From Calonectria ilicicola (Eukaryota; Ascomycota; Sordariomycetes; Hypocreales; Nectriaceae), in the NCBI GenBank assembly GCA_020809705.1, contig CP085825.1, positions 1,612,001-1,676,000 of the forward strand: a DNA stretch of 64,000 nt, read 5' to 3'. This document shows positions 1 through 64,000 of this stretch, piece by piece. The position numbers and the translations under genes are program-made. Under the pieces are notes generated by a model. It did no database searches, was not told the DNA's origin, and worked only from the letters and a program-made list of their open reading frames with translations. Numbering within the stretch: position 1 is the first letter of the stretch; every line of letters starts with the position of its first letter.

Positions 1-439
1 CCTCCGGTGCAACGCTAGTGACCTTTGCCTCCCCCGCGTCCTTGGTTCGATGGGACTGAGTCTCGTGCCGGCTCTTGGTGGAATCCAGCTTCAGGTCGCT
101 TTTCTGGGGTACTTTTGTCGTCGACTCGGCTCCAGGACCGGCAGTGGCTGATGGAGCAGCCTTGACCGGACCGCCCCTGGACATGATACAGTACCATGTG
201 TGAGGGACAATCCTGTCCTTGCAGCCCTCTTCACCACCAACGGCCGGGTTGATCCGGAAGAACTCTGCACGATCAATGCGTGCGGCGGAAATGATAGCGT
301 TGCAATCTTCGCCCACACCAGCGAGGTGGAACTGAGCACAGGCGGGATATGAAGGTTGCATCATTGGACTCGGTGTGTTGATTGGTACGCTCATCGCTGT
401 GACGAAAGACAGCTGCTTGACAAAGATGACGGCAGTCAT
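1..439 (-). CDS. LysM-domain protein, 3' end outside the window
   Basis: The frame opens with ATG at 439 and stays open to the left edge, giving 146 codons without a stop. Residues of about 34-85 resemble a fungal LysM module: a Cys, a hydrophobic strand, 'AGVGEDCNAI', a helix with 'FFRINPAVG', a Cys, and 'TWYCIM'. LysM modules bind chitin or related N-acetylglucosamine polymers, and fungal secreted forms either shield the wall or mask chitin from host receptors. The N-terminus (MTAVIFVKQLSFVTAM) is only weakly signal-peptide-like, so the true start or a further 5' exon may differ. After the LysM module the protein becomes Ser/Thr/Lys-rich, like a linker to another domain beyond the edge. The family call rests on spacing of cysteines and the NP motif; whether it is an effector or a wall protein cannot be decided here. 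Confidence 0.62.
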   Translation of the reverse strand, partial: MTAVIFVKQLSFVTAMSVPINTPSPMMQPSYPACAQFHLAGVGEDCNAIISAARIDRAEFFRINPAVGGEEGCKDRIVPHTWYCIMSRGGPVKAAPSATAGPGAESTTKVPQKSDLKLDSTKSRHETQSHRTKDAGEAKVTSVAPE

Positions 440-2908
440 GATAGGTTGGATAAAATATTCATCATTGAACACCCTTCGACGATCTAATCCAGCAATAATG
501 GATGGTACTGAGCATATTATGTGCCCTTGGCGGACAGATGGTTGACATTTTGGGGATCTCGATCGACAGCTCAAATTTATAGCAACAAAATAGAGAGATG
601 ATTGAACCCGGGGCATCAAAATGTAATGTTTCCAGGGTCCAAAAGTGGTACTCAATAAAGGTAATTAATAAAAATACGGATCTAAGAATTTGGTGAGTTG
701 AAGCATTTAAGCTTCTTGGTATGTAAATAACAAAGGTTCTTGTAGTTCCCTTTATTAGACCCCGGAGAAGAACCTAGTCCGGTTAGAGAGTAAATCAGTT
801 GCACGTTGCAACGAGTACTGATCTCTTTATCCAGAAATAGATCCGACAAGCGTCGATCATTCTCGACCCCTAATGGAAGGCCGGGGTCAGGCGGGAATAA
901 GATGTACTTTTATTTTGTATATCTACGATGGCATCGCCGTACTAGGACAAAGAGCACGGGGTTACAGTTCGTTGCACATGCCGAAGCACAAGCGTAGGGT
1001 AGCTGGTATGCAAGCGGATCACGTTGCAGACCACGTACGCTCACAAAACTTGCGTACGTACATGCTGCATATCAGGTCCAGGACTGGGATTATATGGAGC
1101 ACGCCCATGCCCAACAACGGGGAGCGAGATGATTGAAAGCAACCTTGACGAGACAACAAAACGAATCCCCCACCTGTCCGCATCGGCAGGGCATTCGGGA
1201 CGAGTCGAGAACGTGGATGGGCAGCGCAACTAGCCAACCGCCTGTCGCGCCGAACCGAGACAGTGAGGCCGAGTCAGAATCGAGGGCCCACCTGGAGGGG
1301 CGTGCCAACGGCGCCATGGGGGAAAGGGGAGGCGTGTGGCTCGGGAAACAACCAAATGGTGCCAAAAATTGTCGAGTCGGAATGTTAAGCGGGGGCTAGA
1401 ACAAGGCTGAAAGCTTCCAGGCCTTCGGCCGTTGCGCTAACGAGTGGTGACAGTTAGTGTGTTGATTGGTGGCTGGCAATCTGAGGTGATCTTTTCAAAG
1501 CTTGAGGTTGGGAGTGTTGGGATCGTTTGGCGGCTGGGGGGTTTTGGGGCATTATTTTGTAGGGTTTCCTGGTAGCGGTCGAATGCTTATTTGAGTGCTG
1601 CTCTTTACCGCCAGGGCCCTTTTTTGTTTTTCTTTCTTTTTTCCCTTTTCCTACAGGGCTCAGGGCTCTTCCGAGCACCCAGAGCACAGGTGCATTCCAT
1701 CGCAACCAGGGTCCCCGGCCGACCGGGGTAGCTGAAAACAGGCCAATAGCAGGCCGCCCTACGCTCCTCTTCAGCGCAGCCAATGGCTTGTAGCCTCGCC
1801 CATCGTACAATTCCCCTCCGTAGCCTTGCCCATCATACGATCTCGACAGGCAGTGGACAATTTCTGCTACGCCAGGGTTCAGGGCCCCTGGGGACGATGG
1901 ACAGCCATGTCCAAAGTCACGCCATTACGGCCGACAAACATCACGACGCCGTCCCGACAGTGTCTTTTTTATTTTTTTTTTTGCTTGTGCTGTGCTGTCC
2001 CTACCTACCGTCGCCCATCTGCCCCCTAACCTTACCTGCTACCCACCCACCACCAACACCAAAAGTGATCAGACAGAGCACGACCCCAAGCAAATCCGAC
2101 CAGAAACGGGTCCCAACTCAACTCGACTCGGGACACGCACCGCACACCTCACCTGCGCACATAGAGCGGAATAACCGGTTTTCACCTTGTCTCGCCGCTT
2201 GCCATTCGGCCTCATCTTTCCCTGTTCCCCGCGTCTCGCCCCTTCCCTCTGCGAATTGGGAGCCGCATCCCGTCCCACCCCCCGTCGCCTTCCTGTCGAC
2301 TGATACTCCTCCGTAAAACCTTTCACTTCGATCCCGCGGTTTGGCCAACCTTGCCGGCCTCATCAATCCCCCCGCGACTTTGTCCTCTGCAGCCGCCGTT
2401 TCTGCACCGCTCCCAGATCGCCCGCATCTGTCTGCTCGTCTCTATTCCGACACCAAACCACCTCACCAGGTCTACTTCGTTCTTAGCGACACCCCACCTC
2501 ACTGTGTTGGGTCTCCAGTCTCCCCATCCGCCCACCCGCTATCCTCGTCAGCAGTCAGCATCAGTGACCAGCCGCCTTGAAAGAAAAAAAAAAATCCTTT
2601 CTTCTCGCCAGTTGCTTTTTAATAGCGATTCATACGAACCCAGCGCGCAGTCGGCGTCGCGTCGCCTTCCGAAACCTTCCGTGTCGACTTTCAACAACTC
2701 CCTCATCTCCCACAGCGACATCTTGTTCGATTCATTCAACCTCACGAATGAACCAGTCGGCCTGCTGAGATAAGCAACCTACGTCGCATTATTTTCATCG
2801 CCGCCGTCGTTCGATTTTACGCGAATTGAGTTGGCCTGACCTATATCCGGGGCGCTGACACGAGATCCCCCCATCCACGACATCTTAACGGCCTTTGCGG
2901 GTCTGGGG
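440..2908. other. Intergenic: promoter and leader region before the bHLH gene
   Basis: No convincing gene is seen. The first 400 bases are AT-rich and hold the promoter of the LysM gene. From about 1450 to 2900 the + strand is C/T-rich with homopyrimidine runs, which is typical of a long fungal promoter and 5' leader feeding the bHLH gene. Open frames here, for example 1783-2316, are low-complexity Pro/Ser/Thr translations without a recognisable domain. Confidence 0.5.
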
Positions 2909-2920
2909 ATGCCGTGTTAG
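2909..2920 (+). promoter_or_regulatory. Minimal upstream ORF (Met-Pro-Cys-stop)
   Basis: An ATG at 2909 opens a three-codon frame closed by TAG at 2918-2920. Only two bases separate that stop from the proposed main start ATG at 2923. If the transcript includes it, ribosomes would meet this short frame immediately before the bHLH start. Such positioning can lower or condition translation of the main frame. That the sequence exists is certain; that it is transcribed and used is inference. Confidence 0.5.
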
Positions 2921-2922
2921 CG

Positions 2923-4599
2923 ATGGATCCTAATCTTCTCAGCTTCTTCTCGGTACCAAACAACCAGACATTGAACCCGGTTGATCAAAATGCCGAATCC
3001 TCCTCTAGCGCTCAACAACAACAACAACAACCGGATCCTTCATCATGGCAACCAACTGGTCTCGATAACATGGGCCTTTCGGGCCGAACATCCGGGCCAT
3101 CAGGATCTGCTATGAATTCATTCGATAACAACTCAACTGCGCCCAGCGATATATCATTCACACAGGCTCCTATGATATCACCGTATACCCAACACAAAGC
3201 AGTACTGCCCACAAGAGGACACCCACGACAACACATGCAACGAAAAAAAGATGCCCATGATAGAAAGCGCACGAAGGTTGACACTGAATCTGCTTTGGAG
3301 TCTTTAGATTATTGGATTCAATTTGACGACGATGAGGTTGATAGAGCCGGAAGCTTTGAAATTGACTTTTCCAAGCGTTTTGATGTGATAAGCCATGCCA
3401 GGTTCGTACCTTTTTTTTTTTTTTGGTAGCTCCTGCTTGAATAATGCGAACACTAGCTAATCTTCCAAGACCTCCTCCGAGTTATGTCTCAAGTTCGACA
3501 ACACCAGGTCTAGGCACGAATATTTATGCTACAGCGCCTGCGTTCAAAGGTGCCGAGTTCTTTGATGACAACGCGCTCGATAATGCGTTATCCGACGATG
3601 AAGATGGAATCGACTCTATCAATCTGGAGGAGCAACTGTCCAAAATCGAGACAATGCCCCCGCCAGAGGTGCCCCCGCGCGAGGGTCTCTATTCTACTCC
3701 TCTTAGCTGGGAGAAGCCTGAGCCAGGCCTGCGAATGGAGCAAGCTTTTGGACTTGGCGAGAGTCCCGGAGGCATCCCAGGCGGATATCAGCAGGCGATG
3801 CCCGGAGTTGGAAACCAGATCAATCAGGTCTTGAGCAACGAGGAGCAGCGACGCCTTCTAGCAATTGCCATGAACACTGGTCGAACGCCAGCAAGCTTCA
3901 TGCCCCCGAGCGGTTTTGGTCTGGGATTCGGAGCTGGTCTCGGAACTGGCTTGCCACCCGAGTTCAACGCTAGCATCGATTCTATTCTTGGAGTTGGCGG
4001 CCAGAGTCAAAACCAGACTCCAACACCTGCTGACAGCTCCAAAGCTGGGGTAGAAATTAAGCGCGAGACTTCGTCCAACGACGGCAGTTCAGCTGCCTTG
4101 AGCTCTTCTCGACCACAGGTTCAGCGTAGCAACACTGATGGCACCATGGACAAGGGCAAAGAGAAGGCCAAGGCTGGTGGTGATCGGACAGCTCATAATG
4201 ACATTGAGCGGAAATACAGAACAAACCTCAAAGATAAGATTTCGGAGTTGCGCGACGCTGTCCCTGCTCTCAAGTCCATCCCTGAAGAAGGCATGGATGA
4301 TGATGGAGAGAGTTCAAATCCACAAAGAGCCCCTAAAGTGAGCAAGGTCAGTGTCCAGCTATTTTTCTCCTCTTTTTTAAATCATCGTGATTAACATTAT
4401 TTTCTAGGGGACCGTATTAACAAAGGCTACGGAATATATCCAATACCTAGAACGCCGCAACAAGGCCATTTTGAAGGAGCATCAGGAGTTGGCGCGGCGG
4501 CTTCAGGCATTTGAGCAATTACTCAGCGCCTCGGCTCGACAGCCATTCTTGATGCCCAACCACAGCCGAACCCTCTTCGACCCAAGAGGATTCTGCTAA
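2923..4599 (+). CDS. SREBP-type basic helix-loop-helix transcription factor
   Basis: Exons 2923-3401, 3470-4346 and 4408-4599 join to 515 residues. The splice sites are GTTCGT...AAG and GTCAGT...TAG, and both junctions keep frame. The bHLH spans about residues 398-485, with basic region 'HNDIERKYRTNLKDKI'. The Tyr in 'ERKYR', where most bHLH factors have Arg, marks the SREBP class, which binds sterol-response elements as well as E-boxes. A long acidic loop precedes helix 2 ('TKATEYIQYLERRN'), followed by a short leucine-rich coiled segment and the end 'DPRGFC'. The N-terminal part is Ser/Gln/Pro-rich and acidic, with a short CAA-encoded glutamine run near 3012-3030, as expected of an activation region. 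No transmembrane segment follows the bHLH, so this is not a membrane-tethered precursor. By analogy it is nearer to Aspergillus SrbB-like factors involved in hypoxia, lipid and carbon control. The exact orthologue is not certain. Confidence 0.85.
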
Positions 4600-5289
4600 A
4601 ATAGACGATGTTTTGTTCCAAGGGTGCTTGGAATTGTGTATAAATATACCCCAGCGATGATTCGTGGTGTCAACACTGCTCATCCTGTTTCAACGTACAT
4701 ATGTTTTTTCCCTTTTTTTTCTATATTTTTTTTATTTTGCCTGTTCGTTTTATTTTTTGTCTCGGCCTCTCGGCTTCGAATACTTGAGAGCTTGGTGCGT
4801 GCGTCTCGCTTGTGTACGGACTTTTTGGTTGGTAACGCCCTCCCTTGCGTGCATGAAATAGAGCGATGGACAATGAGATGTTATATGGGCTGTTATTTGT
4901 ATTAGATGCGAAGATCATGTTTCACAACGCATCGGAGGGGTCTCAGACGGTTATTTCGAGGATTGATCTTCAGGTGAGCGGTGCCCTAGAGCGAGATGAC
5001 TTGCAAACGAGATAAACAGAGTCTACGATTGGGCGGGTTCAAAACATACCCGGCAGGGTGGCTTGGCTTATGGGGTGATTTATGTTTTGGTGTGCTCGAT
5101 TTGACAACTCGTATAGCCGAGAGGCGAGCGGAGTACTTATGACGGGACATGATGACAAGATAGTTACGGCGATTAACATAGCGGCCATATGAATCGACCA
5201 CGGATTGCTCCGTCTTAATCATTTACCATTTTTGTTTTATCTCATTACAGGTGTTGTACACTTGCTCATTTAAATAATCATCATACACG
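4600..5289. other. Intergenic between convergent genes
   Basis: This is the shared 3' region of the bHLH gene and the convergent aminopeptidase gene. It contains T-rich runs around 4700-4750 suitable for transcript ends. No coding region is supported. Confidence 0.5.
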
Positions 5290-6898
5290 TTATCGTAGAG
5301 CTTCAATGTCAGCTACCTCCTTTACAGCCTCAGTAGTGAGGATATACGGTGAATCGTCATCGACACATATACTGTCTTCAATTCGAATGCCCATTCCTCT
5401 AAACGCCGCGGGCCATTTTTCACTATGGGGGACGTAAATACCCGGCTCAATGGTAACGCAGTGGCCACGGCGCAGGGTCTCACGGCGACTGTGCCCGGGG
5501 CAATCATGTACATCAAGGCCAATGTAGTGACCGACATGGTGAGGGAAGAGTTGGTCAATGTTGCTCATGGAGACATCAAAACCGATGGAGCGCAGCTGGT
5601 CCACGAGACCCCGTGCGGTAATGTTATGGATGTCCTCGAGAGACATACGAGCACTCTCGCGACACAGGGACACGCTCGTGCGCTGCACCTTGAGGATAGC
5701 TTCGTAAAGGTCGCGTTGGGCAGGCGTGAACTTGCCAGAGGCGGGCCATGTGCGTGATATATCGGTAATGTAAGTGCCGTACTCACCACCGGCATCAATT
5801 AAAATAAACTCATCCTCTTTGAACGTGCTGTTGTTGACAGTATAGTGGATACAGTTCGCGCGATCTCCGCCGGCGATCACAGGGATGTAGGCAGGGCCAT
5901 CGCAGCCGTTGATTATGAACTGGTAATCCAGGAAGGCGTGTAAGTCCTTTTCCCGTTTCCACGGGCGGCGCATGGCGTCTGTGATGGCACGTCCAGATAT
6001 CTGGCCGGCCAGGCGCATGTTGGCTACCTCGGCTGGGCTTTTAATGACACGCAACTTATTCATGACGGAGTAGAGAGGCGTGCGGCTAGGCCTTGAGCTG
6101 CGGCCGGCAAAGAAGCTCAACAGCCAGCTGGCGGCGTTGCCCCGGGAGGGTTGAAAGTCAGCATAGACAAGCTTTGCTGACTCAAGCTGCTTTGATAGGA
6201 TTGTTTCAGCCTGGTCGAAAGAGTATGCTTCGTCGGCGTTGAAGACATCGCGTGCGGCGTCTACGCCGTTGCGGTAGCCATTCCATTGCTCCTCACGCGG
6301 GCATTTGGGCTTGACAAACATGCGGAAGGCATAGTCCCCCCAGTTTGGACCCGTCTTCTCGATTGTAGCAATAGCTTCACCTTCCTGCCAGCCCGTCAGG
6401 TAGAGAAAGTTGGACTCTTGACGGTATGGATGGAAGACGGCACCAGATTTGTACTGAAGCGAGGCGGCATGTAGAACAGCGATGCTGCCTTCGGTCATGG
6501 AATCGGCAAGGGCGGCTCGACGGTCAGCATATTCCTGAGCTGTGATACCTGCAGTCACTGTTTGAGAACGATGGGGTCAGCAGGGTCTTGCGGAGACATC
6601 GCGGACAGGCCATTGATCCATATAGGGGAAACGCACGTTCGCCAGGCTGAAGAATATGAGGATGGGTCTCGTAGACGGGTTGTCCGAAGCGGAGTTCGCT
6701 TGCGGAAACAGTGGCATAATTGCGGCATCGTGCTGGGGCATGCTGGCGAGAAGAGGTGACGGATGAAATAGGGCGGGACGTGGCGCAGGAAGCCCGTTTC
6801 AACGTCGATGGCGAAGCTACTCGAAGAGGCGTTGTGGCTCGAAAGGGAAAGGCAAGGTGCGTGTGGAAGCTCCGGAACGGAGCTCGAGGGAGTTTCAT
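5290..6898 (-). CDS. ICP55: Mitochondrial intermediate-cleaving aminopeptidase P (Icp55 type)
   Basis: Exon 1 (6898-6637) and exon 2 (6557-5290) join across a 79-nt GTGCGT...CAG intron to 509 residues. Exon 1 supplies an Arg/Ser-rich presequence without acidic residues for about 60 positions, then 'FGQPVYETHPHILQPGE', which is typical of Icp55. Exon 2 supplies the aminopeptidase P N-domain and the pita-bread catalytic domain. The five metal ligands are visible: Asp of 'LIDAGGEYG' and Asp of 'YITDIS' (about 342 and 353), His of 'HHVGHYIGLD' (about 431), Glu of 'TIEPGIY' (about 458) and Glu of 'RIEDS' (about 481). In yeast, Icp55 removes one destabilising residue from matrix proteins after the processing peptidase has cut, which stabilises them under the N-degron rule. 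The start at 6898 is the first ATG giving the presequence. The gene is divergent from the Dbf4-like gene. Confidence 0.9.
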
Positions 6899-8456
6899 TT
6901 TAGGGTAGGTGGTGTGGGATTATTTCTAGGCGAAGTAATGTGAGCATGGTGGACATGGACAAGAAAAATTGTCCCCGGCTAGATCCTAGGGTAGGGCGGG
7001 AGCGTAAAGCGGAAAGGGGTCCAAACAGGGGTAAGGCAGGCACGGTAAAGTATCAATGGCATTGTTAAATGTGTGGAATTCATCTCGTCTCGTCTCGTAC
7101 TTACAATTGGGGTCCTCCCTTGAAGAGTGATTGTTGGTGTACGTATCGATCCAAGTCAGATCCGAGCGGCGCGGCTATCCTAGGATGGGCTGGCGGTTTT
7201 AGGGTCTGTGGTTGGCAGCCGAGGCTACGGTCCCGAGGCGGACAAGGCTACCTCGTCACAACAAAGCAATTGGCCAACGGGCAGGGAGGATAAAAAAAAA
7301 ACAGGATGCAAGTCATTTATTGTGCTCGGGTGCATGAGCAGAAGATGACGAGCATACGGGGGTGAGAAAAAAGACCGATTGTCAATGCGATGCACATGCA
7401 GCCATTGTTGCAGATGGCTACGTAGACGAAACACGTCAACGCCAAACTGCCCGGATGGCTTGAGCTTTGATTCTTAAAGGGCTTGCTAATTACAGATACG
7501 GATGAGGCAGGGAAGCAGGCTGGAAGGTGATGAGCAGTGTGGAGGCGGAAGAAGGAAGCTCACGATGAAGACATGGGCTTGCATATCCGGTATCCTGGGA
7601 GTTGCAGGTGAAGAAGGAAGCAGAAGACCCGCTACAGAGTGGAAAAAAGAAAAACAACAAAAACAACATAAACAAAGCCTTCCGGAAGGCCACTGGACGG
7701 GACAATTAGGATTAGGACTTCGCTTGGGCCGGGCTGAGCTCCTTGGAGATTAGTTACCCAGGCGCGTGGATCACAGTGGCTGCAGGGTAGAAGTGATACA
7801 GTACGCATTTGTTTTTCTCCCATTGTCTCCGGCGGCAGCAGAGTCGCATTATGATCAGTTTTCGGAAATGGCTGGCCCCATCCCGCTGTTGTTTTCCATC
7901 CTGTTTGGTGCAGGTAGTTCAGGTGGTTGCTGGGTGCAGCCGCCTGGGTCCGTGCGTGTTTTTGGCACTGCAGCCGAAGCGGGCATAGCGCTGTTGTGCC
8001 AAGCGCGAAAGAGTCTCTGACAACAGTTCTCGCTCGCACACGCAAAACCACGACCACTAACTACCACCCCAACCCAGACCCCGACCAGGCCAGGCGACCA
8101 CCACGCACAAAAACATCCTCCATCTCTTCTCTCCAAGGCTTTGCTCTCCTGCCTTGTCCTTCTTTCCTCTCTCTGGTCTCTCGTGCCTTCGCCTGCCGCC
8201 CATGTCTTGGTAGCATCTCTTACCCTCGTTTTTTTCCTGCCCCCTCTCCCGCTGCCACCTCGCCAAAATTTGACGTGTCGGGCCCTCCGCGTCGCGTGCT
8301 TCTCAAAAGCTCCTCCCAGCCCCTCCTCGTCACCACCCCCAAAAAACAACCACCACCCACCCACCACGCCATCGGCGCCCGTCCTATACCCAACCCGACC
8401 TACGTGATCTGCTCTGGTGTGCTAGTCTCTCCAGAGCATGTTAACGGTCTAGTTTT
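6899..8456. other. Divergent promoter region of the Icp55 and Dbf4 genes
   Basis: No protein gene is supported in these 1.56 kb. The right-hand 450 bases are C/T-rich, with CCACC runs, and look like the 5' leader of the Dbf4-type gene. An E2F/SBF-like octamer at 8003-8010 is listed separately. Confidence 0.5.
8003..8010 (+). promoter_or_regulatory. E2F/SBF-like G1/S motif
   Basis: GCGCGAAA, whose reverse complement TTTCGCGC fits the E2F and fungal SBF consensus, lies about 450 bases before the Dbf4-type start codon. Dbf4 genes are periodically transcribed at G1/S in yeasts. An octamer can occur by chance in a stretch this long, so the call is tentative. Confidence 0.25.
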
Positions 8457-10566
8457 ATGGCAACCGTATCTCTATCGCCCAAGCCTGCTCCCATCTCGGC
8501 CATGTCCTCGAGACGGGGCCCGCTGACAAACAACCCCAATGTCGCCAATTCGCCCTTGAGAGGTGCTTCTGCCCTGGCTGGCTACGCGAAACCTAGAAGA
8601 TCTTACGCTACAATGCAGCGCGAGGAGGCCTATGGCCAGCCTCCGCCTATGAAGAAGCAGGTTCTCGACAATGGCAGCCAACGTGCCGTGCGGTCGCCAA
8701 CTCGGCCGACCCGCCCATCAGTCCTCACCCACCGCGGAACCACGCGTTCTATTCCTCAGCCCAAAGACCGCTCGTCAAGGACCGTCTCGACGTCCAGAAA
8801 TACTCAGGATATTGACACCGAGAAGGAGGTGTGGAAGAAGCACCACCGGGCCAAATTCCCGAAAATGGTCTTTTATTTTGAGAGTATCCCAGATGATATT
8901 CGGGCCAGACTAACAAAGAGAGTCACCTATCTCGGTGCTGTATGTCCATACCTTCTCTCTCTATCCCACAAATCACTTGCTAACTGTCCTATGTACAGCG
9001 TCAGGAACCTTTCTTCTCCATTGCAGTTACCCACGTCGTCACCACCCGATCGATACCTCCCGAGACATCAGGGGCCGAAGTTGAGCCAGAGCCCGAACAA
9101 CCTCGTCACCACGAGGAGCCCGAACCCGAAGAACAGCCTCAGACCATTAACCCGTCGCTTCTAGATCGAACTGGCGAGGCACGTCGTCGTCTTTTGTTCG
9201 ATTTCCGTAACGCGCCTTCACGATCAAATCAACTAGATGACCCCACAAAGCGAAGCAAAGCCCGCAACAATGATGTTCTGCACAAGGCCCGTGAGATGGG
9301 CAAGAAGATCTGGTCTCTGGACAAGTTCCAGACGATGCTGTCTGTGCTTCTCGAGTCCGAAATGGGCCATAGCAACTCCTACAGCTCTAGATCAGCGAGC
9401 AACCGCGGTCACTATGGAACCACAAAAGGCTCACACGAGCCCAACCTCCTTCAGCTTCTACACAACGAGCGTCTGAATGGACCTTCAGATCGTGACCCCA
9501 CAGCAGTAAACAGGGAACTGTGTTACTTTAAGGGTCCCCACCTTTATATTTGGGATATGGATGAGAAGCAAAAGCCTATCATGGTTCGCGAGTATCCCAA
9601 GGTTGCGAACAAGGCAGATGGCGAGTGGCCTCAGTTCCGAAGTGTAGGCAACGGACGTTGTCCCTTTGTGGAAGAGATTGAGGTTCCGGACAAGGAACAT
9701 CGCCGGCACCGAGAGCAAGAAAAGGCTCGCGCTGCCAAGCGTGAAGACGTCAAGCGAGAAGATCCTGTCCCCATCCTAAAGCCTCCGCAGATCCCGGTAC
9801 CAAAGCCTGTGACAGGAAAGCGATCGTTGGGAGAAATGGAAGACGGTCATAACAAGATGCGTTCTGTGACCCCAACTGAGGTTTTTAACCCCGCCAAGGT
9901 GACGCTATCAAAACAAGTGGAGGGACGACAGCAGAATGCCTTTACAAGTCGGGCAAGCACTGCTCGACTCTTTGCCGGTGAACCCGTGGCATCAGGCGTG
10001 CAGCCATCTAACATTACTTCTGCCATTCGTTCGCAGATGATCTCGTCAACATCTGGTGTCAATGGAGCCAAGGCTGGAACCAGCAAGGAGATTCACGGTC
10101 TTCAGCGAAAGGTGTTGCAGAAGGCTGCGCCTGCATCACAAGATATTAGCTCGCGCCGTCTCGCGGAAGTGTCAATGGATGTTGCTTCTAGCAGATCAAC
10201 AACAACAACAATGGGCCGGCACACGTCGCGCCCTGCGGAGGTTCAGGAGGAAGAGAGCCAGAAGACGGATAACCGAGAGCGAAAGGCCCAGACACAGTCA
10301 TTGAAGAGCAAGAAGGACCTCAAGCCTGGCTATTGCGAGAACTGCCAGGACAAGTTCCGTGATTTTGACGAGGTAAGCGCTGAACACTTGGTGATATATA
10401 TATATCAGCCTAAACTAACAATGTCTTTTAGCATATTCTATCTCGCAAGCACCGCAAGTTTGCCGAAAACGACGACAACTGGACGGAACTGGACTCCCTA
10501 CTTGTTCAGCTTAAGCGAATGCCCAAGTACTCGTCAGGGTCGGATGAGGAAGAAGGGTGGTATTAA
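8457..10566 (+). CDS. DBF4: Dbf4/Dfp1-type regulatory subunit of the Cdc7 S-phase kinase
   Basis: Exons 8457-8939, 8999-10372 and 10432-10566 give 663 residues. The introns are GTATGT...CAG and GTAAGC...TAG with CTAAC-type branch sites, both in phase 0. The N-terminal third is Arg/Pro/Ser-rich and leads into a motif-N/BRCT-like stretch split by intron 1 ('FYFESIPDD' to 'FFSIAVTHVV'). Motif M, which contacts the kinase, is seen as 'ELCYFKGPHLYIWDMDEK'. At the C-terminus 'YCENCQDKFRDFDEHILS' continuing to 'RKHRKF' forms the CCHH DBF4-type zinc finger (about C607, C610, H620, H626). The protein activates Cdc7 (Hsk1) to phosphorylate the MCM helicase and fire replication origins in the nucleus. 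The start at 8457 is the first ATG of the open frame. Three motifs in the correct order make the call secure. Confidence 0.9.
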
Positions 10567-12499
10567 ATTGTTGCGCACATTGCAACCAACACCGTTGACG
10601 ATATACCGTGTTCGACACGAATCCATAATCCAACTCTCAAACTTCGAATAAATCATCTCGGGCCTTGCCATGGCTTTTCTTTTCTCGCAACTCTACGGCT
10701 CACAATAATGAGCCCTGAATGAAGCGAGCTTTTGTTTTTAGCTCCATTTTGCGCATCTTGGTACAGATTCCCACTCGCAGTACAGATCAACAGCAACGAA
10801 GATACCTCATGGTTTGGTTATGCAGTGATTGCAGGTTGCATCACTCAGGCCGTCTTTCGTTTTTGAGATTCATCTTCGTTACTTACTTTTTTTTTTCGTT
10901 TCCCCATTATATGAAATGCATGCGACGGCGTCCAGCGGCATGGTTTGGTACTTTTTCTTGTTACTTCTCATTCTTGTTCTTTTTTCTCTACCTGACATTG
11001 CATATATACACACACGGGGCGTTTGTCACGGTCTATTCACACAAACATGAGAGAAAGGCAGGCGGCATGGGATTGCATGGCTCAAAGGCTGAGGTGGTTG
11101 GTTTTGGAAGACTAGAGGGATCGACATGTGAGAGGAAGGGACACAATCAGGTCAGGTGGCGACTCAAGACATGGTCGAATGACGTAGATATGCGGATAGG
11201 GCATGTATATGTAGCCTACATGTTACAATAACGAAGTCTTTTTGAACAAGTTGTGGAATGTTTGTTGTGACTTGACGTATCAATGGCTCGCTCGATGGTG
11301 TTTTGAACGAGTCATGATAGATCATTATGGTCAATTGCCTTGAATCACAAACGGTCTTTTGCCTTGTTGATGTTTGAGATTCAGACCATGAGATCAAAGT
11401 CAGCTGGCCAAATTGTTCATGTTTCATGCTTGGTTTTTAAGACTTGGTTGGTTTGACCGTCGTCATGATTGGTAGGTAGCATTTGCCATTTTGGAGGTAG
11501 CGTGATTGGCGACATCGGATGTCAACTTGAAATGACACGGCTTTTGCTTTTTTTTTCTAGAAGAGCTAGACGCAGTCTCATTTTGATGGCCCGATAAGAC
11601 ATTAATTAATCGACGCGTCGCGTCGGAGGATGAGGGGGATGTTATAACTAATCTGATACATCACGTCCACGATTACGCGGGGCATTTAATTGTGGCGCAA
11701 CATGGCGTCGCCTCTCAGACTCGGGAAGTTTAAGGAGGCAGGCGTCAAACGGAAACTTTAATGACGTGTGTCTGAGGCACGCCACCAAAGGTCTCGGACC
11801 CTCCTCGCCCTTGGTATGCATCTAGGAAGCCAGATCTTCTTTTCTCCTGGATGTGGCGTTAACGGACCGGCCGACGGGCAACTGAACCAACTGTTCGGTA
11901 AATGACATTGAAAAACCCACCTTTATCACTGTCGGTGTGAACTGCAAGTCCGTGTTGGTTCTCCCGCCGAAAAGAGATCGACAAAAACCTGTATCGGGAA
12001 AAGTAGACGGTGTCGCTTTGGACTCGTTGTCTCTCGTCCCTCTCACGTAAGGGGTTATCGTGCCCTTGTTTCACCGCCTGTTGTTTTTCTTTTGTTTTTT
12101 TCACGGGCTGCTATTTGACAGCGGCATCAAAGCTGCAGAAACTTGGTACTGGCCTTTTCTTCTCCTGTGTGAGCGAGACTCTTTTGTGCTATTGATCTCG
12201 ATCACAACGATTTAACGCCCTTCTGAGAAACACTCCATTACACAGAACTTCTCACGTCGTACCTCGGTTGTCGACTCCTTGCTCTCACCCATTTCCTCTT
12301 TTTCTCCCTTGCGTTCATACTTTGAGTTGATAATCTTTTAATCCCCCCCCCCTGGCATAAATACCGGCATCCTGGAACCTCAACTCCCTGATCTCTCCCC
12401 ACACTTCTCCATACATCGTGCCTCGCTCCACATCTCCGAACTAAATTTAACGACATCTGATCATTTGGTCCAAAAGAAGAACCGTTTGATGATATACGC
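10567..12499. other. Intergenic before the ammonia-lyase gene
   Basis: Nothing coding is supported. The first 500 bases are the 3' region of the Dbf4-type gene, with T-rich runs. The last 400 bases are C/T-rich and form the promoter and leader of the ammonia-lyase gene, including a TATA-like box at 12356-12363. Confidence 0.5.
12356..12363 (+). promoter_or_regulatory. TATA-like box of the ammonia-lyase gene
   Basis: CATAAATA lies about 137 bases before the ATG at 12500, in a C/T-rich leader. Position and composition fit a fungal core promoter. Confidence 0.4.
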
Positions 12500-14698
12500 A
12501 TGATAAAAAAAGCAAATTTCACTATGACTGTCTCTGATATTTCTGCCCACGCGGCCTCAACGCTGGAGATCTGGCGTCGTCTCCGAGATCTCAAGAACGG
12601 CAAGTCCAGCATAACCTTGGATGGAAACAATCTTGACATACCCTCTCTTATCGCTGTTGCCCGTTATGGCATCAAACCTGAGATACCAGATGATGAGGGA
12701 ACCCGTCGCCGCCTTAATCTCAGTGTGGAGGCTCTCGGCAATTATCTTGCTAACCAGTATGTTGTGTATGGAGTGAATACGGGCTTCGGTGGCAGCGCAG
12801 ACGTACGCACCGAAGATTTGCTGGAGACCCAGATTGGTCTTTTGCAGCATCAACATTGTGCCATAATTACCACGATGGACAAGACACCGGGAAGCAACTC
12901 TGAGCGTGAGCCATCTCATGTCATGCCTCCCGAGTGGGTGCGTGGTGCTATGGTCGCTCGTGCGAATCAAAATTTGCGTGGCCAGAGTGCCGTGAGGCTC
13001 GAGGTTCTCCAGACATTGATCAAGTTGCTGCACCATGACATCACACCATTGGTTCCCTTACGAGGTAGTATTTCAGCTTCCGGAGACCTTATGCCGCTTT
13101 CATACATCGCTGGCGCTGTGACAGGCAACCCGGACATTTTTGTGCAGATTGGCAAAGGGCAGTCGGCTAAAATCATGACCTCGCCCGAAGCCCTCAAAAG
13201 TAGTGGCATCTCGCCAAGTGGTCTTGGACCAAAGGAGGGACTCGCTTTGGTTAACGGAACGGCATCTTCCGTGGCCCTTGGAAGTATCGTACTCCATGAC
13301 ACACAGCAGCTCGCTGTCCTGGCTCAGATGCTGACGGCGTTCGCTTCTGAAAGTTTGGCTGGTAATGTTGAGTGGTTGACCCCTTTTATCCATGCCGTGC
13401 GACCACACGCCGGGCAGATTGAAGCTGCGGCCAACATTAGAAGTTTTCTGAGAGGCTCCAAGTTTGTTGTCGGTCTTGATGATCGAAAACGAGCTGGCGA
13501 GGGATTGTGGCAGGATCGATATTCTACAAGAACGAGCCCCCAATGGATAGGACCTTATCTCGAGGATCTTCTTTTGGCCCAGAGACAGATTTCTGTTGAA
13601 CTGAACTCCACGTCTGATAATCCATTGGTTGATGCTTCAGAGTTTGAGGGCAAGGCCACAGGAGAGGTCTATTCTGGTGGTAACTTTCAGGCCGTGGCTG
13701 TAACTTCGGCCATGGACAAGACGCGGCTGGCACTCCAGATGATTGGACGTATGCTCTTCTCGCAAGTGAGCGAGATAATACATCCTTCTACTAACAATAA
13801 CCTCGAGGCCAATCTCAATGCTAGCGACAAGGAGAATTTTACCATGAAAGGCATTGACATTAACATGGCTGCGTATATGTCGGAATTGGCAGCGCTCGCT
13901 CACCCTGTCTCAGCCCATGTCATGTCTGCCGAGATGCACAACCAGGGCATCAATTCCCTTGCTCTTATTTCGGCTCGGCGTACATTGGAGGCTGTAGATT
14001 TAGTCGCCCACATGTGCGCATGTCATATTTATGTCTGTTGCCAGGCGGTTGAACTTCGTGCAGCCCACAAACTGTTCCTTCAGACTCTGAGGGATCGGGT
14101 ATTGATGGATACGACCCAGAATGGCCCGTTCCATGTCTTTGGATTGACTAAATGCGAGGTCAGAGAGCTTGCTGAAATTACTTTTCCCGTGATTGAGTCA
14201 GCCTGGTATGCAAACAACGCAGGGAGCTGGAAGAACCGTGTTTTGCCTGCAGTGGATGCTGCAATGGCACCTGTTGCCCAATTCTTGTCCACACAGAGCA
14301 AAGATTGTTCGATCTCCACCCTCGCTGTTTTCAAGGCGGCGTTCCATAAAGCTTTTGTCGAAACATCGTCGTCTATTTTCTACCCTAACATGGCTATTAG
14401 ACCTGTTGATGTCGCCGCGGAACTGGGGGATGGGACATCTCACCTGTACACCTGGGTTCGCTCAAAGTTGGGCGTGCCGACTCACTGTGGTATCGATGAT
14501 GACCCGCTTTACAACGCGCACAGCGGACGGCCGACGAAAGATAAAAAGACAACTGGAAGCTGGGTCAGCATTATATATGAGAGTTTGAAGAATGACTTGA
14601 TGGACATGATTATGGAGAGCATGGAAATGTCGCAGGCTGCACCTCGGACGCCTGAAGAGTTTGAGAGATTCTGCAAAGCGATGAAAGACAACTACTAA
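12500..14698 (+). CDS. PAL: Phenylalanine ammonia-lyase (MIO family)
   Basis: A single uninterrupted frame of 732 residues matches the usual size of fungal PAL. The MIO cofactor forms from Ala193-Ser194-Gly195 in 'GSISASGDLMPLSYIAG'. The catalytic Tyr lies in 'VVYGVNTGFGGSADVRT'. Other family signatures are 'NGTASSVALGS' and 'QDRYSTRTSPQWIGP', which carries the second Tyr loop. 'ELNSTSDNPLVD' and 'GNFQAVAVTSAMD' are also present. The enzyme removes ammonia from L-phenylalanine to give trans-cinnamate in the cytosol. In ascomycetes this feeds phenylpropanoid or benzoate-type metabolism or nitrogen use. The selectivity region reads 'LLQHQHCAI', with the His-Gln pair seen in fungal enzymes that may also accept tyrosine; actual specificity is not decidable. 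An alternative start at the next in-frame ATG (12524) would remove eight residues. No biosynthetic cluster surrounds it. Confidence 0.93.
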   Translation: MIKKANFTMTVSDISAHAASTLEIWRRLRDLKNGKSSITLDGNNLDIPSLIAVARYGIKPEIPDDEGTRRRLNLSVEALGNYLANQYVVYGVNTGFGGSADVRTEDLLETQIGLLQHQHCAIITTMDKTPGSNSEREPSHVMPPEWVRGAMVARANQNLRGQSAVRLEVLQTLIKLLHHDITPLVPLRGSISASGDLMPLSYIAGAVTGNPDIFVQIGKGQSAKIMTSPEALKSSGISPSGLGPKEGLALVNGTASSVALGSIVLHDTQQLAVLAQMLTAFASESLAGNVEWLTPFIHAVRPHAGQIEAAANIRSFLRGSKFVVGLDDRKRAGEGLWQDRYSTRTSPQWIGPYLEDLLLAQRQISVELNSTSDNPLVDASEFEGKATGEVYSGGNFQAVAVTSAMDKTRLALQMIGRMLFSQVSEIIHPSTNNNLEANLNASDKENFTMKGIDINMAAYMSELAALAHPVSAHVMSAEMHNQGINSLALISARRTLEAVDLVAHMCACHIYVCCQAVELRAAHKLFLQTLRDRVLMDTTQNGPFHVFGLTKCEVRELAEITFPVIESAWYANNAGSWKNRVLPAVDAAMAPVAQFLSTQSKDCSISTLAVFKAAFHKAFVETSSSIFYPNMAIRPVDVAAELGDGTSHLYTWVRSKLGVPTHCGIDDDPLYNAHSGRPTKDKKTTGSWVSIIYESLKNDLMDMIMESMEMSQAAPRTPEEFERFCKAMKDNY

Positions 14699-15271
14699 AT
14701 TAGGAGTCATGAATGGGTTATAGTTGAAAATATTTGGTTTGGCTTATAACCTACGCTGTAGAGATTTAAATATGTTAATAGATCTTAACCTAGTAGTGAG
14801 CAAACTTTGAAGAAGGGCGTAATTAAGGGCACTCTGTGGATGATTCACCGAGTCAACGTTTATTGGCATTTGTGTATTCTTGATGCACTTTTAAAATCTC
14901 AACCCCTATTGTAGTTTCCAGACTTTCCCTCTTTGTATCTCTTTTTACACCACCATATGGTACCTAATTATGCTGATAGTGCTCACGAAGGACTGTGCGC
15001 ACGAGTGTCATTTTTGGTCGGCGAAGTGAGGAGAAAGATGGTTTGAATTGGATGGCTTGCGCTCGGGGCATGCCTTTTAATACTGGGCAGAACAGGCTTG
15101 GCTGTTACATTGCCAAAGACTCTCTTTTAGAAGCAAACTTCTTCAAAGAGCATTGCACGTATCGAGTAAAGGCAATATTTTGAATTAGATTAACTATTAG
15201 AATACTGTACTTTCTGTTACTAAACCTAGCCTGGCTTCAAGCTCTGCATTTACTAGATAGTGGAGCTAGTA
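14699..15271. other. Intergenic between convergent PAL and NLR genes
   Basis: AT-rich sequence holding both 3' ends. No gene, repeat or RNA is supported. Confidence 0.5.
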
Positions 15272-18200
15272 TTAATACACTATGCTACTCTTAGAAAGTA
15301 GTCGAACAATATTTTCATGTCCTTCCCAAATAGCTTGTGATAATGGTGTTTGATTGTGGACATACTGAAGAGTAGGCTTGATGTTTTTATCATTAAGGAG
15401 AAGTTTGACTACAGATATGTGACCGTTTTTCGAAGCCCATAATAATGGTGTTTGGCCAGAATCATTCCTTGTATTGACATTAACATGGCCGCGATTGATG
15501 AGCAGTTCAACGACAGCATCGTGACCCATTTCAGCGGCATGCGACAGTGCTGTTCGACCTGAAATATCTCTGCACTCGGTATTAATGCTTTTGCAGTCAA
15601 GCAATAGCTCAACAACAGCTTCGTGCCCATTCTTAGCAGCTAAAGATAACGGTGTCTGACCGTATTTATCTGCCGAATTAATTTTGATGCTATCGGTTTC
15701 AAGTAGCAACTCGACAATGGCCTTTTTGCCCCTTTCAGCTGCAAGAGATAATGGGGTTTGGCCGTATACATCTTTCGAATCAGGATTAACCCTGCCACTC
15801 CGAAGCAGAAGTCTGACAATGGCCTCGTGGTCATGGCTATTGTTAACAACATAAGAAAGAACTGTTCGGCCTCTTTTGTCTTTTACGTCCAAATTGATAT
15901 TCTCACTTTTCAGAAATATTTTGATGATTCCAATGTGGCCGCTTGTAACGGCCCACGGGAGAATTGACTCGGCATTGACTTGAGTGTTCTCTGCAGCCCA
16001 GGAAAGAATTGACTTTGCATCCAGTTTGCCGCTCCCAAGCAGTAACTTGACGACATCTTTGTGTCCATTTTCGGCGGCCAATGACAGCGGTGTCCTACCA
16101 TGCTTATCTTTGGTATCGAAATTTGTGTTAGTGCTCTCCACGAGTAACCTGATTAAGCCCTCGTGGCCCTTTGATGCAGCCCAAGACACCATAGTGCGAC
16201 CTTTTTTATCTTTTGATTCAACATCAATCTGCTTGCTTACGAATAGAGGCTTGAGAACATTTTCGTTGCCACTTTTAATGGCCCACAGTAGAGCTGATTC
16301 AGCATGGACTTTACCACTTTCAAGAAGTAGGTTGGTGATGAGTTTGTGGCCATTTTCGGCGGCAAAAGAAAATGGTGTTTGACCTGATCGATCTTGTGCA
16401 TTCACGTCCACTTGGTTGGTGTTAAGCAGCAGCTTAACAGCGGCTTCATGGCCATTTTCGGCTGCCAACGAAAGCGCTGTACGAAGATATTGATCTTTTG
16501 CATTGACATCCACGTTGTCATTGTCAAGCAGTAACTTGACTACAGCTTCATGGCCATTTCCGACTGCCAACGAAAGCGCTGTACGAAGAGATTGATCTTT
16601 TTCATTGACATCCACGTTGTCATTGTCAAGTAGTAACTTGACTACAGCTTCATGGCCTTTTTCGGCTGCCAACGAAAGCGCTGTGCGGAGAGATTGATCT
16701 TTTGCATTGAAATCCACTTGGTTATTGTCAAGCAGTAACTTGAATACAGCTTCATGGCCTTTTTCGGCTGCCAACGAAAGCGCTGTACGAAGATATTGAT
16801 CTTTTGCATTGACATCCACGTTGTTATTGTCAAGTAGTAACTTGACTACAGCTTCATGGCCATTTTCGACTGCTAACGAAAGCGCTGTACGAAGAGATTG
16901 ATCTTTTGCATTGACATCCACGTTGTCATTGTCAAGTAGTAACTTGACTACAGCTTCATGGCCGTTTTCGGCTGCTAATAAAAGTGGTGTCCGAAAGGAT
17001 TGATCTGTCGAGTTGACATCGATAGCATTACTATCATGTGCAAGTTTGATCAGGGCTTCATGGCGGCTATCGGTAGTACGTTTTGTTTCTACGTTATTAT
17101 CTTCCGATTGTGTACTGACTGCATCAACATCAAGCAAGAGCTTGACGACAACCCGATCGCCTGCCTTGGCGGCAGATAACAGCAACTTATCATTTGCATT
17201 GTCGACTGACCCCAATTCAACACCCTTTTTGAGAAGAAGACTGAGTATAGGGATATTTCTGTTACAAAGGGCATACGAAATCGGGGTTCCTCCAATATCG
17301 TCTTCTGAATCAACACTGGCCCCTGCATCAATTAGAAGTTTGACGACGGCCTCATGGCCGTTCAAAGCTGCATATGACAAGGGTGTGCGATGTCGCACAT
17401 CCCTCGTCTCTACCATGGCTCCATTTGTAAAGGATAGGTTAAGAATGTGATCTAAGCGAATTCTAGGGCCTTTAATTAATTGGCCTACAATGTCATGGAA
17501 TCCATTCTCCGATGCCCATGAAAGGGCCGAGCGATTATCTCGATTGTCAGCTGAGTTTATTTTGATCGACTTCTCTCCCAGCAGAACCTTTACTGCTCGT
17601 TCCAGACCAAAGTAAGAGGTAATTATGAGTGTCGTTAAGCGTGGAGGAATAAGGCCATATTTAGCTTCCCAATAGATTCCAAGCCAAGTAAGGCAGCGGT
17701 TTGAGCCAGCATCACAAATATTCAGTACTGATTTTATTACTGAAGAATCTTGAGTGTGCGATGCTCGGAAGTGGGCGGCCCAGCTTTTTGCAGAGTAGTC
17801 AAGGAAGGGCTGCTCTCGAAGATATGGTTTTAAGGTGTTGTCTTTATTGAAGGGGGGGTTATCAAACGCCGTGAACATGAGATGCCATATGCATATCCGA
17901 AAAAGAATCAGGTGAGAGTTTTGAGGGTGGAGCGATGATTTCCACGCAGGATTGTTGGTATTATGATTTCGAATTCTTTGAGTTAGACGAAAGCCCAACA
18001 GGTGTTTGTGGAGTTGCGACTCTGGAACTAGGAATTCTTTTGCTGTTTGATGCAGAAGATAGATCTTCGAGTCAACAATGGTGACAAAGAGCCCGCATAG
18101 ATCTCTCATATACTCAAGAAAACGCTCCCTTGACTTTCGAGGGACATCTTCGTAGCACCGATGACCTTCTTCTAGTGATAATGCTAGAGACATCTCATCC

Positions 18201-19318
18201 AAGGTTAGGGGTCTTATTGCTGCAACAATAATATGTAATAATCTCCTGGACTCCTTAAAATCGCAACTCTTGTTTAAAATCTTTTCATATGCCTCATTAA
18301 CAGTTTGTGGGAGCTGAGAAGTTGCCTTTTCTATGCCAATCTTATCAATATTTATATCATTTTGGACTATATCCAAGGTAAGGTAAACCCATAGATATGT
18401 ACGGTTTGGATTGCACTGAAGCTTCTTTATAAGTAAGGCCACTTCATCAGGGTTAAGCCTCAAAAGGGCCTGGATACCAAGGACCCGAGTATTGATGAAG
18501 ATGTCAATTTCTTTGGTGATTTTCAACATTTCTTCCTCATCCTCCCCCTTTAGATGGATAACAGGCAGGTCCTTTATGCCAAGAGGCTCGAAACCACGTC
18601 TGATCTGGCCGTATAGCCGTGTGGTTATAAGAAATTTTAAATTGCTTCGGTGATTTGCACGGCTATAGAAACTGCACAAGGCACGAGCAAGTTCAGTCTG
18701 ACCATGCCCCTCGCATTCATCGAATCCATCTAGCACGCATATTATCTCGCCAGCGTGCTGAGTTCGCGATGATGTAACTAGGATATCCCAAAGATCGCTA
18801 AATGAGCTGGTTATTGATCCATCAATCTCGAATCGCTCGGCAACATCGTTGGAAAAAAGATCACCCCTTTGCCTGAAAAGCTGATACAAGATGCAACAGA
18901 GAGCGCCTTCTGCGCTTCTTTGGTCTTTAAAATCGTCTTTGAAGAAGAAATAGCAAGTTGTTGTTGTTCCGGATTCTGTAGTCTGAAGTACAGAATCCAC
19001 TAAATACTTTGCTAAAACAGACTTGCCACAGCCAGGATCTGCAGATACCCAGAGCATACATGACGATTCATGCGATCTCCATTCTTGAAATAATTTATGT
19101 TGTGTGAACCACTCGCAAGTACCTGGGACACGGTCTGGGTTCCTGTCTTTCCTATCTCGGTATGTGGCGTAGAGCGCTTTGAGGACGGACTGTTTTCGAG
19201 CCTGTCTCGTTGAAGTCGGCTCTGATTCAAAAATGACAGTACTACCAGAGAATGTGTTCCCAATAAGGGCATTTCCATCGTGAACATGAATAGGTTCATT
19301 GAATATTGTCTTGTTCAT
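15272..19318 (-). CDS. NACHT-ankyrin NLR-like receptor
   Basis: One uninterrupted frame encodes 1348 residues. A short N-terminal segment (residues 1-30, with 'DGNALIGNTFSG') precedes a linker ending 'RNPDRVPGTCEWF' and then the NACHT ATPase. Walker A is 'ADPGCGKS' (about 93-100) and Walker B is 'ICVLDGFDECE' (about 193-203). A winged-helix region follows to about residue 520. From about residue 560 to the end lies a long ankyrin solenoid. It includes six consecutive nearly identical 34-residue repeats encoded around 16390-17040. The N-terminal linker and NACHT are of the HET-E/NWD type found in fungal STAND proteins, which oligomerise on ligand binding and trigger regulated cell death or non-self responses. 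No catalytic N-terminal domain is fused, so the output must go through a partner. The gene is AT-richer than its neighbours and is divergently paired with an unrecognised gene. Confidence 0.9.
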   Translation of the reverse strand: MNKTIFNEPIHVHDGNALIGNTFSGSTVIFESEPTSTRQARKQSVLKALYATYRDRKDRNPDRVPGTCEWFTQHKLFQEWRSHESSCMLWVSADPGCGKSVLAKYLVDSVLQTTESGTTTTCYFFFKDDFKDQRSAEGALCCILYQLFRQRGDLFSNDVAERFEIDGSITSSFSDLWDILVTSSRTQHAGEIICVLDGFDECEGHGQTELARALCSFYSRANHRSNLKFLITTRLYGQIRRGFEPLGIKDLPVIHLKGEDEEEMLKITKEIDIFINTRVLGIQALLRLNPDEVALLIKKLQCNPNRTYLWVYLTLDIVQNDINIDKIGIEKATSQLPQTVNEAYEKILNKSCDFKESRRLLHIIVAAIRPLTLDEMSLALSLEEGHRCYEDVPRKSRERFLEYMRDLCGLFVTIVDSKIYLLHQTAKEFLVPESQLHKHLLGFRLTQRIRNHNTNNPAWKSSLHPQNSHLILFRICIWHLMFTAFDNPPFNKDNTLKPYLREQPFLDYSAKSWAAHFRASHTQDSSVIKSVLNICDAGSNRCLTWLGIYWEAKYGLIPPRLTTLIITSYFGLERAVKVLLGEKSIKINSADNRDNRSALSWASENGFHDIVGQLIKGPRIRLDHILNLSFTNGAMVETRDVRHRTPLSYAALNGHEAVVKLLIDAGASVDSEDDIGGTPISYALCNRNIPILSLLLKKGVELGSVDNANDKLLLSAAKAGDRVVVKLLLDVDAVSTQSEDNNVETKRTTDSRHEALIKLAHDSNAIDVNSTDQSFRTPLLLAAENGHEAVVKLLLDNDNVDVNAKDQSLRTALSLAVENGHEAVVKLLLDNNNVDVNAKDQYLRTALSLAAEKGHEAVFKLLLDNNQVDFNAKDQSLRTALSLAAEKGHEAVVKLLLDNDNVDVNEKDQSLRTALSLAVGNGHEAVVKLLLDNDNVDVNAKDQYLRTALSLAAENGHEAAVKLLLNTNQVDVNAQDRSGQTPFSFAAENGHKLITNLLLESGKVHAESALLWAIKSGNENVLKPLFVSKQIDVESKDKKGRTMVSWAASKGHEGLIRLLVESTNTNFDTKDKHGRTPLSLAAENGHKDVVKLLLGSGKLDAKSILSWAAENTQVNAESILPWAVTSGHIGIIKIFLKSENINLDVKDKRGRTVLSYVVNNSHDHEAIVRLLLRSGRVNPDSKDVYGQTPLSLAAERGKKAIVELLLETDSIKINSADKYGQTPLSLAAKNGHEAVVELLLDCKSINTECRDISGRTALSHAAEMGHDAVVELLINRGHVNVNTRNDSGQTPLLWASKNGHISVVKLLLNDKNIKPTLQYVHNQTPLSQAIWEGHENIVRLLSKSSIVY
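16390..17040 (-). repeat. Near-identical 102-bp ankyrin-encoding tandem repeats
   Basis: Within the NLR-like gene, a 102-bp unit recurs in phase with the 34-residue ankyrin repeat. The string TTTTGCATTGACATCCACG or close variants recurs at about 16498, 16600, 16702, 16804 and 16906. Unit-to-unit differences are few and fall mainly at a handful of codons (for example Asn/Asp, Ser/Tyr, Glu/Lys). The flanking ankyrin repeats are far more diverged. Confidence 0.85.
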
Positions 19319-20375
19319 ATTATATGAGTGAGCTTGGATGGGGTTGCCAGAAGCAATAAGATGACGCGGATGAGAATTTTTGTCTTATTTTCATTGCAAA
19401 AGGGGCTTTTATTATTAGTAAAATTAATGTGAGGTTCGCTGGGATAAATGGTTGCATAAGAATTCACGTGATGTGGTTGCCTGGACGCCTCGCAGGGGCG
19501 GCATGGTTCGGAAAACATCATTTATCGCGCAGCGAATATCCATAAGGGCAAAACTTGTCACCAAGGGAGGAATATGATTAGGTTTATTATTCTTTGATAT
19601 GTCGGATGCGTTCATCATGAGCAGGAATCTCGATTCAGATTTATCTTTGAGAATTTGCAATAGCTTGGTTCGCATCTCTGCAGGTTTGATTACTCAAATA
19701 TATTAATCACCTAAGGCCCTTTCACATGACTTAGGTGGACATCTAGAAGCGCATTTCGATGCAACTAGCGAACGCTATAAGAATAAAGACCTTATATAGC
19801 CGCACTAGCACTATACCATGACTAAAATACTGACCTGGATTTTGTTCCGAGCCATCCATCTTGCCAAGAAACCGAGTATTGGCGATAATTTTGTATAGAT
19901 CTGATAGTTTGAAAGTATGTAAATTCTTTTTCTCTTCTCGCCAAATCTTTGCCAAATGAGCCAAAGAATAGTAGACTGGGCTGCTGCATTGGAGCGAAAC
20001 AATAGTTTCCCGGGTAATGTACAGGATTTAGACTTAGGGCGATAGCGAATAATCCGTATAAGGGGCATATCTACTATACATATTAAATAGTAAACAACTT
20101 GAAAAAAGTTTGGCTGATCTGTTGTGTAATAAACAAATTAAATATTGGTTATTTTTTGCTACAACTTGTGTGTGATTCACACATGTTCACATCTCTGGTT
20201 TTATATAGCCTCAACTCCTGCTTTCCTTCGTTTCTCTCTTTCGTTTCTCTTTGTAGACCACGTTTACAACATCGACCCACAAGGAACAGCCAAATTGAGC
20301 TGTTTTATCGTGTTCTCAAATCCTATTTGTGTCTGCGGCCCCAAGGCTGTCTGCAAAATCGCTCCGCTAGTCGCC
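19319..20375. other. AT-rich divergent promoter region
   Basis: This is the 1.06 kb between the NLR-like gene and the divergent unrecognised gene. It is AT-rich on the left. On the right a 'TATATAG' at about 20203 is followed by a C/T-rich leader before the ATG at 20376. No gene is supported. Confidence 0.45.
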
Positions 20376-22547
20376 ATGCCGAAGCATGCCTTGGCTGGTG
20401 ATGGCTCCGCTGCAAATGAAGCTAAGAAACGAAGAGGAGCCATCGAAGTGCCCTACACATTAAAAATTTGGCATTTAACTCAGGAAAAGCCGTCTAACCA
20501 AACCACCGAACCCTCAGCCAATGCGGGCCAAAAAAAGCAACACAATCAAGATGTCATGATATTCAAAATTCGGACAAGAGCTTGCAATGATCTGCGGCTC
20601 CCAATGTCACCACAAAGGCAGTGGCACCTACGTTTGGGCATACGCGACGACTGGCTGAATATGAGATATCCATTCCCTCAGGTTTATATCGGGTTATCAT
20701 CTGTCCACCTGAAGTCTGCGTTTATGTCAGCGGGCAAAGGCCATCGCAAGCCTTCTAACGATTTGTCCAACTGCACTATCAAGACCGAGCCGGGACTAGA
20801 CCCTTGCGAGAACTCTGTGATACTACATGAATTGTGCACAGTTCCTGGTAACGTGAAGCACCTAAAACTACTCGTGAATGAACCTGGACATAGACTCTTG
20901 GGATGTCCCAAGCCATTCGTTAGCATTCCCCAAGATCATCAGCGATGGTCTTGTGGGTTATCTATTGACCCGCCTTTTCAGTATCTCCCAGTCGAAGGCG
21001 GTATAATGCAACCGGATCTTCAAATAGGCCAACAAGAAAGAAGATATTCCTTTTGGGATTTAAAGTGGCCACCTCTTGGTGTTTTGGGCATACCACCGGA
21101 AATGGTGTTTATACTAGAAGAATTTTTGGGGGAGCACCCTATGGATCCCATGCCAATCAACTTGGCTGTGGCTGCCACGATCATTTATTTCGACATGGAA
21201 GCACGAGGTTGGGATGCCGCTTCTTATAGCACCACGAATCCGGTACCGCCAGTTCCTCTAGGAATTTTCCTTCTCTATTTCCCTCATTTGCTGCGATTTA
21301 CTGAAGTCCGGCGCCTCACTCGTTATGTCCATCCCGTTCGATTTTGTCTTCATCACTATGAGGCCGACCGACAATTCTTGAGCGATTTCCGAGTGCTGCA
21401 CGAAGACCTCGACACCGTTAAACTAAGAAAACTGTGGAAGAGCATCTTCTCTAAATCCAATGATGTCCCAGTTGAGAAGAGACTCATCCTACTGCCCCAT
21501 TCTATGCCAGGGACCCGACTAGTTTGGCCAAAGGGAACAGGGAGCGCTGAACGACCATCGCAGGAGCTGAACTCTCTGGCTCTGCTCAATGATATACGTA
21601 CAATCATGTTGCCGAGCTACCATCAGAGAGGTTCTGGGCTTCAAGCTGTGGGGTTCCCGCGGCACATTGCTCAGAGGTGGGTGAAAGGCGAGGAGATTCC
21701 CGCCGTGGGTTCAAAAACGCCTCTGGAGTCCTATTGGCTCCCAGAAATGAAAGGGGAGGTGACTGCCATGACGGGCGGTGCTGCAAATGTAGGACCTGTA
21801 TTCTGCGATCTGAAACCAGCGAATACTGTAATCTTACAGGATGCACACCCAGAACGACGAGGACCACCATCACCACAACCACCACAATTACCACCACAAT
21901 TACCACCGCTACTACTACCGCTAAGCGACAAGGACTCTGAAATGACGACTAAGGCCTCAGACCCGACACATGTTTGGAAACTCCAGCCATCAGTCCTTGT
22001 TCTTTCAGAGGAGAATTGCAAGGTTGCATTAAAAATCTTGTGCCAGCTCCCACACAAAGCGGAGGAGTGGAATGCCCTCGAGAAGATGCTTTCCAGCTGC
22101 TACGCGGTGCCATTCGCGGATTTCAATAAGACCCTCGAGAACATGGAAGCCGAGATTTGTGCGGATATACGAGAGATGAAGCAAGTGTGCGACCGCGGCC
22201 ATGTCTTCTCAGACAACGCAGCAATGTTGCTATTCATGAAATCCTTGCCTCGCTCCATCATGAAACTCACCGGGCTCTACCCCAAATGGGTGCTTGAATC
22301 GACAGCATTTGGAGACAGTCTCGGAAATCTAGATTTTACAGCCTTGTCCATGGCAGTTGGAATCGTTGTGGCTGATTTTTTGACAATCTTGCTTCCTCTC
22401 ATTGGACCTGGGGCGAAACCGGAACATGTTGCAGTCTACTGGGTGGTTGTAAAGCCACTATTGGAGGAATTGCTGAAAGAGCCTTTCATTAACTTGCAGG
22501 AGAGTTTGGTAAGGGATCTCACAGAAGCTGTATGTGAAGATGATTAG
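20376..22547 (+). CDS. Unrecognised 723-residue protein divergent from the NLR gene
   Basis: The frame is open well upstream, but the ATG at 20376 (MPKHALAGDG) follows a TATA-like box and pyrimidine-rich leader, so I choose it. I recognise no domain. Residues of about 30-60 are polar and Gln/Asn/Lys-rich. The middle is globular-looking with several Trp and His residues. A proline stretch ('PQPPQLPPQLPP', encoded near 21870-21910 by CCA-rich sequence) divides it from a C-terminal half. That half has amphipathic helices and one hydrophobic segment ('AVGIVVADFLTILLPLIG', about residues 659-676), possibly membrane-associated. No signal peptide is seen. The divergent position next to an NLR-like receptor makes co-regulation possible, but that is inference. 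It could equally be a lineage-specific orphan. Confidence 0.6.
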   Translation: MPKHALAGDGSAANEAKKRRGAIEVPYTLKIWHLTQEKPSNQTTEPSANAGQKKQHNQDVMIFKIRTRACNDLRLPMSPQRQWHLRLGIRDDWLNMRYPFPQVYIGLSSVHLKSAFMSAGKGHRKPSNDLSNCTIKTEPGLDPCENSVILHELCTVPGNVKHLKLLVNEPGHRLLGCPKPFVSIPQDHQRWSCGLSIDPPFQYLPVEGGIMQPDLQIGQQERRYSFWDLKWPPLGVLGIPPEMVFILEEFLGEHPMDPMPINLAVAATIIYFDMEARGWDAASYSTTNPVPPVPLGIFLLYFPHLLRFTEVRRLTRYVHPVRFCLHHYEADRQFLSDFRVLHEDLDTVKLRKLWKSIFSKSNDVPVEKRLILLPHSMPGTRLVWPKGTGSAERPSQELNSLALLNDIRTIMLPSYHQRGSGLQAVGFPRHIAQRWVKGEEIPAVGSKTPLESYWLPEMKGEVTAMTGGAANVGPVFCDLKPANTVILQDAHPERRGPPSPQPPQLPPQLPPLLLPLSDKDSEMTTKASDPTHVWKLQPSVLVLSEENCKVALKILCQLPHKAEEWNALEKMLSSCYAVPFADFNKTLENMEAEICADIREMKQVCDRGHVFSDNAAMLLFMKSLPRSIMKLTGLYPKWVLESTAFGDSLGNLDFTALSMAVGIVVADFLTILLPLIGPGAKPEHVAVYWVVVKPLLEELLKEPFINLQESLVRDLTEAVCEDD

Positions 22548-23783
22548 TATCGTAGGGGATGGATGGATGAATGCGGCTTTTGGGCTCGAGATCTACGACG
22601 TTGATATGCAAAGGGTTTGGTGGACAAGTGGAACCCAAGAGCCTCAATATGCCTGTCTTTGGCGGTGACCCTGCAGCGAGGCTTTTATCTTGATCAGGTC
22701 AAGATCGACATCGGTTAAAAGGAATGGTGATGGGCAATTGGGTTTGATAGCCGCATATTCGGGAAGCGATACAAGGACAGTGTTTTGAGAGGAATAATAG
22801 TTTAGGGATGACGTTTGATCGACATTCTTTGGAATCCTTGTCCACTTTTTAGCAATTTTAAAATCACATGGCCTGGGTGCAGACAAAGCCTCAACGAAGG
22901 TTGCTATCGTCTTTGTTCCGATCATGGTAGTCATTGGGCGCAGATCGAACTCGTGATTGGATGGCACCCTTCAGGTGAGCATGGGAAATACGTAACCGGC
23001 CCCACGAAGATCTCTCGGAAAGCGTGTATCGATATTTCAGGAGCGAGGTTTTGAAGAGATAGAGAAAAAAGTGAAAAGCAAAAAAACATGAACAAAAAAC
23101 GGAGCCTGGAACTAATTTGATCCATCATCCTTCATCCACCTCCCTGGTCGTCGCGCACGTGGGGGTTTTTTTATTTTGACCCGAGAAAGCGAGGACCCCA
23201 GTTTCGTCACTCGCATGCATCACGGACATGCATACCGCGTTCGTCTCGCCGTTTCAACGTTTTTTTACTGGCCCTATTTTTGGCGTTGCAATCCCCTGCA
23301 GCAGCCAGCAGCGCTAGTCTACAACATCTGGAGGCTGCAGCCAACCCCACAAAGAAACAAAGACCCCTGGAAATTGGACGTCAGAATGGCGGGCCAATGC
23401 CAGGAGCTCGTAGCGGCGGCCACTTCTTGTTTGGTTTGGTTTGGTTTGGTTTGGCTTGGAGGAGCTGAGCTACGCTACGCAACGCAACGCTCCGCTGCGC
23501 TATCGCGTGCCCGCTCCCCGGCTGCATGCAGGAGTGCTTATTGGCGATAATGGCCGTCGTTATTGCTACTGCAGCTGCAGCTGCATGATGATGGCCAGGT
23601 GGGCTGTCAACCCTCTTCTCCTCTCTTGGCTGTCTCGAATTGCCCAATCGACGAGCTCTGGGAAAAAACCGGACCATGGGAATGGTGATCGTCGCCTCGT
23701 CCAAGGCAGCGCGAGGCAGGGCCGTCGTATTGCATCACATGGTGCAGTCCGCCAGCCAATCTCTTGTTGACGACGCGGTGAAC
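22548..23783. other. Intergenic before the sirtuin gene
   Basis: No gene is supported with confidence. A 107-residue minus-strand frame (22644-22967) has no recognisable domain. A short TTTGG tandem run sits near 23429-23455. GC content rises towards the sirtuin gene. Confidence 0.4.
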
Positions 23784-24973
23784 ATGGCTCTGCCTCTCCA
23801 CCGTCTACATATATTATCCCGTAGCCCCCGTCGTCCGTCCCTGGCTCCGGTTGGGATATCCCCATCCCCCTCGCCCTCACCCACCCTCCCGCGCCGCCGC
23901 CGCCTGTATTCCGCCATGGCTCCCCACAACGACGTCGAGGCCTTCCACGACCTCCTGCGCTCCAGCAAGCGCATCATGGCCCTCTGCGGCGCCGGGCTGT
24001 CGGCCTCGTCCGGCCTGCCCACCTTCCGCGGCGCCGGCGGGCTCTGGCGCAACTACGATGCCACCGCCCTGGCTACCATGAAGGCCTTCCGCACCGATCC
24101 GGGACTCGTCTGGCTCTTCTACGGCTACCGCCGCCACATGTGCCTGCGTGCTGAACCCAATCCCGCTCATTATGCGCTGACTGCTCTGGCCCAGAAGAAC
24201 AAGGACTTTTTGTGCCTGACACAAAATGTTGACAGTGAGTGCTCTGCTCTGCCGTGCCATTGGATTCCCCCACCAGACCCGGGCTGACTGAGAACGCACT
24301 CAAGACCTCTCCCAGCGCGCAAACCACCCTCCGGAGCAGCTGCGCAGCCTCCACGGCTCGCTGTTCGACATCAAGTGCTCTAATCACCTCTGCGGCTGGA
24401 TCCAGCGTGGCAACACCGACGACCCCTTCTGTCCCGCTCTCGCCCCCGCCTCGCAGGACCCGCCTCCTGGCGAGAAGCTCGCCCTACTAAACCCGTACCA
24501 CCGTATTAAGCACATCACCGAAGACGAGCTTCCCAAATGCCCCTCCTGCGGCACGGGGCTGCAACGCCCGGGCGTCGTGTGGTTTGGCGAGAGCTTGGAT
24601 GAGGGCATGTTGGGTGGCGTGGACCGATGGATGGCGGAGGCTCCCCTGGTCAGTAAAAAAAAAAATATCCCCTTTGTCCCTTTGTGAGGGTTTTGGCGTG
24701 CGTTCTAACCGTTTCTAGGACTTGATGTTGGTCATTGGCACATCAGCCCAGGTCTGGCCTGCCGCGGGCTACATCTCGCGGGCCAAGGAGCATGGTGCCC
24801 GCGTCGTGGTTATCAACCCTGACGCCGAGAACGACGAGGAAATGTACAAGGTCAAACCCGGCGATTTTGCGTTTGGCCAGGATGCTGCCGAATATCTTCC
24901 GATATTGCTGGAACCTGTTATTGGCAAGCTCCCCGAAGAGCAGCTGAAGCGCAATGGTGTTGCTTCATCATGA
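23784..24973 (+). CDS. SIRT5-type (class III) NAD-dependent protein deacylase
   Basis: Exons 23784-24234, 24305-24648 and 24719-24973 give 349 residues; starting at the inner ATG (23916) gives 305. The introns are GTGAGT...AAG and GTCAGT...TAG, both in frame. The sirtuin core shows 'GAGLSASSGLPTFRG' (about 69-83), 'TQNVDN' and the catalytic His of 'LHGS' (about 167). It also shows four zinc Cys in 'KCSNHLCG' and 'KCPSCG', then 'GVVWFGE' and 'GTSAQVWPA'. 'WLFYGYRRH' keeps the Y-x-x-R pair (about Tyr113, Arg116), which in SIRT5 recognises succinyl, malonyl and glutaryl lysine. The enzyme should therefore remove acidic acyl groups from lysines using NAD. The longer start adds an Arg-rich, acid-free leader ending 'PRRRRLYSA', which looks like a mitochondrial presequence. 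A TATA-like CATATATTAT at about 23808 lies between the two starts, so both forms may be made. Confidence 0.85.
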
Positions 24974-25546
24974 GTTTTCCCGCAGTCGTTGGAAAACAGT
25001 TACCTGTCGAGAACTATTAGGCGCTAGCGACGGTTTGAAGTTTTGACACCTTGGGGCTTACCAGCATCGTCCTGGGGAAGTCGCTTGTTAGTCTGGTAAG
25101 AGGTTAAAAAAAGAAAAAAAAATTACCAGCGTACATCTCGTGTTTTCTTTATCTTGGTGAAAAAAATAAAATAAATAAAAATTGGCCTGAGTTGTAGAAT
25201 CTGCAACGCAAATAAAATCGCATCCAATGAGATGAAGCACATGCCAATTTATGCTTGGATCCGGAAATATGACAATCACTATGGCGCACTCGACGCGGTT
25301 TGCAACTGACATCAGGCTGCGGAGCCTTGGACCCGGCAGTCCGGAAAAAGTCCAGCGTCACCGAAAACCCCGAGCTCTGACGTCTCAGCCTAGTCTGGTT
25401 TCCCCACCATCATCGAAACAGCCCACCACCGACAAGCAGCATTTGAGTACTGCCTCTTGCTATACTCACACATCACGATTTCGAACCGCATACGTATACG
25501 AAATAAAAGTCAGTCCTCTGATAGATAACCCCCGCGCGCGCCCAAT
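24974..25546. other. Intergenic between sirtuin and Saf4-type genes
   Basis: 3' region of the sirtuin gene with an A-rich stretch near 25105-25190, then the promoter of the splicing-factor gene. No gene is seen. Confidence 0.45.
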
Positions 25547-26602
25547 ATGCAGGGCTTCAACATGGGACGCTACGTCCCGCCCGACGTCGAGGGCACCACG
25601 TCGGGCAATCGTCTACACGGCAAGCACGCCCTCGGCGGCCGCGCCTCCAAGCTTGCCTCGCAGGGAATCCTGACGGTGCGCTTCGAGATGCCCTTCGCCA
25701 TATGGTGCAAGGGCTGCCCAAAGCCCACCATCATTGGCCAGGGCGTGCGCTTCAACGCCCAGAAGCGCCGCGTCGGTAACTACTACACGACGCCCATCTG
25801 GGCCTTTCGCTTCCGCCACAACGAGTGTGGCTCCGAAATCGAGATTCGCACCGATCCGAAGAACACAGCCTACGTCGTCACTGAGGGTGCCGCTAAGCGC
25901 GACACTGGCGACGACGTGGCCCGCGACGGCGACCAAGTCATCCTGACGGACCAGGAGCGCGAGGCCCTACGCAAGAACGCATTTGCCAAGTTAGAGAAGA
26001 CAATCGGCGATCGAGAGCAGCTCAAGGTAGCCTCAGAACGCATCGATGACCTGGTCGAGGCGTCGGCGCGCCACTGGGATGACCCGTACACGCAGAACCA
26101 AAAGCTACGGCGGACATTTCGCGCCGAACGAAAAAGTCGCGAGCGCACTGCTGCCGCAACAGAAGATTTAAAAGACCGCATGAGCCTTGGTATCGATCTC
26201 GTCCCGGGAACCGAAGAGGATGCCCGCCGCGCTGCCCTGGTCGACTTTGGCCCAGCAGATGATGAGACCTCTCGGGACCGCGCTCTATCAAAACCGCTGT
26301 TTGGTGAAACTGGCAAACCGCATCAAGCTTCCTCTTCTAAGCCTGGTAAATTAAAATCTGAAAAAGAGGCTGCTCGGAGAAAAGAGGGTTTGGTGTCAGA
26401 GCTCTTGGGAAACACCCGAGCTGCCAAGGATCCTTTTCTCTTGGACACCAAAAATAGCGAAACGAAACCGCCTGCTAGATTTCTAGGCGTAAAGAGAAAA
26501 CGTACAACGCAAGAAGATACAGCACCAATAGCAAAAGCGCCTGCGCCGGAAGCAAGCGTCTCAACGGGACTTGTAAATTATGACTCTGATGATGATGAAT
26601 GA
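25547..26602 (+). CDS. CWC16-family splicing factor (Saf4/CCDC130 type)
   Basis: A single frame of 351 residues starts at the ATG at 25547 with 'MQGFNMGRYVPPD', the conserved beginning of this family. The CWC16/DUF572 domain follows: 'GTTSGNRLHGKHALGGRA', 'GILTVRFEMPFAIWC' with a zinc-binding Cys pair in 'CKGC', 'VGNYYTTPIW' and 'IEIRTDPKNTAYVV'. A charged coiled-coil half comes next, then the acidic tail 'DSDDDE'. Relatives (S. pombe Saf4, human CCDC130/YJU2B) associate with the spliceosome and act near the catalytic steps and 3' splice-site choice. The start 'MQGFNMGRYVPPD' fits the CCDC130 branch better than the Cwf16/Yju2 branch. Nuclear location is expected. It is convergent with the neighbouring Ubc8 gene. 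Confidence 0.9.
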   Translation: MQGFNMGRYVPPDVEGTTSGNRLHGKHALGGRASKLASQGILTVRFEMPFAIWCKGCPKPTIIGQGVRFNAQKRRVGNYYTTPIWAFRFRHNECGSEIEIRTDPKNTAYVVTEGAAKRDTGDDVARDGDQVILTDQEREALRKNAFAKLEKTIGDREQLKVASERIDDLVEASARHWDDPYTQNQKLRRTFRAERKSRERTAAATEDLKDRMSLGIDLVPGTEEDARRAALVDFGPADDETSRDRALSKPLFGETGKPHQASSSKPGKLKSEKEAARRKEGLVSELLGNTRAAKDPFLLDTKNSETKPPARFLGVKRKRTTQEDTAPIAKAPAPEASVSTGLVNYDSDDDE

Positions 26603-27025
26603 TCATGATTGTGTTAAAAATGGCGTTGGCATAGAGTGCTTTACGACCTCGATATACCCAGGGGAATGATATATAGAAATGTGCAATCCTAATGAAATTC
26701 AATCCTTCTGCGATTCCGACTGCTGCATTCTTGAGTAGAGCGAGCGAGGCCAACTGCGGAAAATCCAAAACTGCCTGCCTGATTCAACTGCCCGCTCCTT
26801 GCAGTTTCCAGCCTCTGCTGCTCATAAAAGTATGAATAGCGCAGTGATAATATATTCCTACCTACCTGATCACCGCAAATAAGACCCCTTCAGTCCATTC
26901 GAGGTCCAGAGGCCTCGTGGGTTCTGCAACTCCGTCCAATGATGGCTCCTTGCCGTACCGTGGTCCCCATTACGCCGTGTGAGAAACGAAACGCTTGCTG
27001 AGTAAACGCGCAATTGACAGCGCGC
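26603..27025. other. Intergenic between convergent genes
   Basis: Shared 3' region of the Saf4-type and Ubc8-type genes. No gene is seen. Confidence 0.45.
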
Positions 27026-28050
27026 TCATACATCATCCATCTGGCCCGCGGGCTCGTCATCGTCGTCGCCAAAGCTGGCGACTGAGGATAAATCGTCGTC
27101 GTCCTCGCTCTCGGCGCCAGCTTCGTCTGCAGCATCCTTGTTGGCATACTTTTGTACATATTCTATCCAAATCAGCACTGTGTCATGAGGTGAGGCAGAG
27201 AGCCCGTACCCTTGACCTTGGCATCATAGCTCTTCGGTTCCCTGATCAGCAAGGCAGCGGCCTCGCCGTTGAGGGGATCGGTGGGGTTGGGATATCGCAG
27301 AAGTTGGGGCAGGAAGACCTCGAAGATGTTGATCATATCGAACATCGGAGACCATGTCTGGTTGATGACGTCGAGACAGACTGATCCGGATCTAAGACAG
27401 CCTTCTTTAGTATTTATGGACCCAAATATGTCATTATTTCTTTTTGACTCTTGCCATAACTCACAGCTCATCAATATTGGGGTGGAAGATACGGTTCACA
27501 AATCCAATGCTAGGGGACTTGTACGGATAAGTGTCGGGGAGTTCGACGTGAACTTTCCAGATACCGCCCTCGAACGGAGCTGCCAGGTGTCAGCGGACAC
27601 ACCCAGTTGATGGAAGCTCTTTGTTTTACTAACTCTCGGCTGGACCCTTGAATCGAACGAAGAATTCTTGCCTAAAAGCGTCGGTTAGGCCGCGTGCGTA
27701 GGAGGCAGGCATTGAATGTCGGGCAGCATGAGCTTACACTATGCAATGTTAGCACAGGGATGCAAACAGAACCGGGTGGGATATTTACTATTGTCATTCA
27801 CCAAGGTGACCTCATAGTCACTCATAAGCCTGCGTTTGTTAGTATGTCGTTGCTGACGCTAGAGTATGGCGACATCGTACATCCTGTAACATTGTTAGCA
27901 TGCCTGCCTCTCAGAATGGACGGGACAGCGGTAATAGGCATACTTCATGACCTAAATAAGGATACATAGTCAGCTTTGGATACCGTCAACAACATTGCGT
28001 GGCGAATTTCGGCTTACATCGGTCTCGATCCTGCGGCGTGGGCTGCTCAT
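27026..28050 (-). CDS. UBC8: Ubiquitin-conjugating enzyme E2 (Ubc8/UBE2H) with nine exons
   Basis: Exons on the minus strand are 28050-28018, 27951-27944, 27883-27881 (3 nt), 27829-27789, 27738 (1 nt), 27671-27634, 27579-27465, 27391-27210 and 27162-27026. They give 185 residues. All introns are 47-73 nt with GT...AG ends, and those around the tiny exons have CTAAC branch sites. The protein begins '[19 protein letters not shown]' and continues '[15 protein letters not shown]', with the active-site Cys85 in '[13 protein letters not shown]' after 'HPNID'. It ends in an acidic tail. Register and length match yeast Ubc8 from Met1 to Cys85 only when both tiny exons are included. In yeast, Ubc8 works with the GID/CTLH ligase to degrade gluconeogenic enzymes. 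The acidic tail is typical of the subfamily. The identity is very secure. The exon structure is inferred from frame, splice signals and conservation. Confidence 0.9.
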
Positions 28051-30389
28051 GATTGCGGTGGATGGCGGCCAGGGTGCGGATGTGGGGTTGTTGCGTTATC
28101 CAAGCAGTCCGGGACCGGCGAGAGGTACTAAATGGCAAAGTCAGGGGAGTAATAGCGAGACGACGTGCCGCAAAAAGATTGAGGTGGTGTGGTAGAGAGA
28201 TTCGGGGTGAAAGGGCGGGAAAAGCGAAGCAGAAATGATGGTGCTTTGATGTGGTTGTGAGAGTCACAGCAGGCGATGAGGGGAGGTGAAGTGATCGGCT
28301 TCCGGTCCAAGTCACAAGTCACGAGGGTCATGGGTGCGAGGTACAAGTCTGAATGTATGAGGTGGGATGTGGACGTGGACAACCGTGATAAGCCGCACTA
28401 ATGACGGAAAGAGGGGCCGGGGTTTTGCCAACACTTATCGATAAGCATCATGACCCGACTTTGGGCGTGTACCTACCTAACTGTGGGCAGTGGTTAATTT
28501 GCTTATGAGGCGACTTCGGTACATCAGAAGATGGTCTAACATGCGTGGAGTTGCGGCTGTTATGCTTGCTTTGTTCGCCTCACCATTGATCTCGGGAGTT
28601 CCAGCACTCTGACATTCACATTCACCGCACACCCCTTTTGACGCACTGCTGCAAGTGTACTTAAGCCACGCGCACCATGCGCAATGATTTTGGACCGAAT
28701 TCAAGCGCCACGCTGTGAGAGTGTCTCACCAGGCAGTGATTTAGCACGTGGGTTGACCAGTCCCAAGCCACTGAATTGAATTAGAGGGTTGAAAAGTTTT
28801 TCAGTCTCCCAATTTGCAAGTATATCCAATCCGAGACCTTTTCAGCAAGCAAGCGAATGTGACTCTTACTAATTACTCCTGGGCGACGTCATGGACACCC
28901 ATTTCGTCTTGCTTCCTGCGCTTCCGATTTGTGAGTAATCATTCCCCAGAATGTAATGAAACCTTGATGCAACGCAAAAGTGCTCAATGGCATAAAGTGG
29001 TCGAGGCGGAAAAAGAAACAATAATTTAAGATCGAGCATGTTTCGAGATCCATGCAACCATGCATGCAACAGGTGCCAAGCAGCGATCGCCCTTGCTGCT
29101 GATCGACAAGCAAGCGGCCAGCGTTTGATGATAGACATACACTCAATTAAACAGGACTGTGTAGTAAAGCCGTCGAAAGCACTTCATATTGATTTGACAT
29201 GATTTGGCTGCCTTGAAGTAGAATCTCGCTTTGTGACATGTCGATGACAGACCGAGTACGTACATCCCATTCGCTTTGGGATGAAACTATGACTTCAGAG
29301 TGGGCTTTCTTTTCTTTTTTTCCCCAACCCCATCTAACACCATCGAGGCTATGCGTCAAGAAAAGAAAGGAGAAAAAGTTTACATTGTTTCAGCTCTCAT
29401 CTTGGGAGATTTCAATGCTTCTGGAGATGTAAAAGATTTGGATGGCCCTTGATGCCTGGCTTAGCCAGTAACCTTATATCTCCAAAATGCCTCAGGAGAC
29501 AATTCGTATTCTGCTACGGCGCAAGTGGCATATTTCCCCGTATGATACCTGATAAAAAAGACCTTCAAGACATGCCGCAGTTATTAAGCCTTGCGGTCCG
29601 CCATGTCGAACAAAGGTTTGTGTTAGAAGTACATGCATGGCCGTTTTAGTGCTGCTTGCCACACCCTCCAATCACTACGCGGGCTCTCCGCACTGCACCA
29701 CCCACGCCCTGCACCCGAGCTGAACTGCCTCGGTTCCTTTACGTCAGAACATGCACAGCACTGCGCAGACCACTGCGCTGCACGACATGGCACCTCACCG
29801 CTCACCGCGCGCGCTGGAGCGCTGGAGCGCAGTCATCCTCTGACCGACTCCCTGGGTTTCCCCTGTCCCAGTCCAACCAAGGGAAACAAACACCCGTTCG
29901 AGGCCCCACACACACGCCAGCTGCCTCCATAGACTTCCACAGTGTCCTGCCATTCTGGCCCTCGGCCACTCGGCGCTCTCGGGGCTCCCTTGTAAAGTTG
30001 CTTAGTATCGGGCCCGGAGGTACGTACCTCGGGCGGGCCGTGGGGCGCAAGTGAAAAAAAAAAACACCAGCAGAACGGTGGTGTCTCATTGGGGCAAGAT
30101 ACTCAATTCTACAACGTAGGAACCATCATGGTTGAGATTATTAAAAAGCCGGCCGAGCCCCATTCACGCAACTTGTTGACCGTTTAGTTCTTTTGCACCT
30201 CAAAAAATACGCCGAAAATCACTAGGCATTCGGCATATTTTTTTTCCCATATACTTTCTTTCCTTTTTGCTTACTGGGGATTTTCCGGTACGTACAGGTT
30301 CAAGGGGCAAGCTTGGTTTCAATTCTAGTCCACCACACCACACCCAACTCCAACCCCCTACATAGAAAATCGTCGATAGCCCTTCTGTC
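28051..30389. other. Divergent promoter region of the Ubc8 and PanB genes
   Basis: No gene is supported in 2.3 kb. Frames near 29630-30090 overlap on both strands, have Pro/Arg/Ser-rich translations and no domain. The right-hand end, with C/T-rich sequence up to 30389, is the leader of the PanB-type gene. Confidence 0.45.
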
Positions 30390-31472
30390 ATGATGTCGTC
30401 TGTCGTCGCACCCTTTACGAGGTCGTGTGCCTCCCTACTGCCTCGGGCCACACGACCCCTCCATCCAGCCACATGGGCCCTCGGTAACGCCACCCGGGCT
30501 ATCGCCGGCGCACATGTCCGGCACAGCTCACATTCGCCCATGGGCTCAGCACCAGCCAACCAACGCAAGAAGGTAACAATTGGCACCCTCAAGTCACTGC
30601 ATCGCAAGGGAGAGCCCATCAGTGTCATCACTGCCCATGACTTTCCCAGTGCACACGTTGCCGACCATGCTGGCATGGAAATCATCCTTGTTGGTGACAG
30701 CCTAGCCATGGTTGCTCTCGGCATGGAGGATACTAGTGAAGTCTTGCTAGATGAAATGCTATTGCATTGCAGATCTGTCGCAAGGGCCACTAAGTCAGCT
30801 TTTACTGTAAGCATGGCCCCTATGTATCCCGAAAAAAAAGCCAGCACTGACCCAATCTAGGTTGGTGATTTACCCATGGGTAGCTATGAGGTTTCACCAG
30901 AGCAAGCTCTTTCTACAGCCATCCGTGTTATCAAGGAGGGTCGTGTCCAGGGTGTCAAACTTGAGGGCGGAAAGGAGATGGCTCCGGCCATCCGAAAAAT
31001 CACCACCGCTGGCATCCCAGTCCTTGGTCATATCGGTCTAACGCCGCAGCGCCAAAATGCCCTCGGCGGATTCCGTGTTCAGGGCAAGACTTCTGAGGGT
31101 GCTATGCGCATTCTTGAAGATGCCCTCGCAGTCCAGGAAGCCGGCTGCTTCGCTACAGTTGTTGAAGCTGTCCCTGCTGAAATTGCTGCTCTTATCACGG
31201 AGAAATTATCTATTCCCACTATTGGCATTGGTGCTGGCAACGGCTGCTCTGGACAGGTTCTGGTTCAAGTTGATATGACTGGTAACTTTCCGCCAGGTCG
31301 GTTCATCCCCAAGTTCGTCAAGAAGTACGGCGATGTTTGGGGCGAGAGCCTGAGGGCCATCCAAGCGTATCATGCTGAAGTCAAGAGCCGAGAATACCCT
31401 GCTCCAGAACACACCTACCCTATTCCGCAGGAGGAGCTTGAGGACTTTAAAAAGGCTGTTAAGGATGCATAA
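30390..31472 (+). CDS. 3-methyl-2-oxobutanoate hydroxymethyltransferase (PanB/Ecm31)
   Basis: Exons 30390-30806 and 30861-31472 join in phase 0 across a 54-nt GTAAGC...TAG intron to 342 residues. The enzyme adds a hydroxymethyl group from methylene-tetrahydrofolate to alpha-ketoisovalerate, giving ketopantoate. This is the first step of pantothenate and CoA synthesis. The first ~60 residues are Arg/Ser/Ala-rich with almost no acidic residues, a mitochondrial-type leader. The TIM-barrel core follows: 'KKVTIGTLKSLH', 'VITAHDFPSAHVAD' and 'ILVGDSLAMVALG' with the metal-binding Asp. Next come 'FTVGDLPMGSY', 'GVKLEGG', 'VLGHIGLTPQ', the catalytic Glu region 'VVEAVPAEIA', and 'TIGIGAGNGCSGQVLV'. 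'MGSYEVS' immediately after the intron confirms the splice. The length agrees with the fungal family. Confidence 0.93.
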
Positions 31473-31691
31473 ATGTTGAGTAATGGAGAAGTTATGGTTG
31501 GATTAAGGGTCCATGATTGATAGCGATTTGTTGAGGGGGGAAGCAAGCGATTTTGCAATCAGTGCATGGTATAGCAGGCACTTGAGCTGGCATTTGTTGG
31601 GAGTTTTAGTCCGGGCAGAATATGCCCTGTTTTTTGTACCGTTAGCATCCACAAGAGTTAGATGAGAGAAAGTAGCCCACATAGGCATCCT

Positions 31692-32209
31692 TCACCCAAA
31701 AGCAGGTGTCAGTGAATATGCGACAACCAGCTGGTCATTTGCATTCTTGAAGCACTACAAAACGCAAAAGTCAGGGCAGGGAATAGCGTTGGTTGGCAAT
31801 GGAGGGACCATACCTGATGCAGGTTTCCCACAACCTCGTCCAAGGACGGTGCAAAGGCGCTGTTTACGTACAAAAACACACTGTCTGTGTCCTTACAACG
31901 CAGCTTCCTTCTTAAATATCGCACCACCTCTTCAAATTTCCGCACTGCGGTGATCTTGCAGACGTCCTGTGCAAGGGCGGGCGCTGATCCAACCGGCTTG
32001 AACCGCACCACAACCTTTTCGACAGGGAAGCTCCCAGCACTAGCCAAAGCGGCAGTTGCATCCCGTGGCAGGTCGGCCAGAACTACTGATGCCGACATGG
32101 TTAGCGGGAGATCGGGAGAGTCAGCTCGATCGGGCGAGTCTGTGTCGCCATCGGCGACTTGAAGCGAGGGTGAGGAGGGCATAAAGTCTTGCGGCGGATT
32201 CTCCGACAT
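31692..32209 (-). CDS. ATG12: Ubiquitin-like autophagy protein ATG12
   Basis: Exon 1 (32209-31814) and exon 2 (31754-31692) join across a 59-nt GTATGG...TAG intron with a CTGAC branch site to 152 residues. The first ~65 residues are disordered and acidic (Ser/Pro/Asp-rich). The ubiquitin-like fold follows: '[16 protein letters not shown]', '[13 protein letters not shown]', '[17 protein letters not shown]' and 'VVGNLHQCFKN'. The C-terminus reads '[12 protein letters not shown]'. The exposed C-terminal Gly152 is what Atg7 and Atg10 activate and transfer to a lysine of Atg5. The Atg12-Atg5 conjugate, with Atg16, directs lipidation of Atg8 on the phagophore. Without the small second exon the essential glycine would be lost, which confirms the splice. 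The gene is divergent from the PARG gene across 456 bases. Confidence 0.95.
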
Positions 32210-32665
32210 GGTCTATCTGCTGAGAACAGGGCGGACAATAGACGGGTGGGTTACTGATGGTTATCTCCCGAAATGATGCGTCCGTGTGGAGTTTTGAGAT
32301 GTTCTTGAATAGAAAAAGCGAGCAAAGGCGACAGGTTGGTGCAGCGGTTAAACGAGCTGCCTAATCAAGGCGCCCGCAGCCTGCCGCCTGAGGCTCTGCG
32401 AAACAACGTGGAGACATCACTGGACGTGTGTGGAGGGACAGTGTGGAGCACCAGCAGCACCGTGCGTCCACCAGGCTGCTTTGCGTGCGACATCTATTCC
32501 AGAAACGCCACGTTCAGACTTTGCTTCAAAGCAATTGAGATGTCACTTTCATTAAGGAAATGAAAAGTACGAGCCTCGCGCCTTAATTACAGAGATTTGC
32601 AAAATTTTGCCCACAAATGGTCTTAAAAGACAGACCCTTCTCAATCCAAATCATCCTCAACCACA
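32210..32665. other. Shared divergent promoter of ATG12 and PARG genes
   Basis: These 456 bases separate the two start codons. Nothing coding and no clear binding site is recognised. Confidence 0.5.
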
Positions 32666-34078
32666 ATGGATCCACGAAATCCATATTTCATTCTTGCCAA
32701 CTCAACTTCATGCCGCGTCATTGATCGTTTCAGTGACCTGGATGGAGATTCAGAGGACGAAGATGGATTCATTCGCTTCTGGCCGCTATTAACCCGCTAC
32801 CTCCAACGTCCGGTTATATCAACTGCCCAATTAATCGACCTGCTCGAGACCATCACAGCCGTCACTGGCGGCACAAATGGCGAGGGCCACGAGTCCCTGA
32901 AACGGTTTCTTGATGGGGAAATCATTGACAAAAAGAATTTCTTCAGCACCACGTGGCCTAGATTTCTCCAGATCGCACTGGACCTTGATTATTACTTTCC
33001 CAAGGGGAAGCTCGAGCTTCTCAAGCCGGGACACCCACTCCATCTAAGCAATGGTCAAGTAGCCTGCTTAGTTACCCACCAATTTTTATGCTCTGCTGTA
33101 CAGCAAAGACATGATGATGGGTACCAGGACTTTAGTGTTTGGTTCGCTTCAGAACAGAGACATCCGGCCGCCGTCGAGATGTATCTAACGGCCCTGTTTA
33201 CGTATTTAACGGATCTTCCCGAGGCCCAGTGGCTGAGAGAAGAACACAAATCTGGCGGTGAAAATAATGAGAATTCAGTCACATATCAGTTGCATCAGGC
33301 ACTATTTTCTGCGCCCCTGGAGGGTGTCTCCCTCGGACCAGTACTTGTCAACCATGTCGAAAATCACACAACAGACTCGCACCTCCCCAAAGTTCAAGGA
33401 CCAAAGGGCTCCGTGGTCGTATCTGCAAATAGAGTCATCGGATTTGGCCAATCCGCGACACAAGAGGAAATCTTTGTCGGCATTGCTCCACAGGCCTGCC
33501 CCGTCGTTCTGGTGGCGCCACATTTGGAAGATTCAAGTGTCATCACCGTAACTGGTGCGAGAGCAATGCTAAATGTAAAGGGACAGAAACGTGATATTTC
33601 ATGGACTATTCGTTCCGTGCCTTCGCCTAACGATGGATATGACGCATGGTTACGATCGTGGCGTGGCGGTCGACTGATTTTTATGGATGCACTAGAGATG
33701 GACATGGCTGAAGATGACGAGGCTCTGCCAGATCTAGAACGATTCAACATCGACCGAGAGATCCAGAAGGCAGCCTTGGGATTTACAGCGTACGAAGAGC
33801 GTGATACCGTGTGGACAGGTCTATGGGGGTGTGGTGCATTTTGCGGAGATGCCGGTGTGAAGCTCGTAATTTTGTGGATCGCGGCATCAATCGCAAAAGT
33901 ACAACTGAACCTGGTTCTCAGCCCAGATGAGCACGAAATAGGCTTTCAGCTTCAAAAGACAGTAAAAGCGTGCCGAGGAATTCCTGCAAAGAGTTTGCGG
34001 AAGATGTTGGATGATGTTCCGGAGGACTTGCGAGGAGCGGAGATACTTGAGTGGATCGAACAGAAGGCGCTTGATTAG
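32666..34078 (+). CDS. Poly(ADP-ribose) glycohydrolase (PARG)
   Basis: One frame of 470 residues starts at the ATG at 32666. An alpha-helical N-terminal region comes first (about 1-210). The PARG/macrodomain signature follows: 'VVVSANRVIGFGQSATQEE', with the catalytic Gln266-Glu267-Glu268, then 'IAPQACPVVLVAPHLED' and 'VTGARAMLNVKGQ'. Further on, 'VWTGLWGCGAFCGDAGVK' is the glycine-rich loop that closes over the ADP-ribose. The enzyme cuts ribose-ribose bonds in poly(ADP-ribose) chains and so reverses PARP signalling at DNA damage sites. The animal form 'GGG..QEE' is replaced by 'GFG..TQEE', as expected in fungal members. The mid-protein acidic segment 'AEDDEALPDLERF' is typical. No introns are needed. 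The nucleus and cytosol are the expected locations. Confidence 0.85.
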   Translation: MDPRNPYFILANSTSCRVIDRFSDLDGDSEDEDGFIRFWPLLTRYLQRPVISTAQLIDLLETITAVTGGTNGEGHESLKRFLDGEIIDKKNFFSTTWPRFLQIALDLDYYFPKGKLELLKPGHPLHLSNGQVACLVTHQFLCSAVQQRHDDGYQDFSVWFASEQRHPAAVEMYLTALFTYLTDLPEAQWLREEHKSGGENNENSVTYQLHQALFSAPLEGVSLGPVLVNHVENHTTDSHLPKVQGPKGSVVVSANRVIGFGQSATQEEIFVGIAPQACPVVLVAPHLEDSSVITVTGARAMLNVKGQKRDISWTIRSVPSPNDGYDAWLRSWRGGRLIFMDALEMDMAEDDEALPDLERFNIDREIQKAALGFTAYEERDTVWTGLWGCGAFCGDAGVKLVILWIAASIAKVQLNLVLSPDEHEIGFQLQKTVKACRGIPAKSLRKMLDDVPEDLRGAEILEWIEQKALD

Positions 34079-36412
34079 CCATCTCGTTTCCAAAGCCTTA
34101 CTTGATCCAAATTTCCAACAAGTTCTACTAGAATGCAATGCCGCAGGAACGGCTGGTCCGGGGTGAGGGCACAGAATTGGCATCTAAGTTTTTGAAGGGA
34201 TCCAGGGCATTCTTCCGCCAATTATTTTATTCGTACAGAATCACAAAAAGAACGAAGAGAAAATAGGATATAATTTGAAATCGGCCACTGCATCCATGGA
34301 TTTTATCCGGCCTGTATGCTATGCTCTCAGTAGTACTGGCCCGCCAAGGTCGACACCGATTGGCACACTTTAAAAAGCAATGTCATCATCCTCTGTTTAG
34401 AGTAGTCTCACTAACAGCTATCCGCGTAATAATCGGTACCAATCTTAACCTAAATTACAAGCTTGCACCTGAAACGAGTACGTTGCCTGCCTCCTCACTA
34501 TAAAAAGGGGGCAGGGGTGCGTAGGCAGTCGAATCTGGGGCAGGGCGGAATTTTGGCCCTATCACGGCTTGGCAGCAGGAATTCGATGCCGACATACCCG
34601 GCTGACAGCTGAACTGGAGCCCATATGTTTCTTGGGGCTTCTGAAAATGGATTGCGTGGTATCAGATGATCAAGGGTGTGACTAGCAGGGACCACCAGAG
34701 ATGCTTCCCTATCAAGCATAAAGCGGGTGCTGCCGAGGCCCTGGTCCAGCAATATTAAGACAAGGGGCACGAATCACCCAATGGCTCTCATCCACAATCC
34801 ATCGTGGTTCCAGGAACCGCGTTGTTTTTTTTTTTTTTTAAACTTCTCAGATCAGGTTCCATTTACATGAATGTAGCGCAGCTTCTTTGCAGATATCTCT
34901 ATAGGGTAGTGTGTTACGAAATAGCAAACCAAAATCATTATGCTTGCACCCTTTACTCTCTTGGAGGGATTTACCAGCGCGAAAACAATCCCAATCAACA
35001 TTGTGCTTTGCGGTCCTTTCTCGGCCCAGCTTTGAGCTTCGCCCCTTCAAACTGCTTGTTAGACCGCCATTCATTGTTCATTTCTCACGTCGTTTAACAA
35101 GGACGGTTCAGGCTAAAGCTCTTCTTGGCAACCCACATAGGCGATCTCGCAATGTCCGTATTGCTAGGGATGCCAAAGTTTTTGCTTGGCTTTTTCGTCT
35201 CTCCTCCCCCCCCCCCCCCAGCCTCTTTTGTTATTTCGAGAAATCTTCCGTCGACAGAATGACATCGTATTGACAAAAGGGAATAATAATATTAATATTA
35301 TGCTTCTTCTAGTTCCTGTCTTGGCTCCCCACAGCGGCAAATACCATGCAGGGCCCTGCTCGGCGCCGGGGAAATTAAGCCAGGGCGAGGGCGAAGACGT
35401 AAGTGAAACCCGCAAACGTGACGTTTTGTCGGTACCAAGGGCAGTGCTAGTCCGCGTCTCTATTCGGTCTCGGGAGGTGGGGGGAGGGGGAGAGGGGGCA
35501 GCGCCGAAAACCACGACTGTCCGATTCCTGACAGGGGGAGCTTCTTTAAGTTATAGAACTCGCGATTTAGTCAGGAAATCAGTTAGCGTCAGCCCTAGAC
35601 CAGGGTCGCCAGATAACCTTTTGAATAGACATGATTTTCATGGAAGTCCAAGCTCTGGGAAGCTTGAACGCGGCGATCCGTCTATGCTGCGCAGATCAAG
35701 CCCGTCGGTGCAGAACGACGTTGTTGATGGCCTCCTGCAGTCCTCGCCCACATTCCCAGACTGCTGGGAACCAAAAGTTTTAGTTCAGGTGAAGTCGTCA
35801 CCATGGCTTGAGCTTTTGGGCGGGACTGCCCTAAATGGGACACCTGCTCCGGCATCCAGGGTCCACAGTCACCACATCCTGGTCCCTCATCCGTTTCATC
35901 TTTCTCCCATCTCAGTCCTGGGTGGCCTCGATACCGCTCACTAAGGCAGCGGCAAGTCCCGGATTTTCAGCAAAGAGCAGTCTGGGCTCTTGACGGAGAA
36001 TTCTCCCATTCGTGCAACATATCTTGGCAGGGTTCGTCCTGGTTCGTCCCGGGGTGTTGGGGATCCTGGCTGATGTTCACCTCGTGGTCGACCCATCTGA
36101 ACGGAGCTCTTGGGGTCTTGGACAGGAATGGAACTCGGCCGTTAACTCGGTGTTGGGATTTGGGAGAGGGGAGGGAGGGAGTCGGGAACCGGTAGTCGGA
36201 TGTTGCTGGGCTGTGTTGATAGTATATAAGACTGAGCATCGTGACCTCTTCAAGTTTCTTGTAGCATCACCATCACTTCCAACTTCTTCATTCCCTTCCT
36301 CTCCTTCTTCTGTCCTTCTTTCAAATTCGTGTTTGGACTGGATCCGCACAAACTGCAATCGTTTTAACAAAAACTTCCAAGAATATCTTCTACAGTTCCT
36401 CTTTAGGTCACA
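34079..36412. other. Intergenic and promoter region before the pectate lyase gene
   Basis: No gene is supported. A 252-codon open frame at 35186-35944 translates to Ser/Pro/Gly/Arg-rich low-complexity sequence without a domain or codon bias. A good TATA box (36223-36230) and a T/C-rich leader stand directly before the pectate lyase. Confidence 0.45.
36223..36230 (+). promoter_or_regulatory. TATA box of the pectate lyase gene
   Basis: TATATAAG lies about 190 bases before the start codon, ahead of a pyrimidine-rich leader. The strong box agrees with the biased codon use of the gene, suggesting high inducible expression. Confidence 0.6.
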
Positions 36413-37414
36413 ATGAAGTTCTCCAACGTCTTCTCCTTTGCCCTCATGGGCCTGGCCAGCGCCGCCCCTACTCCCACCACCGATGACGAGGTCACCCACG
36501 CTCTCGACAAGCGGGCTTCCATCACTGAGACCTGCACCATTGGTTACGCCACCCAGAACGGTGGCACCACCGGTGGAAAGGGCGGTACCACCACCACCGT
36601 CTCTACTCTGGCCCAGTTCACCAAGGCTGCCACCTCCAGCAGCAAGATGGTCATCTACGTCAAGGGCACCATCTCTGGCGCCACCCAGGTCAAGGTCAAG
36701 TCTGACAAGACCATTGTTGGTGCTTCCGGCGCTGCCCTGAAGGGTGTTGGTCTGTACATCAAGGACCAGTCCAACGTCATCGTCCGCAACCTTGCCATCT
36801 CCAAGGTTCTGGCCGACAACGGCGATGCCATCGGCATCCAGGCCTCCACCAACGTCTGGGTCGACCACTGCGACCTCTCTTCCGACAAGAACAACGGCAA
36901 GGACTACTATGACGGTCTACTCGACATCACCCACGGTTCCGACTACATCACCGTGTCCAACACCTTCCTCCACGACCACTACAAGGCCTCCCTCGTTGGT
37001 CACTCTGACAGCAACTCGAGCGAGGACAAGGGCAAGCTCCACGTCACCTACGCCAACAACTACTGGTACAACGTCAACTCCCGTGCTCCCTCTGTCCGCT
37101 TCGGCACTGTCCACATCTACAACAACTACTACCTGAGCCTCGGCGACACTGGTGTCAACAGCCGCATGGGTGCCAGCGTCCGCGTTGAGTCCACCTACTT
37201 CGATGACTGCAGCGGTGTTGATGCTCTCACCTCTGCCGAGTCCTCCTCCACCGGCACCATCACCGTCAGCGATGTCTCCCTCAACGGTGCCACCAACAAC
37301 GCCCCCACCGGCTCCTTCTCCAGCTCCAGCATCCCTTACAGCTACACCAACTACGGTGCTAGCAAGGTCAAGAGCAAGGTCTACGGCACCGCCGGCAACA
37401 CCCTTTCTCTGTAA
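36413..37414 (+). CDS. Secreted pectate lyase, polysaccharide lyase family 1
   Basis: A single frame of 333 residues. The first 18 form a classic signal peptide (MKFSNVFSFALMGLASAA). A short propeptide ends in the dibasic Kex2-type site 'ALDKR' (about residue 34). The parallel beta-helix of PL1 shows 'NVWVDHCDL', the calcium-binding aspartates around 'YYDGLLDITHGSDYITVS', 'HDHYKASLVGHSD' and the catalytic Arg region 'NVNSRAPSVRFG'. The enzyme cleaves demethylated homogalacturonan by beta-elimination using calcium and acts in the secretome on plant walls. Codon use is strongly biased to C-ending codons, unlike nearby genes, as in highly expressed secreted enzymes. It could use pectin rather than pectate, but the calcium-site residues favour pectate. 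Confidence 0.93.
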   Translation: MKFSNVFSFALMGLASAAPTPTTDDEVTHALDKRASITETCTIGYATQNGGTTGGKGGTTTTVSTLAQFTKAATSSSKMVIYVKGTISGATQVKVKSDKTIVGASGAALKGVGLYIKDQSNVIVRNLAISKVLADNGDAIGIQASTNVWVDHCDLSSDKNNGKDYYDGLLDITHGSDYITVSNTFLHDHYKASLVGHSDSNSSEDKGKLHVTYANNYWYNVNSRAPSVRFGTVHIYNNYYLSLGDTGVNSRMGASVRVESTYFDDCSGVDALTSAESSSTGTITVSDVSLNGATNNAPTGSFSSSSIPYSYTNYGASKVKSKVYGTAGNTLSL

Positions 37415-38715
37415 ATGGCGAAACATAGTTCCATTGAGTAAGGCTGAGGTGTGGTTTATAGCTGCTGCAGTGTTTAATTCGATGTGTGGTTGAGGGGGTT
37501 GATGAATGGAGGTGGCGGAGGAATTGTCTATATCTTCTTGTTTTGTATATATGTATTCTTATATGATAGGTTACAACTATCTCTTGTGGGATACGTTGAA
37601 GTTGTCACAAAAAATCGAGTTTTGTTATCTGGGAATTTGTCCCTTGAAACTATATGTGTGTGTGCCTTGATTATTTCTTAGTCGTATGTTTATTAATTCT
37701 CCTCCTTCAAATTTCATTTACCTTGTATTTGAGGATTACAAGAGGAACCGCGGCGAAAGGTTTACTGTGAACTGAACAAGGTGGGAATATTTTGACACGG
37801 TTTGTTTCAAACTTCATACTTGCGAGCAAGGTTGAGTCTTATGTTGGTGTGATGTGGATTCCATCTAATTAATCATTGTGAAATCTAAGTAAAGCGTCAT
37901 GAAGTAAATAAAATTCTCAAGAAATAAAGGTTCACTATCCTGCTCCGGATCGTATGATTCCCGTTTGTTGCAGTATACTCAACGGAAATGAAAACATCGA
38001 AGGAGGCGAGAATAGGCATTTGTAGAGTTTAGTGAGCATCAGGATTTTGTTGAATACGTCTTGTTGATTGATGATAATGTCAATAGATGAGAGATACGAG
38101 ACTTGTGTAAGAAACCGACGGGAAATGATTCCCCGTCTCTCTAGGTTTGATGCGCCACGAGATTGAAAGGTAATCAAAGATTTAAGTATATCCAAATCAG
38201 CTCAAGCTGTTATTTGCATCTATCTACTCGACTACCTCCTTCTTCCTCCTTCTAGGTATCATTGGGTATCCCCAGCCCCAAATATCAAGCAATTAATTCT
38301 CAAACCGTTCCTGGAATCCCTGTACTTCTAATGCAGTATATGCTGTGGCCCGATGTAGGGCATGTAAAAAATCAGTCGTATCCTCCAATAAACACCGCGT
38401 AAAATTGATATATATGCCTCCGTAGATCCTTTTTAAATGTTTGTGCACCGCCTTTGGGTGATACCAGGGGGGAGCACGGGTGTTGGATCTGTTATCATGC
38501 TTGGAGCAAGCCGCGATTAAAATTCCAGAGGCTTTAAGGTTGGTGCGCGCCAGACAGTCCTATCCTTGGAAAGATGATGTATCTTGTCCATCCCCATGAG
38601 GGCTAGAGAGGAGATGCCATTCTTGGCAGGCGTAATGAGAGTTTCGAAGAATAAGTATTAGGATGGCTGCTCCAATGTAAGGAATGTGTTCGTTAAATTT
38701 TCAAGCCTAAAACGC
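37415..38715. other. AT-rich intergenic between convergent genes
   Basis: 3' regions of the pectate lyase and the GH16 gene. AT-rich, with no gene, tRNA or repeat that I can recognise. Confidence 0.45.
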
Positions 38716-40187
38716 TTAGATGAGAAGCTGAAGAACAACAAAACCGGCGGCAGCCAGAATGGTGTTGCCAACCATGCGTGTTGCGGCGCTGGCAGGAACA
38801 GGAGTGGTGGTCTGGCCAGCACCAGAGCTGCTGGTAGTGGTAGAGGAGGTGGAGTTGCCGGAACCAGAACCAGAGCTGGAACCACCGGTAGGCTTGGAGC
38901 CACTGGGGGTGGTGTAGCTGGGGGCAGTGACAGTGCTGAAGGTGGTGTAAGCAGCAGGCTTGGTCTCGGCAGGCTTGGTCTCGGCGGGCTTAGTCTCCTC
39001 GGGGGCAGACTCGGTAGTGGTCTCCTTGACAACAGTTGTCTTGCTCTCGACAGTGGTCTTTTCAGGGGCGGGGGCGGTAGTGGTATCCTTGACAGCCTCC
39101 TGGGTGGTGGTAGGGTACTTCGTCTCGGGCTTCACAACGCTGGTGGTGGCGGGGGCTTCAGAGGTGGCCTCAGGAGCAACGTAAGTGGTGGTCTCGCGCT
39201 GCTGAATGCCACCGGTGGAAGAAGGCTGGACAGCCTGGTTGTTACCAGAAGAGCCATCTCCGCGGATGATCTTGATGCTGCTGGCGCTACCAGACTTGTC
39301 ACCGTAGACGTACTCCTTGGCATTGGTGCTCTGACCAGCGGAAGCAGCACCGGCAAAGTCAGTGATGGTGATGCTCTTGTAGTAAGCGTTGAAAGGAGCC
39401 TTGGAGAAGTCGGTCTTGCCACCAGCCCATGTGACAGTGCCAGGAGCGTTGTTAGCACCACCACCAACCCAGGTTCCGAGCTTGACCTGCATAGGAGTCT
39501 GGGGGAAAGCGGAACCGCCCTTGGCGTCGGCAGCATTGAGGGTTCGCACAGTGTTGCCATCGACGATCCACTGAACTGCGCTTGGAGTCCACAAGATGGA
39601 GTAGGTGTGGAAAGAGGTCAGAGGAGAGCTGACAGCATGGTAAGCACCGCGGTCATATGTGCTGGTATCGCCCTTGCTGAAGTAGTTGGACTGAGCCTGG
39701 GCGTTGTCTCCTCCAACCCACTCCCAATCGATTTCGTCGAGGTCGTCAGATTGAAGAACGGCACTGGTAACAATACCCTGGCCTAGGGCAGCCTGGACGA
39801 CAATGTCGACACGGCCGAAGAAGAGGTAGTTGTCGGATCGGAAAGTGGGGGCCTGGCCGTCCTGAGTGATGGTGAATTTGGCACCGTTGCTACCGTATGT
39901 GATGCCGCTGGTTCCGGCCATGGGCTTGAGAGAATCGCAAGCACCCTTGGTGAAGTCGCAAGACGCTGTGCCGCCAAAAGCAGGATCGTTGGGGCAAGCT
40001 GTAAGATTCATGTTAGCAATTGGCACAATTGAGTTTGGTTGCATCGTGACCATGTTGCACTAGCGGCGATACATGCAGATGACAGCTCGTGTAACTTACT
40101 CTGCGATAGAGGGTTGCATGAAGTGCTGGTCTGAGCCGAGACTAAGGCGGCCAGAGCCACCGCGGCGGAAAGGGCCTTGGTGAACAT
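38716..40187 (-). CDS. GPI-anchored CRH-type GH16 chitin-glucan transglycosylase
   Basis: Exon 1 (40187-40100) and exon 2 (39998-38716) join across a 101-nt GTAAGT...CAG intron to 456 residues. The enzyme transfers chitin chains onto beta-glucan, cross-linking the fungal wall from the outer face of the plasma membrane. Exon 1 encodes the signal peptide (MFTKALSAAVALAALVSA) and 'TSCNPLSQ', which continues as 'TCPNDPAFGG', the conserved CRH beginning. The GH16 catalytic motif is 'DEIDWEWVG' (nucleophile and acid/base Glu). Later 'YSILWTPSAVQWIVDG' and 'KLGTWVGGG' line the cleft. A Ser/Thr/Pro-rich stalk with 'PAETK' repeats follows from about residue 300. The protein ends in a GPI signal: small residues, then a hydrophobic tail. 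A TATA box stands upstream. Confidence 0.93.
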
Positions 40188-43100
40188 GGTGAGGGTTGAT
40201 GATGGTGTAGATTCTTGTCTGTGTGTGAATCTTTGAAGAGGTTGGGAGAGAGGCGGTTGGTGTAAGAGGGCGTGCCAACTGTGAGTGAGACAGCCGCCCA
40301 GTTATATACACAACGAAAGGTGGTTAGGAGGTAAGGGTGAAAGACACAATGCAAGTGATTTGGTGGACTGTTTGCAAGGGAGGATGAGGAGGATATTAAT
40401 AAATGGCGGGCATAGTATCTGTAGGCGGATGGGGTGCATCCAACACAACACAACACAGCCAGCAGCGGTTTATTGAGGCTGGGCCACGAGATAGCGGCAC
40501 CAGCAGGCGCCCCCGGAACCATGGTGGGTCGGGATGTGCAGCCCCTTGACGCCCCGTCCGGACAAGGGTGGTCGGAACTAACAAAAGCGAGGGGCCGGGT
40601 TTCTGGGATCCCAGACCCTGGTCCGCCGGGATCAGTGGGCAGTGGGCAGAGAGGCGAGAAAGCCAAGAGTCAGAGGGAGAACGTATGAGACAGAGCAACT
40701 TCGTGGCGGCACGGGGGCGTCGAACGGTTGAGACATGGCAATGAATTTGAGAGTGCCAGCGTGCAAGAAAGCTGATTGCTCATGACAAGGGCAAGACATG
40801 CCACGCACTACTACCTCTTTGTGCTCAGCTCACTGTTGTCGCTTTGGGTAGAGAGCTGACCGCATTTGGTAGTCTGCGTGGGATATGCACACATTCCGCC
40901 TCTAGCTTCACTACTGCATGCTGCTTCCTTCGGTGGGCGGCCGAGTTCTCTGCTTCTCTGCCTCTCTACCTCCCTCCCGTTGTCTATCTCTCGCGACACA
41001 GGTGAGGGGAAGGAAAAGCTATCATGGGTCCAAGCTTGCCGTGATGCCGGTCCGAGCTGGGGGTGTTGAGGTGGAGATGATCATAGACTTGACAATGACG
41101 TCTCAGTCTAGCCGGGCCTCAGATCATCCGTCGTCTAGAACACGAGCTCTTGTTTTTGAGTGTGGTTTTTTTTTGTGCTTGCGAGGTTTGCGGAGTTCGC
41201 GGACCCAGCGTATACGGTTCTAGACGGTTGCTGGGGACTTGGCCGGGAGGGGAGGGTGTACCCGTACGTTTGTGTCTGCAAAGGGAGATCTGCTGATGAC
41301 GACAATCCCTCCTCTGCTCGTGTTGGCCCGACTAGATCGAGACAGCTGGAGGGGAGCAAGTCCTAAGTGGGATGCGGGCCTGTCACAGCCAAACCCTGGC
41401 AACGCCAACCAGATAGCCTCAGTCCCTGGTCGATCGGCCACCAGCTTCCCCTCCTAAAGAGCGTAAGGGTGCCAAGTGTGCCCACCGTCCACATGGTGTG
41501 CAGCTGCAAACGAGAATGGTGGAGGGCGGGGGGCACTAGGTGATACGAGGCCTTGCGCTTCTGACTCTAAAAGGTAAATCCCAATCTATTGTCGGGAAGT
41601 TTTGTGCGCATTTGTGAATTGTGCGTGGCTGGTGCATAGCCTGTTTTGTCGGTTGAGTTTGGTGCACTAGAGCGAGCATAAAGGCGAAACACAAAACAAA
41701 TTCAGCAGGTTGGTGATGTGATGTCCTGGTCAAGGCTGCTGCCGCTTAGAGCCTCGCGGCTGAATTGCATGCCGAAAACCCGAGGCTGCCTGAGCTGAAG
41801 GTAGTCTCTCGTGAGCTTACTGCATTCACCGCAACAAGACAAAGAATCATGCTCCCCTCATTCTGTGTCATTGGAACATGCTTAGCGAGAGGGATGCATC
41901 TGCATCTGTACTCGGACAGGAAAGTATTTTCTGTTTCTCAATTCTGCCGTTTCGGCAAGTGAGCATTGTACCTTGTACATTGCACATTGTCCATTGCCCG
42001 CCCATTGCTCGTTGCAGCAGCACTGCGGAGCCTTGTGAGCAGACTTCCCCGCTGCTGGCCGACCTGCAGAAGGTTTCCAGACCGTCAATGCGCCCTCAGT
42101 AAGCACTTTGAAAGATTTTGAAAGCTGAAGTGCAGGAGGGGAAGCTGTTGGGTGGCATGCTCTGTCCCGGGAGTGCCGTTCCCCAGCCACCTTGCGCCCC
42201 CCGCCACATTCTGCTCGATCGGGAAGTGCTAGCATGCTCCACTGCGCAGTTAAGCTGCATCCGTGGCCAGTCACCCACTGGGTGCCATCAACGGGTGTCC
42301 GTTCATGCAGTGCCAGCGCTCTTTGGGAAGGACAAGACCGGCAGTCGCCGCTTTGTAACACCAGCTGGACCCAGCCTGCAAAGCGCGCCATTTGGTTGGT
42401 ACCGAAGATGACGCCTTTGCCCTATGGCCCGGTGGATCGGGTCCCCGAGTCGATACATAGATGATGAGCAGTGGCAAGGGACTCCTGGGCAAATGGCCAA
42501 GAAAAGCCTTCAGTCAGAGCTTCGGGCTTTGAGTGTGTTGCTAGTTGCCGGTGGCCTCGTTGCTATGCTCTGTGACTGGCTCGTTGCACCCCGTGGTGTT
42601 GTTTGGTGCTGAACCACTCAACTCTCGTCCTCGTCTTGCATACAGCACATAGCGTGGCCAGCCCAACCCCTCACTTCGTATCGCCAAACTCGCTGTGCCG
42701 CGCCATGGCTCTTGGGCGTCCTTCTGCCTTGGGAATTCTCGCCGCCCCGTTCGGCGGTGACTCCAAAACAGACATCGGCCGGAAACACGAGCGGTGACAT
42801 ATCTTTTTTTTTCTTTCTCGGTACGAGACATCACACTGGGCCCCGACTTTTTGCTGTCGCCCAGTGACCGGTGACCGTCTAGCAACAAGTGTGCCCCAAC
42901 AACACACCAGGCACCAGGCACCAGGCACCAAAGGCAAATACTGATCAACTTCCTCAAGCCGTCGTATTTACGTGCTCATTAGGCTTTTGGCGGTCGAAGC
43001 TCTAGACTCACCTGCTGCTGCGAGTAGGGTATGGTACGAAATGATGTCCTATCTACGGCTTACGAGGTTCTCAGCTAGCGGCGCCTTGGCTACTGATAGT

Positions 43101-46100
43101 CAACACTGGGCTTGGAATGTCAAAGACGGACCAACAATGACGTTTCGCTAACTAGCGGTGCCGGGCGCCCGGCCGAAGTGCTAGTTAGGTAGCTATACCG
43201 ACACTACTGGCAATAGCATAAGCACAGCCCTGAAGGCTTGTGCAGCCTTGCTGTATGAGTGTGAATCGAGGGCGGAAAGCTGTTGTCGAAGGTGCCGAGA
43301 GCGACTTACTGCATGATGCATTGCAGAATGGCATGGGCTCGCTCTGGAAAATGTCACCGAATGTCGCTCTTGAATCTGGGGGACGTGCTCTGGCCGGAGC
43401 GCATTGGGTGTAAGAAGGTCCCTGTCCCGGACCCTGCCGGCTTTACTCATCCACCTTGAGTCGCACCATGTCAACCTGTGATCCCGCAGCCGGTCTTCCA
43501 TTCGCTCGCTGCCTTGTAGAGGTTTGCCTTGCCTATGTTCCAGGGTCTTGGTGTTTCCGAGGGCAATTGCTACGTTGTATCGTTGCCTTACGATCAGAGG
43601 CCATGGGACGACGGGGGCATCGTATCCACCTTTTCGTGGTCACGATCATGATCATGGGTCTGGTTTCCCGCCTCCCCACTTAGTTTTTTGAGCATGCATG
43701 CCCAATGACTCTCCCGCTCTTTTTTCCTTTACGAATAAGCTCTAGACCCTCGGCGACGTACCATTTTTCCCCATTCTTCGCCGGATCGACACGAAGACCC
43801 CATTGCGAGCGCGGGCCAGAATTGCCATGGACCAAAAATAAAAATAAACTGATAACGGCAAAGTAAGGAAAAAGAAAACTGTGCCGCTTTTTTGCCCATG
43901 TCTGCACATCGCCATCACGAGCCCTGTGCCTTCGGCGACCAACCGGCCCAGCCCGTCAAGCTTTGCGCTAACCTCACCAACGGACCAGGCAGAATACGAC
44001 AAGGACACACTTCTAAATTTATGCCTTGTGCCGGCCGCGTTGGGCTAGGCTAGTGGACGACGGTTGTTATGCAGAGATGTAACGAAGCACAATGGGGTTC
44101 CAGTCGGCGATTTTGACTGAGGCCTTTGCTGACATGCTAGGTGCTGGCGCATCAAGTTTAGTGTGCTGGAGGGCCAGGATGCTCGCTGACAGGCCGCCGA
44201 ATCTCCATCTCAATTGCCCCGGCATCTGCACCTCGCCCCGCCCACAAATCGTTTTCGTTCCCGCCCCTCAATCTGGAAGGTTGAGTGCATCGCAGGTCCT
44301 CCTTTTGGTCGGAAAAGAGGATCCCAAATCCTTCAATCGCTTATTGTGGACTGCGTTCTTCCATTGACGATGGCCTTGCCTTGACACTGCCATAACCGTT
44401 GCTTTTTCCCCATTATTTTTCCGTCTGAAATTCGTCTCAAGCTTACGACCGTTGTCTTCCGCATTGATAGCTCAAGTGATAGATCAAATGATAGCTCTTA
44501 CGCCAAGTCTCACTGGTTCACCGCTCATGAATCCACCTTCTCGTTGACAGGTCTCATGTTTCACCACGTCACAAACCCATGTGTGACTGCCGTGCTTTCT
44601 TTTTTCGTGTTTACTTGAGGTGAATTGGGTTACCTCGCGAGCATGCTCATGCCGAAACCGCCAAGATTATGGCTAGCTGAATAAAAATATTCGAGAACAA
44701 AACCCCCTGGATGGCTTCCTATCTCAAACTCTTCCACTTCTAGATAGGATTGCTGGCAAGTTACAGACTATCCTTGCGCACCAGTTTGTCACCGAAAAAA
44801 GAAAGAAGACCACCAATCGCCATCTCAGCGTGGCTCACTGCCTCTTTCGAACCCCATATCTGCGTTTGATCTGCGGCATAGCTCGTTGCAGATTTCTCCT
44901 AACTTATTCGCCTCCCCCTCTGCGGTCCCAGATGTTTGGTTCTCTCGGGGCTAAACCGGCCCTTGCCCCGAAACCAAGCTCCGAGTTTCAGAATCCACAA
45001 AGGATCATCGAACCACATGATCCGGATGCCTTCGAATAATGCCATGTCAAACTGCCAAGAGAGCATAATGCCGCACGACTCCCTCCCGACTAATCGAGTG
45101 AAGATGAATTGATTGACTCTCATCCCTAATTTAAGCTCATGAATAAAATGGCATGATGCAGGGAAGATTGAAGACAATATGAACTCCACACCTGACACTG
45201 GATGATCGATAACCATCGGGTTAATCTGCCGCGACCAGCTGCTCCCTTGATCTGCCCTGGACCTTGTTCCGACTGCGCCTTACTTGATAATGCCCGCGAT
45301 GCCGACTTTGACGTGCACTGCCCATGCCTGATTGTCAATCTCTATTGTCCGAAAGCATCGAGGCGCTCGGCCGGCGCATCACGGGCCCGGACCCAACAGT
45401 GCTGTGGGAATGATGATGGAACTCGGGATGCGCGGACCACGTTCTACGTCTCACGTCCCGCAGCCGTTCCACAGCAGCAAGCTGATCTGCACTTGCACAA
45501 TGGCAGATCATTACACAATGCTATTGAGATTACGACGCAAACCCCCCAATATCTTCATCGTCCATCCATCGTCCATCCATCATCATCACATCAGGGCATT
45601 GGCGCCGTCACATTATTGAGACCTGGTGGCACGACCAGGATCACGGATCGGCACTAATCTGGGATCGGACTCCTTTGTTGAGCATAAACAACCCCTGAAA
45701 TTAAGCCCGGGCGGCTGAGTTCCGGGTGATCGCCCTGGTCGAGGCTCAGAATAATTACGATGCACATGATTTTCTCCTCGAGATCTTCTTCCCCAATAAC
45801 AAACCGTCGGGACGGCATGGGCCGGGCGCACAAAACATCTCATCTACTGAGAATCAAAATAAAGATGAAACCAGCATCGCACAGCCAGCCAACCAATGTG
45901 AGAATTGAGCCTGACACTGATGCATCCGTCGCCCCCTTTTGCAAATAACAACAAGCTGTCTGAGGGAGATGAAGCAAAGGGATGTGTTGTTTGTTTTTCC
46001 CTCTTCGCTGCACTCTGCATTGTCTACTCCATCCCGTATTATTTTTTTTTGATTCAGCCGAGGAATGTAGCACAGTTGCGCATTGTCCGGAAAACGTGTT

Positions 46101-46743
46101 CCACAACCGAGTGACTTTGTTCCACAGTGATCATCAGTGGGTCAGCTTCTAGCATTCCACGACATTGCTAACGGATGCGGGGTGAATTTTTGGGAGAGCT
46201 GTCAATGGTGGTGTGACCATAGCCCGTGAGGCTGATGGCAACTTGCACAAGTAAGCTTCATGCGGTGTTGTCTTTAAGGTGCTGACGATTGTTGATGTTC
46301 CGGACTCGTGCAAAACTCGGTCTCAATCTATCCCATAATTTTGCGTGTCTTTCTCCCCCTTCAATCTGTTCTATGAGATCAAAGGGTTGGATGAAACATG
46401 CCAATGGTAATTGTAGACGTAGGAAGTCCGATTGCAATATTGAGGCATAATTCGATCACGAATTCATTGTAGTGACGTCCATGAACTAGATTCAGCATCA
46501 AAACCCCGTCAACTTCGTTATGATGCTGACAGTACTTCTCCAACCGTTGACTTGCGGGATTACCGGAGATAGTGGCGGTTATTGAGATGGAGATCAGCCA
46601 ACTGCCCCTCCTCATCTTTGCGTGTATCCTGCATCAACCTCGGTAAATAAAAAAACGAATATTTATACTGTTATCAAAGCACTATAACACCATCTAGTTT
46701 TCATGTAGTTTCAATTGATTAGTATTTTTGTTCCCTAAACAAC
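40188..46743. other. 6.5-kb gene-poor region
   Basis: I find no gene here on either strand. The open frames are short, overlap in opposite directions and show no domain, signal peptide plus cysteine pattern, or frame continuity across plausible introns. The composition is not strongly AT-rich, so it does not look like RIP-decayed transposon. Small features are a four-fold CAGGCAC-type run near 42908-42930 and a CCATC-rich run near 45560-45590. The left edge is the promoter of the GH16 gene. Non-coding transcripts cannot be excluded. Confidence 0.4.
40301..40308 (-). promoter_or_regulatory. TATA box of the GH16 gene
   Basis: On the minus strand this reads TATATAAC, about 115 bases before the ATG at 40187. 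Position fits a core promoter. Confidence 0.5.
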
Positions 46744-47939
46744 ATGGCTACGCAAGATTACAAGTTTGAAGGTTGGCTGGGCCTTGACCCTGAGTCTGCG
46801 GAAGGCAACATGGTGTGGCGCGAATTTGAGCCAAAGGCGTGGGAAGAGACGGATATCGACATTAAAGTTACCCATAGCGGCATATGCGGTACCGATCTTC
46901 ATACTTTGAGAAGCGGATGGGTGAGAGTCACTCAGTGTGGCTATATTCTTTCCAACTAACATGAGCGCGCAGGGCCCAACTCCGTATCCCGTGTGTGTTG
47001 GTCATGAAATAGTTGGCATCGCTGTCCGAGTTGGCTCGCAGGCCGAGGGAGGAATCAAAATTGGTGACCGCGTTGGCGTTGGGGCACAGAATGATTCCTG
47101 TCTTGGCCGTCAGGGCGAATGCGAAGAATGCAGTGCCGGTCTCGAGAGTTACTGCCCCAAGATGGTGATAACATATGCCTCAACCCATTACAACGGCGGC
47201 AAGGCAATGGGCGGCCACGCGACACACCATCGGTGTCCTTCACATTTTGTTGTCAAAATTCCAGAAGGACTAGCGTCCGAGTATGCAGCACCAATGTTAT
47301 GCGGCGGTCTAACGCTGTACGCACCGCTCAAGTATCACGCATGCGGCCCAGGAAAGAAGATTGGAATCGTTGGCGTTGGTGGGCTCGGGCATTTTGGGGT
47401 GTTATTCGCAAAAGCTCTAGGCGCAGAAAAAGTGGTAGGTATTTCAAGAAGTTCGAGTAAGAGAGACGAGGTATTGAAGATGGGAGCGGATGAATACATT
47501 GCCACAGAGGACGAGAAGGACTGGGCCAAGAAGCACAACAAAACCTTGGACATTGTGCTTTCGACTCTGTCATCTTCAAAGGTAAGGATCCGCCAGCGAA
47601 AAACGTGTTCCCATTGATATCCTGCTCATCATATTTACACCTTCACAGGTCCCAATCCAAAGCTACATCAATCTACTTAGAACAGACGGAACATTCGTGC
47701 AAGTGGGCAACCCAGACGATGGTGGATTTACGCTAGAAGCCGGCACAGTCATTGCGCGTCGCATAAAGTTCACCGGATCGAGCACTGGCTCACCGAAGGA
47801 GATGGCAGAGATGCTGCAGGTAGCAGCAGACAAGGGCCTGAAGCCATGGGTACAGCAGAGACCAATGAAAGAGGCCAACCAGGCAATCGTGGATATGGAC
47901 ACTGGGAAGGCGAGGTACCGCTATGTTTTGACGAACTGA
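46744..47939 (+). CDS. Zinc-dependent alcohol dehydrogenase, cinnamyl-alcohol (CAD/Adh6) type
   Basis: Exons 46744-46920, 46973-47581 and 47649-47939 give 358 residues. The introns are GTGAGA...CAG and GTAAGG...CAG, both in phase 0. The catalytic zinc site is 'HSGICGTDLH' and 'VGHEIVG'; the structural zinc Cys lie in 'CLGRQGECEECSAGLESYC'. The Rossmann fold has 'GVGGLGHFGVLFAKALG', then 'SSSKRDEVLKMGADE'; the Ser-rich end of the second strand fits NADP rather than NAD. Such enzymes reduce aromatic and aliphatic aldehydes to alcohols in the cytosol. The natural substrate is not readable from sequence. The PAL gene lies 32 kb away and there is no reason to place the two in one pathway. Confidence 0.9.
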
Positions 47940-48149
47940 AATAAACGAGATAGAATAGATGAGGAGTCGTCAACGGGAGTGCTCACCTAGACTTCTTTGG
48001 GAAGATAAAGGGCAAAACGGTAGAATCACACAGATCCAGTTATCACCATGATAATGATGATGAAATAGATACTGCATTAGTCATTTATGAATAGTCCTTT
48101 TCTTTCTTCTTCTTCTTGTTATTGTTTTTTTTTAAATATCGCAATATGG
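47940..48149. other. Intergenic after the dehydrogenase gene
   Basis: 3' region of the dehydrogenase gene, ending at the left edge of the first MITE-like copy. It has T-rich runs suited to transcript ends and no gene. Confidence 0.4.
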
Positions 48150-48394
48150 TACTACAATACAATCCCTGAAAGATTGTACCCCCTCTCCCTTTTCCCATCA
48201 CCTTCCAGCCAAATTTTAAATAAATAAATATTATATAAATAAACTAAATAAGTAATTTATATATAAGGTTTATTATTATCTATTTATTTATTTTCTTTCT
48301 TTTGCTGTTATATTGATATCTTCGGGCGGTTTGGTTCCATACTGCGAAAGGTACTGAAGTCACAGGGGACAATCTTTCAAGGGGTGCATTGTAC
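48150..48394 (+). mobile_element. MITE-like element, copy 1
   Basis: About 245 bases with imperfect terminal inverted repeats. The left end reads CAATCCCTGAAAGATTGT and the right end, read inward on the other strand, reads CACCCCTTGAAAGATTGT. Both continue into a C-rich run. The interior is AT-rich with no coding frame. The ends abut TA dinucleotides, as in Tc1/mariner-derived MITEs. A second copy in the same orientation lies at 50527-50746. The termini, the C-rich inner blocks and a CGG-TTTGG/CGG-TTAAG block before the right end are shared; the AT-rich core has diverged. Confidence 0.7.
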
Positions 48395-48719
48395 ACGTAC
48401 GCTTCAACGGAGCAACCACCACGGCAAAAGATCTGGCAGTAATTTCAGTCACCTCGATTATCCTGTGGTACATGCCTGCATAGGACGTCTATTTTGCACA
48501 TGGGTCCCCTTCGTTGGCTGGTTCGTCACAATTTTATACATTTGGACAAATCACTCCCAAGCTGGAAGCCTGAAGCTAAATATAACAGCGAGGTAATACC
48601 TTTCTTTTACTAGGTAATAGGGACTTAATCTCCAATATTAATATTGTTGTTTACCACCGAAACCTACGTCACGTAGTCTTGTCGGACAATCAGAGGATAC
48701 CGCATCGAGCGCCTGACTC
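48395..48719. other. Intergenic after MITE-like copy 1
   Basis: This 325-base stretch holds the 3' region of the metalloprotease gene. I see no gene or repeat. Confidence 0.4.
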
Positions 48720-50252
48720 CTAAATGCCCCTGGTAACACCGACGTCTGTCCAAGCCTTGCGGACAATCTTGGCCGCCTCCTCGCCAAAAAGTTCCTCGGC
48801 AGTCTCAACAGTTACGTCGGCGAAATGCTTGAACTTAGACTTGGGAGCAATTTTGCCTGAATTTAATGCCTCCCACCAAATCTTTCCAGCCTTTTCCCAC
48901 GAGTAACCGCCAAATGCGACGGACGCAAGGTAGAAGGCCTTGTTCGGGATACCGGAATAAATGTGAACACCTCCGTTGTCCTCCGATGTCACTTTGTAGT
49001 CTTTCATGTTGTCTGGCTGTGGATCCTTGCCCTATACCACAATTGTCAGTTTTTGTTCCTTCACCAGCGGAATTCTCAACATACAAATCGGGGATCATCG
49101 TAAGCGCTACCGGGGTCCTTCATGCTTCTCAAGGCCACGCCCTTCACACCTGGCAGAATGCAATCTTCACCAATGAGCCAATCAGCTACATCGGATTTCT
49201 CATCCTGGACCTGCTGCTTGATCATAATGCCGAAAACGTCTGAAACATGCTCATTCAGGGCTCCAGATTGGCCATCATAATCGAGAGGGCTGGTATGTTC
49301 GGTGACAGCATGAGTAAGCTCATGCCCGATAACATCAATGCAACCTGTGAAGTTATTGAGAAACTCGCCACCATCACCAAAGACCATTTGCAAACGCTCG
49401 GGATCCCAAACTGCAGGGTGTTAGTGACATTGAAGCACACTGATGTACACGATTTGACATACAGGCGTTCTCATATTTTTCGCCGAAATGGACGCTGCTG
49501 ATCACTTCCATGTTTTTGTTATCAATGGAGTTCCAGTTGAAGTGTTTCTTGTAAAAGTCCAAAACGATGCCGACATTGTCATACGTGTCATTGACGGCCT
49601 TATCCTTGACTTGCTCTTGGCCTTCGTCTCGGATCAAGTCTCCAGGAAGCTTCGATTCATCTTCGGTATTTTTGGCGTCATAAACAGCACGGCGAATCGA
49701 AGTTTTCTTTGCCAGCTCGGCGACACCCGATGATTCAGTCGAGCCTGCATGTTCCATTAGCAATGTAGGTCAAGGAAGGTCGTAAGAAAAATAAATCTAA
49801 AGCCTAAGACATTATTTTAGATTTATTTATGACAAAATAATATCTTAGGCTTTAGTTTTATTTTTCTCAAGACTTTTTGAAAGACAGCGATGGGATTGGA
49901 AGAGAAATGCGTGCTTGGGAAATACGTTACCTAGCTTTTGTTGCATGAGACCATGCACATGCTCTAGGTCCCGCTTCGCTTGCTCACGGGTACTTTCATC
50001 TGCCTCCTCAGATTGGGCGAGGTTCTGCAGGACATGTGGGGGAACGATTTGTTGTTGGCGCTGGAAATTTACGGTACGGTTGTATCCGCGGGGAGCAGTC
50101 AGTGCAGCGAGACGCTCACCCCGAACACGCGTGTAAACATCTCGGGAGGCCAGGGATCGGCGTGCGCAGTGTCGAATTGTATCCGAGTTGGCTTCACTCT
50201 CTGCGATGGCTCGGAGGAGATGGGGAGGGACGATGTAGTGACGGCAAGCCAT
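48720..50252 (-). CDS. Protealysin-like M4 (thermolysin-family) metalloprotease
   Basis: Exons 50252-49931, 49744-49463, 49410-49085 and 49031-48720 give 413 residues; all junctions keep frame with GT...AG sites. The zinc motif is 'HELTH' (231-235), the third ligand is Glu255 in 'GALNEHVSD', and the transition-state His lies in 'DNGGVHIYSGIPN'. 'YENAFWDPERLQMVFGDG' matches the substrate-edge strand of M4 enzymes. There is no signal peptide. Instead the N-terminus has the short protealysin-type propeptide with its 'PPHLL' motif ('HYIVPPHLLRAIAES'). The motif is then repeated as 'QQIVPPHVLQNLAQS' about 62 residues later. Protealysins are intracellular-type or atypically exported enzymes known mainly from bacteria, so the gene may descend from a bacterial donor. 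Intron 1 (186 nt) contains an 83-bp palindrome. The gene lies between two MITE-like copies. Confidence 0.88.
49785..49867. repeat. 83-bp palindrome inside intron 1 of the metalloprotease gene
   Basis: Two arms of about 33 bases, containing TAAAGCCTAAGA on one side and its complement TCTTAGGCTTTA on the other, are separated by a short AT-rich centre. Mismatches are few. It accounts for nearly half of the 186-nt intron; the other two introns of this gene are 52-53 nt. It resembles a tiny fold-back element and would form a strong hairpin in the pre-mRNA. Confidence 0.75.
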
Positions 50253-50526
50253 GTTTTGGTGCGGGGAAGGTTGGTTGGTAGTGAGTGTTGTGGAGAAAAA
50301 TAAGTGCTGTGTTGTGCTGTGCAGTGCAATAGGATATAGAGTTGTGGTTGTAAACAGGATAAGAGAGAGGGAGAGGCTCCCTTTTAAAGTTGTCTCATAC
50401 CCTATCGAGAAGGTGGGTGTGAAAGAAGAAGGAGGAATCAAGGAAGCGAGAATGATGGCGTAATGCAACTGTTCAATGTGAAGCAAGAAGCAAACAAACC
50501 TAGGCGCCAGGGAGCATGCCGATAGG
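50253..50526. other. Promoter and 5' leader of the metalloprotease gene
   Basis: On the minus strand the sequence before the ATG at 50252 is C/T- and CAAC-rich, like a fungal leader. A TTTAAAAG at about 50375-50382 could serve as TATA element. The same frame runs open upstream, but its translation there is low-complexity, so the start at 50252 is preferred. Confidence 0.4.
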
Positions 50527-50746
50527 TACACAATCCTTGGACGATTGTACCCCCTCTACCTCTTCCCACCGTCGTTCAGCCAAGTTATAAATAAATAAAC
50601 ATAATATAAATAAAATAAATAATTTTTATATCGAATTATTTATTTATTTATTTCCTTTCCTCCCTCATCGAATTGATCTTTCAAGGCGGTTAAGTTCTGC
50701 GCTGCTTGAACTCACAGGGGCACAATCTTTCGAGGGGCGTATTGTA
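50527..50746 (+). mobile_element. MITE-like element, copy 2
   Basis: About 220 bases in the same orientation as copy 1. It has terminal inverted repeats (ACAATCC..GATTGTACCCCCTC on the left and CACAATCTTTC..GGGGC..ATTGTAC on the right) and flanking TA dinucleotides. The AT-rich interior has no coding frame. It lies about 275 bases upstream of the metalloprotease start codon, so it is part of that gene's promoter region. Confidence 0.7.
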
Positions 50747-52704
50747 CCAGGAGCCCCTACGGTACAAGGTATGCCAAATCCAGTTCTCCGTACCACCTCC
50801 GTCCGAGTGGGTTGCATAAGGTTGGGTCACGCATGATGTTGATCCATCAGTTTTGAATGACGGCACTGCGTGCTTTGGCGCGTGCCCTCGACCCCGAGGA
50901 CACCAGGAGGTACTATTGATTCAGAGATCTCGGCTAGTCAGCACCTAGACTGGGCCAAGAGAGTGGCGCAATTGCAACTTTGAGTGACAGTGGTGGTGGG
51001 CTGAGACCTGAGACCGAGCGTGGCTCCCGACTAGTGGGGGGAGCAGAACCCAATCCAGCGACAGGCATTTGCGACACGATGGAGCATTGCGTAGGTGATA
51101 CGACGTAGTAACATTTCCTGCCTACCTCAGGTGCCCAACCTTCAGGGAGCTAAACTAAGCCAAAAAAAAATAATGTTTATCTCGGATAAAATAAAATAAA
51201 GATAAACATAAAATTAATCATCGTCTCTTTTTCTCGGGCTTAATTTATGCATCTATGGTTTGTTTAGTTGTGTCGTTTTCCTTCTCCTCACCGCTTGCGG
51301 GGCTAGAAATGTTACCCGCAGATAAGGGAATGGCCGGCAAGTACGGAGTACATACATGGATACCACAAGCAATCATTCAGAAATATTGATTCCGTCATAA
51401 ATTATGCGGCTTCTTCCAGACAGTGCGGTAAGATGGCTTGCGCAAACGCCCAAGTTTGTAGGCATCATCACTATGCTACTCGCCGCCACCCAATGCATCA
51501 GAGACATGGGAGGTCCTAGGCTTGCCCAGCTGATACGCCATTCAATGATGGCTAGCCACTCATGGGCCCGGGTTGTTCATTGCTTTTCCCCGATGTTGAA
51601 ACTCTCCGCATTAAGACGGCGGACAGGGTTGGGTAAGGTTCAGTCCCGCTCTTCAAACGAAGCCAACGTCACCATGGCTAGGCCCAGGCTTGATCAAGAG
51701 GTGCCAGCACAGCGTACGAATGCCGCGTCGTGGGCCAAGGTTTCCAGGCCTCCAAGACCAATACCGATACTTGGCATCCGATCTCTAATACGAACATTCC
51801 CTGCACGTCCCCACCATCTGGCAAGTCGCTCTTGGCAGCAACCCCAGAGCCGTTTCTTGGCTAAATACACACATAGCTGGATTTCCCTTGGTCAGCGATG
51901 TAACATTGGCGCACATCAAGCTGATCATCAGTCGTTTGGGATCTTATCAGGCTGTCTTATATATTCCCCCCCTCGAGCGGCCCATATCTTATCAAGCCGG
52001 AGCGAGCCTCCAATTTGAGTTGATCCTGTAGAATACGTAATCAACTATTTCTATGTGTGCTTCTTAGTCCATGGTGATGTTGGTCTAGTTTGGCCATTTG
52101 TGTGGTGGTGGACCAAGCCTTCGTACCACCTGGTGGGTCTGAGCGTCTCACATCGTCCAGCTGAACTTCAACCTGGTTTTCGGTCAACCCCAAGACACGG
52201 TGCTAATTCACATTTTTCGGGCATAGTTGCACCTCTTAGTTGATTTAATCCATTATTTTAAGCCTTGTGGGCGGAATTTGACCTAACCAGGTAAAGGCCA
52301 AGCAGAAGTCAACATGGTGTAATTGACTAACGCGCCAACATGCCCTGTGAACGCGCGTCTGCTTGACTAGAAAGCGATTAGTGCTGAGACGCCAAGAGCT
52401 GTTGGCCAAGCATATAAGCAGATACTTGCGCTGTCTCCTGAACGATTTCAATCATGTCCTTCTGTAGTTTTATTGTTCGTATCGCAATGGAAGGTGGTGC
52501 TTTTGCCTCGGTGCCGTCGTGCCTGCCGCTCCGGGTTCTTTTGTCAAAGCCCGAGGCAGAAATATTGGCGAGAGGAAGGAGGTGCAAGTGATGTTGGGCC
52601 ACGAAGCGAGTGCTTCTAACACACCTTAATCATCGCCCTCATTGGTCTGAATTTCGTTTCGCCCTCTAAATTCACCGTTTCTGCATTGTGCAGTACGTTG
52701 TGGT
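50747..52704. other. Intergenic upstream of the Mer3 remnant
   Basis: No helicase-core coding sequence and no other gene is recognised. A perfect 10-bp inverted repeat (ATGTTTATCT at 51173-51182, AGATAAACAT at 51200-51209) sits in an AT-rich patch. The 204-codon frame at 51404-52018 has no recognisable domain. Confidence 0.4.
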
Positions 52705-53808
52705 GTGCTTCCAACCATGTCCCACAGTGTGTGCGACCCGACACCGCCTTCAACCCTCGATTCCTCAACCCTGGTCTCTCAACGGCAACCAGGTCCTGTC
52801 TCAGGATCGCACGAGCTTCAACTGCGATATAAGCTCGCATTGACAACCTTTCAAACCCTTTCTACGATTCCAAAGTCGGCATCTCGCCAGGAAATCCTCA
52901 AGAAGGCTTGTTTCGCAACCGAATTTCGGTCTTTCCCAATCCAACAGGCCGAGAAGGCATTTCTCCGCGAAGTCAACGACCATACCGCAATTCCTTACCC
53001 GATCGCCGAAAGTCTGTCTCAACCATGGCACAAAATATTCCTACTGGTTCAACTTGATCTCCTAGGCATTGAATGGCCTCGAAAGATCTCGGGTAATGCC
53101 CGCAAGGCACTTCATCAAGGGCTTGGCCACATGTACAGGCTTCTAGATCAAGTTTTGAGGTGCCTAGTAGACATACTTGGCGAACGGAACGACGGGAAAG
53201 GTGTGAGCGTTGCACTAGATGTTTTGAGGAGCGTCAAAGCAGGAGCTTGGGAGGGTAGCGAGAAGCAATTGATGCAAATTGATGGGATAGGTCGGGTCAA
53301 AATGGATCGCCTGGTTCAAGCTGGTATCAGGACAATTCTTCATCTTTCGCGCTTGGAATTTTACCACATTGAGCGGCTTTTGAGCCGAAATCCTCCCTTC
53401 GGCCAAAAACTGGTACATGAGCTTGCTGGATTCCCGAGGTTGAGTCTAAACCTAGAAGTTCTTGGGCAGTATCACCCACAGACTACAGGGATTATCACAC
53501 CACGTACCGCAGAAAATCCAGCTATTTCCGCCACGATGCCACCTTCCGCCTGCAGTTGGATCATTCGTATCATATTAGGATTCACGAATGATCGAGTTCC
53601 GAACTGGAAAAAAGTCTGTCCATGGACAACGCTGGTGATCGAAGGCCAAGGTGGGAGGTTGGCGTGGTTTTAGAGAGGCAGCGTCAAGAGATTGGTTGAT
53701 GGTAAAGAAATGGTCATTGGTCTCAATGGCTTCAAGGGGGAAAAGTTCAAGGTCACTTTTGCCTGCGAGGAAATTGTTGGAACGATCATTGAAGAGACAT
53801 TAGTCATT
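52705..53808 (+). pseudogene. Remnant of the meiotic helicase Mer3/HFM1 (Sec63-domain part)
   Basis: An open frame of about 320 residues (stop at 53671-53673) matches only the C-terminal Sec63 region of Mer3/HFM1: 'FQTLSTIPKSASRQEILK', 'HKIFLLVQLDLLGIEWP', 'ALDVLRSVKAGAWEGS', 'QIDGIGRVKMDRLVQAGI' and 'LSRNPPFGQKLVHELAGF'. The DExH helicase core that should precede it is absent. After the TAG the same reading frame carries on for 44 codons ('RGSVKRLVDGKEM', 'FACEEIVGTIIEETLVI', TGA at 53806-53808). These match the usual end of the Mer3 Sec63 domain. An in-frame nonsense codon inside conserved sequence plus loss of the helicase indicates a decayed partial copy. Mer3 promotes meiotic crossovers; an intact copy would be expected elsewhere. 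A functional stand-alone Sec63 protein is the less likely alternative. Confidence 0.65.
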
Positions 53809-55400
53809 TGAGCAGACCGAAAATAATAGGCCAGATGCAATGGGAAAACCTTCTTCTCTATTACATGTTCTGATATTGTGCATGAGGTATGTTCTGAAAG
53901 TTGGCTCTTTTTCTTTTTCTTCCAGGCGAGACCCCGACTGATTATCCACAGACACTCTATGCATACCGTCATATCACAATCATGAAAAAGCAGCGCAAAG
54001 ACCGATTCAAGATATGAGCCGTCGCGCCAAACTTAATTGATCAGAGCAGAGTTGGCAAAGCAGATTCCGCTAGTCGCCCAATTTCAAGCAAACTTGTCGA
54101 CAGCGATGGCCCGAAGGCGAATTCTACTGACGCTTACTTGATATGCATCAACACATCCATCATAGATGACCTTGGGGTTATTTATTTAGGTATGGTGCAT
54201 TCACCTGGTCAACAACAAATGGAGACCCAATCCTGCTGGGTTCCATGGTCTATCACACACTTCGTCAAGCACAACAGATCGGATGGGCACGAGCACCAGA
54301 AGGCAGCTTTGTGGGGTTCAACTTCAATTCTGTGATCGGCATTGGTGGTTGATCTGAGCCTGTGCACCCCGGACCTTGCCGCTAACAAGTCTAATCTTAA
54401 GCTTTCTGAGGTGGCGGTTTCAATTCTCAGTTCATTTTGTTGTCAACAAGGGCAAGGCCCAGACAACGCTCTAAATGATTAACAACCTGACAGGAAATAT
54501 CTTTGTTCCAGTTGAGTGTGGCAGTTTGTTGTGGCGAGATGGTTAAGTGGCGGCGCAGTCGCGAAGAATGTCGAGGAGGGCTGCCGAGTTTTAACTCGCG
54601 GCTTGGGATGCGTGACTCGAGGAACTCAGCTGGTGGACGATCGTCTTTGGCCTTCCCGTCTTGTCAACAAGCCAGGCCGAGAACACCTAGCACAGGCTAA
54701 TAGCTCGAGGAGCTGAACACCAATCCCCCCACCTGACCAACCAGCAGGGCTACTGTTGGGGCCGGTCCCTGATCTGGGAGTCGGTAGTCAAGATGCTCGC
54801 TGGGTCGGGCGGAGGTTGGGCCGTCTGACAGCCAATTTCGCCATTATGCATTGAATAGGAAGAAGCAAAAAAAAAAAAAAATGGGCAAATCGAGAGAATT
54901 TTGAATGCAGCGAGTGCTGGACATCAACTCGGTCCAGAGAGGCAGCTCTGCCCTGCACACAGCGAGAATTGGTCACATGCAATCGAGCTGTGTTGTTTTT
55001 TGGGGGAGGCGTTGCCTCAGAACCACGCTATTTGGGTCGCGGCTTGATGCGGATTCAGTACCCGGCCCGAAGCCATCACCAGCCCATCTCTTCACAGCAC
55101 CCGCCTTTCCGCATCCGACATAGATGGCGCCGTAACATACATGAGTACCCTAGCTCGCTTGGAGTCACATCACTCGAAAAGATGGAGAAAGCCACAAGGC
55201 ATTGTCAAGGATGCGGGAGGATAAGGAGCCGACCAGTAAGCTAGGACAGAGGTGAGCTTTAGGACTATCGGCCTTATAAAAGAGCTGAAGGCCTCTGTCG
55301 GATCTCGCCTCGCCTCTCCACGCCATTCATCTGTTGTTGGGTTTTATCAATTCAGACCTTTCTTCTCCAAACCTTAAGACATCTTTTCCGCAAAAGAACA
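53809..55400. other. Intergenic before the cysteine-rich surface protein
   Basis: No gene is supported. A tRNA-like stretch near 54531-54625 was considered and rejected. A TATA box at 55275-55281 marks the promoter of the next gene. Confidence 0.4.
55275..55281 (+). promoter_or_regulatory. TATA box of the cysteine-rich surface protein gene
   Basis: TATAAAA lies about 120 bases before the ATG at 55401, followed by a C/T-rich leader. A canonical box at a canonical distance. Confidence 0.6.
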
Positions 55401-56447
55401 ATGCGCTCAACTCTGATTTTGGCTTTTGCTGGCATGGCCATTGCTGGCCAAACTACCCAGAAAAACTTCAACGGCGCGCCGGCTCCCGAAGCTCCTGGCT
55501 CCAGCTCCAACAATGGTTTCCACGTCCTCCTAACAGGCTCTTGCAACTCGGGCGAAGACCAATGCGACAGCTCATGCATTTCCTCCGACGGAATATGCTG
55601 TGGCAACGGCGATGGTTCCTATTGCGATAACGGATACTATTGTGTCAGCAACGGATGCTGTCCAAACGGCAAGGTCTGCTCCGGTGCTCCCTCAGGCTGC
55701 TCCACGGGCAAAGAGCTCTGCGGGCAGTACTGTATTCCTGAGGGTTCCGTCTGCTGTGATACAGGTTACTGCGATGCTGGTGAGACCTGCACTTCCGACG
55801 GATACTGCTCGGGTAGCGGCTCTGGTAGCGGCTCCTCTGGCAGTGGAAGCGGCTCCGGTTCCAGCTCCGGTTCTAGCAGCTGCGATTCAGGCGAAGAGCT
55901 TTGTGGAGACGGATGCATGCCCACAGGAAGCGTCTGCTGCAACAACGGAAAATACTGCCTGTCGGGCCAGACCTGCGAGAGCGATGGTACCTGCAGCACC
56001 GGTTCGAGTTCCGGCTCTGGCTCTGGTTCTGGTTCTAGCTCTGGCTCTGGCTCTTGCGATTCGGGCGAAGAGCTCTGTGGCAGCGGCTGTATGCCCACAG
56101 GCAGTGTCTGCTGTAACAATGGCAAGTACTGCCTGTCGGGCCAGACTTGCGAGAGCGATGGTACATGCAGTTCTGGTTCCGGCTCTGGCTCTGGCTCTGG
56201 CTCTGGTTCTGGTTCTGGTTCTGACTCTAGCTCTGGCTCAAGCTCTGGTTCCGACTCTTCTTCTTCCTCTTCCTCTTCCTCTTCTCTTCCCACTGGACTT
56301 GGATCAAGCGGCAGTTCTGGTTCTGACTCCGGTTCTGGATCTAGCTCCGGCTCCAGCTCGGGCAGCAGCAGTGGCAGCGGCGCAGGTGCACTCAATGTCC
56401 CTGGCGCTCTGGCTGGACTCGCGGTTCTCGTCCCTCTTATGCTTTAA
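55401..56447 (+). CDS. Cysteine-rich, Ser/Gly-rich GPI-type surface protein
   Basis: A single frame of 348 residues. The first 16 form a signal peptide ([16 protein letters not shown]). Three to four granulin-like cysteine modules follow. The last two are near copies of each other ('CDSGEELCG', '[18 protein letters not shown]', '[10 protein letters not shown]') encoded at about 55881-55998 and 56055-56172, a 174-bp period. Long Ser-Gly repeats separate them and fill the last third. The end ('[20 protein letters not shown]') is a GPI-attachment signal, so the protein should sit on the membrane or wall with O-glycosylated stalks. The paired cysteines suggest a disulfide-stapled module for adhesion, binding or shielding; no enzyme motif is visible. 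Copy number of the Ser-Gly tracts is likely to vary between strains. The specific function is unknown. Confidence 0.82.
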
Positions 56448-57908
56448 ATGCCACACATGAAAGATGAATGCAGGGTCGAAGACTGAGGATGATGATGATA
56501 TCTTTTTTTAAAACTATTCCAACGTATACCTTTTTATGGCAGGGGCAGATGGAATAGCTGCCAGAGTGTTTTCTTTCAACGCAGCGGATGGCCAGGGAAA
56601 TAATATCCTACTGGGATTGGTATGACAGGGAGTATTTGCTTTCGGTAGCGGCTTTAATACGCAATATATTTTCATGTTCTCCTCATAATTGTCCATCTCG
56701 AAATTGTTCCGCGTATTCTCGTGCTTGATCTCCTTCACCAAATGTGCCCACAGCGTCGAACGAGCAAACTAGCTAGCTTCTGCATGCGCTATCTTGCATC
56801 GCCCCCTTTCTAATGAGATTAGTGAAATGAGACGGAATGGATCATTTGAGCTACCTGCATGGATGTAGTGGTGGCGCACACCTTTGGCGGTGTCTCAGCC
56901 ACTCGTCGAGACCCGAGACATGGATTCTGATCGGCAAAAATGGCTGAAAAAGCGTTGAAGTGGTCTGAGCTGCCGGCAGGGCTGCGCCGTTGCCGAGAAC
57001 CGCGTATGCAGGGCGGACCTATACTCGTATGCATGCGGTCCCGTGATGTTTTGCATCTGTTGATCTGGTTGTTTGATATTGCAGAGATTAGGCGGGCAGG
57101 CATGCTAGTTCACGGCCGCCACCACAGTAGCCGTAGTTTTAACACTGTGAAGGGAGGGGGAGGGGTCCTGAGAGATGCTGTGTCGAACTAATCACAATAA
57201 CCTTAGGAGCATGCGTAAAATTAACACACGCGGGCAGAGATGTCTCTCTAAGCGGATGGAGTTCACCACCACCACCACCACCACCAGGATCACCAAACGC
57301 CACCAAATACCCCTGTGATCAATTCATATAAAAAACACCACACTGCGCCCCGAACCACTGGTACCGAAAAAAAAATAAGCATGGGTATCCAGCCCGAGTC
57401 CAGGTATCCTTTGAAGAAGCAATTAGAGTTGACACCACTAACAGAGTTCCACATCATTCACCGGTCCGAGCCGTGTGGCCCACGGCAATAATTTTTGTAT
57501 CACCAAGGTGCACGATTGATGGTAGCAGTCTTGTTATTTTCATATTTACTCTTCGTGTAATCGACCACACATGAGAAATAGCATCTTGGCGGATTAGGTC
57601 ATATTGTTTCGGACATTCGTTTCTGTTCCCTGGATTTTTTTTCTTCTGGGAAATAGACTTGTTCATATAATACACGTTTCGCTCACCGGCTTCTGCTCCT
57701 TGACCCCCAGCCCCTGCTTTCTCTAATCGATTCTGACGAGGCCCGAGAGATCCATATAAGTACATCCACTAAACGCCGATTTTGTAGTAGTGTAGAGTGA
57801 TATGTGTGCATAGCATGCGTATGCATAATTGAGTGGGAGGTGGGTGAGGAGAACCATGCCCCCATAGAAATGTGCCCATCACCAGATGGTGCAGCTTGTT
57901 TACATAGT
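56448..57908. other. Intergenic between convergent genes
   Basis: Nothing coding is supported. A CACCAC microsatellite lies near 57267-57286. The rest is the 3' region of the two convergent genes. Confidence 0.45.
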
Positions 57909-59160
57909 CTAATGCTTGGAAACAGTCTTATCAAACCCTTCCAAGACAGTGTCCTTGACCGTGGCGCTTGCAGCGGAGTCCTCGGCGGCCTGAGCATCGG
58001 ACTTGTCAACAAGTGACTTAGCCATGGTGCGAGCCTGGGCCTCGCCAACCTTGCCGTATACACTAAGTCCGGTAGCAATCATGCCGCCAATATCGCCAAC
58101 GTTGCCAGGAACAACGACAGCAGTGCTCTCACGTGCGAGCTTGCCAAAGGCATCGACGTACTTCTCGGCAACGCTCAAGCTGACGGCAGCCTGGGCACCG
58201 GCTTCGCCCTTGAGGATGCTCTTGGCAACAGCATCAATGCCCTCGGCAGTAGCTTTGGCCTTGAGAAGAATGGCCTGAGCCTCACCATCGGCCTCGTTGA
58301 TACGCTCAGCGCGCAAGGCCTCGGAAGCGAGAATAACACTCTGCTTCGTACCCTCGGCAATGTTGATGGCACTCTGACGTTGGCCCTCAGATTCTAGAAT
58401 CTCGGCACGCTTGGATCGTTCGGCAGTGACCTGGCGGTGCATGGCCTCGACGACAGCGCCTGGTGCGTGAATGTCACGGATCTCATAACGCAGGCACGTG
58501 ACACCCCAGGCCTCGGCGGCATCGTTGATGGCGGCAGTAATGTTGGTGTTGAGAGCAGCGCGCTCCTTGAGGACGTGGTCGAGGGTCAGCTGACCAATCT
58601 CGGATCGCATAGTCGTCTGGGCAAGCTGGGAAATGGCATACTCGGCATCTTCAACGCCGTAGCTGCGGGGTGACAAAATGTCAGCCATGTGGTCTCATTT
58701 GTAGTCGCTTAGCATCCCAGACTCACCTCGCTTTGTACGCATCAAAAACACGGGTGAAGAGGACACCGTCCAAGTCAAGGGTGACATTGTCTGCGGTGAT
58801 GGCGCTCTGACTGGGAATCTCAATGGCTACTTCCTTGAGGCTCTTGACGTAGGCAATTCGATCGATAAAGGGCGCTAGGATGGCCAGACCGGGCTCGAGA
58901 ATTCGGTTAAACTTGCCCATACGCTCAACGATCCAGGCCGTCTGCTGGGGCACGAAGCGCACCACCGTGTTGGCGGGCAGGCGGGGCTTGGAGAAGTACG
59001 AGGGCACGACGGGAGGGCCGAAGCCGGCGGGGAGCAGGGCGCGGGTCGAGGTGGTCAAGGGACGGCGGGCGAGGGCCGAGGCGGAGATGGCGGCGGCTGC
59101 GTGGAGGAGGCGCGGCTGCGTGGGCACGCGGAGGGCCGCCCTCGTCAGGGACGTGGCCAT
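57909..59160 (-). CDS. Stomatin-like protein 2 (mitochondrial SPFH-domain protein)
   Basis: Exon 1 (59160-58727) and exon 2 (58662-57909) join across a 64-nt GTGAGT...CAG intron to 395 residues. The joined codon gives 'DAYKASYGVEDAEYAI', which is invariant in the family. The first ~45 residues are Arg/Ala/Ser-rich without acids, a mitochondrial presequence ('ARRPLTTSTRALLPAG'). The SPFH/band-7 domain follows: 'NTVVRFVPQQTAWIVERMGKF', 'GLAILAPFIDRIAYVKSLKE' and 'VTLDLDGVLFTRV'. Next is the long helical part with 'RYEIRDIHAPGAVVEAMHRQ' and 'AERSKRAEILESEG'. SLP-2 proteins form ring scaffolds at the inner mitochondrial membrane that organise proteases, respiratory complexes and cardiolipin. There is no strong transmembrane helix, as expected for SLP-2. 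It is divergent from the Mms2 gene. Confidence 0.92.
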
Positions 59161-59701
59161 GGCTGCGGGTTGTGAGGGGAACGGGGCTTTGGCGATGTGA
59201 GGTGGGAGGACTGGTGCCAGATGACGTCTCCGCGGCTGGAGGATAGGAAAAACTAACTCAGCCAGAGCAGCGCACCCATGAAGCTTGGAAAAGCTGGGGG
59301 TAGCTCTGGAGCCCGATAATTATCCGGAGTGGGCGGCAGTATTCAGTATTTCCTGGTGACGCCAGTGGTCAATGGCGTCCATGGCGTGCCGTGGTACCGT
59401 GTGGCTCAGCCGTAGCCTTGTGCGGACCATGTGGCGGTGCTGCCCGCCAAAGTGGCCATGTGGGTTGTTATCAGTTCAATCACCTCCCCTCCTAAAACCC
59501 AAAGTGCCCCGCGTTGTACCTGCAAGTGTCGCTCTCCAGAAACGTATCACCGAGCCTTGTCATTTCACCTCCCTGTCGGGCACCCAACTTTGACCACGGA
59601 CATTACTGCATCCCGGCATCTTGCTCTTTGTCCGCCCTCCTCCTCTGTCCCGCGCACGCTAGTCGCATATATTTTAGAAAACCCCGCCAAGTGCAGCAGC
59701 C
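59161..59701. other. Shared divergent promoter of the stomatin-like and Mms2 genes
   Basis: These 541 bases separate the two start codons. A C/T-rich block before 59701 is the leader of the Mms2 gene; a CATATATTTT at about 59666 could be its TATA element. No gene is seen. Confidence 0.45.
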
Positions 59702-60527
59702 ATGCCAGCCAAGGTCCCCCGCAACTTCCGCCTGCTGGAAGAGCTTGAGAAGGGCGAGAAGGGTCTCGGTGCCGAGGCCTGCAGTTATGGTCTCGAAGAT
59801 GGCGACGATCTCCTCATGACCAACTGGAACGGAACCATCCTTGGACCTCCTCATGTAAGTCTAACATTTATCTAAAGCCCTTGTTGGAGGATGCCGCATC
59901 TGGCGCCAATATCGGATCCAAAGCCCTGCGACATCCCGTGATGCAACTCTGGTACCGGGAGTCAGATACAATCAAGACGGGAACCTATTTCAATCTCACC
60001 ACCGCTATGCCTCTAAAGAGAAAAAAAAAGTCCTCAAATCAGAAAAAAAATATTTCATTCTTGTCTCCAAGTGGAAACAGCGCTTCACTCTTTATTTCCC
60101 CTCCCCGCCATTCCAGCAAATCCACCTGCTAACCACAGCGTCGCCGCTCCCGAATCTACAGTCCGTCTACGAGAACCGCATCTACAGTCTCAAGATTGTG
60201 TGCGGCGAGCACTACCCCGACCTCCCCCCGACCATCAAGTTCAACACAAAGATCGTCCTTCCCTGCGTCGACCCCGTCACTGGCGACGTGAAACACAGCG
60301 GCTTGCCCTGCTTGGCCCAATGGAAGCGAGACAACACCATTGAGACCATCCTCATTGAGCTGCGAAGGTTCGTCGCGTCCACATCCGAAAACATACTTCC
60401 CACTCCTGTTGGAAGCACGGCGGCTGGATAAATCTAGAGACAATACTAACACGCGCGCGAGAACAGATTCATGGCCTCTCCCCCCAACAAGAAGATTCCC
60501 CAGCCTCCAGAGGGCGAGGAATTCTAA
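59702..60527 (+). CDS. MMS2: Ubiquitin E2 variant Mms2/UEV1
   Basis: Exons 59702-59854, 60162-60367 and 60467-60527 give 139 residues, the usual UEV size. Junctions keep frame ('TILGPPH' to '[10 protein letters not shown]', and 'IELR-R' to '[10 protein letters not shown]'). The fold is that of an E2, but the stretch where the active-site cysteine and its surroundings should lie reads '[15 protein letters not shown]', without the 'HPNI..G.ICLD' motif. It therefore cannot form a thioester itself. Mms2 pairs with Ubc13 to make Lys63-linked ubiquitin chains on PCNA for error-free bypass of DNA damage. The '[16 protein letters not shown]' N-terminus, which contacts Ubc13, is intact. Intron 1 is unusually long (307 nt) for this window. 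The C-terminus 'PQPPEGEEF' is typical. Confidence 0.92.
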
Positions 60528-61365
60528 ACTTGTTACCAACTGACCTCTTCGAACTGGATGTGTGGGTAGCGGCGCAAACTCAGCGAGATTCTTCATACTC
60601 ATGAGGGGGGGATAAAAGGTAAATGCACATGAAGACATGAATAGGACAATTCTTTAACGAACCGACTACTTTACATTTATTGAAGCCTTCGCTAGTGTTT
60701 TTTTCTCGAGGCTCTATCGGAACGCTTCCATCGAATGATGATGATGTTTGTGAGAATTACAAGATGATGTATCTTCAACCATGCCGACCCGCATCGCTTG
60801 GGCTGACATTAAGAGTTTGCCTTGCCCTGCCCTGCCTTGCCTTCCTATTTGGTTCCTCCCCGTGGTGTTCGTCATATTCATCAGATTAATTTCACAATTG
60901 CCTCCCCAATAGTCTTGTGTGTTCATCTCTTCCTCTTGTTGTAGTTGCAGAAACAGAGAAAAGCAGTTCCTAAGTGTAACAATGTCGTCAAAAGAAAAAA
61001 TAGCAACGCCATATCCGCCGGGTATTTCCATGACAGGGTGAAAGCCCTGGTTGCAGATTCTCCGTGCCCAGAGACGGTATTATGTAACCTAACCGTCCAA
61101 AAAAAAAAAACTCATATGAAATTATCCAGAACCGCCTTGTTTGTTGTATCCCCTAAGTAGAATTAAGAAAGAAGAAGATATCATCGCTGACAAAAGAAAG
61201 TTGATGTGCGGAGTGTGTCAGAAGCTTTGCTTGATCAAGGTATCCAGACAGAAAAAAGGGTATCCAATCTATGAGCCAATCAAAGATGTGGATAATTAGG
61301 AAGGTCGTCAATTCTGTGATTGTACGACTAGATTTCTTTTTGTTGTGCCAATTCATTTGACCCGC
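60528..61365. other. Intergenic between convergent genes
   Basis: 3' regions of the Mms2 gene and the large disordered protein gene. T- and A-rich runs but no gene. Confidence 0.45.
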
Positions 61366-64000
61366 TTAGTCCTCGTAACCCCATCTGGCAGGGCCCACGG
61401 CGCTGAGGCGGGCGGTCCTGCTGTTGATGGTTCCTCGACGGGGCTTCGTCGCCGTCATCGGGTCGGGGGAAATGGGGCTGTCGGGGCGAGGGATGTCGTA
61501 CTCGATGACTCGCTCGCCATTGTTGGGCTTGAGCTGGAGAGGCTTCACCATGCCCGAGCGGTGCTTGCTGGAGGACCGGCTGTTGTCGCCACGGCGCATC
61601 TGTGTGGGGTAGAGAACGACCTCAGAAAGGCCGTCGCCAGACTCGGACTCCTCGGCGTCAAACTCCATGAAGTCGCTCAGATCAGGGCTAGGCTCGGCCT
61701 CCTCGATAGGGCCGTCGTGGTCGTGAAGAGGGTGGTCGAGGTAGAGGAGGATGCGCTCGTGCTGGTTGCCGCGAACCTCCTTCTGGCCCTTGGCGAGTGC
61801 CTGGTGGTTAGGGGGTAGAGCAGGCACATCTGGGATGTCCTCGTCCTCGGGAGGGTTGAAGAATTGGCTTGCTGAAGAGCCATGGCGGAGGTCGATAATG
61901 GTGGTGCCATCCGCGGTAACAGTGGTCTTGTTTTTGCACATGGGTGGTGCAGGGAAGTCGAGTTCAAAGTGAGACTCGGCGATGGTGGCCTCAGAAGGCT
62001 TCGACATGTGCCCTCGTTGCACAGAGCGTCCTTCGGCGGCGCGGGCATTGTCTTCCATCTCGTTCAGGATAGTCTCCCGCATAATCTGTCGCTTGTGGCG
62101 GAGTGCGGAGAGAAGCATCTCTTCTTGGCGAGTGACTGCCATGAATCGGCCGTGAGCAGCAGCGCCGTCGATGTAGAAGTCAACGGAACTGGGGCTCAGG
62201 GGTGGCGTTGGCTGCTCACCTCCGCTGATAATCGAATCCCTAATGGTGGATGCCTGAATGTGAGAAGTCTCAAGCTCGTCATCAGCTTCGTGTTCAGGCT
62301 CAGGCTGGTGCTCATGTCTGTAAATCATGTCTTGGTCTTGCTCGTCGCTATATCGGGACTCGAGGTCATCCTCATCGGGGCCCCGAGCACTCTGCACAGT
62401 TACGGCACGGGCCTGATGTAAACCGAGACCGATCTTGCTCTGCCATGTCATGGTAGTATTAATAGATGAGTTGGACATGCAAGATGCAGCAGAGGGAGAG
62501 CGAGCAAGAGTGTTGCTGTTGGCCTCCTGAATGGTGTTGTTCGAGCTTCCAGATTGCGAGCTGAATCGGGTAACGGCGGCGGCATTGGGATGGCCGGTGG
62601 GAATGGCTAGGAATTTTCCATTTTGAGAATTATTAGTGACTCTGCTTGCACGCTTGTTGTCGGCGCTTTGGCTGGTTCGGGCGCTGGTTGGGCGTTGGGA
62701 GGAATACACGGAGCTGCTGTCAGAAATCGGGTATTCAGGAACCGACGCGGGGCCCCTGAACGATGGGTTGTAAACTTCAGCTTCATCCTCCGAGTCAGAT
62801 GACAACATGAGCATGCTCTTCTCCTGGAGATCCGACTCATGGAGACTCTGGTCGGTGCGTTTCGACGCTTTCGACGTGCGGGTGTGCCTGCTTGATACGC
62901 TAGCAGCGCAATCAGTAGGAGAAGACATGTCGGTCTTGGTGAGGAGGGCGGCCTGTGGGGTTTGTGGAAGTGTGCGTCTCGCATACTGCGAAACAATGTG
63001 CTCGGCGTGATGTGGTAGGGGAAGGTTTTGGGCGGATTTGCTGACGGGGACGTTGTACATTTTTTGAGGCAAGGGCTCGAGATACGTTTGTCTCTCCTCT
63101 TCCTCGTAGTGTTCTTCCTCTTCTTCATCCACCGGCTCCATATCGTCCTCGGCAAGATCCTCCAAAACCTGTTCCAAAACATCCTCCTGGACCTCTTCCA
63201 GAAGTGGCTCATTCACTTCCTCGTCTTCCATCGCATTTAGTTCCTCTTCCATAATCTGGCGGAAAGACATCTGCTCGTAGTGCTCATATAGGTTGGGCAG
63301 TCCGTCGAGGTGGTTCCCGCGGCGGCTAACATCGGACCCACCGGATCGCGGGCCGGATTGCACAGACTGGAGACTTTCCTTTGTAGGGCGCTTCTTCAAT
63401 TTCCCACGGAGCCCCGGTGAACCCGAAGGCGATAGGATTGAAGGAGACCTGGTCAAATGCTCAGCACCAAGCACAGGGCCTTCCCAAGGCCCTCGCTCGT
63501 TCTTTTTGCTCTTTCTCGTCATGATCTGGGTCAAATCCAGCCGAGAAGGCTTGTTCTTCGTTTTTACATTGGATTGGGTGTGGTCCATGTCAAGCATCCT
63601 ATGCGCCTTGGAGGGAAGACCCTTGGCGATGGCCGAGCTAGATGTCTGCTGGGAAATGGCAAGCGGCTGCTTTGACTTGTCGTACCACTCATTTAAGGAT
63701 GCCGCAGAACGCCTTTTTCGCATAACGCTTGTCATGTCGGCGGTCATGTCATCATATTCGTCGAAGCCATCATAATTTCCCCCCTCGTTGTTCCGGATGT
63801 GCCGTGGAATAATGTCCGACTCCTCTTCCCATTCAGGCGCAGCTCTTGGCGATGCGCGAAGTGAAGGAGAGCGGGTGGGTATGCCAGGGCGATCGTTGAC
63901 GGTGAGGCTCGTCTTTGAGGAGGAAGACTCATCGTCAATGTTGATGACGTTTGATCCGAGAATCTTTTGGGCCTTGCTCATGGGAGGAGCGGTTACGGTG
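61366..64000 (-). CDS. Large disordered protein of unknown function, 5' end outside the window
   Basis: The frame ends with TAG at 61366 and runs uninterrupted to the right edge. An ATG at 63981 would give 871 residues. The same frame stays open for the remaining six codons ('TVTAPP' before 'MSKAQKILGS'), so the protein probably begins further upstream. I recognise no catalytic domain. The protein is Ser/Glu/Asp/Arg-rich and mostly disordered. Features include a Glu-rich stretch at about residues 245-300 of the visible part and a Lys/Arg cluster ('RKSKKNERG'). A short helical segment 'EEMLLSALRHKRQIMRETIL' (about 640-660) looks like the only conserved folded motif. The C-terminus is 'RLSAVGPARWGYED'. 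Proteins of this layout are common in filamentous ascomycetes. A scaffold or cortical signalling role is possible but unsupported. Confidence 0.75.
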   Translation of the reverse strand, partial: TVTAPPMSKAQKILGSNVINIDDESSSSKTSLTVNDRPGIPTRSPSLRASPRAAPEWEEESDIIPRHIRNNEGGNYDGFDEYDDMTADMTSVMRKRRSAASLNEWYDKSKQPLAISQQTSSSAIAKGLPSKAHRMLDMDHTQSNVKTKNKPSRLDLTQIMTRKSKKNERGPWEGPVLGAEHLTRSPSILSPSGSPGLRGKLKKRPTKESLQSVQSGPRSGGSDVSRRGNHLDGLPNLYEHYEQMSFRQIMEEELNAMEDEEVNEPLLEEVQEDVLEQVLEDLAEDDMEPVDEEEEEHYEEEERQTYLEPLPQKMYNVPVSKSAQNLPLPHHAEHIVSQYARRTLPQTPQAALLTKTDMSSPTDCAASVSSRHTRTSKASKRTDQSLHESDLQEKSMLMLSSDSEDEAEVYNPSFRGPASVPEYPISDSSSVYSSQRPTSARTSQSADNKRASRVTNNSQNGKFLAIPTGHPNAAAVTRFSSQSGSSNNTIQEANSNTLARSPSAASCMSNSSINTTMTWQSKIGLGLHQARAVTVQSARGPDEDDLESRYSDEQDQDMIYRHEHQPEPEHEADDELETSHIQASTIRDSIISGGEQPTPPLSPSSVDFYIDGAAAHGRFMAVTRQEEMLLSALRHKRQIMRETILNEMEDNARAAEGRSVQRGHMSKPSEATIAESHFELDFPAPPMCKNKTTVTADGTTIIDLRHGSSASQFFNPPEDEDIPDVPALPPNHQALAKGQKEVRGNQHERILLYLDHPLHDHDGPIEEAEPSPDLSDFMEFDAEESESGDGLSEVVLYPTQMRRGDNSRSSSKHRSGMVKPLQLKPNNGERVIEYDIPRPDSPISPDPMTATKPRRGTINSRTARLSAVGPARWGYED

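Follow-up and report, generated by a model that had tools for sequence, protein, structure and literature searches.

The window, a 64,000-nucleotide stretch of Calonectria ilicicola DNA, carries a gene on the minus strand at 28050-27026 that is predicted to encode a 185-aa UBC8/UBE2H protein. The coding region is read as nine exons of 33, 8, 3, 41, 1, 38, 115, 182 and 137 nt, separated by eight introns, every one of them GT-AG. Three tiny exons, of 8 nt, 3 nt and 1 nt, stand among the first five. The predicted features, in order of transcription, are:

28018..28050, minus strand: exon 1, 33 nt
27952..28017, minus strand: intron 1, 66 nt, GTAAGC...TTTAG
27944..27951, minus strand: exon 2, micro-exon GTCATGAA, 8 nt
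27884..27943, minus strand: intron 2, 60 nt, GTATGC...TACAG, with CTAAC
27881..27883, minus strand: exon 3, micro-exon GAT, 3 nt; last base of K14 and two bases of M15
27830..27880, minus strand: intron 3, 51 nt, GTACGA...CGCAG, with CTAAC
27789..27829, minus strand: exon 4, 41 nt, ending AAT A
27739..27788, minus strand: intron 4, 50 nt, GTAAAT...CATAG, branch site CTAAC
27738..27738, minus strand: exon 5, the putative 1-nt exon T, second base of the Met29 codon
27672..27737, minus strand: intron 5, 66 nt, GTAAGC...TTTTAG, branch site CTAAC
27634..27671, minus strand: exon 6, 38 nt, starting G CAA GAA TTC
27580..27633, minus strand: intron 6, 54 nt
27465..27579, minus strand: exon 7, 115 nt
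27392..27464, minus strand: intron 7, 73 nt
27210..27391, minus strand: exon 8, 182 nt, starting within SGSVCLD; holds the presumed active-site Cys85
27163..27209, minus strand: intron 8, 47 nt
27026..27162, minus strand: exon 9, 137 nt including the stop; acidic tail

The predicted product is a UBC8/UBE2H E2 enzyme, with a UBC fold and with Cys85, which we take to be the catalytic residue. It matches the Pfam family UQ_con (7e-39), and its best PDB matches are yeast Ubc8 (8pmq, 2.8e-70) and human UBE2H (8pjn, 2z5d). NCBIfam, a prokaryote library, assigns it to no family. Yeast UBC8 works with the GID/CTLH ligase. Over a 153-residue tail, the closest proteins among the matches listed are from Thelonectria olida (99.3%) and Ilyonectria destructans (98.7%), which makes an origin in the Nectriaceae likely; a search for 5.8S rRNA had no match. 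No second copy of the UBC8 region was found in the genome. Elsewhere in the window, about 32 kb off, another UQ_con match (60156-60386, plus strand, 1.4e-10) indicates a further E2-type gene.

A sequence-only reading of this DNA had proposed that exon 5 consists of a single nucleotide, and base by base its anatomy is accurate. Exon 4 ends AATA at 27789 and GTAAAT follows; the acceptor CATAG, the T at 27738, the donor GTAAGC from 27737 and the first G of exon 6 at 27671 all lie where they were placed. Thus, one base is flanked by splice sites that are whole on either side, an acceptor upstream and a donor downstream (CATAG/T/GTAAGC). The flanking introns are 50 and 66 nt long, and each has its CTAAC, which a script placed 10 and 13 nt from the end of the respective intron. 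Joined as A+T+G, the message would read AAT ATG CAA, or N-M-Q. The residue was said to be conserved in yeast Ubc8, and it does align without gaps to Met29 of 8pmq; human UBE2H has Leu at this position and one residue fewer just before it. A direct join of exon 4 to exon 6 gives the predicted frameshift, with 68 codons to a stop, ahead of Cys85. All other exons join in frame. What that reading overlooked are the 3-nt exon (27883-27881), the 8-nt exon (27951-27944) and the existence of in-frame alternatives with one intron.

Could the signature have arisen by chance? The window has a single match to CTAAC N3-22 AG N GTAAG, the one at this site, against 0.02 expected. The 117-nt stretch was shuffled 20,000 times with dinucleotides preserved and ends kept, and searched for a branch site, acceptor, one base and donor with at least 45 nt on either side; a comparable signature appeared in 1 of the 20,000 shuffles, and in none of them with T as the single base. 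Genome-wide (70 Mb), there are 33 matches to CTAAC N3-22 AG N GTAAGY versus 134 to a reversed control pattern, and therefore the motif alone predicts nothing. The case for a one-base exon rests on signature, frame and conservation together. Thirty of the 33 matches were inspected as loci; one is UBC8 and two overlap each other. For 16 loci picked by eye, mostly for flanks that lack one continuous frame, 29 flanking open reading frames (at most one per side) were compared with Pfam. These 29 frames, from 16 of the 33 matches, support no further one-base exon in the genome, although the test is weak, single exons being short. The sole Pfam match comes from a branch-AG-N-GTAAGT signature at C9:720971-720991 (L039), where a nearby frame weakly resembles a putative cyclase (PF04199, below the cut-off).

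Is the one-base exon forced? Splice paths between the anchors LMSDYEVTL and FVRFKGPAE were enumerated under these rules: one or two introns per path, none shorter than 35 nt, each with an AG acceptor and either a GT or a GC donor. Fifteen paths are open and in frame, five with one intron and ten with two. The path through the one-base exon is the only one of the 15 that gives VNDNMQEF, and the only one of the ten two-intron paths without a GC donor. It also scores best, at 372.5 bits, when compared with a profile from which Pezizomycotina are absent, built on 17 outgroup proteins; the other 14 in-frame paths score 351.7-361.1 and direct skipping 48.9. With the same profile, leaving out the 3-nt exon lowers the score to 364.7 bits, a loss of 7.8 bits. 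The earlier argument that the exon is forced thus holds for frame and conservation combined; it does not hold for frame alone, since in-frame one-intron alternatives exist. The T at 27738 is needed for both the frame and the conserved residue, as skipping it directly shifts the frame and no other path yields NDNMQEF. A product that includes the exon would have the junction AATATGCAAGAATTC, and the junctions AATAAATTC and AATAGCAAG would be at odds with it.

Among the alternatives, a single 122-nt intron (27788-27667) ending at the acceptor GGCAAG, with its last base at 27667, has to be weighed. It joins AATA to AATTC and gives VNDN-K-FFV in frame, with K replacing M-Q-E, so that no one-base exon is needed. 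This path exists and stays open, and K-F begins the junk sequence in 12 genome models, e.g. Fusarium avenaceum P0013 and Penicillium P0152 and P0158. It falls 15.4 bits below the one-base-exon path on the outgroup profile, however, and the K-FFV form is found in 0 of 54 open reading frames from unannotated contigs. It also leaves the AG/T/GTAAGC signature without explanation. The GGCAAG acceptor sits five bases past TTTTAG, and AAG is a weak acceptor. This explanation is highly improbable.

Do other Hypocreales share the exon, as could be checked in their genomes? Protein records provide an indirect answer. Three protein searches, from which the best 120 of 5,712, 5,032 and 5,634 matches were taken, yielded 216 non-redundant proteins, a sample from the top of each list and no complete survey. 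Two plant proteins were left out and 214 were sorted, 160 with an NCBI source and 54 without; P0058 and P0139 are NCBI-source proteins present in contig collections too. Taxonomic groups were presumed from genus names, with three checked. In the sampled genome models, codon 29 and its surroundings are intact in 0/42 Hypocreales, 8/36 other Sordariomycetes, 0/5 Leotiomycetes plus Geoglossum, 5/40 Dothideomycetes, 2/10 Eurotiomycetes, 4/5 of a lichen-group set and 0/5 Pezizomycetes. Altogether, 19 of the 143 Pezizomycotina models sampled are intact and 124 are not. No Orbiliomycetes occur among the names of the proteins in the best 120 per search. The stretch is intact in all 17 outgroup models (Taphrinomycotina 3, Saccharomycotina with Lipomyces 11, Basidiomycota and Chytridiomycota 3) and in 54/54 uninterrupted open reading frames from unannotated contigs. 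Where it is not intact, 105 of the 124 models keep EVTL-V/I-NDN and diverge directly after, and 19 diverge before NDN. The 19 intact Pezizomycotina models may reflect intron loss in some lineages, or good annotation.

The 54 frames are 169-272 codons long, and their contigs measure about 0.9-3.3 kb (one is 7.3 kb, and two have no length given). They presumably stem from transcripts because they are uninterrupted, and such a frame would be impossible without splicing in the gene of the window. The count of 54/54 is in part a product of selection, as intron-interrupted frames had no chance of entering the best 120 matches; what counts is that such frames exist in many lineages, each with Met29. 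The DNA of relatives was also sought with P0007, one of these frames. The search of genome contigs gave 39 pattern matches and three distant loci only, all in archaeal or bacterial records, and in viral contigs there were five pattern matches, none confirmed.

Other junctions of the gene served as an internal control. Junctions 6-7, 7-8 and 8-9 are intact in 39, 40 and 39 of the 42 Hypocreales models, and junction 1-2, which abuts the 8-nt exon, in 30. For junctions 6-7, 7-8, 8-9 and 1-2, respectively, the counts are 136, 139, 125 and 107 of the 143 Pezizomycotina models, 52, 49, 43 and 46 of the 54 unannotated frames, and 13, 17, 4 and 17 of the 17 outgroup models, where the low values at 6-7 and 8-9 are taken as sequence differences outside the patterns used. 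The 3-nt exon is skipped, giving VMK-LMSD in place of VMKMLMSD, in 22/42 Hypocreales and 47/143 Pezizomycotina models but in 0/54 unannotated frames and 0/17 outgroup models; the form that includes it is found in 3/42, 47/143, 47/54 and 17/17. Model failures therefore cluster at the tiny exons.

These counts bear on two further explanations. An assembly or sequencing indel near a single ordinary 117-nt intron could make a one-base exon look necessary, and indels are a usual error of long-read assemblies. Yet models of related species are broken at the same codon in 42/42 Hypocreales, the stretch holds two complete sets of intron signals in an arrangement met once in 20,000 shuffles, and the remaining exons of the gene all join in frame. 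An indel is extremely improbable, and assembly error was rejected once the relatives' models had been counted at codon 29. An oddity of this genome alone was rejected as well, since the models of relatives break at the same codon; exon 5 is probably not private to this genome. Alternatively, the mRNA might lack the T and be rescued by ribosomal frameshifting at the junction, or the gene might be a decaying copy. The only point in favour is that skipping would be simple for the spliceosome. All 54 uninterrupted frames read Met-(Gln/Ser)-Glu-Phe without a shift, the genome has no second copy, and the rest of the protein is undamaged (UQ_con, 7e-39); this explanation is scarcely conceivable. The T at 27738 is thus very probably a real constitutive one-nucleotide exon of UBC8/UBE2H, and we infer that it is spliced in Calonectria ilicicola.

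Matched pairs of records illustrate the break. P0007, a frame on a 2,660-nt contig, and P0010, an Ilyonectria destructans model, are identical over the 153-residue tail. In P0010, 17 foreign residues stand where Met29 should be, with QEFF after them; P0007 is intact in this stretch. P0097 and the Lepidopterella palustris model P0177 form a second such pair. P0007 and P0113, both uninterrupted contig frames, start at Met13, as expected with retention of intron 1 or a late start of transcription. At a guess, the P0007 start fits retention, as in the window a TAG precedes GTC ATG; such starts may point to poor splicing efficiency at the 5' end.

Broken models often hold what appears to be translated intron, as read against the T of the window followed by GTAAGCTC. 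Six models, from the Fusarium oxysporum and fujikuroi groups, hold relics of the form C-K-L (TGT AAG CTN); VNDN-M-Y/F-A/V (ATG T(A/T)Y G(C/T)N) is present in nine, C-M (TGT ATG) in four (P0018, P0020, P0021, P0084) and S-V-C-P (AGT GTA TGC CCN) in four (P0017, P0027, P0029, P0083). These peptides are compatible with read-through, in three frames, of AG/T/GTAAG, GTATG or GTTTG/GTTCG, although they do not prove it. They make up 23 of 27 regular-expression matches among the 124 broken models; the other four (P0039, P0047, P0067, P0172) are probably due to chance. The M-Y-V relics would also be given by one retained intron with a donor after AT. In seven models (P0070, P0093, P0120, P0134, P0136, P0141, P0191), a single Arg replaces Met29, as VNDN-R-QEF or R-SEF. 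Here an extra mRNA base was possibly forced by the aligner onto a genomic G beside the splice site, which would amount to hidden RNA support.

How could such an exon be spliced? The best-supported reading remains the one first proposed, intron definition that removes both short neighbours of a constitutive 1-nt exon. The T would never be recognised as an exon, splice sites being paired over introns only 50 and 66 nt long. U1 coverage at a donor extends to an acceptor AG that ends one base before it. Introns 4 and 5 would probably be removed one after the other: the acceptor AG of intron 4 falls within the U1-covered stretch of the intron 5 donor, and the two should not be bound simultaneously. 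If intron 4 leaves first, the T would join exon 4 and rebuild a donor, AATAT/GTAAGC, for intron 5; the T and the rebuilt donor would then act like a recursive splice site, with one base left over. The half-spliced message would read AAT ATG TAA, with a stop. If intron 5 leaves first, intron 4 would be read in frame to the TAG at its end. Half-spliced forms would go to quality control and decay, because each meets an in-frame stop at or just after the site. Why would the exon persist? The codon is conserved, and presumably no single small mutation would remove the exon safely. Doubtful, though conceivable, is the further notion that the cluster of 8-, 3- and 1-nt exons has been a splicing bottleneck since the base of the Pezizomycotina, where inefficient or conditional joining sets the amount of functional E2, e.g. 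for glucose-dependent turnover via the GID ligase, with mis-joined forms passed to mRNA decay.

From protein records we infer the age of the exon. It quite likely dates to the base of the Pezizomycotina, because Pezizomycetes models fail at the codon (5/5) and the sampled outgroups do not. If that age is true, this would be the most widespread fungal one-base exon among those found described, in a conserved regulatory enzyme. Many public UBC8 models of filamentous ascomycetes are wrong at one codon (124/143 of those sampled). The exon could serve to benchmark annotation software, and its many host species would be natural replicates in a test of how a spliceosome copes when only one base separates acceptor from donor. 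More generally, a sharp, lineage-specific break in gene models can expose exons too small for aligners.

How does the UBC8 exon compare with known cases? Mitochondrial one-base exons involve introns of other kinds. They have been reported (PMC5436844, PMC12308204), and a Trichoderma paper describes work on fungal micro-exons as relatively limited (PMC11121469). The sequence-only reading had called one-nucleotide exons almost unknown and named the plant APC11 gene; that case stands, but the rarity was overstated, as VPS55 in plants and CYP621A in Fusarium are also reported. A handful of plant and fungal genes were already known to contain one-base exons, and the UBC8 exon is a new case, apparently distinguished by its likely age and by the regularity with which gene models fail. 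Among the open-access papers listed, a scope that leaves most subscription papers outside, UBC8/UBE2H is not named as a host of such an exon in any title or abstract opening.

Arabidopsis APC11, like UBC8 as predicted here, has a constitutive, frame-restoring 1-nt exon in a ubiquitin-pathway gene (PMC4674806). Its authors prefer intron definition with recursive splicing, and the successive intron removal proposed for UBC8 follows what is discussed there (PMC4674806). APC11 differs in being a plant gene, with the exon in a 422-nt stretch and reporter constructs tested (PMC4674806); the UBC8 exon is predicted from sequence. The plant VPS55 microexon is also 1 nt long and absent from annotations; it is conserved in land plants, with the donor GTRAGT, and unlike UBC8 some plant lineages have transcripts with and without it that make two proteins (PMC8831610).

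Stwintrons resemble the UBC8 pair as two short introns of filamentous ascomycetes removed in consecutive reactions, but they are nested (PMC12403724, PMC6616335). In a stwintron, a splice signal of the outer intron is interrupted by the internal one, and no exon base is left (PMC12403724, PMC6616335); both UBC8 introns, by contrast, are complete and one coding base would remain. A stwintron was rejected at this locus, as donor, branch site and acceptor are whole in both introns and no splice signal is interrupted.

The Fusarium CYP621A exon, reported in February 2026 as the first one-nucleotide exon in a fungal gene, with 18 SRA reads shown (PMC12940212), shares with UBC8 a nuclear fungal gene, 1 nt within a conserved motif and the arrangement AG/N/GT. 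Model failure is common to both; nearly all CYP621A gene models are wrong at the exon, and the authors name one transcript as right (PMC12940212). The two differ in that the CYP621A base is a G in a Gly codon of a P450, with 20 Fusarium orthologues and reads behind it, whereas the putative UBC8 base is a T in the Met29 codon of an E2, with model breakage across the Pezizomycotina.
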